Source: Eucommia ulmoides | Taxonomy: Eukaryota > Streptophyta > Magnoliopsida > Garryales > Eucommiaceae | DNA length: 64,000 nucleotides | Assembly (NCBI GenBank): GCA_016647705.1 | Contig: CM028334.1 | Location: 2,294,001-2,358,000 of the forward strand | Reading direction: 5' to 3' | Shown: piece by piece, positions 1 to 64,000 of the stretch | How the letters are laid out: each line of letters opens with the position of its first letter | Numbering within the stretch: position 1 is the stretch's first letter | Translations under genes and position numbers: made by a program | Notes under the pieces: model-generated | What the model saw: the letters and a program-made list of their open reading frames with translations, nothing else | Told to the model about the DNA's origin: nothing | The model's database searches: none

Positions 1-1122
1 ACATGCAGTGAATATTCACTAAGCAAATATAAATTCAGGATATAAAACTTACAGCAAACATTCACAGAACATATAAATCATAGAGTTGAGATTATTCAGG
101 TTTAGTGAACGTTAACTACAGACTTACCGGTTATTTAAACGATCAAGAAAGATGAAGTAGATCGAGACTAGAGTTTGACTCTATGTCTATACTCATGCTA
201 ATAGTTGAATGGACGTTTGTATTTCAAGGTACAACAATCTCGAATTTCTGGAACAAGCACTTGAAACTAAAAATTGTGAACTGAACTTGAATTTGAGCTC
301 TCACAGATTTTGTATACGTATTGTGCTTTGGTGATAATGCAATGATAATTTTGTGACTGAGTGATCTCGAAATGAAAGTGAAATCCCCCAAATGGATGCA
401 ACATTTTGGAATTTGAAGAGGCATCACTTCTGAAAAGGCAAGTTAATGTTCACTTGCCTAAATACCATCAGTGAACATACATGAATGTTCACTTGGCATT
501 GGTTTCGTTGTAATTGGCACTGTCTGTTTCGTTTAAATATTCTTTTAATTTAATATTTAAATAAACTTTGCCATAAAAGATTATACTCTGATAGGTTATG
601 ACCCTACCTGGATCCGTATCTGACCCGCACCCTTGCATGGCACGGCTCGATTCAGTTAGACAGCGACAGCGGCGTGCATGCGGTTAATTATATAACCCCA
701 ACAATGCAAAAAAATAATATGTTGAACGGCCTTGCTCTTTATTCCTAACTTGGAGCTTGATATATTGCTCAAGTTTTTCCTTTACCATCCATGTGGGATT
801 ACATTTCTATTTTAGTTTTCAACCAATCGGGTATTTTTAGAGTTAAAAAATCTCATTGAAAATTTAATGATTTTTGACATATAAATATACTACGTTAATC
901 TCCAATTGAAGAGAAACGCATTGAAACTGTAACCCAATTAGTTTAATTAATGGGTTCCTTTTTAATTAATTATTAAAGTTTGCTAAATATTTGAACAGAT
1001 TCTTTCACAACTACGCAGTCAGATTTATAAAAGGCACTTGTCCCAAGAATGCAGGACAATAAAGATATAACTAGCAAACTTTTCACCCTGCAGTCAAAAG
1101 GAAAGAAGTCAATGATTTATAC
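1..1122 (-). other. Intron of the FDM1-like gene, running off the left edge
   Basis: This AT-rich stretch follows the donor at 1122/1123 on the minus strand. No frame resembles the XH domain (expected IGVKRMGE-like sequence), so it is read as intron. Nothing else is recognisable in it. Confidence 0.6.
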
Positions 1123-3600
1123 CTTAATCAATTCTTTTCTGGCATCTTGCAGTTCATCGTTACTTTGCCGCTCTTTGGTAACAAGAGTCTGATTTAAGGC
1201 TTCCACATCACCCATTTCCTCAATTTTCTGTTCCAACTCTTCATTCATCTCTTTAATCTTCTTCTGAACCGCGTCATCATCTTCATCCCCTAGATGCTTC
1301 ATCACATCTAATTTCCCTCTCAGTTCTTGAATTTCCATCTCTAATTTCTGCTTGGTATCCAGCTGCTTTTCTAACTCGAGGATTTTTCGGAGCGCCTCCT
1401 CCTTCTCCCTCTGCAAATTTAAATCCCCACAAACAAAAGCCACCCACATAGTAAGACAATGTAACATATAACCTCAATATATAAATAAACCGCAATAACT
1501 TAGCCACTGCTTGAAGTTAGGTGATAATTACCTTTTGCTCTTCGACTAGCCTTAAAACATTTTCATCAGCCTTTTTCTGCTCCTCAGATGCCAACTTTAG
1601 AGAATTACTTCTCACATCATTCTGAGGTATTAAAAACTATATTAGTAATGGTCATGAAGCAGAAACTACATTTGTAACAGTCATGCAGAACCATTATAGA
1701 GAAAAGCAAATTCTTTACATTGAACCAACACTGGAAAAATTATCGGTTTTACCTATTTTCTTGGTGTCATAGGTAGGCCAGGTTACATTTTTATGGATAA
1801 TTACTGAAAAAATGAAATGAAATTAGTATAGGGTTCAGAATGTTATATCTAAATGTGATAAAGGGCAACCGGTGCACTTCAGCATATTGTCACAGTACAA
1901 GGAATAGTGATTAAGCAATTCAGGTTAAGAGATTGTCTATCGAAACCTACAAACAGATTAAGGTAATACTGCATTCAGTCGTGCTATATACAAATAGAAA
2001 AATGTACACACATCAATTGACTCAAGTAAATCGACTAGCTAAAACTTTGAGATATCAAATAAAAGAACAATTTAAGTGAAACAGCCAATAACCATGTGTC
2101 ACTGTGTACTACTGCCATAAATGTATTCACCTGTTTCTTCTCATCATCGAGTTTCAGTTTCTCTCGCTCAGTTAGAGCTTCGCGCTTATTCAGTTCTCTG
2201 CTCCAGGAATCAAGTTGTTTCCTCTTGTTCTCCAAGTCCACATTCAGCATCTCCTGTTCGTCTAAAACCCTTCTGACGTGTTCCCGAGCTACACGCTGCA
2301 TCCTCCTAGTTTCTAGAAAGGGATATATGTAGAAATAGTTTATTTTCCATTATTGACCAAAGACAAATGCTTGCATTTAAATGAATAAACCATCTTTTGG
2401 CCCCTAAATATTCTCCACACGCACTCTAACTAATAGCTAAAAAATAAAAACCAAAAATTTACAGCCTATCGTGAAATAATTTTATAACCCTCAACTAGAT
2501 ATAAACTCCGAATGTGGGTCAAACAAACATTGACAATCAAACATCTGCCTGTCTGAGATGCCTAAGGACTCTTTACTTGGCTAAAGGAGTATGAGCTTAT
2601 CTGTTTTGAAGATGTAAGAAAATATAGTCTCGCAACATAGACGAGGCACAAGAAAACACATAATGAAAAAAAGACCAATATAAATGAGAGGAGGCTTACC
2701 TTCCTCAAAAGCCCGGTGTAGAATGTCCTTCTCCTCGAGCATCCTACCAAGTGACAATGTCTTTTCATTGTACTTGATCTGCAGCTCGTCAAGATTGTCA
2801 TTTTTCAGATCAATCTCACTGGCTAGGTTAGCCACAATTTTGTTTCTATCTTGGGCTGCTTCCTGCACAAGATCGGCTATTGTTTTTAAATCTCCTTTCT
2901 CACGAAGATAATCTCCCACAGGCCCTTCTGCCTTATAATCATCGCTTCGAGCAAACCAACCATAAATCTTTGAATCATGAACATCTTTCCGTGCATTCCA
3001 ATCCTTTTTACTCCGGTGATCTGCCTCAAAGGATTTTTCAAATTCCATCGCATTTTTAAATCCTGTCCAATCGTTTTCGAACTTCACAACTGCTTGGGAA
3101 GTTAGTCCAGGGCCCTCTGAGAAGAACTCGATGTCTAAAGGCTTATATTTTGATAAGTTCTTCAACCAGTTTGATCTACTATCTACATCCTTTCCATTTT
3201 CTTGCTCTTTTATGTTGACAAGAATCGCTGTCCATGGCCAACAATACAGGTCATGTGGCTCAGGATTTTGAGAAGGGGGTGCCGGTGCAACCACTCTCTG
3301 AGGTTGCTGTTCTGCCTCATGTACAAGATCAAATTCCAGGTACTTTGCCAAACCAAGGTGGTTTGCTTTCTGTTTAGCACTTCGGTTTGAAGAACCTTTC
3401 CCCACTCCTGTGGCGTGTTGAAGAAGATCCTTGTATTTATAATCTTGTTTCTTCTTCCCAGCACAGAAGGGGCATCTGAGGGTGCCATTTGGACCCTTTA
3501 CCTTGTATTTGCCAGCCCTTAGTTCCTCGTACGGCTTCTCTTTGTAATCAGCTAGCTCTGACTCGCTGATATCAGACTCTTCGTCCGAGCTGCTTCCCAT
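1123..3600 (-). CDS. FDM1: FDM1-like (SGS3-like) RNA-directed DNA methylation factor, 3' part outside window
   Basis: Four minus-strand coding exons join in phase: 2700-3600, 2131-2312, 1532-1621 and 1123-1410, all with GT-AG borders, giving 487 residues. Residues about 41-82 are a zf-XS finger (RCPFCAGKKKQDYKYKDLL, then QHATGVG). Residues about 117-228 are the XS domain that in this family binds double-stranded RNA with a 5' overhang (LYCWPWTAILVN, YGWFARSDDY). From about 245 onward is a long charged coiled coil (EEALRKILELEKQLDTKQ, MKHLGDEDDDAVQKK). The family works in the nucleus with IDN2-type partners in RNA-directed DNA methylation. The fourth exon ends with a good donor, and no XH-domain exon is visible in 1-1122, so the C-terminus should lie left of the window. 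The start at 3600 begins the acidic MGSSSDEESD leader usual in the family. FDM1/FDM2-type is favoured over IDN2 from recalled sequence. Confidence 0.93.
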
Positions 3601-4883
3601 CTAAACTCGACAATTGAAATCAAAGCAATCTATATCAGATTCCATGACACAAAACACACACTCAGAACATTAAAACTAAACAGATATTCTATGCATTCAG
3701 TTATCCTAACTTTGTTATTTATGGGTCAAGGCACACCAGGGCACAAAGGTCTCCTAGGGCCTACGTGTGAGGCCCTAGCTTCGTTGAATTGAGGTGCATC
3801 TTCTATAAAACTGAGTTGTGATGAATATTTATGAAATATTTTATATTATAACATGTACTTTAGGGACTTCACTAATAAAATAGTCTATTTACAACAAAAC
3901 AGCCAACAAATATATGATTTTTTTTAGACGTAGAATAATTAACTATCAACTACTCATGGACATGCCGAACAAATTATTCAATGAAACAAATTACACAATT
4001 ATGAAATCAAAGAATAAAGCCAAGTAACAAAAGAGCCACAAAATTTCAAATGAATCCACAAATAGAAACATTAATTTCATACGTACGTGATACGTATCCC
4101 ACATATCCACGTCCGATACGCATATGGCGACCTTCAGGGAAGTATCTGTGCTTTCTAGCTGGGAACAATTATTCATTACTAATTCATATCACAAGATAAA
4201 TTACAACTATCCAATGTAATAACCACTATCATGTGTAAAAGGAAACTTTAAAAAAATCTCTTAAGACTCTTGATGTATGACACACAAAATTTCATAATAT
4301 TTTAAAGGGATCTATCTTTGTACCATAAGTTGTGTTAATATATGTATATTGGTCTTGCCCCACTAGGTTAAACCCTAATCCCATTAGGAAAACTCTAATC
4401 ATTCTCTACATATGTAGACCCTTTGTATATCTCTGTAAATTGTACGTTTCTCATATATTAATACGTTTCTCGTATATCAATACAATCATTTCATGTTCTC
4501 TCAATATTTCGTCTCTCAATTATTCTAACAAATTGTAACATTCACAATGAGAATGTTTAAATATCACTAATCATTAGGTTGCACAGTCTACATAAAGGTA
4601 AGAAAGCACTTCAGGGAATGACTTATCATGTGGATGAAAATTCCAGTTTCACCTTCATACTAGATTTTTATCTGAACAGACATATAAAATAAGAAAGTAA
4701 TTTCTAGTTTCCACAAGCATTTTCCCCTCCTCAAGCCCGTCGAATCAAGCTCATCTCTAGGAACACACAATGCTGTTATTTCGCATTTACGAAATTCGGA
4801 AACATTTCATGCGTAACCATTACAAATTTCAATTGAGCTCAACATACAATGTGTTATGACTTCAGGAGAAGAGAGAATCTGAC
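3601..4883 (-). other. Probable 5'-UTR intron of the FDM1-like gene
   Basis: AT-rich sequence with no coding signal lies between the putative leader exon and the start codon. No repeat family seen elsewhere in the window is recognised here. Confidence 0.4.
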
Positions 4884-5105
4884 CTGATCGATATGAGATG
4901 AAACCTACGTCGATGGCGATGACGATGGAGCTCGAGATCGAGGTCAAGGTAGACAATGAAATGGAGAGCAATCCAGCTGCTAGCGCTTCATCACGCGGAG
5001 CTGTTATGGAGATGGACGCGATATGGGCATGCGATGACGATGGAGGTCGGCGAGCTGGTAGAGCTTTGATTTCAGAGCTGATAACAGAGATGAAAGCGAA
5101 ATGGA
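4884..5105 (-). other. Probable 5' untranslated first exon of the FDM1-like gene
   Basis: A locally GC-richer block ends on the minus strand with a clean donor (ATCGATCAG then GTCAGATTC). The first coding exon is preceded by TTTAG directly before the ATG, which fits an acceptor. This would make 3601-4883 a 5'-UTR intron. The right border (transcription start) is a guess. A 71-codon plus-strand frame across it looks accidental. Confidence 0.5.
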
Positions 5106-5114
5106 ACTGTTAGG

Positions 5115-5901
5115 GCACTCTGCAGTGGTACAATATATAAAATTGATGTTTTTATTATTTAGCCTTGATTTAAAACATTATTTACAAAAAGACCTTTAAA
5201 ACACTCAATGAAGCTTTTAATCTTTTTTATAGATAAAATAGAAGGTAAAATGATATATATGGTCCTAAACAATCATAATATATTGACAGGTCGATGTTCA
5301 CTCACCTTACTATATTGTCTTTCTCTCTAAATTGGTTGGACCTCACTCTCTCTCTAACTTCTTTCTCTTTTCTCTAACGGCCGGCTATAGCTAATCACGA
5401 CCACCGAATGCCACCGCCACCAGATCCGACCACTGAACGTCATTGCCACCAGATCCGACCACCGAACGCCACCATCATCCAAGTCGAACAGCCGTTGATC
5501 ACCACTAGCCAGATCCGACAATCACCACCAGCCACCAGCCAGATCTGGACCACCAGCAGCTAAATCAACCTCAATGATGCTCCACCGACCGCTACCGCCT
5601 CTAGATCCCACCACCGAAGCTTGGTTGTGTTTAGCAACCGTCTCTCTCTCTTCTTCTCTCTCTCCTCACTATGGTCATTTTCGTCCATGATTTGATCTGG
5701 ATTTGTGGGCAAGTATTTTTCTCTAGGGTTCCAGATTTCACAATTTGTTTTGGATTTGTGGGTATTTTGGTTTTATGAATTTATCTAGGGTTCCAGATTT
5801 CACAACATCCATCACATTTCACGATTTGTTTTGGATTTGTGAGTTTTTTGTATAATTTTTAAAGTGGTGGTAGTGGTGGATGGTGGCGGTGGGTAAGTAT
5901 T

Positions 5902-5941
<40 letters not shown>

Positions 5942-6132
5942 CATATATTTCTCTTTTTTATTCTTGGTGGTGATAGATGTTATTCGTTTTGGTGGTATTT
6001 TTTTGCGGTGTTGATGTTCGTTTCAGCAGTGTTGGTGGTGGTGGTGATGTTTATTTTCGTTTTGGACAACCATCGGCCACTACTAGTCAGATCCGGAAAC
6101 CACCTCCAGCCACCAGCTAGATCCAGACCTCC

Positions 6133-6167
<35 letters not shown>

Positions 6168-6330
6168 GTTCATGGTGTTCTTATTTTTATTTTTTGGGTT
6201 TGATGTTCGAATTGGCGATGTTGTTCGGCAGTGGTGATGTTCATTTTCGATTCGATCAACCGTCGGCTACCACTAGCCAAATCCGACAACCACCGCCGAC
6301 CACCAGCCAGATTTAACGTTAACACCGGTG
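5115..6330. repeat. Degenerate repeat-rich intergenic block with CACCAGCCAGATC phrases
   Basis: The phrase CCACCAGCCAGATCCGA and variants recur at about 5400-5560, 6070-6130 and 6260-6315, with CT microsatellites at 5898-5926 and 6125-6166 and a TA run at 5925-5940. It merges into the GTTAAC array at its right end. This is probably an old non-coding transposon; no inverted ends or open frame support a class. Confidence 0.4.
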
Positions 6331-7260
6331 TTGATGTTCGATTCGACGGTGTGGTGAAAATGTTCATTAACGTTAACACACACCAATTTTCATTTTTGCA
6401 CACATGTGTTTTTCTGAACAATGTTTGACGTGTTAATGTTAACACAAACGAGACCCAAAAATGTGTATTTTTTAACGTTAATGTTAGTGTTTTGTTTTTT
6501 GATTTCTTACGTATGGGTTTCCAGACAACATAAATGCGTTAACGTTAACATAGGAGACCCTAGAAAAATGTGTATTAACGTTAACGCAAACAAAAAAAAA
6601 ATGTGTATTTACGTTAACGTTAGTGTTTTGTGTGATTTTTTCACATATATTTTCTAGACAACATGAATGTGTTAACGTTAACACAAAAAGAGACGCCAAA
6701 AAATATGCATTAATGTTACCATCAGTGTTTGCTTTGGATTTTCTAATATATGGATTTCCAGACAATGTGAATACGTTAAATTCAACCCAATCACACATTC
6801 AGCTTAAAAGAATAAAATACTACATATGGTAGTTAACGTTAACGCGCACAAAACAAAAATATGTGGTAAGACGTTAACGTAAATATTCAAACAAAATATG
6901 TTAACACACAAAACCTCTAAAAAATAAAATACGTTAATGTTAAAACTCATAGCCCAATAGTAAAAAATGCGTTAATGTTAATGTATAAAAACAGATGAAG
7001 AAAGATACGGTAACTCGAAACACATACAAAAAAAATAATATGAAAATGCGTTAACGTTAATGCACACAAAAATTAGTTAACTCACAAAATGAGTTAACTA
7101 TGCACCCAAAAATGAGTTAACGCACACCAAAAAAAAAAAAAAACCACAAAGAAGAGTGTATTGTTGAAAATGAGGACTGAGTTGACGTTAACGTTATGTG
7201 TGCATATTTTTATCTTCTTGCATAGGACAAAATGATAGAAATCATAAATAAACGTTAACA
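6305..7260. repeat. Minisatellite with recurrent GTTAACGTTAAC palindromes
   Basis: Units of roughly 105-135 bp repeat from about 6414 to 6780, each carrying an AGACAACATAAATG-like block followed by GTTAACGTTAAC and an AAAATGTGTATT block. Degenerate TTAACG-containing sequence continues to about 7260. More than fifteen GTTAAC or near-GTTAAC sites fall within 950 bp. No coding function is seen. Confidence 0.7.
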
Positions 7261-7264
7261 AGGG

Positions 7265-8077
7265 GGCCAAAATAAAGATTTTTTTTCTAAAGATTTAGTG
7301 GAGTCTGAATCCTCAATAACATCTCTATAGAAGACTAAGAAAATAAGAACCCCTATAAAATATATACATATCATTTAGTTATTTTGATAGTAAATACATA
7401 AATTTTAATAAATAATGTCATTTTATAAATACTGAATACGAATATACTATTAAGAATTACATAAATAATCATAAAAGTGAAATAATATTTCTACAAATTA
7501 ATTTTTACTAATATAATATAAAATAACAAACAAATAAACATAAAGTATGATTAATTTTATCAATTTTTGAAAGTCAACAAATTTTAATTTAATTAATTTA
7601 TATTGTATCTTCTTTTTTTTGGGTGAAAATATTTTTTGAATCACAATTATTTTTTTAAATAATTCAAAATGTATACCAGAAAAACAATCATATATTTGTA
7701 TATTAATTAAAAAAATAATTAAATTAATTAAAACAAAAAAACAACAAATTGAGTGAGATCACTCACTATTTGATAATATAAAAAAAGGAAAAGAAAATAT
7801 GTAAAAACTCATCAAATAGTTTGAAAGAATCATTATCTAATCTTATTAAAACTTTATCTTCTTCCATTTTTAAGTATTAATATTAGATTCACATGAAATT
7901 TATATTTTCACTTTCTCTAAAACGAAAATATGGAAAATTAACAATGATAATGGTCATCGTCTCAAATATAGGGAGTGTCACCAATAATTTTTCACAAAAA
8001 ATATTATAATTAAAATGTATTTATATCTTCATTAAATACTAGAGGTCTTAGTCAAGTTAGCAAGAAAATATGTCAAT
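7265..8077. other. AT-rich intergenic sequence
   Basis: Very AT-rich, with no gene, no open frame of note and no recognisable repeat. Confidence 0.6.
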
Positions 8078-8275
8078 TTTCCTTGTCAATTAGTGTTTCA
8101 TTCTCTTGGGAAGTACTTTAGGAATTAAATTTTTAATTTAATCATAAATGCATCAGGTTGATATGAGAGAGTGCAATCTTAAAATCGTCTAGGGAGATGA
8201 TTAGTCGAAATACATATAAATTGGTCTAGACACACGGTACCATAAACCCTCCCAAAAGAAAAAAAAAAGAAAAAG
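8078..8275 (+). mobile_element. tRNA-derived SINE, copy 1
   Basis: It shares with the copies at 13447, 42355 and elsewhere the blocks CTTGGGAAGTACT, GGAATTAAAT and GATGATTAGTCGA, and ends in an A-rich tail. The tRNA-like B-box region is degraded in this copy. Confidence 0.6.
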
Positions 8276-8762
8276 GTATTCATCAAATACTAATACCATT
8301 TTTTCATTTAATATTATATTATTAGGGATTGGCTATATTTATATTAAATTTATAATTGTTAAAAATAGCAAATAAAAAAAAAAACTAATAAAGTGTGTCT
8401 ATAAATTTAAAGGGTAAAAACTATAATTTATGAGAAACACCTCAAGAATTAAATCTGTAATTTAATCCAAAAATACATCATACCTAGAGGAGTGCAACTT
8501 TAAAATCGCTTAGGGAGATAATTAGTCAATGTGTAAGTAAACTGATCTGGACACACGATACCGTTAAAAAAAGCCAAAAAAAAAAAAAGGTATTCATCAA
8601 ATACTAATACTACATTTTCATTTAATATTATATTATTAGGAATTCTATCTGCCTAAAGGCACTATATTTATTTTAAATTTATAATTGTTAAAAATAATAA
8701 ATAATAAAAAATTAACTAATAAAGTGTGTATATATGAAACTTAAAGAGTAAAAATATAATTG
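8105..8762. repeat. Tandem duplication, two units of about 325 bp
   Basis: Unit 1 (about 8105-8432) and unit 2 (about 8440-8762) each contain the SINE, then GTATTCATCAAATACTAATA, an AT-rich stretch, and AATAAAGTGTGT. The second unit runs into the left arm of the long-TIR element. Confidence 0.65.
8430..8592 (+). mobile_element. tRNA-derived SINE, copy 2 (5' truncated, in a tandem duplication)
   Basis: It matches the 3' two thirds of copy 1, including GATAATTAGTCAATGTG and a poly-A tail. The flank that follows also matches the flank of copy 1, so this copy arose by duplication of the locus and not by a new insertion. Confidence 0.6.
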
Positions 8763-8960
8763 AAATCATGGGTTTTATGAGTGAGATGTGAAATTTTTAG
8801 CCGAAAATTTTCTCTCCTAAATATTTCGTCAACTCATTCCAATCATCTATTCCCCTCAAATTAATCAAAGTTGCTAATGAAAAAAAAATAATAATAATGA
8901 TTTATTAATAGATTAATGTATAACTTGTGTTCATTGAGTCCATTGATCTTTCTTGCTTTA

Positions 8961-9090
8961 TTGTCTAAATATTAAAATTATATTTTTTCGTCCGTGGCTT
9001 AAGGCACAAGTTAAAGCATATAACTTGTGCCTTAAGCCACGGATGAAAAAAGATAATTTTAATTTTAAAATATTAATTTTAATATTTAGG
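8961..9090. mobile_element. Small hairpin (fold-back) element
   Basis: A near-perfect inverted repeat has inner arms 8989-9013 and 9021-9045 (GTGGCTTAAGGCACAAGTTA on the left) separated by about 7 bases, with AT-rich arms extending to about 45 bp. It lies inside the long-TIR element. This is a typical fold-back MITE remnant; a small-RNA hairpin is possible but unsupported. Confidence 0.65.
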
Positions 9091-9479
9091 CAATATAATA
9101 AAAAGATCAACGAACTCAACAATATAATTATCATTAGAGAATATAAGTCCACAACCCAAAACAATAAACATTGAAACTAATAGTTATTAACACATGTTTT
9201 CAAATTAACAATATACTTGTATCGCGATGATTCTAAAAACTTAGCAGAAATTGACAAAATTCCCTCCATTTATACAATATTCCTAATTTTTCGATTTATG
9301 TTTTAAATAAAAACAACAATAATACTTTAAAAATATTGGTTCAAAAGTTTATTTTTTCTCCCATAATTCCATTTGTTTATACACCATTCTAAAATTTTTA
9401 AATATTATTGGCAAATCCCATTTTAAACCCTCTAAAAACGATCATGTTTCTATGTGTTCCAATAAGTTTGTACATTTCA

Positions 9480-10215
9480 CTTTAAATTTTATATATTTAA
9501 TCACGATTTTAATTAGCCATTTCGTTTAATTTAGCTGTTAAATTAGACGAAAATGAGATTTTTTTTTTGTAAATCTATTACCGTGCCATTGCCCTTCGGC
9601 TTTCCCATATCTATTTCCCTCTTTATCTCTCCTCAGGTCTCTGTGTGTGCGCGTGCACATGTATGGGAGGAGGGAGGTTGAGGAGGAGAAAGCCTTGTTC
9701 ACCCCACCCCACCACCATCAATGCCACCATGGATGTCCTCTTGAATAACCACCATAGCACCACCACTATGGAACCCTCTCAAAAATCGGATTTGATTTTT
9801 GTCACTACTGCCTACAAATCATTTCAAATATGATTTGAACTCTTCAAATTCCAATTTCTATATTTTAAATCGATTAGTGAGAAGTTGAGGAAGAAAAAGG
9901 ACAAAAAATTGGGCAATAGGGAGTCCCAGGGGTAGGTGATTGATGGTGGCGGCATTGATGTTGGTGGTGTTGATAATGGTGATGGTGACGGTAATTGTGA
10001 TGGTGGGGGGTTAAATGGGTGGTGGACGGCGGGATAGGGCACAGTGGTGGAGAGTTGCAGGGGTGGGGGTAGGGGTTGCTTGGTAAAAAAAAAATTAATA
10101 ATGTAAATTTACAAATCTGCCCGCATTTTAATCTAATTTAATAATTAAATTAGACGAAATGACTAATTAAACCATGTTTAAAGATATAGTATTTAAAGTG
10201 AAAACATAGTTAAAT
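9480..10215. mobile_element. Inverted-repeat element nested in the long-TIR element
   Basis: Left arm sequence around 9505-9575 (TTAGCCATTTCGTTTAATTT, TTAAATTAGACGAAA) recurs inverted around 10105-10200 (AAATTAGACGAAATGACTAA). The middle (9600-10080) is GC-richer and holds GGTGGTG-type triplet runs. Open frames over it are low-complexity and not believed. Confidence 0.45.
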
Positions 10216-10569
10216 CGTTTAAAATAGAATTCGCCCTGAAAATTGACATTAATTTCTATACTTCAGTGATTTTTTTTCATAAATATATAGTTTTACTCTT
10301 TTAAGAACTATTGTTTTTATTTAAAAAAATAAATATTTTTTTATTAACTTATATTAATTTAAAGAGAATATATGATTGGGATGAGTTGACGAAATATTTA
10401 GAAAAAAAAAAAAATCTATCTAAAAATTTCACACCTCACTTCTAAAGCTATTAAATTATATTATATTTTGTACCATTCAAGTTTTAAATATTTACTTAAT
10501 TACTTAATTTTTATTATTTATTAAATTAAAATTTTAAAAATTGATATAATGCCTTTAAACACGGAGAAT

Positions 10570-11205
10570 ACTAGTGATACACGTGGATGCAATATCAACC
10601 GTTTATTTTCAAAATTAAATCATAACCGTTCATTTACAAAATTAAATCGTCATAATTATAAGGACATTTATCACTTATTTTCCATGTCATTTTGCCTAAA
10701 ACCATAAACATTCTCTATCATTTGCTAAATACCGATAATCTCCCTATCATCTTTGGTAGAACACTATTTATTTCTCTTATAGGTTAAAAATTACTTAATT
10801 CTTTATTTAATTACAATTTTACACCTACCAATTTAAAAATGATTAAATAATTAAAAATATACCTTTTAGTTTTTTTTTCCCACTAACATGCCTATTTAAA
10901 AAATACACATTTTTCACTCTTTTCTTTTTTAACAAATTAAAAAAAAAAAAATAATGGGATGATGGTAGTGGTGGGTAAGGTGGATTGAGGATAAATATAA
11001 ATTTAAAAAAAAAAATTAGGAGTAAAAACAGTATTTTTTTTTTTTTTTTTTTTTAAATAGAGATATTAAACAAACAACAAAAAATATATTTTCCAAAATG
11101 ATAGGAGAAATTTGTGCCTTTAGGCAAAATAACGGGAGAATTAAGTGTTAAATACCCAATTATAATTAAGGGTTGACCCAAAAAATTTCTCCTATATCAT
11201 TATAA
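10570..11205. other. AT-rich intergenic sequence
   Basis: No gene is seen. There is a long T tract at 11033-11054 and other homopolymer runs. Confidence 0.55.
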
Positions 11206-11209
11206 AAAA

Positions 11210-11425
11210 TAGGGTACCTCTCTGTGATTTAATCGATTTGCACTTTACCTCTTATAGTTTGTAAATTGCCACTTACTTCCTCTATGGTCAGATATTTATT
11301 GCATTTATCCCCCTATATCAGAGGGTAAATGGTTTGAAAATCTAATTATAGGGGGTAAGTGACGATTTTTAAATTATAAGAAGATAAGTGTAAATCGGTC
11401 AAACTACATGGAGTAAAATTTAATT
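11210..11425. mobile_element. Short TIR element (MITE)
   Basis: The left end (GATTTGCACTTTACCTCTTA at about 11235) is the inverted counterpart of AAGATAAGTGTAAATCGGTC at about 11381-11400, with further matching to about 70 bp per arm. The total is about 215 bp with no coding capacity. Confidence 0.55.
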
Positions 11426-12140
11426 AATCCTAAAAAAATATAATATATATGATACTAAGATCATTAAATATTTTTTTAATTTGAAAGCATGACTAGGAAA
11501 TCATGAGTGGATCATATCTTTAATTAGCCAAATTGTGTACTTTGTTGTCAACTACCAAAGATTCCCCTGGCTTAAAAAAATATTTTAAAAATGCGACCTT
11601 TTTGTTAGGAAAAAAGAACTTCAATAAATAAATAAATAAATTGAAACTCTTTTCCTCACAATATTTTAATGAATTAATTTGTATATTTTTTCATTTATAT
11701 GTAATTTAATCAAATTTATACATTTTTTAGTTTGAACAAAAACACACACAATTTTTTAAATTTAATTAAAATTTAAGTTATATATTAATCGCATTACACG
11801 AGAAATTAGCGCGTTAATTATAACTAATACAGTTAGCTAACTAGTTTATGTATTTTAATTTTCACAAACAAACACTAAATTAGAACGATTCATAAATTGA
11901 ATGATTAACAAATAGTACAATTTTCAAGAGTGCAATTATGGCTTTCCCCCTAATCTTTCTTCATCTTTCATTTAAGTGTGGATTTTCCTGGGGACAATCA
12001 TAAAGAACAGAGGTCAAGTGATGTTTGGTTGTAAATAATTGGAGTCTCGGAATTGAAATTAGAAACGAACCCATCAAAAATTTCAAATTTTTAATTTTAA
12101 TTCCAATTCCGGGGCTCTAATTAGATAAAACCAAAAGCTA
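11426..12140. other. AT-rich intergenic sequence
   Basis: No gene is recognised. Part of it (about 11660-11940) resembles the TIR element at 32704-33013 in its phrases (ATAACTAATACAGTTAG, ACTAAATTAGAACGATTCAT), but the ends are not clear. Confidence 0.45.
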
Positions 12141-12142
12141 CC

Positions 12143-13371
12143 TAACGCTACGTTTGGTACGCTGAAATGGAATGAGTGTGGTATTGGAATGAATGTGGTA
12201 TTGGAATGGAATAGTTATTGTTATTCCTATGTTTGGTGACAAATGGGATTAAACATGGTATTGGAATAGTTATTACCATTCCTACATTTGGTTACAAAAT
12301 ACATTAAATATGGTATTAGAATGACCGATAAAAACATAAATATGGGAACAAAATCTGGAAATAAGAACAAAAATAAAAACAGAAATCTGGGAACAAAAGC
12401 AGAAATTTGGGAACAAAACAAAAACAAAAATATGGGAACAAAAACAGAAATCTGGGAAAAAAAAAACAAAAATCGGGAAGAAAAACAGCAATATGAGAAC
12501 AAAAACAGAAATTTAGGAACAAAAACAGAAATATGGGAACAAAAACAAAAATCTGGGAACAAAAACAAAAATCGAAATCTGGGAACATATTTCTGTTTTT
12601 GTTTTGTTCCTAGATTTTTGTTTTTGTTATCATATTTCTATTTTTCTTCTCGATTTTTGTTTTTGTTCTCATATTTCTGTTTTTGTTCCCAGATTTCTGT
12701 TTTTGTTTTTTTTCCCAGATTTTGTTCTCATATTTCTATTTTTGTTCCCAATTTCTGTTTTTGTTTCCAAATTTCTATTTTTGTTTTTGTTCCTATATTT
12801 CTATTTTTGTTCCCATATTTCTATTTTTATTTTGTTCCCAGATTTCTGCTTTTGTTCCTAGATTTCTGTTTTTGTTTTTATTCCCAGATTTGTTCTTATA
12901 TTTCTATTTTTATTTTTGTTCTCATATTTCTATTTTCGTTCCCTATTTTTGTTTTTGTTCGCATATTTCTATTTTTATTTTGTTCCCAGATTTTTATTTT
13001 TGTTTTTGTTCCTAGATTTTGTTCCCATATTTTTGTTTTTGTTCCATGTTTTCTGGGAATAGAAATATAAAAGCAACACTACCATATTTTTATTTTTGTT
13101 CTCAAAATTTTATTTCCTATTGTGAAAAATACGGATTTTCAAGTATAGGTAATTCTTCTTACCTAATACTTCATTTCATTTGGAATTAGGTAACCCGGGA
13201 TTACCTAATACCTCATTTCATTTGGGATTGACTAATCCCACAATTCTTGGGATTAGTCATTACTTGGGAATGAGAATGAAAATCAATCCTACCAACTAAA
13301 CATAGGAATGGAATGACCATTCCAATAGTCATTCCAATCCCATTTTAAATCCCGCGTACCAAACGTCACCT
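12143..13371. mobile_element. GTTTGGTAC-type TIR element, copy 1, holding a palindromic minisatellite
   Basis: It starts with CTACGTTTGGTACGCTGAAA and ends with CGCGTACCAAACGTCACC, inverted ends shared with the copies at 20523, 20655 and 21889. Between the ends are the usual GGAATGGAATAGT and CCTATGTTTGGTGACAAA blocks and, unusually, a large minisatellite in place of the normal centre. Confidence 0.65.
12325..13070. repeat. Palindromic minisatellite (inverted arrays)
   Basis: From about 12340 to 12590 the unit is GGGAACAAAAACAGAAATCT and variants, about 12 copies. From about 12590 to 13060 the reverse complement (CCAGATTTCTGTTTTTGTT) repeats about 20 times. The arrays face each other across about 12590, so the segment could fold into a long hairpin. 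Long open frames here are by-products of the repeat. Confidence 0.75.
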
Positions 13372-13446
13372 AAGTGAATAATACATGAAAAACAGAGGAT
13401 ACACATGTATTGGAAAATATGAAAAACATCCAGGACGTTTTAGTTC
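13372..13446. other. Short spacer
   Basis: Unremarkable sequence between the TIR element and the SINE. Confidence 0.4.
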
Positions 13447-13617
13447 TATTTGTAAAAGGAGGTGTCATCTTTCCTTGCCAATCAGAGTTCGATTCTCCTG
13501 GGAAGTATACTGGGAATTAAATCTTGAATTTAATCCTGAATGCATCATACCGATTTGGAGAGTGCGCCTTTAAGATTGCCCGACAATGTGATTAGTGGAA
13601 AAAAAAAAAAAAAAAAG
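13447..13617 (+). mobile_element. tRNA-derived SINE, copy 3
   Basis: It contains a clear B-box-like segment (CAGAGTTCGATTCTCCTGG), then AATTAAATCTTGAATTTAAT, GAGAGTGCGCCTTTAAGATT and GTGATTAGT, and ends in about 17 A. The A-box region is weak. Confidence 0.65.
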
Positions 13618-14120
13618 GGAACATATGAAAAACAGAGCATACACAAACATAAGAAAAACAGAGCATATAAAGAAAGCAAATCCAACTCTAATTTTGAATC
13701 CTTCTTCAAAACAATAATTCATGGTTCCTTTTTTTTTTTTTTTTTTCTAGAGTCATCATCAAGTCATAAAGAAAGCAATAGCATACTCCTGTTATATCAT
13801 TAAAGGAAAAGGATTAAAGAGACAAAATATAATGAACACCCCACACAATCTTTCCCCCCCCCCCCCCCCAACCACCACCACAAAGAATGAATTTAGAAAA
13901 ACCATGATTCTGTTTCAAAAACTTTGAAAAAAAGAAAGTTGCTTTAACAACTAAGCAGTTTGTCTACTCCATGATTGATGTATTCATCATAACATATGCA
14001 CAATGCAGGAAAACCATGAATTGTGTCTCCAATTCAAAGCCTTTTCCTTTTCTTTTTTTTTTCTTTTTCTTTTTTGATAATCGGCCGGAAGTCCTAAATA
14101 ATAGACCTAATTTTAAAAAG
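13618..14120. other. Intergenic sequence with homopolymers
   Basis: No gene. It contains a T tract at 13730-13746 and a run of 16 C at 13854-13869. Confidence 0.5.
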
Positions 14121-14125
14121 TCTCA

Positions 14126-14700
14126 GGGCTTGTTTGATAACGACTTAATTTTTAAGTGCTGAAAATTTAAGTGCTGAAAATTAAGTGCTGAAATTTTAAG
14201 TGCTGAAAATTTAAGAAGATTGTTTGAAAATTGAGAACAAAACAATAAAATTAGGGTGTCATTTTTTAAAAAAAAAAATTATATTAAAATTAAAAATAGA
14301 AATTAACCCAAAAATATGTAAATATTATGTATTTTTTTTTATGTAATTTGATTGCTTAAATTAAATTATAACAATAATTTAAATATAAAATAAAATTAAA
14401 ATCATAAAATAATTCAAAATTAATTCAATTCTCATTAATCTTAACTCTAATTAAACCCTCATTGGGAATTAAGGGTAAAATAGTCAAAAAATATATTTTT
14501 TTAATTGGGAAATAATGGAGAGTGCATTAAACAAAATAAAATAAGTGAAGAGAATTTGGTTTAATTTTTTACTTGCATTTTGACTTAATTTTTAAGTTAA
14601 TTTAATTAATTAAGTGATACTAATTACATTTATCAAACAAACTTAATTAATTAAGTACTTAATATAATCAGTTTTAAGCACTTAATTTTTTTATCCCTCA
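14126..14700. mobile_element. TIR-like element with TTAAGTGCTGAAA repeats
   Basis: The left end holds four tandem copies of TTAAGTGCTGAAAAT (14150-14215). The right end near 14625-14695 carries complementary TATCAAACAAACTTAATTAA and TTAAGCACTTAATTTTTT. The interior is AT-rich without coding capacity. Confidence 0.45.
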
Positions 14701-15200
14701 CTTAGTCTCACTTAAGATATAAGTTTTGATTTAGTCCAGCATTGCACGGATTATAGTGAATATTAGTTACATATAACGAATATTAACTACAATTTAATAA
14801 TTATTATATTTTTACATATATCTGTGTAGTTTTTGTTATATGCACTTATGTAATATTAGTTACATATTACAATTACATATATTTGTACAATATTTGTGAC
14901 ATTTAACAAATATTACACACAAAAATTAGTTTAATATTAGTTGCATGTATTTGTGTACATTTAATTACTTGTAACTAATTACATATATTTTGTGTGATTT
15001 TTGTTACATCTAATAATTTTTTACACACAAATTAGTTATATATTACAAAATATAGTAATATTTATTCCATCTAATAAAAATTTATACACAAAGTTGTTAC
15101 ATGTAACCGCATGTATAGTGGGTTTCTGCCTTTTTTAAATAAACGGGACTAAAACATAGGTTGTTTCTGTCTATGAGATTTTTTTAAAAATCAAGTGTGT
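14700..15200. other. AT-rich 5' flank of the aquaporin gene with degenerate short repeats
   Basis: The phrase TTAGTTACATATNACAA and variants recur about eight times between 14760 and 15110. No gene is seen. Confidence 0.45.
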
Positions 15201-15315
15201 AGTGGGCTTTCGAATGTCCCTTCTTATTTTTTCTCTTCTTCTTTCTTCTAAGTGTCCCACCTTCCACTTCCAAACCTACTTTCTCTCCAATCTTCAATTC
15301 CCTCCACTACTTTTT

Positions 15316-15347
<32 letters not shown>

Positions 15348-15475
15348 GGGATTTTCCAAGGTCAACTATCTTGATGGGCAAGTATAAATGAATGTGTGAC
15401 ATTGTTTAAGGAAGCACAGAGAGTAGTGTTGGATTCAAGCTTTTACCTCAGTGTTCTGGTCTGAAAAAAGTAGTG
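15201..15475 (+). promoter_or_regulatory. 5' flank/leader of the aquaporin gene with a T-then-G homopolymer
   Basis: About 15 T followed by 21 G (to 15346) lie 130 bases before the start codon, after pyrimidine-rich sequence. No reliable TATA box could be fixed. The effect of the G run on expression is unknown. Confidence 0.35.
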
Positions 15476-16187
15476 ATGGACCATGAGGATGCTGCATCTT
15501 TTCCGTCGGCACCGGCAACTCCTGGAACCCCTGGCGGTCCTCTCTTCGGTGGTGGCTTCAACCAGCAGAGAAGCGGCAGTGGAAAAAGATCACTTCTTAA
15601 GAGCTGCAAGTGCTTCACTGTCGAAGCTTGGGAAATGGAAGAGGGGAGCTTGCCCGCTGTCTCCTGCACATTGCCTCCTCCTCCTGTCTCACTTGCAAGA
15701 AAGGTATATAAATATTTATATGTCGTTCTTACGTTGCTTTTGGTATGTTAGAATGAAATGACAATAGGATTAGAATTATTATGGTAATGGAATGGAATAG
15801 TTCATTTCCATTCCTATGTTTAGCGACAAAATGTATTAGATGTGGTATTGAAATGACCATTTCTATTATGTGATTAGTATAGGAAATAAATTAGGAATTG
15901 AATGCATTTGTACGATAAAGTCTCTACTTGAAAAAAAAATAAAAATAAATAAAAATAAAAATAAAATATATATATATATATATTTAAATAAAGAATATTT
16001 GAACACAAATCAAAATAAAAGTATATATATATATATAGAAGAAGAAGAAGAGGAGGAGAAGGGAAGCGGTGGACAGGGGGTGGGGGGGCGGCGAGGGGTG
16101 GGTGGTAGTGTTACCTGCAGGGGGTGAGGGTCGGGGTGGTGGTACTGTTAGGGGGTTAGTTAGAAGATGAGAGAGAGAGAGAGAGAG

Positions 16188-16220
<33 letters not shown>

Positions 16221-16754
16221 TCTGGCGCTAGCTGCTGGCGTCGAATTTTCGCCGGAGAAGATGGTGTAGAGAGGGGGGAGGGAAGTGTAAAAAAAAAATT
16301 AAGGAATATATTTGTTAAAAATTCAAAGCATAAAATAGTAATTTATTAAATTTTCCATGGGTAAAATAGTAAATTAATTAAATTTAATTCCTATTAAAAA
16401 TTTGGTTAGCATGTGATCGCGTTTTTTGGCCAATGAAGGATTAAAACTTAATCCCATAGAATTAGGACTACCTAATATCAAGTTTATTTTGACATTGGTT
16501 AGTCTTATGTTTTTGTGAGATTGGGAAATCCTTGATAATGAGAATAAATTTTAATTTAATATACCAAATATAAGAATGGAATGATCGCGCCCATGACTAT
16601 TCCAATCTCGTGTACCAAACATGCCGTTATTGTACAATCTCTCTCTATATTTTTTTTATCCTATTTTAAAAGTAACTAATTTTTTTAGTACTAACCATAC
16701 AAAAAATTGCTCTTACAAAAAAATTATATAATGAAAAATATAGAGGACTACACA

Positions 16755-16800
<46 letters not shown>

Positions 16801-19800
16801 TTAATCACTCTGTAAATAGGGGTAAGGCTGCGTACATCTGACCCTCCCTAGATCTCGCAATAACGAGAGCCTTCATGTACTGGGCTGCCATTTTTTTTTT
16901 TGTTTTTTTAAGCTCTATATTCTTAATTTTTTTTAATCCTATTTTAAGAGCAACTTATTATTTATTACTAATGAACATAATTTTTTCAGTAGCTATCAAT
17001 ATTTTGATTGACTTTAACAATGTATCAAATACAAATTCAATGTATAGTTGATATCAACTAGACAAATTCGATCTAATTAACATTAACCGAAAGACAAATA
17101 AAAAATTATTTGAAAGAACTAAAAAATAAAAGATTTCAAGGATAAGATAATATCATTCCCATATATGTGTGCGCGCGCGCCTGTGTGTATTTATATCTTC
17201 GTAATGTTCATGGCACGAACCAGGTCGGAGCGGAGTTCATAGGTACCTTCATACTCATATTTGCCGGGACAGCCACAGCAATCGTGAACCAGAAAACACA
17301 AGGCTCAGAAACGCTTCTTGGCCTAGCCGCTTCAACCGGTCTTGCTGTTATGATCGTTATACTTTCAACAGGCCACATCTCAGGCGCCCACCTGAACCCG
17401 GCGCTCACCATTGCCTTTGCAGCCCTCAAACACTTCCCCTGGAAACATGTAAGAAAATACAGTCAAAACTACACATAACCACACATACATATATATATAT
17501 ACATACACATGCAACAACAACAACAACTAAGTCTTTATCCCACTTAAGTAGGGTCGGCTACATATATACATATACGTATACATATATTTATATAATATAT
17601 ATATAATATGTTTGATACTAATTTGATGTTTGAAATTAATAGGTACCGGTGTATATTGCAGCTCAAGTGATGGCATCAGTCTGTGCTGCATTTTCATTGA
17701 AGGGGACACTCCATCCCATTATGGGTGGGGGAGTGACGGTTCCTTCAGGAAGTTATGCCCAAGCTTTTGCTTTGGAGTTCATCATTGCTTTCAATCTCAT
17801 GTTTGTTGTCACTGCAGTGGCCACCGACACTAGAGCTGTAAGCACATGCTTCTATGGCCTTCTTCTCTCAATTTTTACATTACCATGACAGACTATCCTT
17901 CATAATTTTTCACCAAGAGGTGGTTTTTTTGGCACCGTTTGGTAACGTCTTTTTAAGTGCTTGTGATAATAATGACAATTAAAAAAAAAAAAAAAACGTT
18001 AATTGAACAAAAAAAAAAAAAAAAATTGCTTAAAAGTAGAAGAAAAAAATCAAAGTGTGTTTGATAACATAAGGATGATAACTTAGTATTTATTCAAAAT
18101 TGTAAAAGGCGGGGGCGTAAGGCAGGACGTTTTGGCTTGTCCGGCGTAGGCTCCAAGGCGTGGGGCATAAGCCGCGCGATACATGAATTTTTAATATTTT
18201 AAAAATATTATATATAATTAAAAAAGATATATACGAATTATGAAGAATAGATATAGATAATAATAATATTATTATTAATTATTAAGTTATAATTTATAAT
18301 TTATGAATAAAATATAAAGGAAAAAAAAAAGAGAAATAAAACAGAAAAATAAAAAATAAAAAAAAACATAAAAAAAATAACAGATAAATATAAAGAAAAA
18401 ATAAAAATAAAAAATAAAAATAACACTGTCTTCAGAGAAAAATCAGAAAAAAAAACAAAAAACAAATAATAGATAAAAATAAACAGGAAAGTTGAAAAAA
18501 AGAAAAATATAAAGAAAAAAACAAAAACAAACAGAATTATCACATAAAAAATATAGGGAAAAAAAAAAAAACAGAGCTTGAAAAAGGAAAATAAGAGGAA
18601 AAAAATTTGTAAAAACACAGGGTGTACGCCCAGACGACACCCAACGTCATTGGCCGTACGCCCACCAAGTACTATGCCTCCCCCACTGCATAGGGGCACT
18701 TTCCTTGAGCCCAGCCCCTTGGTGCGCCTCGCCAACACTGTTATTATCCATATAAATAATCTCATAATCCAAAAAATAAAATAAAATCATACAGGGTCGA
18801 AAAAAATTGTCCTAGTCTATTAAACTCAAAAAATAAAAAAATAAAGGAAAAACAAATATTTTTATCTTTTCAACAAAGTCATTTCAAAATTTATTTTTAT
18901 TTTAAAAGTACTTCTTTAAAACACAACCAAGGTTATTTTTATATATATATATTTTTTTTAAAAGCAAAAAAAATACTTAAAAAAAACATTACCAAACAAC
19001 CCCTTATTATATTTTTTGATTTTATCTAATTTCTCCATCCAACAAGAAGAGACAAACGGTGAAATAGTTGGTATAAAGCATGGAAAAAAGGAGCATAATG
19101 TTGGTGATAATTAAAAGGGCAAGTCACATCAACCTCTCGTGAGATTTGTCTTCCCATCTATCATACAAATTTGCCTAAAAACAATGCATCTCTCTTCAGC
19201 TTTGAGAATAACGTTCCCATGGTTATGATTTTAAGTTTGACCCGCATGTCACTTAACCTTTAAGCCTACCATGTCTATATAACAAACAGACAAACAACCA
19301 CTAGATTCCCTAAACCCCTCTTGTATTGCCTTGTTTTTCAAGATATGACCCGTGCATCGTATGCACGAATAGTTTGCGGTTCTACCGTTGATGAACAGTG
19401 AAATACTCGTGAATAATAAAAGTGTTTTTGATTTTTTTATAATATACCCATTTTGGCCTTCGATGAGATAATAAATAGGAAGAGATTCAGCTTTTTCATC
19501 TCAAATTCAGAAAGAAAAACGTAGTTAATCTGAAAGTTTTTCTTTTATAGTCATATCTTAGTTTTGTATAGAGAAATTTGTATTCTCCTATTATAAAGTA
19601 TTGCCTTGTTTTTCAAGATATGAACAGTGTGTCGTATGCGTGAATAGTTTGCGGTTCCACCGCCGTTGAAAGGTGAAATACTTGTGAACAGTAAAAGTGT
19701 TTTCAGATTTTTCATATATACTCATTTTGCCCTTCGGTGAGATTATAAATAGGAAGAGATTCAGCTTTTCATCCCAAATTCAGAGAGAAAAACAAAATTT

Positions 19801-21713
19801 CTACTGAAGAATCATCCCTTGTAGTTATCTCCTATTTTTTCCTGTTTTATGAAGAGAAATTTGTATCAACTTATTTTAGGAAAGAGTTATGTTTGTTCTT
19901 TCTTTATTTATGGAGAGAAGCATGTAAAGTTCTTGCCAACAGTGAAATTCTTCTCTTCTTGTTCGTGGTTGTTTCCCTCAAATTATTTGAGGGTTTTATT
20001 GTTCCTAAAGCTGTCTATATAATCACGAACTCATGTTATATGGATGAAATTTACCTTAACAACATCAAGTGTACATGGGATTTTTGGACAACCGGGGCAT
20101 ATGTATATAGGCACTGTAGCAGTGGCTGAGCCACCTTGTGCCTGGGGAGGACTCAAGTGCCACCACCCCCCGCCCCTGCATTTTCAAACTCACGCTTTGA
20201 TCCCTTTATTTTTAGAAAAAAATCAATTAAAACTTTTAAAATTTCATATTTGCTCCCCTTGATTTATATAAATTTTTAGTAAACCGCTTATAAAAATTAG
20301 CCCCACTCAATCAATTTTCTAAATCTGTCACTGCACTGCAGGTAGGAGAGTTAGCAGGAATTGCGGTGGGAGCTACAGTCATGCTCAACATACTCATAGC
20401 CGGGTAGCATTCTCAACTAAAATCCCTAACCGGATTTCTTATTTTTTCTTATTCTGTTATTTATAGTTTTTAATAACAGATGCATTCAAATTTGATGTAT
20501 CAACTTTTATCTAAGAATCTAACGCCGTGTTTGATACGCTAGAATGAAATAAAATGACAATAAAATTAGAATTAGTAATTGAATGAAATGATTAGTGTCA
20601 TTCTTATATTTGCTGACAAAAGAGATTATATGTGGTATTGGAATGACATCAAATGTGACGTTTGATACGCGAGATTCGAGATGGAATTGGAATGACCATG
20701 GGAATGGTCATTCCATTCCTATGTTTGGTACATGAGATTTAATCTCATTCCCGTCACCAAAGGATTCCGTAATCCCACAAACTATGAGATTAACCAATTC
20801 CAAGATAAACTTGGTATTGGTTAATCCCAATTACATAAGATTAGGTTTTAATCAATAATTTGTAAAAACACGAGACTAAATACTGAACAAATATTTAAAT
20901 TGGAATGGAATTTAATTAAATAAACTATTATACAGTTTGAAATTTTAATTAAATTACTATTTTACCCTTTGATGTCATTCCAATATCATATGTAATCTCT
21001 TTCGTCGTTAAACATACGAATGGTAATGACCATTCCATTCCATTACTATACTAATTCTAATTCTATTATCATTTCATTCATTTTCATTTTATTCCAACGT
21101 ACCAAAAGCAGCGAAAGGGAAAAATAGTAACTTAATTAAATTTTCAAACGCTATAATAGTTAATTTAATTAAATTTCATTCCAATTTAAATATTTGGTTA
21201 GTATTTGATATCGTTTTTTGGCCGATGAATGATTAAAACTTAATCTTATATAATTGAGATTAACCAATACCAAGTTTTTTTTGGTATTGATTAATCCCAC
21301 ATTTTGTGGGATTAAGAAATATTTGATAATGAGAATGAGATTTAATCTTATATACCAAACATAAGAATGGAATGACCGTTCCGGCCATTCTAATCCCATC
21401 TCAAATCCCACGTACCAAACGTGACCTAACCGTCTTGATTTGTTCAAATTATAAAATGTAAAATGTGATAGAAGCCTTACTATCTTTCTCCACATTGTGA
21501 TGCTAAAGGGAAACCACCGGAGCTTCAATGAATCCGGTGAGAACACTGGGGCCGGCAATCGCTGCAAACAACTTCAAAGCCATATGGGTTTATCTAACTG
21601 CTCCTATACTCGGAGCACTGGGTGGCGCCGGTGTTTATTCTGCAGTCAAGCTGCCGGAGGAAGATGGAAACACCCATGGCAAGCCTTCAATAGAACATAG
21701 CTTCAGAAGGTGA
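15476..21713 (+). CDS. NIP6-1: NIP6;1-type aquaporin (boron/small-solute channel), five exons
   Basis: Exons 15476-15703, 17224-17448, 17643-17837, 20342-20403 and 21509-21713 have GT-AG borders and join in phase to 304 residues. The N-terminus ([20 protein letters not shown], later SLLKSCKCF) and the C-terminal SFRR match recalled NIP6;1. The two pore motifs are HLNPALT (NPA) and SMNPVRT (NPV); this pair and the arginine after NPV fit NIP subgroup II. Family members sit in the plasma membrane and pass boric acid; NIP6;1 is known for boron transfer at nodes. Its length matches the family. Exon 1 is cytosolic; exons 2-5 encode the six membrane spans. Introns 1, 3 and 4 are enlarged by transposon debris, while all splice borders remain sound. 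The ATG at 15476 is chosen because it begins the conserved MDHE sequence. Confidence 0.95.
15740..16625. mobile_element. GTTTGGTAC-type TIR element, copy 2, in aquaporin intron 1
   Basis: Blocks shared with the other copies (GGAATGGAATAGTTCATTTCC, CCTATGTTTAGCGACAAAAT, GGAATGATCGCGCCCATGAC) flank a centre made of TA, GAA and GA microsatellites and a G-rich stretch (16040-16280). The right end is TACCAAACATGCCG. Confidence 0.5.
16755..16799. repeat. TA microsatellite
   Basis: About 40 bases of alternating TA in aquaporin intron 1. Confidence 0.85.
16810..16905 (+). mobile_element. SINE 3' end of the GGTAAGGCTGCGTACAT type
   Basis: The sequence GGTAAGGCTGCGTACATCTG, then CCTCCCTAGATCTCGC and a T-rich tail, resembles the 3' part of widespread tRNA-derived plant SINEs (recalled, TS-like). 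It is 5' truncated and lies in aquaporin intron 1. Confidence 0.5.
17511..17565 (-). mobile_element. LINE/SINE 3'-tail fragment (GTTGTTG-ended)
   Basis: CAACAACAACAACTAAGTCT, then TTATCCCACTTAAGTAGGGTCGGCTAC, is the complement of the tail CACTTAAGTGGGATAAAG plus GTTGTTG also seen near 34945, 36783 and 37300. Confidence 0.55.
18100..18745. mobile_element. AT-rich insertion with GC-rich ends in aquaporin intron 3
   Basis: The ends are GC-rich (AAAGGCGGGGGCGTAAGGC at left, TTGGTGCGCCTCGCC at right) and roughly complementary; the centre is almost pure A-rich sequence. It is probably a TIR-type element; the class is not resolved. Confidence 0.4.
19322..19880 (+). repeat. Two direct repeats of about 275 bp in aquaporin intron 3
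   Basis: Units at about 19322-19598 and 19605-19880 both begin GTATTGCCTTGTTTTTCAAG and contain AATAGTTTGCGG, TATAAATAGGAAGAG-like sequence, ATTCAGCTTTT and GAGAAATTTGTAT. Each unit has a TATA-like AATAAATAGG. They could be paired terminal repeats of a lost element or a local tandem duplication. Confidence 0.55.
20118..20340. mobile_element. CAGTGGC-type element ending at the exon 4 acceptor
   Basis: It starts CAGTGGCTGAGCCACC and has the phrase TTTTAGTAAACCNCTTATAAAAA and an end near AATCTGTCACTGCACTG. Related sequence occurs at 35950-36180 (CAACTAAAACCTTCAGAATTTCA, GGATCCACCACT). The element abuts the acceptor of aquaporin exon 4. Confidence 0.4.
20523..21428. mobile_element. GTTTGGTAC-type TIR element, copy 3, interrupted by copy 4 (aquaporin intron 4)
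   Basis: Left end CGTGTTTGATACGCTAGAAT and right end CACGTACCAAACGTGACC match the family. The continuity with copy 5 breaks at about 20655 and resumes at about 21113, exactly where an inverted copy lies. Confidence 0.6.
20655..21112. mobile_element. GTTTGGTAC-type TIR element, copy 4, inserted inverted into copy 3
   Basis: It starts GTGACGTTTGATACGCGAGA (the family's right end reversed) and ends TTCCAACGTACCAAAAGC (the left end reversed), about 450 bp. It is a nested insertion of a family into its own member. Confidence 0.6.
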
Positions 21714-21882
21714 TTTACAGAGACCTTGTTCATACCTGCATGAAGAATCACCTTCATAAGAAATTGCAGAGGCCATTAAATAAAGAGATTGTTGATTGCA
21801 GATAAGAGTTTGGCTACATAGAGTGATATGGCTTTATGTTTAATCGAGTGAGTTGAGTGAGCATAAACACAAGATATGTGTT

Positions 21883-22312
21883 TGCTGCGTTTGGTACGTT
21901 GGAATAAAACGGAATGGAATGCAATGAAATAGTCATTACTATTCCTATGTTTGATGACAAAATAAATTAAATGTGGTATTGGAATGACGTCAAATAATAA
22001 AATAATAATTTAATTAAATTTTTAAACAGTATAATAATTAATTTAATTAAATTTAAATTCAATTCAAATATTTGGTTTGTATTTGGTCTTGTTTTTTTGG
22101 TCGATAAATAATTAAAATCTAATCCCATGTAATTGAGATTAACTAATACCAAATTTATCTTAGTATTGGTTAATCTCATATTTTGTGGGATTAGGGAATC
22201 CTTAGTAATGGGAATGAGATTTAATTTCATATACTAAACATAGAAATGAAATGATTATTCCCATGACCATTCTAATCTCATCTCAAATCTAGCATACCAA
22301 ACGCCACCTATA
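21883..22312. mobile_element. GTTTGGTAC-type TIR element, copy 5
   Basis: A complete-looking copy from GCTGCGTTTGGTACGTTGGA to AGCATACCAAACGCCACC, about 425 bp, 170 bp downstream of the aquaporin stop codon. It has no coding capacity and is the best template for the family. Confidence 0.65.
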
Positions 22313-22315
22313 TCT

Positions 22316-22940
22316 AGGGATGACAATAAAAAATGAACCGATGGGTAACTAAGCGAAATCGAACCGAATGATCCGATTTTGAAACCGACTAAATAATTTG
22401 GTTGCAGTTTTGGTTTTGAAATTAGCAACCGAATCAGTTTTGGTTTTGGTTTTGAGATAGAAACTGCGAAACTGAACTGTGTAACTACTAGTTTAGATAT
22501 ATTTTTATGACATATATATCCACACTTTTTTTATATATTTATAATTTAACTCCTAATATATGTATGTTCTTTAATTTATATACACTTTAATCCCTCACGT
22601 ATATGTGTTAGGATTAGTTTTGTGGTTTGGTTTTGTTTTTTGGAATTTATATTTTATATTTTAGTTATGTTTTTGTACATATAGGAAAAATAACAGTCAA
22701 AAGTTTAGTAATTTTGGTTTTAAAATTGAAGAATCTTAAATAGTTTCGAGGTTTTGATTTTGTTTTTTTATAAAATTGAAAAATCTTAAATGGTTTTGCG
22801 ATTTCACAATTTTAGTTTTGGGTTTTGTATAAAGTTAAATGATTCGGTTTTAAAACTGTTTAAAAAAAGCTACAGTTTTAGCTACGGTTTTGGTTTTGAT
22901 TTTATATGAAACCGAACCAAAACCGGACCATTGTAATATC
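22316..22940. repeat. ACCGAACC/GGTTTTGG-rich element
   Basis: Phrases such as AACCGAATGATCCG, GGTTTTGGTTTTGA and GAAACCGAACCAAAACCGG recur, with AT-rich sequence between. Roughly complementary ends suggest an old transposon, class unknown. Confidence 0.4.
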
Positions 22941-23261
22941 TATCACTGTCTTACGAGCTTGAATTTCATGCCTCCATTGAAGGAGCAAATGGGCCTCCTA
23001 TTTGTTATGAAGGCAAGAGGTTTGGCCCATGAGCTGGCTCAACTAGGCCCATCTACTATTTTTATTACATCGAATATAATAATTTTTATTAACAAAAATA
23101 TTATTTAATAGGAAATAAATACTATTTATTCTCCCAAAAAATATAATTACATTTTAATTTTATTATTTATGTGAAAAGAAATATATAAGAAAAATTGTTT
23201 TACAATTCCACTGTTACTATTTAACAATCAATTTTAGGAAGACCAAGAAGCGACAATGAAA

Positions 23262-23940
23262 ATGTCAATAACTAATCTTTGTTCTAAACTTTTAAATAAT
23301 GCGAACCAATTAATACAAGGGGACATCAGAAGTGACACAGTGAAGGAGACAACATATCTCTTATTCATATACTAGTGACTGAGGCACATTCACTATACGT
23401 GTAAAGCAATTATAATGAAGGAAAAAGTCTTAGACATTGTGTAACGGCACTTGCAACCCAATGTCTTCGTCACTTGTGGACCAAGTCCACGTAACCTAAT
23501 TTTTTTTAATAATTTAGAAAAAATTCTCGCTATATAAAGTACTGTGTGAGCTACTACTGGTTTTTAGTTTAAGTATTTTGGGTCATGTGGACTCGATGAC
23601 ACTAACAGATCGATCCTCAAAAATATGGGAAGAGGCACAATTGAAAGGTTAACAACCGGTCTTTGTTCTATACTTTTAAGGAGTGTGAACCCATTAATAC
23701 GAGGGGATATTAGAAGTGACACAATGAAGAAGACAATATATCTCTTATTCATATACTAGTGACCAAGGCACATGCAATATATGTGTAAATCAGTTATAAT
23801 GAAGGAAAAAGTCTTAGCCACTATGTAACGTCGCATGCTGCCCATTGTCCTAGTAACTTTTGATCCGAATTCACGTGACCTAAAATGCTTAAATTAAGGT
23901 ATTAGTAGTAGTCCATATGACCTAATTTTGTTTTTCTAAT
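23262..23940. repeat. Direct duplication, two units of about 280 bp
   Basis: Unit 1 starts near 23262 and unit 2 near 23645; both contain CTTTGTTCTA, AGAAGTGACACA, ATATCTCTTATTCATATACTAG and AATGAAGGAAAAAGTCTTAG. The units differ at roughly one base in seven. No coding frame is conserved between them. Confidence 0.6.
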
Positions 23941-23944
23941 AGCT

Positions 23945-24605
23945 TAGAAAAAAATATATGTACTTTGTCTAGTATTTTTGATTTCTCAGAGTTAATTCTA
24001 GATACCAATAGTTGTAGCAATAGCAACAACAGTAATAATAATGTATATTAATTTCAAGTGGAATGAATATTTAATTATTTTTTTTTATAAAAAAGAAAGA
24101 AAGAAATGAGGATAGGCATTATGAATTTTTGTGTGACCTTTTTGATGTGGAGACAAACAAGAAAAGTTTTAGTATTTAGTCATACTTGAGTTGAGTAGAT
24201 ATTTGGATATCTTTTTTGTGAACAAGGTGACATATAAACAAAACGAAAAGAGAAAAAGAAAACCAATCAACTTCATCTTCAATTCTTCCTTTCCCTTTCT
24301 ACTTTCAATAACCGTTCTAAAATACTCTGAGAATAAAAATATATTTAATAACGATCATTATCTTTAAATTATTGAGAATAAAAATAAGAAACACTTTTGG
24401 TTATAATATTTATTTTTTTAAAAATACATTGTGGTCGGCAGGATAGTGACGACCGACGAGATGGTATGTGGTAATAGTTTTATGAGAGTGAATATGAATT
24501 AACATTTTTTTTTTGTTTCTCAAATTCTTAAAAAATTCAAGAATTACATCTAAAATTTTGAGGGAAAAAATATATTTACTAAACGCGTTTGTTACTGTAC
24601 ATTAA
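23945..24605. other. AT-rich intergenic sequence
   Basis: No gene or known repeat is recognised. Confidence 0.5.
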
Positions 24606-24609
24606 TTGA

Positions 24610-24926
24610 AACTGATTGACGGGATCTCCCTCGAGGGATGCTCTGTCAACCGACCTTGATCTTCTGAGAAGGGTTCGAGATTGAGCATATGTCTGTCGGG
24701 ACCCGAAAGATGGTGAACTATACCTGTCGGGACCTGAAATATGGTGAACTATGCCTGAACAGGACGAAGCCAGAAGAAACTCTGATGGAGATCCGCAACA
24801 ATACTGACGTATAAATTGTTGGTCTAACTAGGGTATAGAGGCAAAAGACTAATCGAACCGTCTAGTAGTTAATTCCCTCTAAAGTTTCTCTCAGGATAGC
24901 TAGAGCTTGTGCGCGAGTTCTATCGC
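24610..24926 (+). pseudogene. Nuclear 25S rRNA gene fragment
   Basis: It follows recalled plant 25S rRNA for about 315 bases: ACCGACCTTGATCTTCTGAG, GGGACCCGAAAGATGGTGAA, GACTAATCGAACCGTCTAGT and GAGTTCTATCGC. Many C-to-T-type differences from the functional sequence and an internal duplication of about 31 bases (the CTGTCGGGACCCGAAAGATG segment occurs twice, near 24691 and 24724) show it is a decayed fragment. Confidence 0.88.
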
Positions 24927-24929
24927 AAA

Positions 24930-25960
24930 GAAATGAGTGAACGGAAATAGTAAATGGTCATTTTCTTTTTTGCATACATGGTATATAAAGCTAGACAGAC
25001 AAAGAAATCTACCTTTGGAGATATTGGGGCCCAATTTGATTGGACAAAGCAGGCCCAACCCAAACAGAGGCATGCATTGATGTAGGGGTGGTGTTGTGCA
25101 TTTGACAATAGCTATAATGTGACTTAAGAGACAAGGTGTACTCCCTCTCCTCTCCTCTCCTCTCCATTTTTCCTTTCAATAATCTACAAAAAAATAATTC
25201 ATCATTTTTCTTGTATTTTTATTTTTCAAGTCAAAATTATATTTTATTTTTTTTCAAAACCTAACCAAAAATATTTATTCTTAGAAGAAAATACTACAAT
25301 TGTTTTCGTCAGTAATTTCTGATCAGTATCAGTCAAAAGACTCATTTCATTTTCAGTACGTCTTATCCATAAATTTTGATTCTTTCATTTGTGACCAAAA
25401 CGTGATGAATCACTTTGTGTATAGTTTTGTCAAGGAAAATCCTATTGACATCCAGTGTCGGATTCAGAAAATTGGTTGAAAACGACTTATTTATTTTAGG
25501 AAGTTAATGTAAAAAATTTAATAGATTTTTTAACTATTTTTTTTTCTTTCTAAAAGTACAGGGTTTATAGTAAAAAATTTCAAAAATTAAGAGAGTGCAG
25601 TTTATATATTTTTTTACAATAATAATTTTGATTTGAGTGCAAATATATATATATATATATATATATGGGTCACTTTAAAGGGAGAAAATCATGTGTATGT
25701 TATAATGATAATTATTCATGTTGTCACATGAAATGAATAGCCCATCTATGTTAGTATGTTTTCAGCACTTAAAGTGAGAGAGCATCATTAAATATAGAGG
25801 CTCTCTTCAAGTCAGCTTCTCCATCCACCACCGGTCGGCCACTTTCCGGTGACCCCACCGGTTTTGCCACCGGATAAGGACAAAATGGTAATACTAGAAC
25901 TTGAAGAAAAATAAGGGGTTAAATTCCAATTTTTTTTTTAAATATAATCTATGATCCCGT
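24930..25960. other. AT-rich intergenic sequence
   Basis: It contains a TCTCC run at 25145-25165, a TA run near 25648 and a GC-richer patch at 25815-25880 (CCACCGGTCGGCCAC). No gene is recognised. Confidence 0.45.
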
Positions 25961-25964
25961 TTTG

Positions 25965-26470
25965 TCTTGGAAAAATTATATTTTTTGTCCTGCGAATGTC
26001 AATAGTTTGTAAAATTACACATTTGATCCCTCAAGTTCTACATTTGTTTCAATCTCGTAAAAATTAAAAACATTATTATTATTAACGATGACAAATGAGT
26101 TGTGCTTACACATGGCTTTTTAATGAAAATATTCTTTGATAATTCATTACTTTATTAAATTTGAGACGTTTTTCTCAAAGACGACTTAGACTTTTCTCTC
26201 TCATTCTTCAGAAGAATCATTATTAAGGAAGATGTCAGGGAAAAATATTTTAGATTTAGTGGAGTGATTTCATGACGGAAAATATCCACATTAGAAAACC
26301 AATACATGCTAAGCAAACTCATTTTTTCGTTCAAAATCATTAAGGTTTTTCATTTTTGGGATTGAAAAAACTGTAAAACTTAAGGGATCAAATGTATAAT
26401 TTAGCAAAACTCAGGATCCACAAAAACACCCGCCTCATATTTTAGGGATAAAAAATATAATTTTCCCCTT
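25965..26470. mobile_element. TIR element with arms of about 90 bp
   Basis: The left arm (GAAAAATTATATTTTTTGTCC, ATTACACATTTGATCCCT) is the inverted complement of the right arm (GGGATCAAATGTATAATTTAG, GGGATAAAAAATATAATTTT). The interior is about 300 bp with no credible frame. Confidence 0.6.
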
Positions 26471-26924
26471 TGTCTTCCCCAAACATGGCCTATCCATTAA
26501 AAGGAAGTGAATAGGAAGTAGTAGTAGTAGTATGATAGATAATTTTGCATATTTTCATGATAAATAGTTAAAGAGATGTGATTGGAGGAAAGGGAACTTC
26601 ACTTACTCTTTTGTTCTCATTGTGGAACCTTACCTAACAAATTTCAAATCATAAATTCAACTAATGTCACTTTGTGATGGTGTCATTGTTATGAAAAGAC
26701 AAAAAAAAAAAAAAATATAAAAAAAAAAAAAAAAAAATGAGATCAAATTTCATTCTTTTCTAAAGGATTTTCCTAGATTTTCATAAATAAAATATAAAGT
26801 AATCACTATTTGGATCTGATTTTGTCAGAAAAAATTGTACTTTACCTGATCGTATATCACTATTCAAAAGTAAACTACCCACACAACTCATCATGCCATC
26901 TCTTTTATTATTAGTTTTGATTTT
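26471..26924. other. AT-rich intergenic sequence with A tracts
   Basis: Two A runs sit around 26702-26737. No gene is seen. Confidence 0.5.
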
Positions 26925-27075
26925 ATGGTAAGGTATTGTCCGGATCAACTTAGGCGTACCTCGACTAATCACCTCTGCGGACAATCTTAAGGGCGCACTC
27001 CCCCACATCGACCAGATGCGTCCAAGATTAAAATCGTGCTTTTAAGAGAGTCGAACTTGGTTGATAGTAAAAAAA
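26925..27075 (-). mobile_element. tRNA-derived SINE, copy 4
   Basis: Minus-strand copy: the complement of CGACTAATCACCTCTGCGGACAATCTTAAGG, GCACTCCCCCACATCG and a B-box-like GAGTCGAACTTGG matches the family. Confidence 0.6.
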
Positions 27076-27329
27076 TATATGATATAAACAAATAATAATA
27101 ATAAAAGAAGTGTCTTCAAGACACTTGCATCCTCCAATTAGGTTGAACGCTTGAGAACCGTGTACCTTTCCTAAGAAATGTCTATTCTATACCCTCTATC
27201 ATAATTTAGGCAGCCTCAAAAAGCAGAGGAACCTTATCTTAGGTTTAATCCAAATGAAACCCATGAGTACACCTAAAATGGACAAAACTATAAAGAAAAA
27301 AAAAAATAGAACAAAAAAATAATAATAAA

Positions 27330-27573
27330 AAAAGGACAATGGTGATGAAGACGGGGGAAAAGCAGAGTAGTAACATTCAACATGGGGTATATATGCCACC
27401 AAAAGAGGTAGATGTTCTTCTTCATGAGTTTCAACTTTCAATCTCAAAGCTTCTCAACAATCCATGTGCATCTCTTTCTCTCTCCCCAACTCAAATTCTC
27501 ACTATAGCCAAAAAAACAGAAACAAAAAAGGAGCCTCTTAGGTAAAAACAAAAACAAAAACAAATTCTCACAT
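27330..27573 (+). promoter_or_regulatory. 5' leader region of the zinc-finger gene with an upstream open frame
   Basis: CT-rich and CAA-rich leader sequence precedes the start. A 68-codon open frame starting near 27339 ends at 27542, 32 bases before the start codon and in another frame. If transcription starts upstream of 27339, it could reduce translation. Confidence 0.35.
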
Positions 27574-28326
27574 ATGGATTCACCTCTTACATCAGACCAC
27601 CCCTGTGATCTCTCTGAAACTTCAACCATCATCTCTGTTCAAAACACATCAATGGAAGAACAAGATCAGAAACATCAAGAAGGAGAGCAAAAAAGTGTTC
27701 TTGTTCTGGATTTAAGCCTCTCCGGTAAGGATTTGGATCACGGGTTGAATCCGGAACTCAACCTCATAGATTGTTTCAATCTGGGTTCATCACGGAATTC
27801 ATCAGAGGCTGCTGCTGCTGCTGCTGCAAATGAGACAACAGAGGCAAGGGTTTTCTCTTGCAACTACTGCCAGAGAAAGTTTTACAGTTCACAGGCACTT
27901 GGAGGGCATCAAAATGCACACAAGAGAGAGAGAACGATAGCGAAAAGAGGACAGAGAACGGCTATGGCTTTCGGCCATTTTAATAGATACTCAAACATGG
28001 CTTCTCTTCCTCTACACGGGTCATCATTGAATAGGTCACTTGGGATTCAGGTCCACTCTATGATTCATAAACAAAGTTTCTTACCATCTTCTTCTTCATC
28101 ATCAACCTTCTTTGGTAGCAATGGCTGGTTCAGAAAGCCTCTTGATCAGCAGCCGGCGATTGGGCGGCTGCCTTCCCCATCAGGTGGTGGTGCAGCCCAA
28201 TTTGACAGTGGCCGGAGGTTTTCTCCGGCAGGTGATGGAATTGTGGGATACAGATGGGATAGTGGTGCTCACTTGAAGACTAATAAAGATGAGTTGCAGA
28301 AGCTTGACTTGTCACTCAAACTCTAG
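27574..28326 (+). CDS. C2H2 zinc-finger transcriptional repressor (ZFP4/ZFP7-like) with EAR motifs
   Basis: A single exon of 250 codons. One C2H2 finger at residues 94-116 ([17 protein letters not shown], zinc ligands C96, C99, H112, H116) carries the plant-specific QALGGH core for DNA contact. Two LDLSL motifs, LDLSLSG at 45-51 and the C-terminal LDLSLKL at 244-250, fit EAR repression motifs that recruit TOPLESS-type co-repressors. An alanine run (79-85) and a serine run (172-177) are low-complexity. The stretch after the finger ([16 protein letters not shown]) matches recalled ZFP4-like proteins, which affect abscisic-acid and developmental responses; the exact paralogue is not resolved. 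The ATG at 27574 is the first one in frame. The protein is expected to be nuclear. Confidence 0.93.
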
Positions 28327-28594
28327 GAGTAGTTTTTTTTTTTTTCCTTCCTTTTTTTAAAAATTTTTTGCCTTTTTTTTTTTCATGTTGTTTTTAGAGC
28401 TTGTGTTTTTGACCATTTTTGTTAGGAATTGATGTAAATGTTCTCCTATCTTGGCCATATAAATGATACTTCAGCCATTTTTGACTGATTTCCTCTCTCC
28501 CTCTAAACTTGAAAAAAAAAAAAACTAAAATAAATTAGTACGTAAAGAGCAGGAAGAAGAACCCTAAAATCTTTGAAGGGGACTAAACTTTTGT
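28327..28594. other. 3' flank of the zinc-finger gene
   Basis: T-rich sequence follows the stop codon, then GCCATATAAATGATACTTC, then an A run at 28511-28523. The polyadenylation site is not fixed. Confidence 0.4.
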
Positions 28595-28972
28595 TGGGTT
28601 TATCCCACATCGGATGTGGAAGGAGCTCGTGGTCAAGTTATAAGTGTAAGGAAAAACCTTACATCATAAGCTACCTTTGGGAGTTGAAAAGGTGCAAAAC
28701 GGTGTCATAGCCCAAGTTATAACAATTCTGGCTCAATAGCCACAAAGGGAGAGTCCGGTGAGGGCTAGCCGACCAAAGACCCGATGTGTGAGGAGGAGAT
28801 TGTCGAGTTAATCCTACATCAAATGTAGAAGGGGATGATTGTCAGGTTATAAGTATGAGGAAAAGTCTCACTTCATGAGCTAACTTTTGAGGTTGAGAAG
28901 GGCCCAAAACCACTCTACACTAACTTGATCAGCATCGCCTTCCACATTTGATGTGGATTAACCCAACAGCTT
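28595..28972. mobile_element. TIR-bounded repeat with internal direct repeat
   Basis: The left end TGTTGGGTTTATCCCACATC matches the inverted right end GATGTGGATTAACCCAACA over about 32 bp. A second copy of the left-end segment (TCGAGTTAATCCTACATCAA, then GTTATAAGTATGAGGAAAA) lies inside in direct orientation at about 28805-28905. It may be a rearranged TRIM-type terminal repeat. Confidence 0.5.
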
Positions 28973-29640
28973 TCATTGATTGCCTCTACTTTGCTTAAAG
29001 AAGAAGAGAAGAGAAGGAAAAAAGAGGTGGGAAATTGGGAGGAAAATGAAGGGAAAACACAAGCATAGGAATTCAAAAGTTCACCTTTTTTTCTTTTTCT
29101 CTTTTTAGGTAAAAGAGAGAAAATAAAGGAGTAATTTTTATGGAGGGGACTATATTATGTAAAATTAAAGACCACCTAAAAAAAAGGTATAAATTTGTTC
29201 CTGCCCTGCACACAGACAACCTCATCCAGGAGAAAATGGAGGATACAGATTCATATCCTCAGACAAATCCGTACAGTTTGATCAATTGTCAATTGATCCT
29301 ATACACTGAAAGGCATATTGCCCATTAAATAAATTCTATTTGGATGGCTGTGATTTTTCAAATGATTCAATCCATGGCCCACCTGCAGTTGAAGAAATAG
29401 ACCATCCATTTGAATTTGGGAGTTTCATTTCTTTTTCTTTCCTTTTTTTTTTTTTTTTTGGTTTTTTGGTTTAAAGGGTTGAGATCTTAGAAGAGATGTG
29501 GTTGTAAATCTCGATCATTTAATTGAAGAGATTTTTTCATATGTTGGATTATATATTTGGAAAGATCTAGCCTTTGTATTCATGATCTTAATTGTTTTGT
29601 AGTTTAGCGCATATATCTATTTTATAAATTAAGACGGTTT
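28973..29640. other. Intergenic sequence
   Basis: No gene is seen. A T tract lies at 29440-29459. Confidence 0.5.
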
Positions 29641-29644
29641 TTTA

Positions 29645-30345
29645 AAATATTTTTTTGTTAAGGGTTGTGATTTATTTGAAGAGAATGAATGGATGATATT
29701 TAGTTATAGAAGTTTTTTCGGAGAAATTCCTACCCAAAAATTTTACACTCACACTTCTAAGGTGGTTAAATTAAATTATATTTTCTATCCTTAGCGTTTC
29801 AAATTTGTATTTAATTGATCAATTTTTTAGGAAACCGTGGGGCCTCACTCACTTTCAAAAGATGCCTCGTAAGATAAGGATTGTCCTAGGCTTTATATAT
29901 AGCTAAGAATCAGGTAACACAAGCGATGTGGATTCAACACACCCCCACATGCAAGATGGACTTTGCCAAACTACAGCAAATAGATATCGGGAGACCCAAC
30001 ATCAATGTGGGATTCAACACGCCCCTTCATGCGCAGGGTGAACTTTGACAAACCATTGTAAACGATGATGTCTAGGGGAAGGGAGGGGGAGGGGGCATGC
30101 CCAACAACAAACAAAAGCCTTAGCTTTGATACTATATAAGAAACCTATGGGACCTAACTCATTCTCGACCTAACTCATTCTCAAAAGATACCATATAGGA
30201 GAAGGATTGCCCTGGACTTTATATACAACTAAGGATCAGGTAACACAAGCGATGTGGGATCCAACAATTGTTTTTTTTATTATTTACTATCTTTTACAGT
30301 TATAAATTAGAAAATCAATTTAGTGTCTTTAGGCATGGGAAATCC
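29645..30345. mobile_element. Long-TIR element arm, interrupted by a TRIM
   Basis: Sequence at 29645-29830 and again at 30273-30345 (ATTTTACACTCACACTTCTA, ending TAGTGTCTTTAGGCATGG) matches the arm of the long-TIR element at 10355-10562. A TRIM sits between the two parts. Confidence 0.45.
29831..30272 (-). mobile_element. TRIM (miniature LTR element), copy 1
   Basis: Minus orientation. Terminal repeats of about 110-120 bp (GATGTGGGATCCAACA end, CTTTATATATAGCTAAG, CAGGTAACACAAGCGATGTG) flank a middle with CAACACGCCCCTTCATGCGC and TTTGACAAACCA. It matches the copies at 43614 and 45889. It has no coding capacity, is old and looks partly rearranged. Confidence 0.6.
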
Positions 30346-30479
30346 CTAGTATAATAATAATGAGATTATTTAAGATAATTTATTAATTTTATTTTAAAAT
30401 TAAAATTTTAAATTACTTTTAAGTTATTTTTTTATTAAAATAATATTAAAAAGTGCCTTTAGTCATTACTAATTACTAG

Positions 30480-31110
30480 TATATACACGCACACACGCCT
30501 ATACAAGTGCATTATGATCTACCCTACTCCTAAACGACGAAAAATCAGAATAACTAAACCCTAAACCCTAGGATTAAATTTCTACCTAGAGGGCCCAAAT
30601 CAGTCATTTGAGAGGTTTTGATCAATGGGCAGGTGCGTTTAATCATGTAGGAATCAAACAAAATTTTATTTTTAAAATGAGAATAAATCTTTGATTATGT
30701 TGATTTCTCACCTAAGAGATCCTCTAAACAGGATGTGGGTCCACATCACATTAGTCTAATCCATATCACAGATAGCATTAATCATTTAATTTCACTATCA
30801 CAAAAAGCAATGATAAACTGAAACAGTGTCATTATGAAAGCTTAATGAACATAGAAGATGTCTCACTCATAGATTATAGTAAGATTAAGGCCCTTGATTA
30901 AGATATTTTCCATAATTAATTAAAATTAATGCAAGTTTTTTGAAATTCAAAGCAAGACAATATAAGTGGATATAGTATTTCATCATTAGATGTGTTATTA
31001 AAAAACAGCCATGATCCGCGCGTGCAGAACATCAATGTCTGTTTGTGAAGTGGATTTGATGGTGTTGGGTTGGTGGAGAATTGTTTTAGTTTTCAACTGT
31101 TTTGTGTTTT
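30480..31110. other. Intergenic sequence
   Basis: No gene is recognised. A short telomere-like AACCCTAAACCCTAGG occurs at about 30557. Confidence 0.5.
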
Positions 31111-31114
31111 GTTA

Positions 31115-31601
31115 GGGTTAATTGCTTTTTTACTCCCTTGTAAGTTGGTCTTGTTTCGGTCTTAACCCTCTACTTTAAAAACCTACACATTATTCCTTTT
31201 TAGTCTTTTGACTAAAGGGAGAAACTCACATTTTATTTAAGAAAATAAAAAAATAAAATGAATTAATTGCCTTTTTTTCATTTAAATTTAATATTAAAAT
31301 CTAATAAACAGGAAATTAACATTTTCTTTCTCTAGTCCTCTTTCTATCTCTACTTCTATTTTTCTTTTCTTTTCTAATAAAAAAGAAAATTAAAATAAAG
31401 GGTGATTTTGTCTATTTCATGTAAGCTTTGGACGACAAATTTAATTTCATCAATTTTTGAGCATATTCGGTGATGTTAAAAAAAAAAAAAGTCAGTTTTC
31501 CAATTTATTACAAGTAGAAGGAGAAATGTAGGTTTTTAAAGTAAAAATGACAATGTGAAACAAGATCAAAGTAAAAAGGAGTAAAAGGAAATTAACCCTT
31601 A
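31115..31601. mobile_element. TIR element with arms of about 75 bp
   Basis: Left arm TTAGGGTTAATTGC, TTTTTACTCCCTTG, ACTTTAAAAACCTACACA is mirrored by right arm TGTAGGTTTTTAAAGT, AAACAAGATCAAAG, GGAAATTAACCCTTAA. The interior has no credible frame. Confidence 0.6.
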
Positions 31602-32284
31602 AAACTATATCCAAAAGCTTTTTTTTTTTTTTTTTTTTAAAAAAAAGAAAAGAAAACGTTCCGAATATATGATTTTGACACCGACATTACTAGATCAGAA
31701 ACCCTAGGCCCCGTTTCTTTGTGTTTCTGTTCCCAGATAAAAGCTTACATTCTCAGAAAATTGAAGAAAGAAACAGAAATATGGAACCCAGTTTTTTTTT
31801 TTTCAAAAAAAAAAAAAAGATTTTGGGGACAGACTATAATTGTTCCCATACAAACAAAAGCTACCCTATTTTTTTTTTTAAGAAAAAAACAATTTAAAGA
31901 AAGATAGGAAAAAGCAAAGTATCCAGATAAGAAACCATCTTAGAAATGTTCCTATCACGGTGAGGTGAAGTAGACCAAATATGGGAAGACTGTAGAGACA
32001 AACAGTTTAAAGATGTGCAACCACCACAATAACTATAGTACTACACCCATATAGTACCAAAAAAACATGGACCACTACAAGAGTTCTTCTATGTTTCAAT
32101 TAGTGCTATTCTCGGGGAATATGACCCATTCATGTGCATATTCTGAGGGAATAAGAAACTGTACCTAGAGATCTTGACATAAAAGGTAAGAGATTAGGGT
32201 CGTGCTAAAAAACAGCCCACTTTCATTGCCTAGTCCTTTTTTTTGGTTCTTTTTTTTTTGGGGGGGGGGGGGGCAGGGTTTGGG
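31602..32284. other. Homopolymer-rich intergenic sequence
   Basis: It contains a T20-A tract near 31620, an element-like piece at 31710-31870 with GGGAACAGAAA phrases related to the TIR elements at 44590 and 53286, and a T9-G14 run at 32251-32273. No gene is seen. Confidence 0.45.
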
Positions 32285-32465
32285 TTCGGGGGTTACAGTA
32301 AGGTGTGTCTAGACCAAATTACGTGCACCTCGACTAATCACCTCATTGGCGACCTTAAGGGCACACTCCCCCACATCGGCTTTATGCATTCAGGATTAAA
32401 TTCAAGATTTAATTCATGGAGTGTTCCCAAGAGAGTGGAACCCTGATTGACAAAGAAGGAGGGCA
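32285..32465 (-). mobile_element. tRNA-derived SINE, copy 5
   Basis: Minus-strand copy with the complement of CTCGACTAATCACCTCATTGG, GGGCACACTCCCCCACATCGG, AATTCAAGATTTAATTC and a B-box-like GAGAGTGGAACCCTG. Confidence 0.65.
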
Positions 32466-32703
32466 CATTCTTTTGCTAACCGGATCTAACACATCTTGTG
32501 TAGAGTTTTAGTACCTAGTCAAATGCCCATCTATTTAGCACTTAATGAAAATATGATGATGCAAAAAACTGATGTTAGGTACAAGAATTTAGTGCGAAAA
32601 TCTAGCGATTTTGGGGAAGAACTAATGGAATCTATTTAGCGCTTGATCGAAAGACGTCAGAATAAGAGAGCCTGGTTCCATTCTCAGAAACATCAAAATT
32701 AAG

Positions 32704-33013
32704 GGGCCGTTTGGTTGTGTAAATTATCCTGTTTTATGACTTATCGTATTTTTTTTTTATGAATTGATTTGCATATTTCATCATTTGCGTATGATTTGAT
32801 CAAACTTACATATTGTTTGTTTGAAATAAGAAACAGACTTTACTCGAATTACAAACAAGAAAATAGCATCTGAAACTAAAATAAAACGGTTTGATAGTTA
32901 ATTTAACTGTATTTAATTTTTACAACCACAACACTAAACTATAATGTTTCATAAATTAACTAATGAAACAATAGCACAATTTGCGAATTGAAGGATAACC
33001 AAACTGCCCGAAA
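32704..33013. mobile_element. TIR element (GGGCCGTTTGGTT type)
   Basis: Starts GGGGCCGTTTGGTTGTG and ends GGATAACCAAACTGCCC, about 310 bp, AT-rich and non-coding. The ends resemble the hAT-type MITE pattern (inference). Confidence 0.6.
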
Positions 33014-33077
33014 GTTCCTCTACTGAAGTTTCTAAGGAAACTAATACAAAAAGAAGAAACAGATAAACCAAGTGTAC

Positions 33078-33175
33078 CTGATTCCAGGAACCTCCATTGG
33101 CCATCTCAAGTCTTCCTTCCCTTCCCCTTTAAAGATGTCGACAAATATTGTAAATATGAAGCTGCACACATTCAC
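33078..33175 (-). other. Possible orphan or alternative exon
   Basis: A 98-base minus-strand segment is bounded by CGCAG on its 5' side and by CAG then GTACAC on its 3' side, and is open throughout (VNVCSFIFTIFVDIFKGEGK and on). It lies 610 bases beyond the DCN1-like stop codon. It could be an alternative 3' exon of that gene, part of an unseen gene, or chance. Confidence 0.25.
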
Positions 33176-33788
33176 CTGCGGAAATCAAATCTTTTTTTTT
33201 TTTTTTTTTTTCGCATTTTGAACAGACCCAAATCATCCATCAAAATCAAACCAGTTCAATCTTTTGATCTTCATACCGCTAAAAATTATAAGCTTTTGAT
33301 TATTCCTTGAGCAAGTAGAACTTATCTAATCAAGAAGGAATTCAGAGGAAGCACTCCTATGCAATAAAAATTGAATTTCATGGAAGGCAGAAAGCGAGTA
33401 TTATTTTGGTCTTCAAAAAATGGTGCACCAAGGAGCATGGCACAAGAATGAGATTTTCATAGAGAGTGTAGTGATAACCCAAAAAAATGATATCAGAAGT
33501 AGGGATTAGATTGATATGAGTTGTGAAACTTAACACATTATGTAAATGACTATTAAGTTCATATTTTTTTTTTGGGTAAAGAACAACAATTGAAAAGAAA
33601 TATGCTAAACGAAAACAGAAATGAATTCCAAGTTGTTTGATGTGTCTTCCTTTGCTGGAGCCTGCAAATACAGATACAATCATGATGAAACATGTAGTAA
33701 TTAGTAAAAAGATTTTGAAGGGAGAGCATAAGTAATACCTACTTTTAATGAGCGCCTTCTAAGCAGAGAACAAATTTGCCGAATCATG

Positions 33789-35076
33789 TTAAATTTTGCC
33801 CTGGTTTGTCCCCATCCATTCAACAAAATTGTCCAAGATCAAGGGCCAAGCCAAATCTGAATCATAATTGCTAAGATCTGGGAAGCTTATCTGTTGAACA
33901 TTGATCAAAGTTACAGGCAGAGATGATTGATGAAAAGGGTCAAGTGCTTTTACCCCTACCACTTTCACCGAATCACATAAACAGAATAACTGATCTTTTA
34001 GCCTTAGAAAAGGTTAAAAAATGACAAATTAGCTCATCGCAAAACCAAAATGACAAATCACCTCATCGCAAAACCGATAAAAACCCATCCATTGATCCAT
34101 GTTGATGACTTTGTAATCAGTCTGAGTCTGCATCAAGAGTACAAACATGTAAAGAACTATTCCTATTGCCCGACATTTATTAAAAGCAAACTTAAGGAAA
34201 TGCACACTTTTAGCAATGACTTTCCAATGTTTTCCCGTTATTCCACTCTTAAAAAGTGTTATGTTTAGCTCTCCATGAGCCTAATAGTTTTATAGTTCTT
34301 CCATTATTTCAATTTTAGGTTTTAGTGTTTTTCCGTTTTGTAGGACTTTAAAGAATCAGAAACATAAGTAACTACTCCAGAGAATGAAAAACGGCTTACC
34401 CTTAGATACCGAACAAATGACTCAACCTGGGCCCTGTATTGGGACCCCAGAACAATATCCAGCAGTTGAAAGATACTTTCGAGGTCTATGCTCTTCTGTT
34501 TCTCCTCTAAAAGAACATAAGAATCAAAATTTAGTTTAGCAGCACGGATATAATTCAGCATTCCAAAACTAAACCAATGAATGCCATAGAATCACTATAC
34601 CAGTAAGGCAATACTGAAATGCGAAGGTATAGAAATCCACGAAACTTGACGTCCTTCTGACCTTTTATGGACATGAAAACCAAGGAAAATAGATCAACCA
34701 ATGTACTATTTCAGTAAGAAAGGATTAAGAAAAACATGTCACCAAAATACACGATTCTGGTAGCCAAGCAAACTAAAATGTGGTACCTCTTTTTCAAGCT
34801 CTGGAAGTGCCTTTTTCAATTTAACTATGGTTTCAGCCCGAAGTGATTTAAGACCTCTTCGCCACTCCTCCTGTTAATGATATGATAAGCATAAGGATGA
34901 AGATGGGACAACAAAATTGAAACAGGAAGTTTAAAGCACAGCCTATAACAACAACAACTAAGCCTTTGTCCCACTTAAGTTGGGCGGCTACATGAATCAG
35001 TTTACGCCACAATGATCGATCATGTTTAAAACACAGCCTAAACAGAAAAAAAGATGAAAAATACAACTCCCCCCCC

Positions 35077-35129
<53 letters not shown>

Positions 35130-38100
35130 AGGTTAAATTTATTTTCATTTTTGGAAAGTGAAAAATATTCAGATTTACGGGTGAAAAGGGTGAGAACCTA
35201 AGGAAAAAGAAATGGACAATAAGCCCCGGTACTTTAAAAAATTACTTCAATGATCATGCTTATGAATATGAGGGAGTAGTACTGTTATCATACCAGGGTG
35301 AAGTATCCTTGTTTCTCGGCTTGCATTCTCCTAAAATTTGTAGCTCATCAGCATTTCACTTAAGATTGGAGAACCAAAACAGACAAAATCGAATAAACAC
35401 AGTTGAACTTACCAAGCAAGCATTAGAATCTTGACATCAGTATGTTTCACATCCAAATCCGAACAAAGAGCTTCAATACCTTCAGGGCTATTTTTAAAAA
35501 AATCATGATAATATTAGCCATGCATAAGCAAAAATAACCAATAACAGAAAATACTTGTAATGTCTAGCATCAGATCAAATAATAATTCATTGATCTAGTG
35601 ACATTCAACATAATTAGCCTTACAAGCATGCAAACGAGTTGTAAAATTTTAAATACATAATTTTAACCTTTTAGGTTGTAACCAAATGAATGAACTATTA
35701 AGAGTGCCATAACTCAAGAGACCATTGTACTTGGCCTCCCTAATACACACATACGTCAGTCATAGCAATCTAGATATAAAAATAAATAGGCCGAGCAGCT
35801 TAGAGCACAAAGGCTCCCGCTATTGTGGGGTTTGACGAGGGTCAGGTTTATGCAAGTTTACACAACAAAGAGGTTGTTTTCAATATTTGAATCCGCGACC
35901 TCCAATTCACAATGGAAAAACCTTTATCTTTGCACCAAGACAAGTAGCAGAGTCACGTTGTGCTGAGGGTGGAATCAATTCCCTCCCCCCCCCCCCCAAA
36001 AAAAAAAAAAAAATTGTAAATTTACATTTTAACACCATATTTTTAAGAAAAATCAACTAAAACCTTCAGAATTTCATATAGCTTCCTTTGATTTTTATAA
36101 AATTAAAAATTTCTAGTAAACCCTAACAAAAAATTTCAGCCCCCCTATCAATTTTACGGATCCACCACTCATACGACATTAAAAGTACACTTTTTCAATA
36201 CTTTTATCTTGTAATTGAGTTTTATAGATTTAATCAGGTACTTCATTAATAATCAAAATCGTGAACAATAAATAGGCTATAGGCCACCAACAATACGTTT
36301 TTCATTACTTTTATCCAATAATTGTATTTTATAGATTTAATGAAGTACTTGGATTAAAATCCAAAATCGTGCACAACAACAAGGCCACATGTCAAGAATA
36401 TTTTCTTTTTGCCACTTTTATCCGATAATTGTATTTTATAAATTTAATAAAGCACTTGACGAAAAATAAAAAAACGTGGACAATAGCAAGGCTATGGGAC
36501 ACCAAAAATACGTTTTTTGCTACTTTTATCTGATAATTGTATTTTATGAATTCAATGAAGTACTAAATTGAAGATTGAAATCGTGATAATAGCAAGATCA
36601 TAAGTCACCGAAAATAAAATTTTCACTAATTTTATCCTATAATTGCATTTCATAGATTTAACCAACTACTTGATTAAAAATTAAAATCGTGAACAATAAC
36701 AAGGCTATATAACATGAAAAAATTGTTTTTCGATATTTTTATTTGATAATTGTATTTTATATATTTAATGAAGTATATGATTAATAGTAAGTGGGACAAA
36801 GGTTTAGTTGTTGTTATTGTTGTATTTGATTAATAGTAAATATCATGGACTACAACAAGGTTATAGGTTACAAAAATACACTTTTGTGCTACTTTTATCT
36901 GATAATTATATTTATAGGCTTAATGAAGTACTTGATTGAAAATCAAAATTGGGACTCGCTATTTTGGTCCAATAATTGCATTCTATAAATTTAACGAAGT
37001 ACTTGATTAAAAATCAAAATTGTTGACAGGTCAAGGCAATAGGTCACCAAATATACAATTTCCGCTCCTCTTATACGGTAATTGTATTTTATGTACTTAA
37101 TGAAGTTCTTGATTCCAAAACATACAGATGCACATGTGAAAATGCCATTTAATTCAAATGGAAGGTACTCAAATGAGAGAGATAGACCTAAGAAAACTTA
37201 GGATGAGACAATTAGGAATGATCTTATTGCTTTGGATAGATGACCCTTAAACGATCTGTGTGGCCCGATCAGATTCACGTAGCCAACCCCACTTAGGTGA
37301 GATAAAGGTTTTGTTATTGTTGTTATTGTTGTAATGAAGTACTTAAATGAAAATCGAAATTGCAGATAACAACAAGGATCACAAAAATATGTTTTTCATT
37401 ATTTTTATTCCATAATTATATTCTTATATATTTAATGAAATGAAATACTTGAATGAAAATCGAAATCATGACAATAGCATGGCTAAAAAGCACCGATAAT
37501 ATATTTTTTCAGTACTTTTGTCTGATAATTGTACTTTATAAATTTAATGAAGTATTTCACTGAAAATCAAAATTTAGAACAATAACAAGGCTATATGTCA
37601 CGAAAATACGTTTTTCGCGACTTTTCTGACAGTATTTTTCATACATGAAAGAATAACAGTCAAAGTGCACTACACCACAAATGTTCCCCCTTATTTTCAG
37701 ATATTAAACATATAATTTTAAAGGGGGAAGAAGAAGAATTCAACCCACACATGACCATTATGCAACACTAATTGTTTTTCGGAGTAGCTTCAATGCTACC
37801 CCAGGCAGATGCTAAAGTCATATATTGAATGTCGAGAGAGTTATACTTACTCAATTATCCCAGACGAACCACTTGCATATATATAGAAAAGTTGATCGAT
37901 CCGTTCCAACTCTTTGGAGGCAGCTTTTCCTGAAGCTGAAAGAATGAAACTCATAAGACCAGTGACGATGTAAGAGGATTTGAACAGCTTCTTATATTAC
38001 ATGAAAGATGGGGATAGACCCAAACGACATACATCATGCAAGAAGAACTTAGCATACACTGGCAAAACCAAATTTCAGGCTCATCCCAAGGGTTGAAGAA

Positions 38101-41100
38101 ATCGGTTTAATATTATTCTCATGATGACCCTTTTGATGCCAAAACAATGAGAAAAACAAGGAAAAAATGAAGTACTGTATCAAAAGACCAATGCGGAACA
38201 TAGCAGACGTTAGAATTAGAATTCAATTGGGCTTCGTCTGAGATAGTCTACTTCACCCAGAGCTGGCAATTCGGTCATGAAACAATGCTTCTTGCGTTGC
38301 AATAAACTCTCATCTCAATTGCTTATCAGTCAGATATAAAGAGTTAACCTTGAAACTGCTGCTCAGTTTTCTTATTAACATCTAAATATTTCCAACTTGT
38401 TTACTTGAAGTTCCAGCTCCAAATTTACATGCTATGTGTTGAAATATTATATTTAGGCGTTAATTTATATTTTTGGTATCTTTATTGTAGGGCTTTATTA
38501 AGCTCATTTATTTCAATAATATTCTTCCTAATTTAGCCTGCTCCTGCGACTATATAATTAGGAGAATAAGGCTCATTCTGTATGTACAGAAATTATCAAT
38601 AAGGCCCACTTCCTTCAAATGATAAAAACCCAATATAAAACCATTGTGTGCAATATCAGGTCTGATAATGGCCGAGAATACTTATCCGATGAATTTCGAG
38701 CTGAGCTTAATAAGCACGGTATCCTTCAGCAACTTACCTGCCCCTACACCCCTGAACAGAATGGTGTGGCGGAACGTAAGAACCGTCATATTATGTCTGT
38801 CGTCCGTTGTCTTTTGCGTGGAATGAATGTTCCCAAATCTTTTTGGCACACGGCTGTTCTTACTGCTGCCTATCTCATTAATCGGACCCCGAGCCGTGTC
38901 CTTACTGGTCAAACCCCCTTTCATATATTGCAACCCACTAGCACCCTTTTTCCTATCTTACCCCGTGTCTTTGGTTGTACGTGTTTTGTCCAGAATCGGA
39001 GCCCTACTCGCACTAAGTTAGATGATAAATCTATCCGGTGTATTTTCCTCGGCTATTCTTCCATGTCAAAAGGATATAGGTGCTACGATCCAACTACCTA
39101 CCGTACTTACCACTCTCTCGATGTTACGTTCCTTGAGACTGTACCCTACTTTTCTGGTATTGTATCTTCTCCACCTATTCAGGCACCCACTACTGGGGAT
39201 CATACTCCACTTCCGCGTCCTATTCCTGTCTTAGATATATCTTCCCCGCCCACATCCCATCCCCCACCTGATACCTCACCCACCCCCTTACGAGTCTACT
39301 CTCGTCGTCCACGTGTCTCACATCCCCTGCCGACATCTTCTTCGGACTCAGGTATCTCTTCTTCTCCCATTATCTTTGACCCTGTTCCCCGCCGTTACCC
39401 GACTCGGGAACGTCACCCACCATCCTGCTACCTTCTTTCATGTTCTACTAATCATCCGATTTCCAAGTATTTGTCTTTTCAGGGTCTCTCAGATCAATAT
39501 AAATCATTCCTTGGAAATATTGATTCAGTTGTCATTCCTCGCTCTGTTTATGAGGCCCTCCAGAATCCACAGTGGGTTGCCGCCATGCAAGCAGAGATGG
39601 ATGCCCTACAGCGGAATCATACATGGGACTTGGTTGATTTGCCGACTGGTGAACGGCCGGTTGGTTGTAAGTGGGTCTTCAGTGTGAAATATCTAGCTGA
39701 TGGTTCGATTGATCGGTACAAAGCCCGGCTTGTTGCTAAGGGCTACACACAAATCCCGGGTAAAGACTTCGGTGCCACCTTTGCCCCGGTTGCTAAATTG
39801 ACTACTGTCCGATTTCTTATTTCGTTGGCTGCATCTCATTCTTGGCCACTGCACCAGTTGGATGTCAAGAATGCATTCCTTAATGGTGCCCTGACTGAGA
39901 TTATCTATATGGAGCCTCCACCGGGATTTCGGTCTCAGGGGGAGTATTCAGGCAAAGTTTGTCGACTCCGAAAATCCCTCTATGGACTTAAGCAGTCTCC
40001 TCGTGCATGGTTCCATCGATTCAGCGAAGCCATCCTCACTATGGGGTTTATCCAGTGTCACTCAGATCATACTTGCTTCATCCGTCGCCAACACCAGGGA
40101 CGGTGCATCATTATCTCAGTCTATGTGGATGATATTATTATCACCGGAGACGACGCACCAGGCATTCAGCAGGTAAAGAAAGATTTCGGACATATTTTTG
40201 ACATCAAGGATTTGGGTCATCTCCGTTACTTTCTCGGTATTGAGGTTGCTCGGTCTCGGAAAGGTATCTCTCTCTCGCAGAGGAAATACGCTCTTGATCT
40301 TCTTCAAGACACTGGGATGCTTGGATGTAGACCAGCCTCCACTCCCATGGATCCGAACCTTAAGTTAACAACAGACTCGGGAGAATTATTATCAGATCCA
40401 TCAGTATATCAGCGACTTGTGGGACGTCTCATCTACTTGACTAATACAAGGCCAGATCTTACGTATGCTGTCAGTGTTGTGAGCCAATTTATGCACTCAC
40501 CACGTACATCACACATGGATGCTGTCTACCATATCCTTCGGTACCTCAAAACATGCCCCGGTCTGGGTCTCTTCTATATGTCAGGGATACAGGAGGGACT
40601 CTCTTGCTTTACAGATGCTGACTATGCAGGATCGAAGGACGATAGACGTTCGACCTCTGGTCTGTGCACCTTTAACGGAAGACACCTAATCTCGTGGAAA
40701 AGTAAGAAGCAATCCGTCGTTTCCCGATCTTCTGCCGAAGCTGAGTATCGCGCTATGGCTCAAGGAACATGTGAACTCCTTTGGCTTCGTTCCCTTTTGA
40801 CTGAGTTAGGACTTCCCGTTGGAAACTCATCTAAGTTGTTCTGTGACAACAAGTCTGCCATAATGTTATCCTCAGATTCAGTTCTTCATGAGAGAACGAA
40901 ACACATTGAGGTGGATATCCACTTCATTCGTGAAAAAGTCCAATCGGGAGTCATCACACCAGCCTTCGTCCCATCTTCAGAACAGGCTGCTGATATGTTT
41001 ACCAAGTCTACAGGACCATCTCTCCTTCAGTCAGCTATTAGCAAGCTAGGGCTCATCAACATTTTTGCCCCAGCTTGAGGGGGAGTGTTGAAATATTATA

Positions 41101-41824
41101 TTTAGGCGTTAATTTATATTTTTGGTATCTTTATTGTAGGGCTTTATTAAGCCCATTTATTTCAATAATATTCTTCCTAATTTAGCCTGCTCCTGCGGCT
41201 ATATAATTAGGAGAATAAGGCTCATTCTGTATGTACAGAAATTATCAATATAATTTTCTTCTTTCCCTATATCCTTTACTATTTAAGCATTTTATCGATT
41301 GCTCAATTGGGTCTTAGTTTGAGCTTCGTCTTTTTAGCACTCCATCGCATAACGCTATCATCGCTTGCGACCAAAGCGGATCATATCATGAAGTAATTCT
41401 AAAACAATTTAGAGCAATAAAGTTTCAGTTCTTATAGGGTTCTTTAACTGAACATCTTTGAATCAATCCATAACTGCAGAGTGCAGAGTGATCCCATTTA
41501 TCAGTTTTTCATGTAAAAATTATCTAGAGTACGATTTTGTTTAGCAAGACTCCTTCCACGTATATAAACTTTCGCTTTTGCCTTGAATTTTTAATTCGAA
41601 TGTCATAGTAGCAAACCATTTCTAACAATGAATCACGCGGAAAGCTATAAAATCACAAAAGAAGTAATGATTTGATCATTAAGCAACCGACTCTTGACAA
41701 ACACTAAAATCAAAGGAAGGGCGCGAAGGAATTATCGATTACCGGAGCGAAATAGATCGACGGCCGATGAAGCTGTGGACGCTGCAGAATTGGCCGAACC
41801 TTTCCGTGACGACGTGCGAGGCAT
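33789..41824 (-). CDS. DCN1-like cullin neddylation protein (potentiating-neddylation domain), nine exons
   Basis: Minus-strand exons 41743-41824, 37851-37935, 35413-35487, 35294-35330, 34787-34870, 34601-34661, 34400-34506, 34062-34127 and 33789-33890 all have GT-AG borders and join in phase to 232 residues plus stop. The N-terminus is basic and serine-rich (MPRTSSRKGSANSAAST). From about residue 30 the PONY fold follows: ELERIDQLFYIYASGSSG, DPEGIEALCSDLDV, EEWRRGLKSLRAETIVKLKK, DFYTFAFQYCLTEEKQ, INMDQWMGFYRFCDE and DLAWPLILDNFVEWM. The family acts as a scaffold-type E3 that promotes NEDD8 transfer from UBC12 to cullins; the DAWP-type patch (here DLAWPLILDNFVEW) contacts the cullin. There is no UBA domain, so it matches the shorter plant form (like At1g15860, recalled). 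Intron 1 holds a Copia element and intron 2 a satellite; splice signals look unharmed. Confidence 0.95.
34021..34076 (-). repeat. 29-bp tandem duplication of an exon end and donor (DCN1-like intron 8)
   Basis: ATGACAAATTAGCTCATCGC at 34021 repeats as ATGACAAATCACCTCATCGC at 34050, copying the last codons of exon 8 and its donor. In the intronic copy the donor GT reads CT, so it should not compete. Confidence 0.75.
34940..35015 (-). mobile_element. LINE/SINE 3'-tail fragment in DCN1-like intron 4
   Basis: ACAACAACAACTAAGCCTTT, then GTCCCACTTAAGTTGGGCGGCTACATG, is the minus-strand form of the GTTGTTG-ended tail. Confidence 0.55.
35069..35128. repeat. C25 / CA / A homopolymer compound repeat
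   Basis: 25 C, then about 8 CA, then about 22 A lie in DCN1-like intron 4, giving a strong strand bias. Confidence 0.9.
36783..36830 (+). mobile_element. LINE/SINE 3'-tail fragment inside the satellite
   Basis: AGTGGGACAAAGGTTTAGTT followed by GTTGTTATTGTTGTA; only the extreme 3' tail is present. Confidence 0.5.
37165..37335 (+). mobile_element. LINE 3' end (RTE-like) inside the satellite
   Basis: A reading RDRPKKT then DETIRNDLIALD (with one in-frame stop) resembles the C-terminal end of plant LINE ORFs, and the tail CGTAGCCAACCCCACTTAGG, then GATAAAGG and GTTGTTATTGTTG, follows. It is 5' truncated. Confidence 0.55.
38437..41255 (+). mobile_element. Copia LTR retrotransposon, incomplete, in DCN1-like intron 1
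   Basis: Plus strand, opposite to the host gene. Terminal repeats (about 167 bp comparable) begin TGTTGAAATATTATATTTAG at 38437 and 41086 and differ at only two positions, so the insertion looks young. A purine-rich tract (GAGGGGGAG) precedes the right repeat. Parts seen in one open frame at 38619-41078 are the integrase region, reverse transcriptase (with the YVDD box) and RNase H (FTDADYAG, SSAEAEYRA). Gag and protease are not seen, so the element is broken in at least one place and cannot be self-sufficient. No target duplication was found by eye. Confidence 0.93.
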
Positions 41825-41960
41825 ATTGGAGAATTTCGGAGAGAGAGAGAGAGAAATCAATCCAAGCTATGAACTCTCGAGCGATCGAAGCTTCGACAAA
41901 GCGATTGATCGAAGACTGGTATGGTTAGCCCTTAGCCGTCTTCTCTGACGGAGGACGGGA
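41825..41960 (-). promoter_or_regulatory. 5' leader/promoter region of the DCN1-like gene
   Basis: GC-richer sequence directly upstream of the start codon, with a GA run and ATCGAAGCTTCGAC. It is duplicated with exon 1 at about 60485-60595. Confidence 0.4.
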
Positions 41961-42354
41961 TTTACGTAAGTAGTAGTGCGTACCTCGCACTTGCAGAGGC
42001 AGCTTTAATGAAAACAGCGCAATTTTTTTCTTCTTGATCTTTTTCTTTTTCTTTCTTTCTTTTTTCATTTTTTTTTTAATTATATTTTGATCTAGACTAA
42101 AATTTTATATTTATTTTAATCTCAAAAAAATTAAAATGTTGTCAATTTGAAATGAAAAATAGAGCGTTTACTCATTAGGTGATCTTCTAATTGAGATATT
42201 TTTATCATTTAAGATTTTTTATTTTTTTTTTATTTTTATTATTTTATTACTCAATTAAAAGTAAAAATTATTACTATTATTATTATTATTTTATTTTTTT
42301 TGTGTTTACAAAATAAATAGTATTTGCTCTAATTAAACTTAAGCAATATAACAC
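41961..42354. other. AT-rich intergenic sequence
   Basis: No gene or recognised repeat. Confidence 0.5.
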
Positions 42355-42577
42355 AAGAGGTGTTAGTCCGCCTGGCAAGGAGAGGTTCTCTTTTTTGCTG
42401 TCAACCAGAGTTCGACTCTTCTGTGGAGCACTCTGAAAATTAAATCTTGAATTTAATTTTGAATGTACCATGCCGATGTGGGAGAGTGCGTCTTTAAGAT
42501 TGTCCAATAAGATGATTAGTCAAGGTGCAAGTAAGCTGGATCGAACACACCTTGTTGTATAACCAAACAAAAAAAAA
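42355..42577 (+). mobile_element. tRNA-derived SINE, copy 6 (most complete)
   Basis: It contains GTTAGTCCGCCTGGCAAGG (A-box-like), CCAGAGTTCGACTCTTCTG (B-box), AATTAAATCTTGAATTTAAT, GTGGGAGAGTGCGTCTTTAA, GATGATTAGTCAAGGTG, CTGGATCGAACACACC and a poly-A end. It is the best copy for defining the family. Confidence 0.7.
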
Positions 42578-42724
42578 AACTTAAGTAGTGTAGCTTGTGA
42601 AATTACTATTATAATTTTCTTCCCTAATAATGATTTTTAATTAATATAAAATAATAAGCAAAAACATTTAAATTTGAGCTAGTGTTGTAATTCTTGCTAC
42701 TGTCGTTGAGAGATTACATTTTGG

Positions 42725-43168
42725 AAGTATTAAAAAAAAATGTTTATATAGTGTTATGTGAACTACTACTGAATTTGGAGCTTAGTTTAAAGATTTTGAA
42801 TCTCGTGAATTTGGTTCAAAAGATACTATGGCAGTGGATCGCATGAGACGTTACAAACGGTATCAAAGTCAACCCTCTTTCTGAAAACGGGTATTGTGGC
42901 GGTATTGATAGAGGCTCCAAAGAAGGATAGAGTCCCAAGGTAGATACCATGTGTCCGCTTATAGAGTGTCATCTACACCACCAACTAAGGAAATGAACTG
43001 GGCCAACACGACGAGGACGTCAACATTTCTGAGTGAAGGATATTATGAGATCCCACATCATAAATATTAGAAAAAGGTTATATGATATATAAAATACCCT
43101 ATTATTAGTGTCTTGACTTAAATATTTTGGGTCACGTGTACTCAGTGTAAAAGGTATTAAACCAATGC
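42725..43168 (+). mobile_element. Possible TRIM-like element of a second family
   Basis: A primer-site-like GGTATCAAAGTCAACC at about 42858 follows a 120-base segment with AGTTTAAAGATTTTGAATCTCG; a related segment (GACTTAAATATTTTGGGTCACG) recurs at about 43125, and another near 23570. No coding capacity; partial evidence only. Confidence 0.35.
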
Positions 43169-43419
43169 GTCGCATGGAAACGGTATTCTCATTTTCATAA
43201 AGAAACTTTATTTAAATAAAAAAATCTATAATTATCCCAAAATACATGAATTTATACCAACATGAGAGGTTAGTTCAAATAAAAAATATTTATTTTTTGA
43301 GATTAAAACAATTCAATCATTTGTTACCACTCCACATCAATTTTTAGTTTTAGTTTTAGTTTTTGAATTTAAAGATGCTTATTAGTTTTATTTTAATCGC
43401 CTATATAAATATACTAAAA

Positions 43420-43605
43420 ATTCCTTAAAGACTATTGATTTTCTAATTTATAAGCATAAGAAAATTATACATAATAAAAAAATTGATCAATTAAATACAA
43501 ATATAAAAATTAAAAAATACAAAATATAATTTAATTTCACTAACTTAAAAGTGGGGGTGTAAAATATTTGGACGGAAATATTTCCTAAAAAAATTCTATA
43601 GATAG
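43420..43605. mobile_element. Arm of a long-TIR element
   Basis: AT-rich sequence with ATTGATCAATTAAATACAAA and TAAAAGTGGGGGTGTAAAAT resembles the inverted arm at 29660-29830; it ends where a TRIM begins, as at 29831. Confidence 0.35.
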
Positions 43606-43613
43606 GAAGCTAA

Positions 43614-44056
43614 TGTATCCCGCATTGCTTGTGTTACTTGATCCTGAGCTACATATAAGCCTACGACAATCCTCCTCCTTTCAAGGCGTCTTTTGAGGGT
43701 GAATTAGGCCCATTGAATCTCTACATGGTATCAGAGTCAATCCTCATGTCTTATGTTGGACGTGTTAAATCCCACATCAACATTTGACCCCCAGTATCCG
43801 TTCGCAGTAGTTTGTCAAAGTTCACCCTGCGCGCAAGGGTCATTATGTTGAATCCCACATTGATGTTGTGCCCCCCGATATCCGTTCGCAGTGGTTTGTA
43901 AAAGTCCACCCCGCACGTAAAGGGATATATTGAATCCCACATCGCTTGTGTCACATGATCCTGAGCTATATATAAGTCTAGGAATAATCTTTTTCTTTCA
44001 TGGCGTCTCAAAGGCGGCTTTTCTTTTGAGAGAGTAAGGCCCATTGGGTTACTACA
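43614..44056 (+). mobile_element. TRIM (miniature LTR element), copy 2, most complete
   Basis: Left terminal repeat 43614-43725 and right repeat about 43931-44056 share CATTGCTTGTGT-type starts, TGATCCTGAGCTA and an AGGCCCATTG block and end in TACA. A primer-binding-site match to initiator methionine tRNA (TGGTATCAGAGT) follows the left repeat at 43726-43737. The interior of about 200 bases is non-coding, with an internal repeat of TATCCGTTCGCAGT. Old. Confidence 0.65.
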
Positions 44057-44580
44057 GAAATCAAACAAATGGTAATGAATAATTCTTATGCGTCTGAAAG
44101 AAAATTGTATATCGCCTCTCCCATGTTTGATTATGCCACCCAGAAAAAAAGGGATCCAAGAGGAAGAAAAATTGTAATTCGAATTAGCAAAAAAAGAAAA
44201 TAATAATAATAATAATAATTGTTTTTAATTTCTTAATTTTAAGGGCAGTTAGTGAAAGAAAGCAATTTCTTAAGGTACAGTTTGGAAGTGTGGAATTAGA
44301 AATGAAAGCATACAAAAATTTAAAAATTTAGAATTCCAATTTCATAATATCAAAATGAATGTTCCCTTTTTTTTCAAGCAATATATATATATACACACTA
44401 GTAGACGACAGTACCTGGCATCAGCTGATTCAGCTGGTAAAATCTGTTAGTCAGTTTTTTTTTTTTTTTTTTTTGAGTGTGTTCTGTAATATAGACAACA
44501 CACGGTCAAAAGAGCCCCTAATGGTGGAGGGAATAGTTTTGTGAAAATAAATAAGAAACATTCTTAAGCAATTCAAGAAA
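44057..44580. other. Intergenic sequence
   Basis: No gene is seen. It contains an ATA run near 44205-44219 and a T18 tract at 44457-44474. Confidence 0.45.
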
Positions 44581-44582
44581 TA

Positions 44583-45358
44583 ACCTCAAATTACTCCCAA
44601 AACTTTGGGAACAGAAAATCGTGTTTACCAAACAAATTTTTGTACATTAACCCAAAAAATTGGAAGGGGGAACAAGAATCGGGGAACAAAAACGGTAACC
44701 AAACAGGGCCCAAGGTTCCACTGGTCTAATCATTTCATGAACCAGAAAGGTGGTAGAAACCATCCATGACCGAGAAGTTAGGGTGGCTTTGGTAACTGTT
44801 TCTGTTCCCATCCCCGCAGTGGGATGGGAATGGGATGAAAAGATATGAGAATTCTGTTTCATTCTTGAGAGTAGAATCGTATTTAGTAACAATAATTTTA
44901 TTTTTATTTTATTTATTTATTTTTTTGGAACAGAATCGTGTTTGGTAATGATATTATTCTAAAACTATATAATTTTTTTTTTGAGATTTTTTTTTTTGTT
45001 TTGGCCGGACGGCATGCGGGCGGTGCCGGTGATGGCCGGACAACGGCAGCAAGTGGGTGACGGTGGGCGGACGGCCGTGGCCGAAAAGTTGCCGGCGGCG
45101 GCGGTGGCCGAACTGTGGGCGGCTGGCGATGCCGGAGGTGACCGACGACGGTGGACGGCGACAGGAATGGAATGAGAATAATGAGAAATAATTTTTTTTT
45201 GTTTCTCATTTCTTAAGAAAAAAGTGGGCACAATTTTCAAATGAGAATGAAATGAGAACGGGAACAAAAATTACCAAACGCTATTCCCAAACAGAATTCC
45301 TAAAAATCTGGAAATGGAATGAGAATTTCTAAAATGAAAACGGTTACCAAACGGGACC
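44583..45358. mobile_element. TIR-type element complex with a GC-rich core, copy 1
   Basis: The ends carry GTTTACCAAACAAA, GGTAACCAAACAGGGCCC and CGGTTACCAAACGGGACCCC, the last two indicating nested or repeated termini. The centre at 45000-45170 is strikingly GC-rich (GGCCGGACGG, GGCGGCGGCGGTGGCCG) within AT-rich arms. Frames over the core are low-complexity proline/arginine-rich and not believed. Confidence 0.5.
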
Positions 45359-45387
45359 CCCTCCCCAGAAAGCAAAGTTTCTTATAA

Positions 45388-46372
45388 ATTAAAGGGGTTT
45401 TGACACTTAACACCCTTGAAGTTTGAACACTATTTACTTTGGTCCCCTATAGTTTCAGTTTGAACACATGACATCCTAAAGTTTCGTAATAATCTCAATT
45501 CAGTCCAAATAAATAGCCCCATGACAATTTTGGATGGCAAACTGTCATATGTCTTGCACCCAACTATTTTAAAGAGGACCTTACGGTCATTTCCATTCTC
45601 TTCAATTGACCTTTCCAAATTTTCTATGAAAAACCTATATATATATGTGTGTGTGTGTGTGTGTTATGTTATATCTATATTCCTGACTTCTTCATATTTG
45701 GGCACGAAGGAGAATGACAGGGAGGAAAAAGAAAGTCAGAAATGCCCATAAAGCCCCTTAAAAAAAGTCACATGCGCGGTAAATGACTATGTTTTGTCCA
45801 AAATTGAAATGGTGATAATGACTTATACTGTAGTGGGATGATTAGGAAAGTTTAAGGTATTATATGTTCTTGTACAAATTCAATAGGCCTCACTCACTCT
45901 CAAAAGACGCCTTGTGAAAGGAAGACTACTCCAAACTTTATATATAGCTCAAGATTAGGAATTCAGGTAACACAAGCATCACGCCCCCTCACGCGCAGGC
46001 TAGGCTTTGACAAACCACTGCAACCATATATCGAGGGGACCAACATCAATGTAGGATTCAACACATCCCCTCACGCGCATGGTAGACATTGACAAACCAC
46101 TACGAACGGATATCGAGGAGCCCAACATTGATGAGGGATTTACCGCTCCCAACATCATACCAAAGGCCTAGCATGCCATGTAGAAATCCAATGGGTCAAC
46201 TCACTCTTAAAAAGACACCTTGTGAAAGAAAGATTGTCCCAGACTTTATATATACTTCAGGATCAGGTAACACAAGAGATATAGAATTCAATAAGTTCAA
46301 ATTGAAACTGTGGGGACCAATGTGAGATTTTGGTCAAAATTTAGGAGTACGAAATGTCAAAACTCCTAAAAT
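45388..46372. mobile_element. TIR element with arms of about 70 bp, carrying a TRIM insertion
   Basis: Left arm (GGGGTTTTGACACTTA, TGGTCCCCTATAGTTTCAGT) matches the inverted right arm (ACTGTGGGGACCAATGTGAG, AATGTCAAAACTCCT). The TRIM at 45889-46300 lies inside. Confidence 0.5.
45889..46300 (-). mobile_element. TRIM (miniature LTR element), copy 3
   Basis: Minus orientation: CCTCACTCACTCTCAAAAG, CTTTATATATAGCTCAAG, ACTTTATATATACTTCAGG and the internal CACGCGCAGGCTAGGCTTTG segments match the other two copies. Two terminal repeats are present; it looks old. Confidence 0.6.
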
Positions 46373-46469
46373 AAAGAAGAAATCAACTCATGCAAGAACG
46401 GAAGGAATTACTTTCATGAGGGTTAAGTCACTAGATCACGTAGAGGAAATCAAAGTATTACTTTCAGAG

Positions 46470-49400
46470 GACTGGTTTTGAAGCTCGTTGTGCCTGGCAT
46501 GAGGAAGAAGAGCAGAGATTTTATTCGAAGGAGAACTGTAGAAGAGGTGTTGAGTATAATGGAGGTTGAGATTGGCTTCATGTATGAGATGCTTTACACC
46601 AAAGCCATGGCGGTGCACTCAAAGATTGGATTCTCTTCGCTTCATTTGCACCACTTCAATCTCTTGCTTTTCTCCCTTGAAGGGAAACACGGTTTTGCAA
46701 AGATCAACGTTGTCATTACCTACGTTTTGCTTGTAGCTGCCATTAGCCAGGAAGCCATTGCTATCCCAATGCTTGTTTTCTCGAACTGGACCTTTGTTTC
46801 CATCACAAGGGGAGTTCTCTCTAGCATTCTTTCTTCTGGTTCTGCCATGATGTTCAAGCAACAACGTAGCTGGTCTGAATCTGCCTCACAGTACAATTTG
46901 ATTAGCTCCTGCCCTGTGAAAAGCCGACAACCCAAATGGCTATAAGAGGCGGCTGACGCTTTATCCCTTGGGGATTTCTTGGATGAGATGCAAAACAAGT
47001 CGCATAGGGGAGTCTCAAGAGAGTTGATACTTTTCATTCTTCATGAAATTGCCAAGAAAGCAGAAGATGCAGTGAATGATGGGATAAAACAACTTACTCG
47101 AAAAATTAATCGAATAAGAACACGTAATGGAAATTAATTTTATCATGTTGTCGTGTGAACCTAATAGGAATTAAATTGGAAAAATATTTAAATCAACACA
47201 CCACAATCACACGAGACAACCAATTTTTAACGTGAAAAACCTCCCAAGGCGAGGAGTAAAAACCACGGGATCGAAATCCACCTAAAATCTCCACTATCAC
47301 AAAATAATGGGAATACAATCTTCTCTAGTTACAACTAGAGGTACATAACCACAATTACTTCAAGATAAAAAATAATCTTGTCAATGGAACAAGATACACA
47401 AGAGCAAAACGAAAATATCTCACCAAATCGCGAGTTTAAACACAACTCAAAACAGTACTGCCGAAACAGTGGTTGCTGACCTCGGAATCCGATCTCCACC
47501 ATTCAGATTGTAAAGAATTGAGTCGCAAACCTATTGTCCAAATTTCAGCCAATCGGACGGTGGATCGACTTCCAATCGGCGTTTGATCGGAACAATGTTG
47601 TCTAGGTTTTCAAGACAGTTTTCTCCCCTTTTTTGTTCTGTTACGGCCATTCACTTTTTGTTCCCACTTTCACTGTTGAAAATTCTGAACACTAGGGATT
47701 AAAAGAAAAAAAAAACTCAAAGTGTGAAATTATAACTTTACCCTTTTGTATTTCCATGGGCCTAAATAAGTGTTGAGTCACTTCACATGTTGTAAATTAA
47801 AACCAAGCCCAACAAATCTCTCCCTTTCCAACTATGTGGAGAGAGTCGTCATTCCAACGATCGAGCAACAAGCTTCAAGCTTTTCTTTTGTTAGAGCCTT
47901 TGTTAACATATCCGCACTATTATCATCCGTGTGGATCTTCTCAAGTTTTAACAACTTGTCGTTTAGAGTTTCTCTTATCCAATGGTACCTGACGTCAATG
48001 TGCTTCGACCTCGAATGAAACATAGAGTTCTTCACCAAATGGATAGCACTTTGACTGTCACAGAATAACACATATTGCTCTTGGTTGAAGCTAAGTTCTG
48101 TCAAGAACTTCTTCATCCATAGCAACTCCTTGCAGGCTTCCAAAGCTGCAATGAACTCTGCCTCTGTTGTTGAAAGTGAAATACATTTTTGCAACCTTGA
48201 CTGTCATGAAACAGCCCCACCGGCAAAAGTAATCAAATAACCTGAAGTAGACATGCGGGCATCCACATCTCCTGCCATATTTACATCTATGTGGCCAACT
48301 AGCACTGGTTTTCCATTTCCAAAACTGAGTCTCGCCTTGGAAGTGCCTCGAAGAAACCTCATTATCCATTTTACTACATCCCAATACTTTCTTCCCGAAT
48401 TTGAAAGAAATTGGCTAACTACACCAACTGCGTAAGCTACATCCGGCATCGTGCAAACCATTGCATACATTAAATTTCCAACTGCTGAGGCGTATGAAAC
48501 TCTTTTCATGTCTTATTTCTCTCTGTCTGTAGAAGGACACTGCTTAATGCTTAGCTTAAAGTGATTAGGAAGAGGGGAACTAAACACTTTAGCCTTATTC
48601 ATATTGAACCTCTCAAGCACCTTTTCAATGTACCGTTCCTGTGATATAAACAACTTCTTTTCTTTTCTATCTCAATAAATTCGAATATCAAGAATCTATT
48701 TTGTGAGCCCCAAGTCCTTCATAGAAAAGGATATATTTAATTACTTTTTCAATTTGTCAATTCTCGATGAATTCTTGCCAACAATCAATATATCATCGAC
48801 ATAGAATAATAAGATGATAAAGTCACCATCACTGAATTTCTGCATAAAAACACAATGATTTGAAGTGGTCTTCGTGTAGCCTTGCTCCCCCATAACTGAC
48901 TCAAACTTCTTGTACCATTATCTAGGTGCCTGTTTCAAACCATAAAGACTTTTCTTCAGCCGATACATGTGATCCTCTTTTCTTTTTGCCCTAAAGCCCT
49001 CTGGTTGCTCCATATAAATCTCTTCCTCCAAGTCACCATGGAGAAAAAGCAATTTTCACATCCATTTGTTCAATCTCCAAGTCTAGGCTAGCTGCTAAGC
49101 CAAGAACAACACGAATAGAAGACATTTTCACAACAGGAAAAAAAATCTCTTCAAAATCAATGCATTTCCTTTGGTTGAATCCTTTGACAACTAATTTAGC
49201 TTTGTATCGTGGCTGTTAAGTATGTTCATCATGTTTTACCCTGTAAACCTACCTGTTTTTCAAAGCTCTTTTGTTCTTAGGCAACTTCACCAATTCAAAA
49301 GTGTAGTTGTTATACAATGATTGCATCTCATTTTGCATGGCTTCAATTCACTCTCTCTTATGTTCATCTTCTATAGCTTCATCATAACACTCAGGTTCTC

Positions 49401-52400
49401 CCCCGTCAGTCAACAACACATACTCATCTACGGAATACCGATTGAAAGGATTTCGGTCTCTGGTAAACGTCTTGAGTGGAATTTCTGGTGGTGTTTGTGG
49501 TACTTATGGCTGATCAAGAGACTCGTGATTAGTCACATTATTTAACGAAGTATCGGCATCGCCTGGACTTAACAGATTGTCCTGGATATCATCTCTAATC
49601 GGCGTCGGCACTCGTGTCAAAGGAACTGGATCTAAGTAAACCAAGTCATCATAGTTTTGAGGCACCGTTTCATCTGTCTTCTCGATATCTCGTATGGTCT
49701 GGTCTTCCATGAACACAACATCTCAACTTCTTATAAGTTTCTTTTGCACCAGATCATAAAATCTGTAACCAAACTCATCTTGGCCATATCTAATAAATAC
49801 GCACTGTCGCGTTTGGACCTCTCATCTTTGAGAATATGCACAAAAGCCTTGCATCCAAAGACGTGTAAGTGATTGTAAGTAACTTCCTTCCCTAACCAAA
49901 CTTTTTCTGGAACGTCAAACTCTAAGAGAACACACGCTATCAGATTCAGTACATGTACAATTGTGCTCAAAGCTTCACCCCAAAAGGATCTTGGCAACTG
50001 TGCTTGTAAAAGTAACCATCTCACCCTTTCAACTAGCATTCTGTTCATTCTCTCTGCCAAACCATTCAATTGAGGAGTCTTTTGAGGTGTCTTTTGGTGA
50101 CGAATGCCTTATTGTCTGCAGTAGTCATCAAAGGGACCCAAATACTTACCCTCGTTATCTGTTCTGATACACTTCAGCTTCTTCCCAGTTTGTCTCTTAA
50201 CAGTGGCCTGAAATTGTTTGAACACATCTAACACTTGATCTTTAGTCTTCAAGGTATACACTTACAACTTCCTTGAGTGATCATCTATGAAAGTCACAAA
50301 ATAGAGAGCACCACCAAGAGTTTTTTGTTTTCATGAGATCACAAACATCAGAATATACTAAATCAAGTATACCTTGTTTTCTTGAAGAAGATGACGACTT
50401 GAAGGCAACTCTGGTTTGCTTTCCCGCCAAGCAATGAGCACACTTCTTCAAATGTGAATTCTTCATTCCCGAAAGGAGATTCTTCTTGGCCAAAATTATC
50501 AACCCTTTTTCACTCATGTGACAAAGCTTCTTGTGCCAAAACTCAATTGTATCATCATTTTCCACCGCATTGATATTGCAATTCGAGATATTTGCTTGCA
50601 TAAAGTACAAGAAAGAACACTTCTTCCCTCTAACCACAACCATGGAACCTTTAGTAAGCTTCCATTGACCATCACTAAATGTGTTGCAAAACCTTTCATC
50701 ATCAAGCTTGCCTGTAGAAATCAAATTCAAGCGGATATTCGGAATGTGTTTGACATTTTTCAAGTCCAACATTGTCCCATTATTGGTCTTCAAGCGCACA
50801 TCTCCAGTGCCAATGATTTTTGCCAAACCATCATTTCTCATCTTCATTGTCCCAAAGTCACCGGTAGTATAGGAAGTGAAGAAATCCTTTCGAGATGTAA
50901 CATGAATAGAGGCGCCACTATCAATGACCCAATTGGTCTCATGACATGCTAGATTAATAACATCGTCATCGCAAATAATGAAAAAGTCTTCAAAAGTAGT
51001 AGTGGCGATAACCTGATCATCCTCCTTTCCTTCATTGTTCTTTTCCTCATTCCATTTTTCCTCATTCTCTTTCTTCAATTTTCTGCAATATTTCTTGATG
51101 TGCCCCTTTAAGCCACAATGATGGCACTCCACATTAGCGAACTTGTTGGACTTGTTTCTGCCTTGATATATATTCTTTGAACCTCTGCTCTTACTCATCA
51201 TCCTATTTTTAGTAACCAAGATGTCCGACTATGAAGAAGAACCATGTGATTTTCTTCTTATCTTTTCGTTCATTATACTATTCTTCACAAAGTCCATATT
51301 GATTATACCATCGGGAGCTGAACTACAAATCGATGTTCTGAACGTTTCCCAAGAGCTCGGCAAAGTACCAAGCTACCATAACCCACGAATCTCTTCATCG
51401 AATTTGATGTCCATTCCATCCAGCTGATTAATTAATCCCTGAAATGTGTTTAAGTGATCTGTCAGTGGAGTTCCGTCTTGGTATCTTAGACTTATCAATT
51501 TATGCATCAAATATATTTTATTATTTCTCGTCTTTCTAGCATACAACTCCTCAAGTTTATTCCAAAGTGTACGGGCATGTTTCTCCCTATTGATGTGATT
51601 CAAAACATTATCATCCACCCATTGTCTAATGTATCCACATACTTTCCAATGTAGCAAGTTTCACTCTTCATCGGATTTATTTTTCGACTTTTCAGTGGCC
51701 ATGGAAATGCAAAAGGGCAAAGTTGTAATTCCACACTTTGAGTTTTCTTTAACCCCTAGTGTTCAGAATTTTTAGCAGTGAAAGTGGGAACAAAAAATGA
51801 ACAGTCGCAGCAGAGCAAAAACGGGGAGAAAGTTGTCTTAAAAACCTAGATAGCATTGTTCCGATGAAACGGCTATTCGAGGACAATCCACCGTCCGATC
51901 AGGCTAAAATTTGGACAGTAGGTTCGCGACTCAGTGCTCTACAATCTGAACGGTGGAGATCGGATTTAGAGGTTGGCAACCACTGTTTCAGTGGGATTGT
52001 TTCAGGTTGTGTTTAAACCTGCGTTTTTGTGAGATCTCTCCGTTTTGCTCGTGTATCTTGTTCCATTGTCAAGATTGTTTTTTATCTTGAAGTAATTATG
52101 GTTGTGTACCTCTAGTTATAACTAGAGAGAATTGTATTCCCATTATTTTGTGATAGTGAAGATTTTGGGTGGACTTCGGTCCCGTGGTTTTTACTCTTCG
52201 CCTTGGAGAGGTTTTTCACGTTAAAAATTGGTTGTCTCGTGTGATTGTAATTGTGGTGTGTTGCTTTAGATATCCCTATAATTTAATTCCTATTAGGTTC
52301 ACACAAGAACGAGATAAAATTAATTTCAGTTGCATGTTCTTATTCGATTAATTTTTTGAGTAAGTCGTTTTATCCCATCAGTGAAAGGTCCTGTATTGAC

Positions 52401-52797
52401 CAGACTGAGTGTGTTTCTTGGCACAGGTTTGTGGGAAGTGAAAGGAGAAGACTATGATGAGTTGCTTGGCTGCAGTGTACAACGGTTTATCGATGAAGGC
52501 ACTCTGATATGGCACATTGCCACTGAAATCTGTCATCAGGCAGCTTCCACCACTAAGAAGAAAGAAGGTGATGTGCATCAACATTTTGTAAGAACTTGTC
52601 TGATTACATGGTTTATATCATCGTACTACAGCCAGACTTTTTGGCATTGAGCATGGACATTGAGAAAACGAGTTACAGAATTGCCTGCGAAGAAGTAGTG
52701 GAATTTTTCTCAACGAGAAGATTGCAGTTAAAATTCAAAAATAACTTACATTATCAAGCTTGTGACATGCTATTAAGATCTGAGCCAAGACCATTGA
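46470..52797 (+). pseudogene. DUF4220/DUF594 membrane-protein pseudogene, split by a Copia element
   Basis: Host sequence at 46470-47076 reads MRKKSRDFIRRRTVEEV, FMYEMLYTKAMAVHSKIGF and ISQEAIAIPMLVFSNWTFVS, matching the middle of the intact gene at 57418 (for example YELLYTKARVVHTKIGY). It resumes at 52386 with LIWHIATEICHQ, matching LLTWHIATEICYQ. The N-terminal membrane part and DUF594 end are absent. There is an in-frame stop after RQPKWL (46943) and a frame change near 52590; the remaining end stops at a retroelement fragment at 52791. It is a decayed paralogue of the intact gene on the same strand 10 kb away. Confidence 0.9.
47077..52380 (-). mobile_element. Copia LTR retrotransposon with inverted terminal repeats
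   Basis: Minus-strand Copia parts appear in order from right to left: gag (from about 51702), zinc knuckle (CHHCGLKGHIKKYC) and protease (VIDSGASIH), integrase, reverse transcriptase and RNase H (to about 47830). A purine-rich tract (complement of 47815-47829) adjoins the left repeat, 47077-47814 (738 bp, starts TGTTGGGC on the element strand and ends CCCATCA). The right repeat, 51699-52380, is in the opposite orientation. A 5-bp target duplication GTGAA (47072-47076 and 52381-52385) flanks the whole. The reading frames have several breaks, and the two repeats differ at roughly one base in ten, so it is old and inactive. Confidence 0.92.
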
Positions 52798-53115
52798 TGT
52801 GATTCAAAACATTATCATCCACCCAGTGTCTAATGTATCCACATACTTTCCGATGTCGCAAGTCCCACTCTTCATCAGATTTATTTTTCGGCTTTTCAGT
52901 GGCCATGGAAATGCAAAAGGGCAAAGTTGTAATTTCACATTTTTGAGTTTTCTTTAACCCCTAGTATTAAGAATTTTTAGCAATGAAAGTGGGAACAAAA
53001 AATGAACAGTCGCAATAGAGCAAAAAAGGGGAGAAAGTTGTCTTAAAAACCTAGATAGCATTGTTCTAATTTGCCTATTGGAGGACGATCCACCATCCGA
53101 TCAGGCTGAAATTTG
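52791..53115. mobile_element. Fragment of the same Copia family: gag start joined to an inverted terminal-repeat piece
   Basis: It matches 51588-51930 at roughly 94 percent by eye count, including the CCATGG junction between the gag start and the inverted terminal repeat. It is bounded by the DUF4220 pseudogene on the left and a LINE fragment on the right. A fossil fragment. Confidence 0.8.
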
Positions 53116-54664
53116 GAATCCTCCTTATGACAGACTCAAAATTAATTTTGATGGAAGCTCTAGAGGAAACTCAGGCGCTATTGGCGGAAGGAGCATTGTC
53201 CGTAATCCAAATGGGAAATTGTTGTTTCAGTTTTGCTCGTTTATTTGGCTTTGGCGTCAGTTTACTAGCAGAAACCAAAACCTTAGGCCCCGTTTTAGTG
53301 TTTCCATTCCAATCCAACCCAAAAATTCTGAGATTGATTTTCGAGAACGCGTTTGGCAACACAAAACTCCACCCTACCCAACCCAAAAAATGATAATTGA
53401 TTCTCAAAATTCTAAAGAAATGAGAAACAATATTTTTATTTTTATTTTGTGTCCAAAAAACTCAACCCATACATGGGACACGTTTGGAATTTTCCAATTT
53501 GTTAATGAGAGCTTTTCTTCTAACTTCATCCCAAGCATTTCTTTTTCTTTTCGCTCGTCTTGACCACAACGCTCGTCCTCGCAATCGTCGATGCCGTCCA
53601 CCTCCTCGCAATCGTCTTCGCTGCCGCCATCGTCCTCGCCATCACCTCCATTGGTTCCTTCCCTCTCACCAAGCCGGCCATCGTCGTTTTCGTAGATTTC
53701 ATCGTCGTCGTAATTTCGATTGCTCACAAAGCCGGCCATCGTCGTCTCACCGTCGTGATTTCGATCCCAACCCATCGAAACAGATTTGGTCCTAGATTTT
53801 GATTTCGTTACTTGATTTAGAGTTCGATTTCGTTTTTCGATTTCAATTTCATCACGAAATCGATTTTGATTTTCGATTTTCATTTCAATTTCGAAATCAA
53901 AATCGAAATCGATTTTGCCACGAAATCGATTTTCGATTTCGAATTCATCACGAATCGATTTAGGGTTTGCTTTTTTATTTTGGTTTAGGATTTGTTCTTA
54001 ATTTTGGTTTAAAGTTGGTTCTTGATTTGGGAGTTTGGTTGAATTTCATAAAATCAATTTTAGGGTTGGTTCTTGATTTGGAGATTTTGATTGAATTTGG
54101 AGGTTTGGTTGAATCAATTCTAGAGTTAGTTCATGAAATCAATTCTTAGATAATATCGTTACCAAACGTGATTCTATTCCTAGTACAAAAAAAACTTTGT
54201 CGTTACCAAACGCATTTATGTTCCCAGTAAGAAACAAAATTCTCAACCCAACTCAACGCAACTCATCCCAGTTGGGTTGAGAAAAGTGGGAACATCAACT
54301 AAACACCACCTTAATGATCGCGCTTCAATTTTGTGTTGAGTTTGAGTAGTCCTCTCTGGATGTGGTCAGTGACAATGCCCTGCTAGTAGACATGGTTGCA
54401 GGTAGAGCTAAAGTCCCTTGGCGTTTAATGTCTTTGATAAGGATTATCAAGGATTTGGCTGAGAGGGTGCAATCTTATATCTGGCACTGTTACAGGGAAG
54501 CTAATATGGCTACGGATATGTTAGATAAGTTAGGAAGTGTTAGTGTCAATCGAACTTTCCGTTCAGAATCAGAATGCCCGTCTTCTGTTCGAAGTTGTTT
54601 AAGACTGGATAAACTTCGCTTCCTGAACATCCGGAAGTCTAAAGATAAGTCTTTTATGGTTTAG
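53116..54664 (+). mobile_element. LINE-type RNase H fragment, split by a TIR element
   Basis: At 53116-53285 the frame reads YDRLKINFDGSSRGNSGAIG and IVRNPNGKLL, the start of a plant LINE-type RNase H domain. After an inserted TIR element the domain continues at about 54313-54664 with SLDVVSDNALLVDMVAG, VPWRLMSLIRIIKDLAERV, IWHCYREANMATDMLDKLG. A frame change lies near 53220. Such domains occur at the C-terminus of L1-type ORF2 and in RNase H-like orphan genes; the reverse transcriptase part is absent here, so this is a fragment. Confidence 0.7.
53286..54313. mobile_element. TIR element with a GC-rich core, copy 2 (inside the LINE fragment)
   Basis: The left end GGCCCCGTTTTAGTGTTTCC, with CCAATCCAACCCAAAAATTC, corresponds to the inverted right end GGTTGAGAAAAGTGGGAACA, AACTAAACACCACC. 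The core at 53560-53790 is CG-rich (CTCGTCCTCGCAATCGTCG) and is followed by AAATCGATTTTCGATTTC repeats. It matches the element at 56011 in its ends. Confidence 0.55.
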
Positions 54665-56010
54665 TCTTGTAGAATTTTCTTTTGTTAGTTTGCTTCTGCG
54701 TTTATTTTGTCGATTCAGAGGTTAGGTCTCGCCCCCTCTGTGACTTGTTTTCTTTTTATAAAACTTCTCCTCGCTTTGAGGTTTTCGGAAAAAAATAAAA
54801 ATAAAAATAAAAATAAATAATAATAATAATAATAATAATGTACAATAATCTATTACTATACATAAAGAAAGCAACAGTTTACCAAAATAGTTAGTTTGGT
54901 AAACATGGAACGGTTCGACATTATTTATATGAGCATTTTCATTTCATATTGCAGATGAGACAAATTCATAGTATGCTGAGCTGTTGTTATTTCCTACTAC
55001 TTTCAGTCTTTTGGATGCCTTGCGGATAGAGGCAGCAATACTTGCCCATTTTCAGTCAACCCGTCCATATCTGTCCGCTTAAAAGAGGATTGGGTACTTG
55101 CTTTAACTAATCGGTTGCAAATGGATTGGATTATATTCTAAATAAGGTTAACACAGATAAATATGGTTATTTCTTAGTGCCCATTTAAAACAACATATGT
55201 TAGGGTCACGGTTGCATGAGATTGGAATATGTATTCAGAGAGAAACGGACAAAAATAGGGAGTGTGTGTGCATACGGGATAATGCTCTCTTAGGTATAAC
55301 GTCTTTTTTGTTCTTTCTTTTTTCTCATCAAATGATGTTGTACTAATTTTCTATATTTATTAGAATCACTTAGCCTTAATCATCATTATAACAAATTGTG
55401 ATTATATATAAATGTATAGACATATGTTTGTTCCGTTTACAAAAGATGCTTTCCTTACAAAAGATGTATCTAAATATGAAAATTGCAAAAGAAAATTACA
55501 AGATTCATAAATTTGTTGTCAACATAAAAAAGGGCAACTCAGTGCGATTATTGTGGATTTTGGAGAGAGTTAGTTGTAAGCAGCCTTCCTCCCATATTAA
55601 TCGCAAAATGTCTTGTCAAAATAAGCTCCCGAATTCATTGAGAAATTAGATAGAATTTTCACTCTTATTTTTGTATTAAAAAAATAAGGAGAGAAAAATA
55701 CAGAGAGAAATGGACGTAGTGAAATTATTCTACCAGGACCGGATTACTTTTTAGAGGAAGAAAGTTATATTGAGAAAGAGAAAATTAATGGTACCAAACT
55801 TATAAAGGGAAATACAAGTCAAATAAAGGTTATCAGTTTTACCTGCATCCGTTTATATGATCCGTATCCTTTTCCCACCTAATAAGTGGACGGATTGATA
55901 CCACCCCACATCTGTAAAACCCATTAATGACTGGCACATATTCGACCCAACCAGCCCATTTGCCACCTCTCCAACAACAGTGAGAGAAAGCCATAGGATG
56001 AGCAATTTAG
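54665..56010. other. Intergenic sequence
   Basis: An AAAAATAAAAATAATAATA microsatellite lies at 54790-54840. Some phrases (GTCCGCTTAAAAGAGGATTG near 55075) look like gene-tail sequence, but no coding exon could be supported. Confidence 0.45.
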
Positions 56011-56606
56011 GTGGCGTTTGGTTGGAATGGGTTGGGTTGAGTTGAATTGGGTTGGATTGAGAATTTTAGGAACAAAATTACGTTTGGTATCGACAATTTT
56101 TGTTTTGTGCTAAAAACATAATGTGTTTGGTAACAATTTTATCCCAAAACTAATTTATTTTTTTTGAATTTTTTTTTGTGTTTGGCGGCGGCCAGACGGC
56201 GGCTGCGGCGGTGGCCGGACGGGCAACGGCCGTGGTGGCGGCGGTCGCTAGAGGTGCCTGGCGGCAGCGAAAGGTCGCCGGAGACGGCGACCGGTCACCG
56301 GACGCCTGCGGCGGCTGCCGGTGAAGGTAGCCGAACGGTGGCCGGCTGCGGCGAACGGCGGCAGGTGGTGATGGTCGGCCGACAGATGAAGACGGAAGTT
56401 GAGAATTTTGGGTTGAGTTTTTTGAACGCAAAAAGAAACAATTTTTTTTTTGTTTCTGGTTTTTTTAATATTTTGAGAATCAATTCCTAATTTTTGGGTT
56501 GGGTTGGATTGAGTTTTGTATTTGCCAAATACGTTCCCAAAAATCAAATCCAACATTCTTGGGTTGGGTTGGGTTGGGTGGGGAACACTAACCAAACGGG
56601 GTCTAT
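56011..56606. mobile_element. TIR element with a GC-rich core, copy 3
   Basis: It starts TAGGTGGCGTTTGGTTGGAA and ends AACACTAACCAAACGGGGTC, with GGGTTGGGTTGAGTTGAATT inside each end. The core at 56180-56390 is very GC-rich (CGGCGGCCAGACGGCGGC, GGCGACCGGTCACCGG) and resembles the core at 45000-45170 in composition and in the GGCCGGACGG word. No believable protein. Confidence 0.6.
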
Positions 56607-57417
56607 TTTCATTCAGGATAGCTTAATTAGTTAAAAATGCAACTTACTAGCTCACTATGTAATAAGTGAAAGCTTAGAATGAAGCGAATGTTATACATCA
56701 AGATTTTCGATCAAGCAACATTCAAATTAAAAAAAAATAAGAAAAAAATAAAAAAATAACTACTTGTTAATCATCAGAGGATAATATTGAATCACTTGGT
56801 GTTGATCAATAAAATCCAATTTCACTACTATGTTGTAATATTTTCTACAATATATAAAGGTCTAATTACATGAAATAATAAAAATAATTTAACCATATAA
56901 CAAAATTATCTACTCTCAATACTGCATCTAACACCGTATGTTTGTCGTAAAATAAACTTAATGTTGAAGCCTTAGCATGCACAGACTGCCCACTACTGTA
57001 CCGAAGCAAAGAATAAACTGAAAGTTCCTCCACTTGGCAAGAAACAGAATGAAGAAATTCTACTTAAGAATCAAGTCATTCCTTGGAAGGATCATAAGTG
57101 AAGCAAAAAGATGAAAGAGATGAAACTTCCCCAAGCCCAACAAGAAACCAATGATTCACTCAAAAAAAAATATAAGAATGAATGCTTCAAAATGACTCAA
57201 TGCCAATACCCAGAGATTGGTTATCATATCTAAAAGGCAAGTCCACTCTAGGGATCACAGCGCATGCGTTCATCTGTCCACTTTGATTGCGTCTTCTATA
57301 TCCCTCTCTCCCTGGGAACTCTAATCCTATAATCCAATTGTTTCCACAGTCACTGAGTCCTATTTTATCCTAGCACAAGTCAGATTAGCATTCAAGCAGG
57401 AGAGCCGAATCAACCAA
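56607..57417 (+). promoter_or_regulatory. 5' flank of the DUF4220 gene
   Basis: AT-rich, then CT-rich (CCCTCTCTCCCTGGG) near 57301, with the start codon at 57418. No specific promoter element can be fixed. Confidence 0.35.
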
Positions 57418-59358
57418 ATGGATATAACGGCGCATTTAATCAACTGGTGGAATACTTGGGGTCTACCAATGTCTATCATCCTCAGTCTTCTACTTCAAGT
57501 TTTTCTAGGTCTAATTGCACCTTTGAGAAGGAGAAGGCAAGAAAAACTGGTCAAACTGCTGATTTGGTCAGCCTACTTGCTTGCAGACTGGATTGCAGTC
57601 TTTGCCATTGGATTGCTTTCCTCTTCTAGCCAAGGTGACAGTTCCTCTGAAGCAACTAAAACGAAGAACAACATCCAAGCATTTTGGTGTCCCTTCTTGC
57701 TGCTGCATCTCGGTGGCCCAGACACCATAACTGCTTTTGCTCGGGAGGATAATGAGTTGTGGCTGAGACATGCCATTTCACTTGTTTACCAGCTTATTTC
57801 ATCTGCTTACATTCTCTTCAGAGCTGTCGCCAACAACCACCTTTTTGTCCCAACAATTCTCATGCTAGTGGTCGCCATCATCAAATACTTTGAGCGTACA
57901 TGTGCTTTTTATCTTGCAAGTTTCAATCGTCTCCGAAGTTCTTATCTGCAAGACTCTGGTCAAGATCCAGTCCTTGAGATGGAACAACTCTTCCATGACT
58001 CAATTGATTTTACCAACTACAAACATGTCGTGGTTTCAGCATATATTTTCTTCAAATTTAAGATTGGAGGAACGCTTGCTGGTTGTGCTTCATCCAAGAG
58101 CAGGAAAAGGGCCCGAGAACTTTTCGGGAGGAGGAGTGCCAAAGAGGTCTTTACTGTAATAGAAAAGGAGCTCCGGTTCACGTATGAATTACTCTACACC
58201 AAGGCTAGGGTTGTGCACACCAAAATTGGGTACCCATTTCGCTTCCTTTGCTTATGTTTAGTTTTGGCGTCATTTCTTATTTTTTCTTTGGAGGAAAAGC
58301 GTGGTCTTGAAAAGTTAGATGTCATCCTCACCTACACTTTACTAATTGCTGCCCTGAGCATGGAAGTAATTACAATCACCACACTTATTTTCTCAAATTG
58401 GACTATTGCCACCCTCCCATGGAATACTGCAAATTTGATCATTTCAAAAGTTCTCTCCACCTTTCACCTGTTCATGAATGCACACAACTGGCCTGCATCC
58501 ATCTCACAGTATAATTTGATTGGCTCCTGCCGAGCGAGAAGTCGACGCCCAAAATGGGTGCAAAAGATTCTCGAGCATTCTCAGTTTCTTGAAGGTCTCC
58601 TTGATGGGATACAAATTCAGTCCCACAAGTCGGTCTCTGAAGAGCTTATGCTTTTCATTTTTCAAGAGATGAAAAGAAAAACTGAAGATGTTGCAGGGGG
58701 CCCGGATGGATTGAATCCAAACTTGGTTTTTAGCAAGGGTTATTGGGCAATCGCAGGAGAAGGTTGTGAAGAAAAACTTGCTTGGGCCATGCCGACTGAA
58801 TTCGATAATTGCCTTCTAACATGGCATATCGCCACTGAAATTTGTTATCAAGTTACCACCACCAGTGATAAAAGAAATGCCAGTCTGAGGGAGGATCATC
58901 GCCAATTCTCTAAGCAACTTTCTGACTATATTATATCTCTTATGGTCATGCAGCCAAACTTAATGGCAGCAATTATAAACATAGGGAAAACTAGATATAA
59001 AGAAACATATGAAGAGGTCATGAGAAACTTCCAATCAGAATCAAAATCCAAACTCCAACAATCATCTGAAGCTTGTAAGATCCTGCTTTCTCAGAAAAGC
59101 TCAGAATTTAGACCTACTACAAATGGCATATCTTGTCTGCCTAATGGGTGTCGTCTGGCTAGAGAGCTGATGGAGTTAACCGATGAAAAGAGATGGATGG
59201 TAATGAGCCGAGTATGGGTGGAAATGATGTGCTATATGGCAAATACCTGCTCAGGACGTGTCCATGCCCAACAATTAAGTAAAGGTGGTGAGCTTCTTAC
59301 ATTCATTTGGTTACTTCTCTCTCACATGGGATTGAGCATCTGGGATGATATGGATTAA
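57418..59358 (+). CDS. DUF4220/DUF594 multi-pass membrane protein, intact
   Basis: A single exon of 646 codons. Hydrophobic segments at about residues 16-34, 48-67, 117-136 and 143-157, and a second group near 275-325, indicate a multi-pass membrane protein. Residues 94-115 carry the DUF4220 signature (LHLGGPDTITAFAREDNELW). The cytosolic stretch contains RRPKWVQ and the LTWHIATEICYQ block, and the C-terminus (WVEMMCYMANTCSG, GGELLTFIWLLLSHMGL) is DUF594. Plant genomes hold many single-exon copies in clusters; the function is not known. The start is the first ATG in frame and gives a hydrophobic N-terminus, as is usual. A decayed paralogue lies at 46470-52797 on the same strand, so the pair probably arose by local duplication. 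Confidence 0.95.
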   Translation: MDITAHLINWWNTWGLPMSIILSLLLQVFLGLIAPLRRRRQEKLVKLLIWSAYLLADWIAVFAIGLLSSSSQGDSSSEATKTKNNIQAFWCPFLLLHLGGPDTITAFAREDNELWLRHAISLVYQLISSAYILFRAVANNHLFVPTILMLVVAIIKYFERTCAFYLASFNRLRSSYLQDSGQDPVLEMEQLFHDSIDFTNYKHVVVSAYIFFKFKIGGTLAGCASSKSRKRARELFGRRSAKEVFTVIEKELRFTYELLYTKARVVHTKIGYPFRFLCLCLVLASFLIFSLEEKRGLEKLDVILTYTLLIAALSMEVITITTLIFSNWTIATLPWNTANLIISKVLSTFHLFMNAHNWPASISQYNLIGSCRARSRRPKWVQKILEHSQFLEGLLDGIQIQSHKSVSEELMLFIFQEMKRKTEDVAGGPDGLNPNLVFSKGYWAIAGEGCEEKLAWAMPTEFDNCLLTWHIATEICYQVTTTSDKRNASLREDHRQFSKQLSDYIISLMVMQPNLMAAIINIGKTRYKETYEEVMRNFQSESKSKLQQSSEACKILLSQKSSEFRPTTNGISCLPNGCRLARELMELTDEKRWMVMSRVWVEMMCYMANTCSGRVHAQQLSKGGELLTFIWLLLSHMGLSIWDDMD

Positions 59359-59949
59359 TCACATTGCCCCTAGTAGTTAAGGAAGGGATTTATGTTTCTA
59401 ATAAAGAAAGGAAGAAGGTATGGCACAGAATGGTCGGTGGTCATATGATAGTCATATACAGTTTCGAATAATATTTGCTCTTGCTGTAATTGAACTACAA
59501 CCATTTTTAGCAAACATGAAAGGAGAGAAAATGTAAGTTTTTAAAGTCAATATGCTATTGTGTCTTTTCTACAAAAAAATGCTCATTATGAATTCACTAG
59601 TCATTGCACTTCATTTATTTTAATTTCTCTCTAAATATCTCAAACTTAAGAGATAAAGAATCCCTCTACTTCTCCCACTTTATTTATGTTCTCTTATAAC
59701 ATTGATAATATCATCCTAAGATATTCCGTTACTAAACTCACTTTATACATATAAGCTACAAAGAATTGAGAATAACCGACTCTTCTCCACCTCGCCGGCG
59801 CATGTGGCCTTTAGTCCATTTGGAATACACAAAATAGAAATGGGAAACTACCAGTAAATTCTCAGGTTTGGTAGTATCATGTAGGTCCTCTTAAGTTTTC
59901 AAAATATCCGTGACCTCCTACAGTGATATATCACAAGCTATAAGGGATG
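59359..59949. other. 3' flank of the DUF4220 gene
   Basis: No further gene or known repeat is recognised. Confidence 0.45.
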
Positions 59950-60595
59950 TGACCAAAATGAAAGCTATAGATCAATTTATTAACTAATCCTAAAACTATG
60001 CGGAGCAGAAAACAAGAGAATAAAACAGTTCTTCCAGGGTTCTATGACTAAACATCTTAGAATCAATCCTTAACTGGAGTGATCCTTTCCCCATTTCTCA
60101 GTTATGATGTAAATGTTTCTAGAGTTTGATTTCTTAAGTAGGAGCCATTTTGTGCTCATGACAATTGGGATTCCGGATCATTTAACGTGCCACCCTCTCC
60201 ACATAGAAAAACCAATGTTCAGGCTCGAATTGCAGTTTCCACTTTTGTACCGTCCTTGAAATTGTAATTCGAATGTCACGGTAGCAAACAATTTCTAATA
60301 CTGAATCAAACGGAAAGCTATAGATTTCATGAAAATCTCAAAAAGAAGTAACAATTTGACCGTAAGGCAAACGACCATTAACACACACTAAAATCAAAGT
60401 AAGGCCACAGAAATTATCGATTACCGGAGCGAAACCGATGAAGCTGTGGACGCTGCAGAGTTTGCTGAACCATTCCTGGATGAAGTGCGAGGTATCTTGG
60501 AGAATGTTGGGGGGAGAGAGAGAGAGAGAGAGATCACCACCAGGCTATGAATGAACTCTCGAGCGATCGAAGCTTCAACGCTCGAATCTAGATGC
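59950..60595 (-). pseudogene. Orphan duplicate of DCN1-like promoter, exon 1 and start of intron 1
   Basis: It matches 41370-41900 through intron 1 (ACTAAAATCAAAG), the donor (CGATTACCGGAGCGAAA on the plus strand), exon 1 and the leader (GAACTCTCGAGCGATCGAAG). The exon copy at about 60430-60492 reads PRTSSRNGSANSAASTASS on the minus strand. The start codon is changed from ATG to ATA, and an 11-base loss lies before the donor, whose GT is kept. No other DCN1-like exon follows, so it cannot make the protein. Confidence 0.85.
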
Positions 60596-60699
60596 CATAA
60601 AGCGACTGATTGTCAGAGAAATAATTTGGAAACGAATTTGGAAAATGGAGGGGTGAGGAGTGGCGTGAATATGATATTTTTATTATTAATATTTTTTTT

Positions 60700-60855
60700 A
60701 CAGTAAGCGCCCGGATCAATTTACGCACATCTTCGCTAATCACGACGGGACGATCTAGATGACGCATTTTCCCACATCCATGTGGTGTAATCAAGATTAA
60801 ATTTAATATTTTAATTTTTTAAAGAAAGTTATTTTCGTTGACAAGGAAAACGGAC
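60700..60855 (-). mobile_element. tRNA-derived SINE, copy 7 (diverged)
   Basis: The complement of GCGCCCGGATCAATTTACGC, TCTTCGCTAATCACG, ATTTTCCCACATCCATGTGG and AAGATTAAATTTAATATTTT matches the SINE family with many changes. Confidence 0.5.
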
Positions 60856-60940
60856 ATCCTTAAAAAAACTGGAATGCTTTCTCTTGCTCTAATCTCCAAC
60901 GATTGTCCCTGGTTTTAAAAATGAGTGATTGCCCTTCTTT

Positions 60941-61068
60941 GATCCTTACTGCCCAACCAGAGAGCAGACAGCTAATGCGTTCAGCTTATTGAATAGGGTT
61001 CTATGGTCGGTCCGTGAGCCTTGGATGCCGAAGGCGTCATTGGGGCGATCTCGTAGTTCCTACTGGGA
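60941..61068 (+). other. Probable plastid DNA insertion (NUPT)
   Basis: GATCCTTACTGCCCAACCAG, GAGCAGACAGCTAATGCGTT, TATGGTCGGTCCGTGAGCC and GGGCGATCTCGTAGTTCCTA resemble, from memory, the plastid rRNA-operon spacer region (rrn16-trnI-trnA). It is GC-richer than its surroundings. The identification is recalled, not searched. Confidence 0.45.
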
Positions 61069-62497
61069 CCTTTCTTTATTTGCAAAAAATGGGATTTGGC
61101 TCTTTTTTCTTTGATAGTCCGAACTTCATCAGCGGACCTGAATACACCGGTCTTTTGGGAATTCTCTCATTGTCAATCAGACTAACATTTATTGGGTTGC
61201 TCCACATTCTAATATTATTAGAGGTAGATTCATCACTTATAGTGCATTTGTTTGGGTGTAAAAAAAAATAAATAAGAAAATGAAAAGAAAAAAAAGGATA
61301 AAAATAAATAAATACTTGTTTGATATGGATCGAGAATAGGAGAAAAAAATAGGAAGAAAAATGCACAATTTCCTAAACAATTTTTTTTCCTCTGCTAATT
61401 TGGCAAAAAAAAAAAAATAAGGCAGAGTTTTGCAAAAAATGAATTACAGTCATACTTTTGATAATAAAATTTTTACTTTATTTTTAGTGAGTAAAATAGT
61501 AAATTATAATAAAGTGAATTTTTTTTTCTTAATCAAACAACACTGGAGAAAAAAAAAAATCACACTAAATACAAATATTATCCTTTTATTTTTTTTTCAC
61601 TTCTCTTTTTCTTCCTCTCAACCAAACATACCTTTATTCATACTTTACATTACATTTTATAAAAAAAAAATGATTTATTCATAAAAAAAGTCCTTAAAGT
61701 TACGATTCAAAAACAGAAAAAGATAATATAAATAAATATTAATAAAATAACTAAAAGTAAATTGTAAATAATTTTATGAATTTATTTAAAGAACAAAGCA
61801 TTAAAAATTACTTATATTTTTTAACCTAAACTTTTACCCTAGCGGTTATCTAGCGTGCTTCTAATGAGAGGTCTAGTGTTAAAAAAAATTTCCAAACCAA
61901 TTGTTTAAAAAACATAAAAAAATCACTTACTTTGCCATATAATAGTAGTTTTCACTATCATACCGCATCAATTTGAAGTTTGCAAATTAGTTGGTCGCCT
62001 GTAAAGTTATAAGATTTTATCTAAAACTTATAAGATATCAAATTAAAGATACAAGTTTAGTTAAGGTATAAAGTTTTAAATTTACAAGGTGATCTATAGG
62101 TAATTACAAGATGAAAAAATAATGGTGACACTGGTTTAAAATTCTAGTGACACCAGTTTAATATTAGGATATACATTACAGATAGTAATCCATCTAATTA
62201 GTTATGTATCTTTTTGATAATTTTACGATTTTGTTGAAATAATTGGGATCTAATTTAAAAAAAAAAGAAAGCGCAAAACTTGAAATTGAATTAGTGTTCC
62301 ACAATTATTTTTAAATTAGGCAATAGAATTTGGTTCAATTGACAAATATAATAAAATATGTAAATAAATTTACGATTGAGTAGAAAAATTAAGGACTAAT
62401 TTATAAATATTATTTTTGTCAATTGGATTTGGTTGTAAAATGAAAATTTAGGAGGAACTCCCTGATATTATTTCAAATGTATTTTCCAAATGGACTG
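61069..62497. other. AT-rich intergenic sequence
   Basis: No gene is recognised. 61240-61640 has a TTTGTTTGGGTG start and a CTCAACCAAACATACC end, which would fit another TIR element of about 380 bp, but the arms are short. Confidence 0.4.
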
Positions 62498-62632
62498 ATG
62501 ACCACAGACAGCGACGTGCCGACATCCGCCGGAGGCAGCGGAGGAAGAGCCGAGCAACCACCGCAAACCGATGGTCAGATATTGATGGCGAAGGTACAGA
62601 AGCTGATGCTCAGAATCACTTCCAATCCCGAG
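62498..62632 (+). CDS. First coding exon of an unidentified gene running right
   Basis: ATG at 62498 opens 45 codons (MTTDSDVPTSAGGSGGRAEQ, ILMAKVQKLMLRITSNPE) ending exactly at a GAG|GTATCT donor. The segment is GC-richer than its AT-rich flanks. The KVQKLMXXITSNPE phrase resembles the N-terminus of small conserved plant proteins that continue with PNPKVLHALASIL-like sequence (recalled, name uncertain). The next exon is not in the window; a Copia element occupies the intron from about 62923. An in-frame ATG is not available further upstream: the ATG at 62490 is in another frame and stops at once. Confidence 0.6.
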
Positions 62633-62922
62633 GTATCTAAAATCTAGCCCGAACATGTCTTCCATGCCCCAATCTCAATCCTCCACAACCGAAGAATCGA
62701 GGCATTTTCGCTCATTCTATCTTCTTGCATGTTAGATTTCCTGAATCAATTATGTTTTTTAACTTGTTGGATCTGTGATATTTTGAACTGTTAAGTATTT
62801 TCCGAATTTTCAGTAATTGTTATTGCGCCGCATGAATGGGAGGATGACTTTCTTTTTTCTCGATTCTTTCTGGATTATTTGTATAATCAGATTAATAAGG
62901 AAATATCTCGAGATGATTATCT

Positions 62923-64000
62923 GTTAGAATAATTGAGAGATATAATATTGGGGGAAACTATGAGATATTCGTGTTCATACGTGTGAAGGCCATGTACTAT
63001 AGAGACCTATAGAGATATAGGTAATTATTAGAGTTTGGTCTATTGGACTCTAGGTGACCTAGTGGGCCAAGTTCTATATATACATATATCAGCATCACTT
63101 CTCAAACTCCAGGTGGTGAGGCGAACATGAATTTCAGTTTGAAAATCGAAGTGTGAAAGCGTTTGGTTGGATGAGGCTTAGTAAAAATATCTGCGGTTTG
63201 ATCAACAAAGCTGACTGAGTGAAGACCAAGGGGAGTGATCTGATGCTGTAGGAGGGTGGGTCACAGAAAGAGCCAAGGTAGGATTGTTAAACGCATGGGA
63301 AGCTTCAGGGATGGCCGGTGAATCTGGAGGGGCTAGATCAACTGGAAGTTTCTTGAGTAGGCTCGGAGGTCCCTGGAAAAAAATCCTTAGGGAACAAATC
63401 AAGAGATAGATCAGTAAGACATCAGGAGTTAACAATGGATGATGTATCAAACGGGTGCATGGAAGAAAACATGATGTTCCTAAAAGCCGACATGATGAGA
63501 GATACGAAAAGTTTTAGAGATGGGTTCCCAACACCAATATCCTTTATGTCAATTTTATATTCTAGAAAACAATATAGGGGAGCCCTTGATTCTAACTTTT
63601 TGTGTTTATGTAGTTTGAGAAGAACAAAACAAGCACGACAGAAAATTTTGAGAGGAGTAAGTGGGAGGGTTACTGAAAAGACATTCATATGATGACTGAT
63701 GCTTAATTGTTGCGGAAGGATACAATTTATAGTATATATTGTGGTTAGGGAGACTTCACCCTAAAAGTGCTCATAATGGGATGGAAAGATGAGTAGGGCA
63801 CGAACTATGTCAAGAATGTATTTATATTTGTGTTTGGCTCGTCCATTTTGTTGGGAGATTCCAAGACATGAGCAATGAGGTTGCTTGCCATTTTTGTGAA
63901 ACATGTTCAGGAAGGCATGATCCTTGTACTTTATTACATTATCTGAACAAAAAACTGAAATATTTACAGAAAATTAAGTTTTGACCATGGAAACTGTTTT
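62923..64000 (-). mobile_element. Copia LTR retrotransposon, degraded, running off the right edge
   Basis: Minus strand. Terminal-repeat-like sequence begins near 62923 (TGTTAGAATAATTGAGAGAT). Parts recognised leftwards to rightwards are the RNase H end (VDQTADIFTKPHPTKRFH), proline-rich linker (LAPPDSPAIPEASHAF) and integrase (QQNGRAKHKYKYILDIVRAL). It is badly broken, with many breaks, and old. It sits in the first intron of the gene starting at 62498. Confidence 0.75.

What the first reader, a model, noticed from the sequence alone, without database searches (positions are those of the whole stretch)
47072..52385. Copia element whose terminal repeats are inverted, yet flanked by a clean target-site duplication
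The sequence shows GTGAA on both sides, directly abutting TGATGGGATAAAAC on the left and GTTTTATCCCATCA on the right. Both outer ends are therefore the same (U5) end of the terminal repeat, whereas Copia elements normally end U3 on one side and U5 on the other. Because the duplication is intact, the simplest inference is that the DNA integrated with two U5 ends, for example from an aberrant reverse-transcription or self-ligated product, and was not rearranged later. The repeats differ at about one base in ten, so they may never have been identical copies from one round.
Basis: partly seen in the sequence, partly recalled or inferred. Interest (0 to 1): 0.85.

Follow-up and report, generated by a model that had tools for sequence, protein, structure and literature searches.

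The report
Jumping gene inserted with mirrored ends
An old plant Copia retrotransposon sits in a gene with its two long terminal repeats facing each other instead of pointing the same way, yet with the clean short duplication that integrase leaves, so its DNA copy was most likely misassembled during copying and then inserted by the same (U5) kind of end on both sides.

Summary
Confirmed. A decayed Ty1/copia element (coding strand minus) lies at 47077-52380, flanked by GTGAA. The left LTR is an ordinary 3' LTR. The right LTR is inverted, lacks the first 55 bases of U3, and is joined straight to the inside of gag; the true 5' LTR, PBS, leader and gag start are missing. Both outer ends are U5.

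One integration of a U5-U5 molecule is the simplest account. (1) Removing the element and one GTGAA restores the host frame across the site, and an uninterrupted tandem paralogue aligns there without a gap. (2) Both outer ends are trimmed to CA, as integrase does. (3) The gag/U3 junction was found at two places in the 947 Mb genome, both here; the second is a 9%-diverged fragment 0.4 kb downstream, apparently repair filler, so the junction is old and no assembly error.

The LTR divergence (K80 0.14) is ordinary: nine direct LTR pairs of the family give 0.11-0.18. It does not show that the LTRs were never identical.

Best mechanism (inferred): nascent minus-strand DNA stopped in gag, switched to U3 of a minus-strand DNA and copied it to the U5 end; integrase then used two U5 ends. 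Joining of two cDNA fragments is the main rival.

The parts
47072..47076 (.). left target-site duplication GTGAA
   Evidence: a single copy restores the host frame
47077..47814 (-). complete LTR, the proper 3' LTR of the minus-strand element; outer end is U5
   Evidence: aligns over its whole length with LTRs of direct-repeat copies
47818..47829 (-). polypurine tract (GGAAAGGGAGAG, followed by ATT and the LTR)
   Evidence: read by eye; a 50-base stretch around it matches next to the 3' LTR in other copies
47832..51704 (-). gag, protease, integrase, reverse transcriptase and RNase H remains in copia order, broken by stops and frameshifts
   Evidence: Pfam: Retrotran_gag_2, Pol_BBD, gag_pre-integrs, SH3_retrovirus, RVT_2 in three pieces; protease and RNase H by eye only, no Pfam hit for RNase H pieces
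51695..51704 (.). inverted junction between gag and U3 (1 base of exact overlap; 3 bases if the parent LTR was the variant seen in L021)
   Evidence: found at two places in the genome, both in the window
51699..52380 (+). inverted LTR, lacking the first 55 bases of U3; outer end is U5
52381..52385 (.). right target-site duplication GTGAA
46427..47076 (+). host gene, DUF4220 part, left of the insertion (carries a stop ending at 46945)
   Evidence: Pfam DUF4220 2.6e-29; 90% to the paralogue L032 over 46453-47076; stop seen
52386..52793 (+). host gene continued, right of the insertion
   Evidence: 81% to the paralogue L032 over 52408-52793
52793..53117 (+). second, shorter copy of gag fragment + junction + U3 fragment, at the edge of a later rearrangement of the host gene
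   Evidence: 91% to 51589-51915; groups with the inverted LTR, support 100/98

Best explanation
A Copia cDNA was misassembled during reverse transcription and then integrated normally. Shown: the integrated molecule reads, in coding sense, reversed U5-R-U3 (truncated) / gag from inside its start / pol / PPT / U3-R-U5, with a 5-base duplication and both ends trimmed to CA. Inferred: nascent minus-strand DNA, having copied U5-R-U3, PPT, pol and most of gag, stopped some 140-160 bases short of the PBS; its 3' end annealed by 1-3 bases to U3 of a minus-strand DNA (its own 5' part, folding back, or the partner copy in the same particle) and copied U3-R-U5 to the end. The opposite strand could be primed by tRNA-primed strong-stop DNA (U5-R), which matches that new end; each terminus would then be a U5 end defined by the primer tRNA. 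Integrase paired the two U5 ends; they differ from U3 ends at one of the first seven bases (TGATGGG against TGTTGGG). Without PBS and 5' LTR the copy could not move again by the normal route, and it decayed.
For: One integration: one GTGAA keeps the host frame open across the point, two shift it; the tandem paralogue at C10:2364580-2364840 is uninterrupted and gap-free there. Integrase-type ends: sister copies carry AAT between LTR end and PBS (11 aligned) and the window carries ATT between PPT and LTR; neither remains at the outer ends. The family leaves 5-base duplications: exact in 7 of 12 copies checked. The inner junction has 1-3 bases of overlap, 55 bases inside U3, with gag interior on the other side. 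Family rule broken only here among copies seen: gag and LTR lie on one strand in 13 of 13 fetched loci that hold both, of 20 fetched; of 44 listed LTR places, 9 pairs within 10 kb are direct and 1 is inverted, this one. Both window LTRs fall in one subfamily of 7 rows, 100/100.
Against: No intermediate was seen. An overlap of 1-3 bases fits end-joining equally well. The two window LTRs show no sister signal: 2 exclusively shared sites, against 7 for the C1 pair and 3 for the C11 pair, while the left LTR shares 5 with one C1 LTR and 4 with one C11 LTR; the best tree puts the right LTR with the C11 pair, weakly (68/18). Second-strand priming is a proposal. One locus only.
Confidence: 0.58

Rival explanations
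1. Two cDNA pieces of the family were joined by host end-joining (before integration, or after two U5 ends of two separate cDNAs were inserted together into one target), giving U5 at both ends.
For: Overlap of 1-3 bases suits microhomology joining; the window LTRs show no special kinship beyond the subfamily.
Against: Needs two broken cDNAs plus joining plus paired integration; no untemplated bases at the junction; both LTRs come from one small subfamily, which a single template explains without coincidence.
Confidence: 0.25
2. An ordinary direct-repeat element inserted, and its 5' LTR was later flipped in place with loss of the U3 start, PBS, leader and gag start.
For: Later rearrangement did hit this locus: about 336 bases of host gene are replaced by 2.07 kb just downstream.
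Against: The outer breakpoint would have to fall exactly between the LTR tip and GTGAA, so that the flipped end reads U5 to the last base, as it does. The joined sequence shows no remnant of PBS or leader at the junction.
Confidence: 0.1
3. Two unrelated insertions in opposite orientation, or an assembly error, that mimic one element.
For: None found beyond the unusual structure.
Against: Matching GTGAA by chance about 0.0015 and exact frame continuity; a 9%-diverged second copy of the junction shows that the junction is old.
Confidence: 0.03
4. Autointegration or a self-ligated circle reopened at U5 ends.
For: Autointegration of Ty cDNA is described as giving circles with inverted LTRs (PMC4751563, passages).
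Against: Integrase joins LTR tips (general knowledge); here the inner junction is 55 bases inside U3, and a circle would still have to be opened exactly at both U5 tips.
Confidence: 0.02

Closest known systems
Ty1/copia LTR retrotransposon (plant; Tork/Tnt1-like by recall)
   Same: gag-protease-integrase-RT order, LTRs TG...CA, PBS-like site in sister copies, 5-base target duplication
   Different: LTRs inverted; 5' LTR, PBS, leader and gag start absent; both outer ends U5
Template-switch complexes of Triticeae (Sabot and Schulman 2007, PMC1950507, whole text read)
   Same: abnormal product of reverse transcription inserted with an intact 5-base duplication
   Different: those hold three LTRs and two internal regions; here a strand reversal gives two inverted LTRs and two U5 ends
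DIRS-1 (inverted LTRs; PMC5633606, passages)
   Same: inverted terminal repeats around gag and RT
   Different: DIRS-1 is a tyrosine-recombinase element with circular intermediates; here integrase remains and a target duplication are present, and sister copies have direct LTRs
Autointegration circles with inverted LTRs (Ty; PMC4751563, passages)
   Same: inverted LTRs arising from one family of cDNA
   Different: junction would be at an LTR tip and the product circular; here the junction is inside U3 and the product was integrated as a linear molecule
Aberrant HIV-1 integrations (PMC5041404, passages including parts of the abstract)
   Same: abnormal insertions linked to integrase
   Different: the passages tie those to one viral end that is poorly inserted, with host rearrangements; here both ends share a clean duplication

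Membership tests
Ty1/copia LTR retrotransposon | integrase before reverse transcriptase in pol | tested here: met
   gag_pre-integrs and SH3_retrovirus upstream of RVT_2 on the minus strand
Ty1/copia LTR retrotransposon | two LTRs in direct orientation | tested here: not met
   inverted here; direct in sister copies. So it is a derivative made by a copia family, not a standard copia structure
Ty1/copia LTR retrotransposon | 5-base target-site duplication | tested here: met
   GTGAA on both sides; frame and paralogue agree
Ty1/copia LTR retrotransposon | PBS after the 5' LTR | tested here: not met
   absent at the junction; a PBS-like sequence, mutated in some, is present in the 11 sister copies aligned
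DIRS-like element | inverted terminal repeats | tested here: met
DIRS-like element | tyrosine recombinase, no target duplication (recalled, except the recombinase) | tested here: not met
   no recombinase match among the ten distinct gag-pol pieces scanned against Pfam (stretches between the pieces not scanned); target duplication present
Autointegration product | inner junction at an LTR tip | tested here: not met
   junction 55 bases inside U3
Template-switch product | intact duplication with a short-homology junction between two template places | tested here: met
   end-joining would look alike
Template-switch product | intermediate cDNA in virus-like particles | not testable with these tools
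   needs living material

The most novel reading that the evidence does not exclude
Copia reverse transcriptase can turn back on minus-strand DNA to make linear molecules with two U5 ends, and integrase inserts such pairs cleanly; these form a standing class of inverted-LTR insertions that annotation programs miss because they look for direct repeats.
Probability: 0.35. Interest if true: 0.68.

Novelty: new variant of a known kind. Interest (0 to 1): 0.52.

Why it matters
If right, this is a natural record that a plant Copia integrase can join two U5 ends in concert in a living genome, and a fossil of strand reversal during reverse transcription. LTR-finding programs generally look for direct repeats (general knowledge, not tested here), so the frequency of such insertions is unknown and could be counted now with a simple inverted-LTR scan.

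Tried and rejected
Palindrome hot spot: I first thought CCATGG was shared by gag and U3 and caused the switch. None of the 11 sister copies aligned has CCATGG at that place in gag; it belongs to U3. Rejected.

A mobile family of inverted elements: the second junction copy suggested it. Rejected because two places in the genome were found to span the junction, both in the window (29 bases, up to 3 mismatches, backward control 0; of 41 matches from 40 scored of 143 candidates, 2 span the junction and 39 lie on one side of it), because the second copy groups with the window's inverted LTR (100/98), and because it begins where host homology stops (52793) inside a rearrangement. A junction more diverged than these searches reach is not excluded.

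Different parents for the two LTRs: not shown and not excluded. Holding the window's two LTRs and the second copy together costs 0.16 log units, p-AU 0.43; the left LTR with one C11 LTR gives p-AU 0.087. Rows: L030_4460 was left out of the tree and of the reference states in the site counts because its LTR start was misplaced; 30 rows were used, of which the second copy fills 28% of columns.

Relatives in viral contigs: none found. Pfam gave no usable match for the 39-residue gag piece, the 98-residue joined host stretch, 53006-53563, or the RNase H pieces. Ten paper searches showed, in the listings seen, no report of an LTR retrotransposon with U5 at both ends and a target duplication. Four listings were capped (20 of 146, 15 of 21, 15 of 151, 20 of 24) and only four papers were opened, so a precedent may exist, also in journals not held.

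Full report
GTGAA at 47072-47076 and 52381-52385 abuts TGATGGGATAAAAC and GTTTTATCCCATCA. Coding remains are on the minus strand in copia order: Retrotran_gag_2, Pol_BBD and gag_pre-integrs, SH3_retrovirus, then RVT_2 in three pieces; protease and RNase H were recognised by eye only. On that strand the left LTR (47077-47814) is the proper 3' LTR with a polypurine tract before it. The right LTR (51699-52380) is reversed and lacks the first 55 bases of U3.

What should be there is known from sister copies. In the 11 copies aligned, the LTR end is followed by AAT, a PBS-like TGGTATC..AGAGC, mutated in some (its identity as the initiator-tRNA site is recalled), and further sequence that includes the gag start (by eye); the point where the window's gag begins lies about 160 bases after the LTR end. 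The window lacks all of this. Its gag joins U3 with one base of exact overlap; one family LTR (L021) has a variant that would make it three. In 13 of 13 fetched loci with both gag and LTR (20 fetched; 6 hold LTR only, 1 has two direct LTRs without a listed gag match) the strands agree. Of 44 LTR places listed by the two searches (40 scored of 432 and of 424 candidates), 9 pairs within 10 kb are direct and one is inverted.

One insertion event. With the element and one GTGAA removed, the host frame runs open across the point, from a stop at 46945 to one at 52650; keeping both GTGAA shifts it into stops. The stop at 46945 shows that this host copy is itself decayed. The host gene carries DUF4220. 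A tandem paralogue about 18 kb away (C10:2364580-2364840, minus) is uninterrupted, 84% alike, and aligns without a gap across the point; its pentamer differs by one base from GTGAA. Exact 5-base duplications flank 7 of 12 other copies checked; of the 5 misses, 3 differ by one base, one (L015) was measured one base short at a damaged LTR end, and one (L025) does not match. The C11 element, checked apart, differs by one base. Sister and window sequences carry AAT or ATT just outside LTR tips on the inner side; neither is left at the two outer ends, as expected after integrase trimming.

The junction is old and local. A 29-base junction pattern with up to 3 mismatches hits two places in the genome, both in the window; the backward control hits none. 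A 325-base query over the second copy gives 41 matches (40 of 143 candidates scored), of which 2 span the junction and 39 lie on one side. The second copy (52793-53117) shares 196 of 214 U3 sites with the right LTR and 181 with the left, and groups with the right LTR at 100/98. It starts where host homology stops; the paralogue is next matched at 54869-54902 (a 34-base match, 91%) and then from 55287, so about 336 bases of host are replaced by about 2.07 kb. I read it as filler copied from the nearby junction during break repair (inference). It argues strongly against an assembly error.

Age and sameness. The window LTR pair has K80 0.1415; nine direct pairs give 0.114 to 0.183 (one pair, L017/L018, lies 29 kb apart and is taken as one interrupted element). 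The seven-row subfamily that holds both window LTRs and the second copy has support 100/100, but apart from the right LTR with the second copy it is weakly resolved inside. Sisterhood of the two window LTRs is not rejected (p-AU 0.43) and not supported: 2 exclusively shared sites, against 7 for the C1 pair and 3 for the C11 pair, and up to 5 for pairs that are not of one element. So intramolecular and two-template versions remain open.

Mechanism. The structure is that of minus-strand DNA that turned back: after U5-R-U3-PPT-pol-gag it continues with U3-R-U5 in the opposite sense. A stop in gag, annealing of 1-3 bases to U3 in a minus-strand DNA, and extension to its 5' end give this strand (with a one-base slip if the parent LTR was not of the L021 type). 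Strong-stop DNA could prime the other strand. These steps are inferred. Joined cDNA fragments are the main rival and leave the same integrated product. Autointegration and circles fail on the junction position. Flipping in place would need one breakpoint exactly at the LTR tip.

Precedent. Sabot and Schulman (PMC1950507, read whole) describe template-switch complexes with intact duplications, but with three LTRs and two internal regions. DIRS-1 has inverted LTRs but a tyrosine recombinase (PMC5633606, passages). Inverted LTRs arise in autointegration circles (PMC4751563, passages). In the listings of my ten searches I saw no U5-U5 LTR retrotransposon with a target duplication; four listings were capped and few papers were opened. 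I therefore call it a new variant of a known kind.

Noticed in passing
52793-54868: About 2.07 kb replaces some 336 bases of the host gene's 3' part; its left edge is a 325-base copy of the gag/U3 junction from 0.9 kb away, followed by a stretch that reads like a plant RNase H-type domain (WNPPYDRLKINFDGSSRGN, by eye; no Pfam hit).
   Followed up: partly
46427-59331 and L032: Tandem array of DUF4220-type genes: the paralogue L032 matches the window again at 57475-59331 (64%).
   Followed up: no
L017 and L018 (G000:C11:32522896-32553216): A sister copy whose LTRs lie about 29 kb apart, with gag split between the two fetched stretches, suggesting a large nested insertion.
   Followed up: no
L016 (G000:C5:6901960-6905379): A short direct-repeat copy with two LTRs, an exact ATTCT duplication and no listed gag match: probably an internally deleted copy.
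   Followed up: no
L025 and L026 (G000:C15:2077794 and 1993117): Two LTRs about 85 kb apart are nearly identical (end branches 0.009 and 0.011) while the partner LTR of L026 is much further off, suggesting a recent segmental duplication.
   Followed up: no
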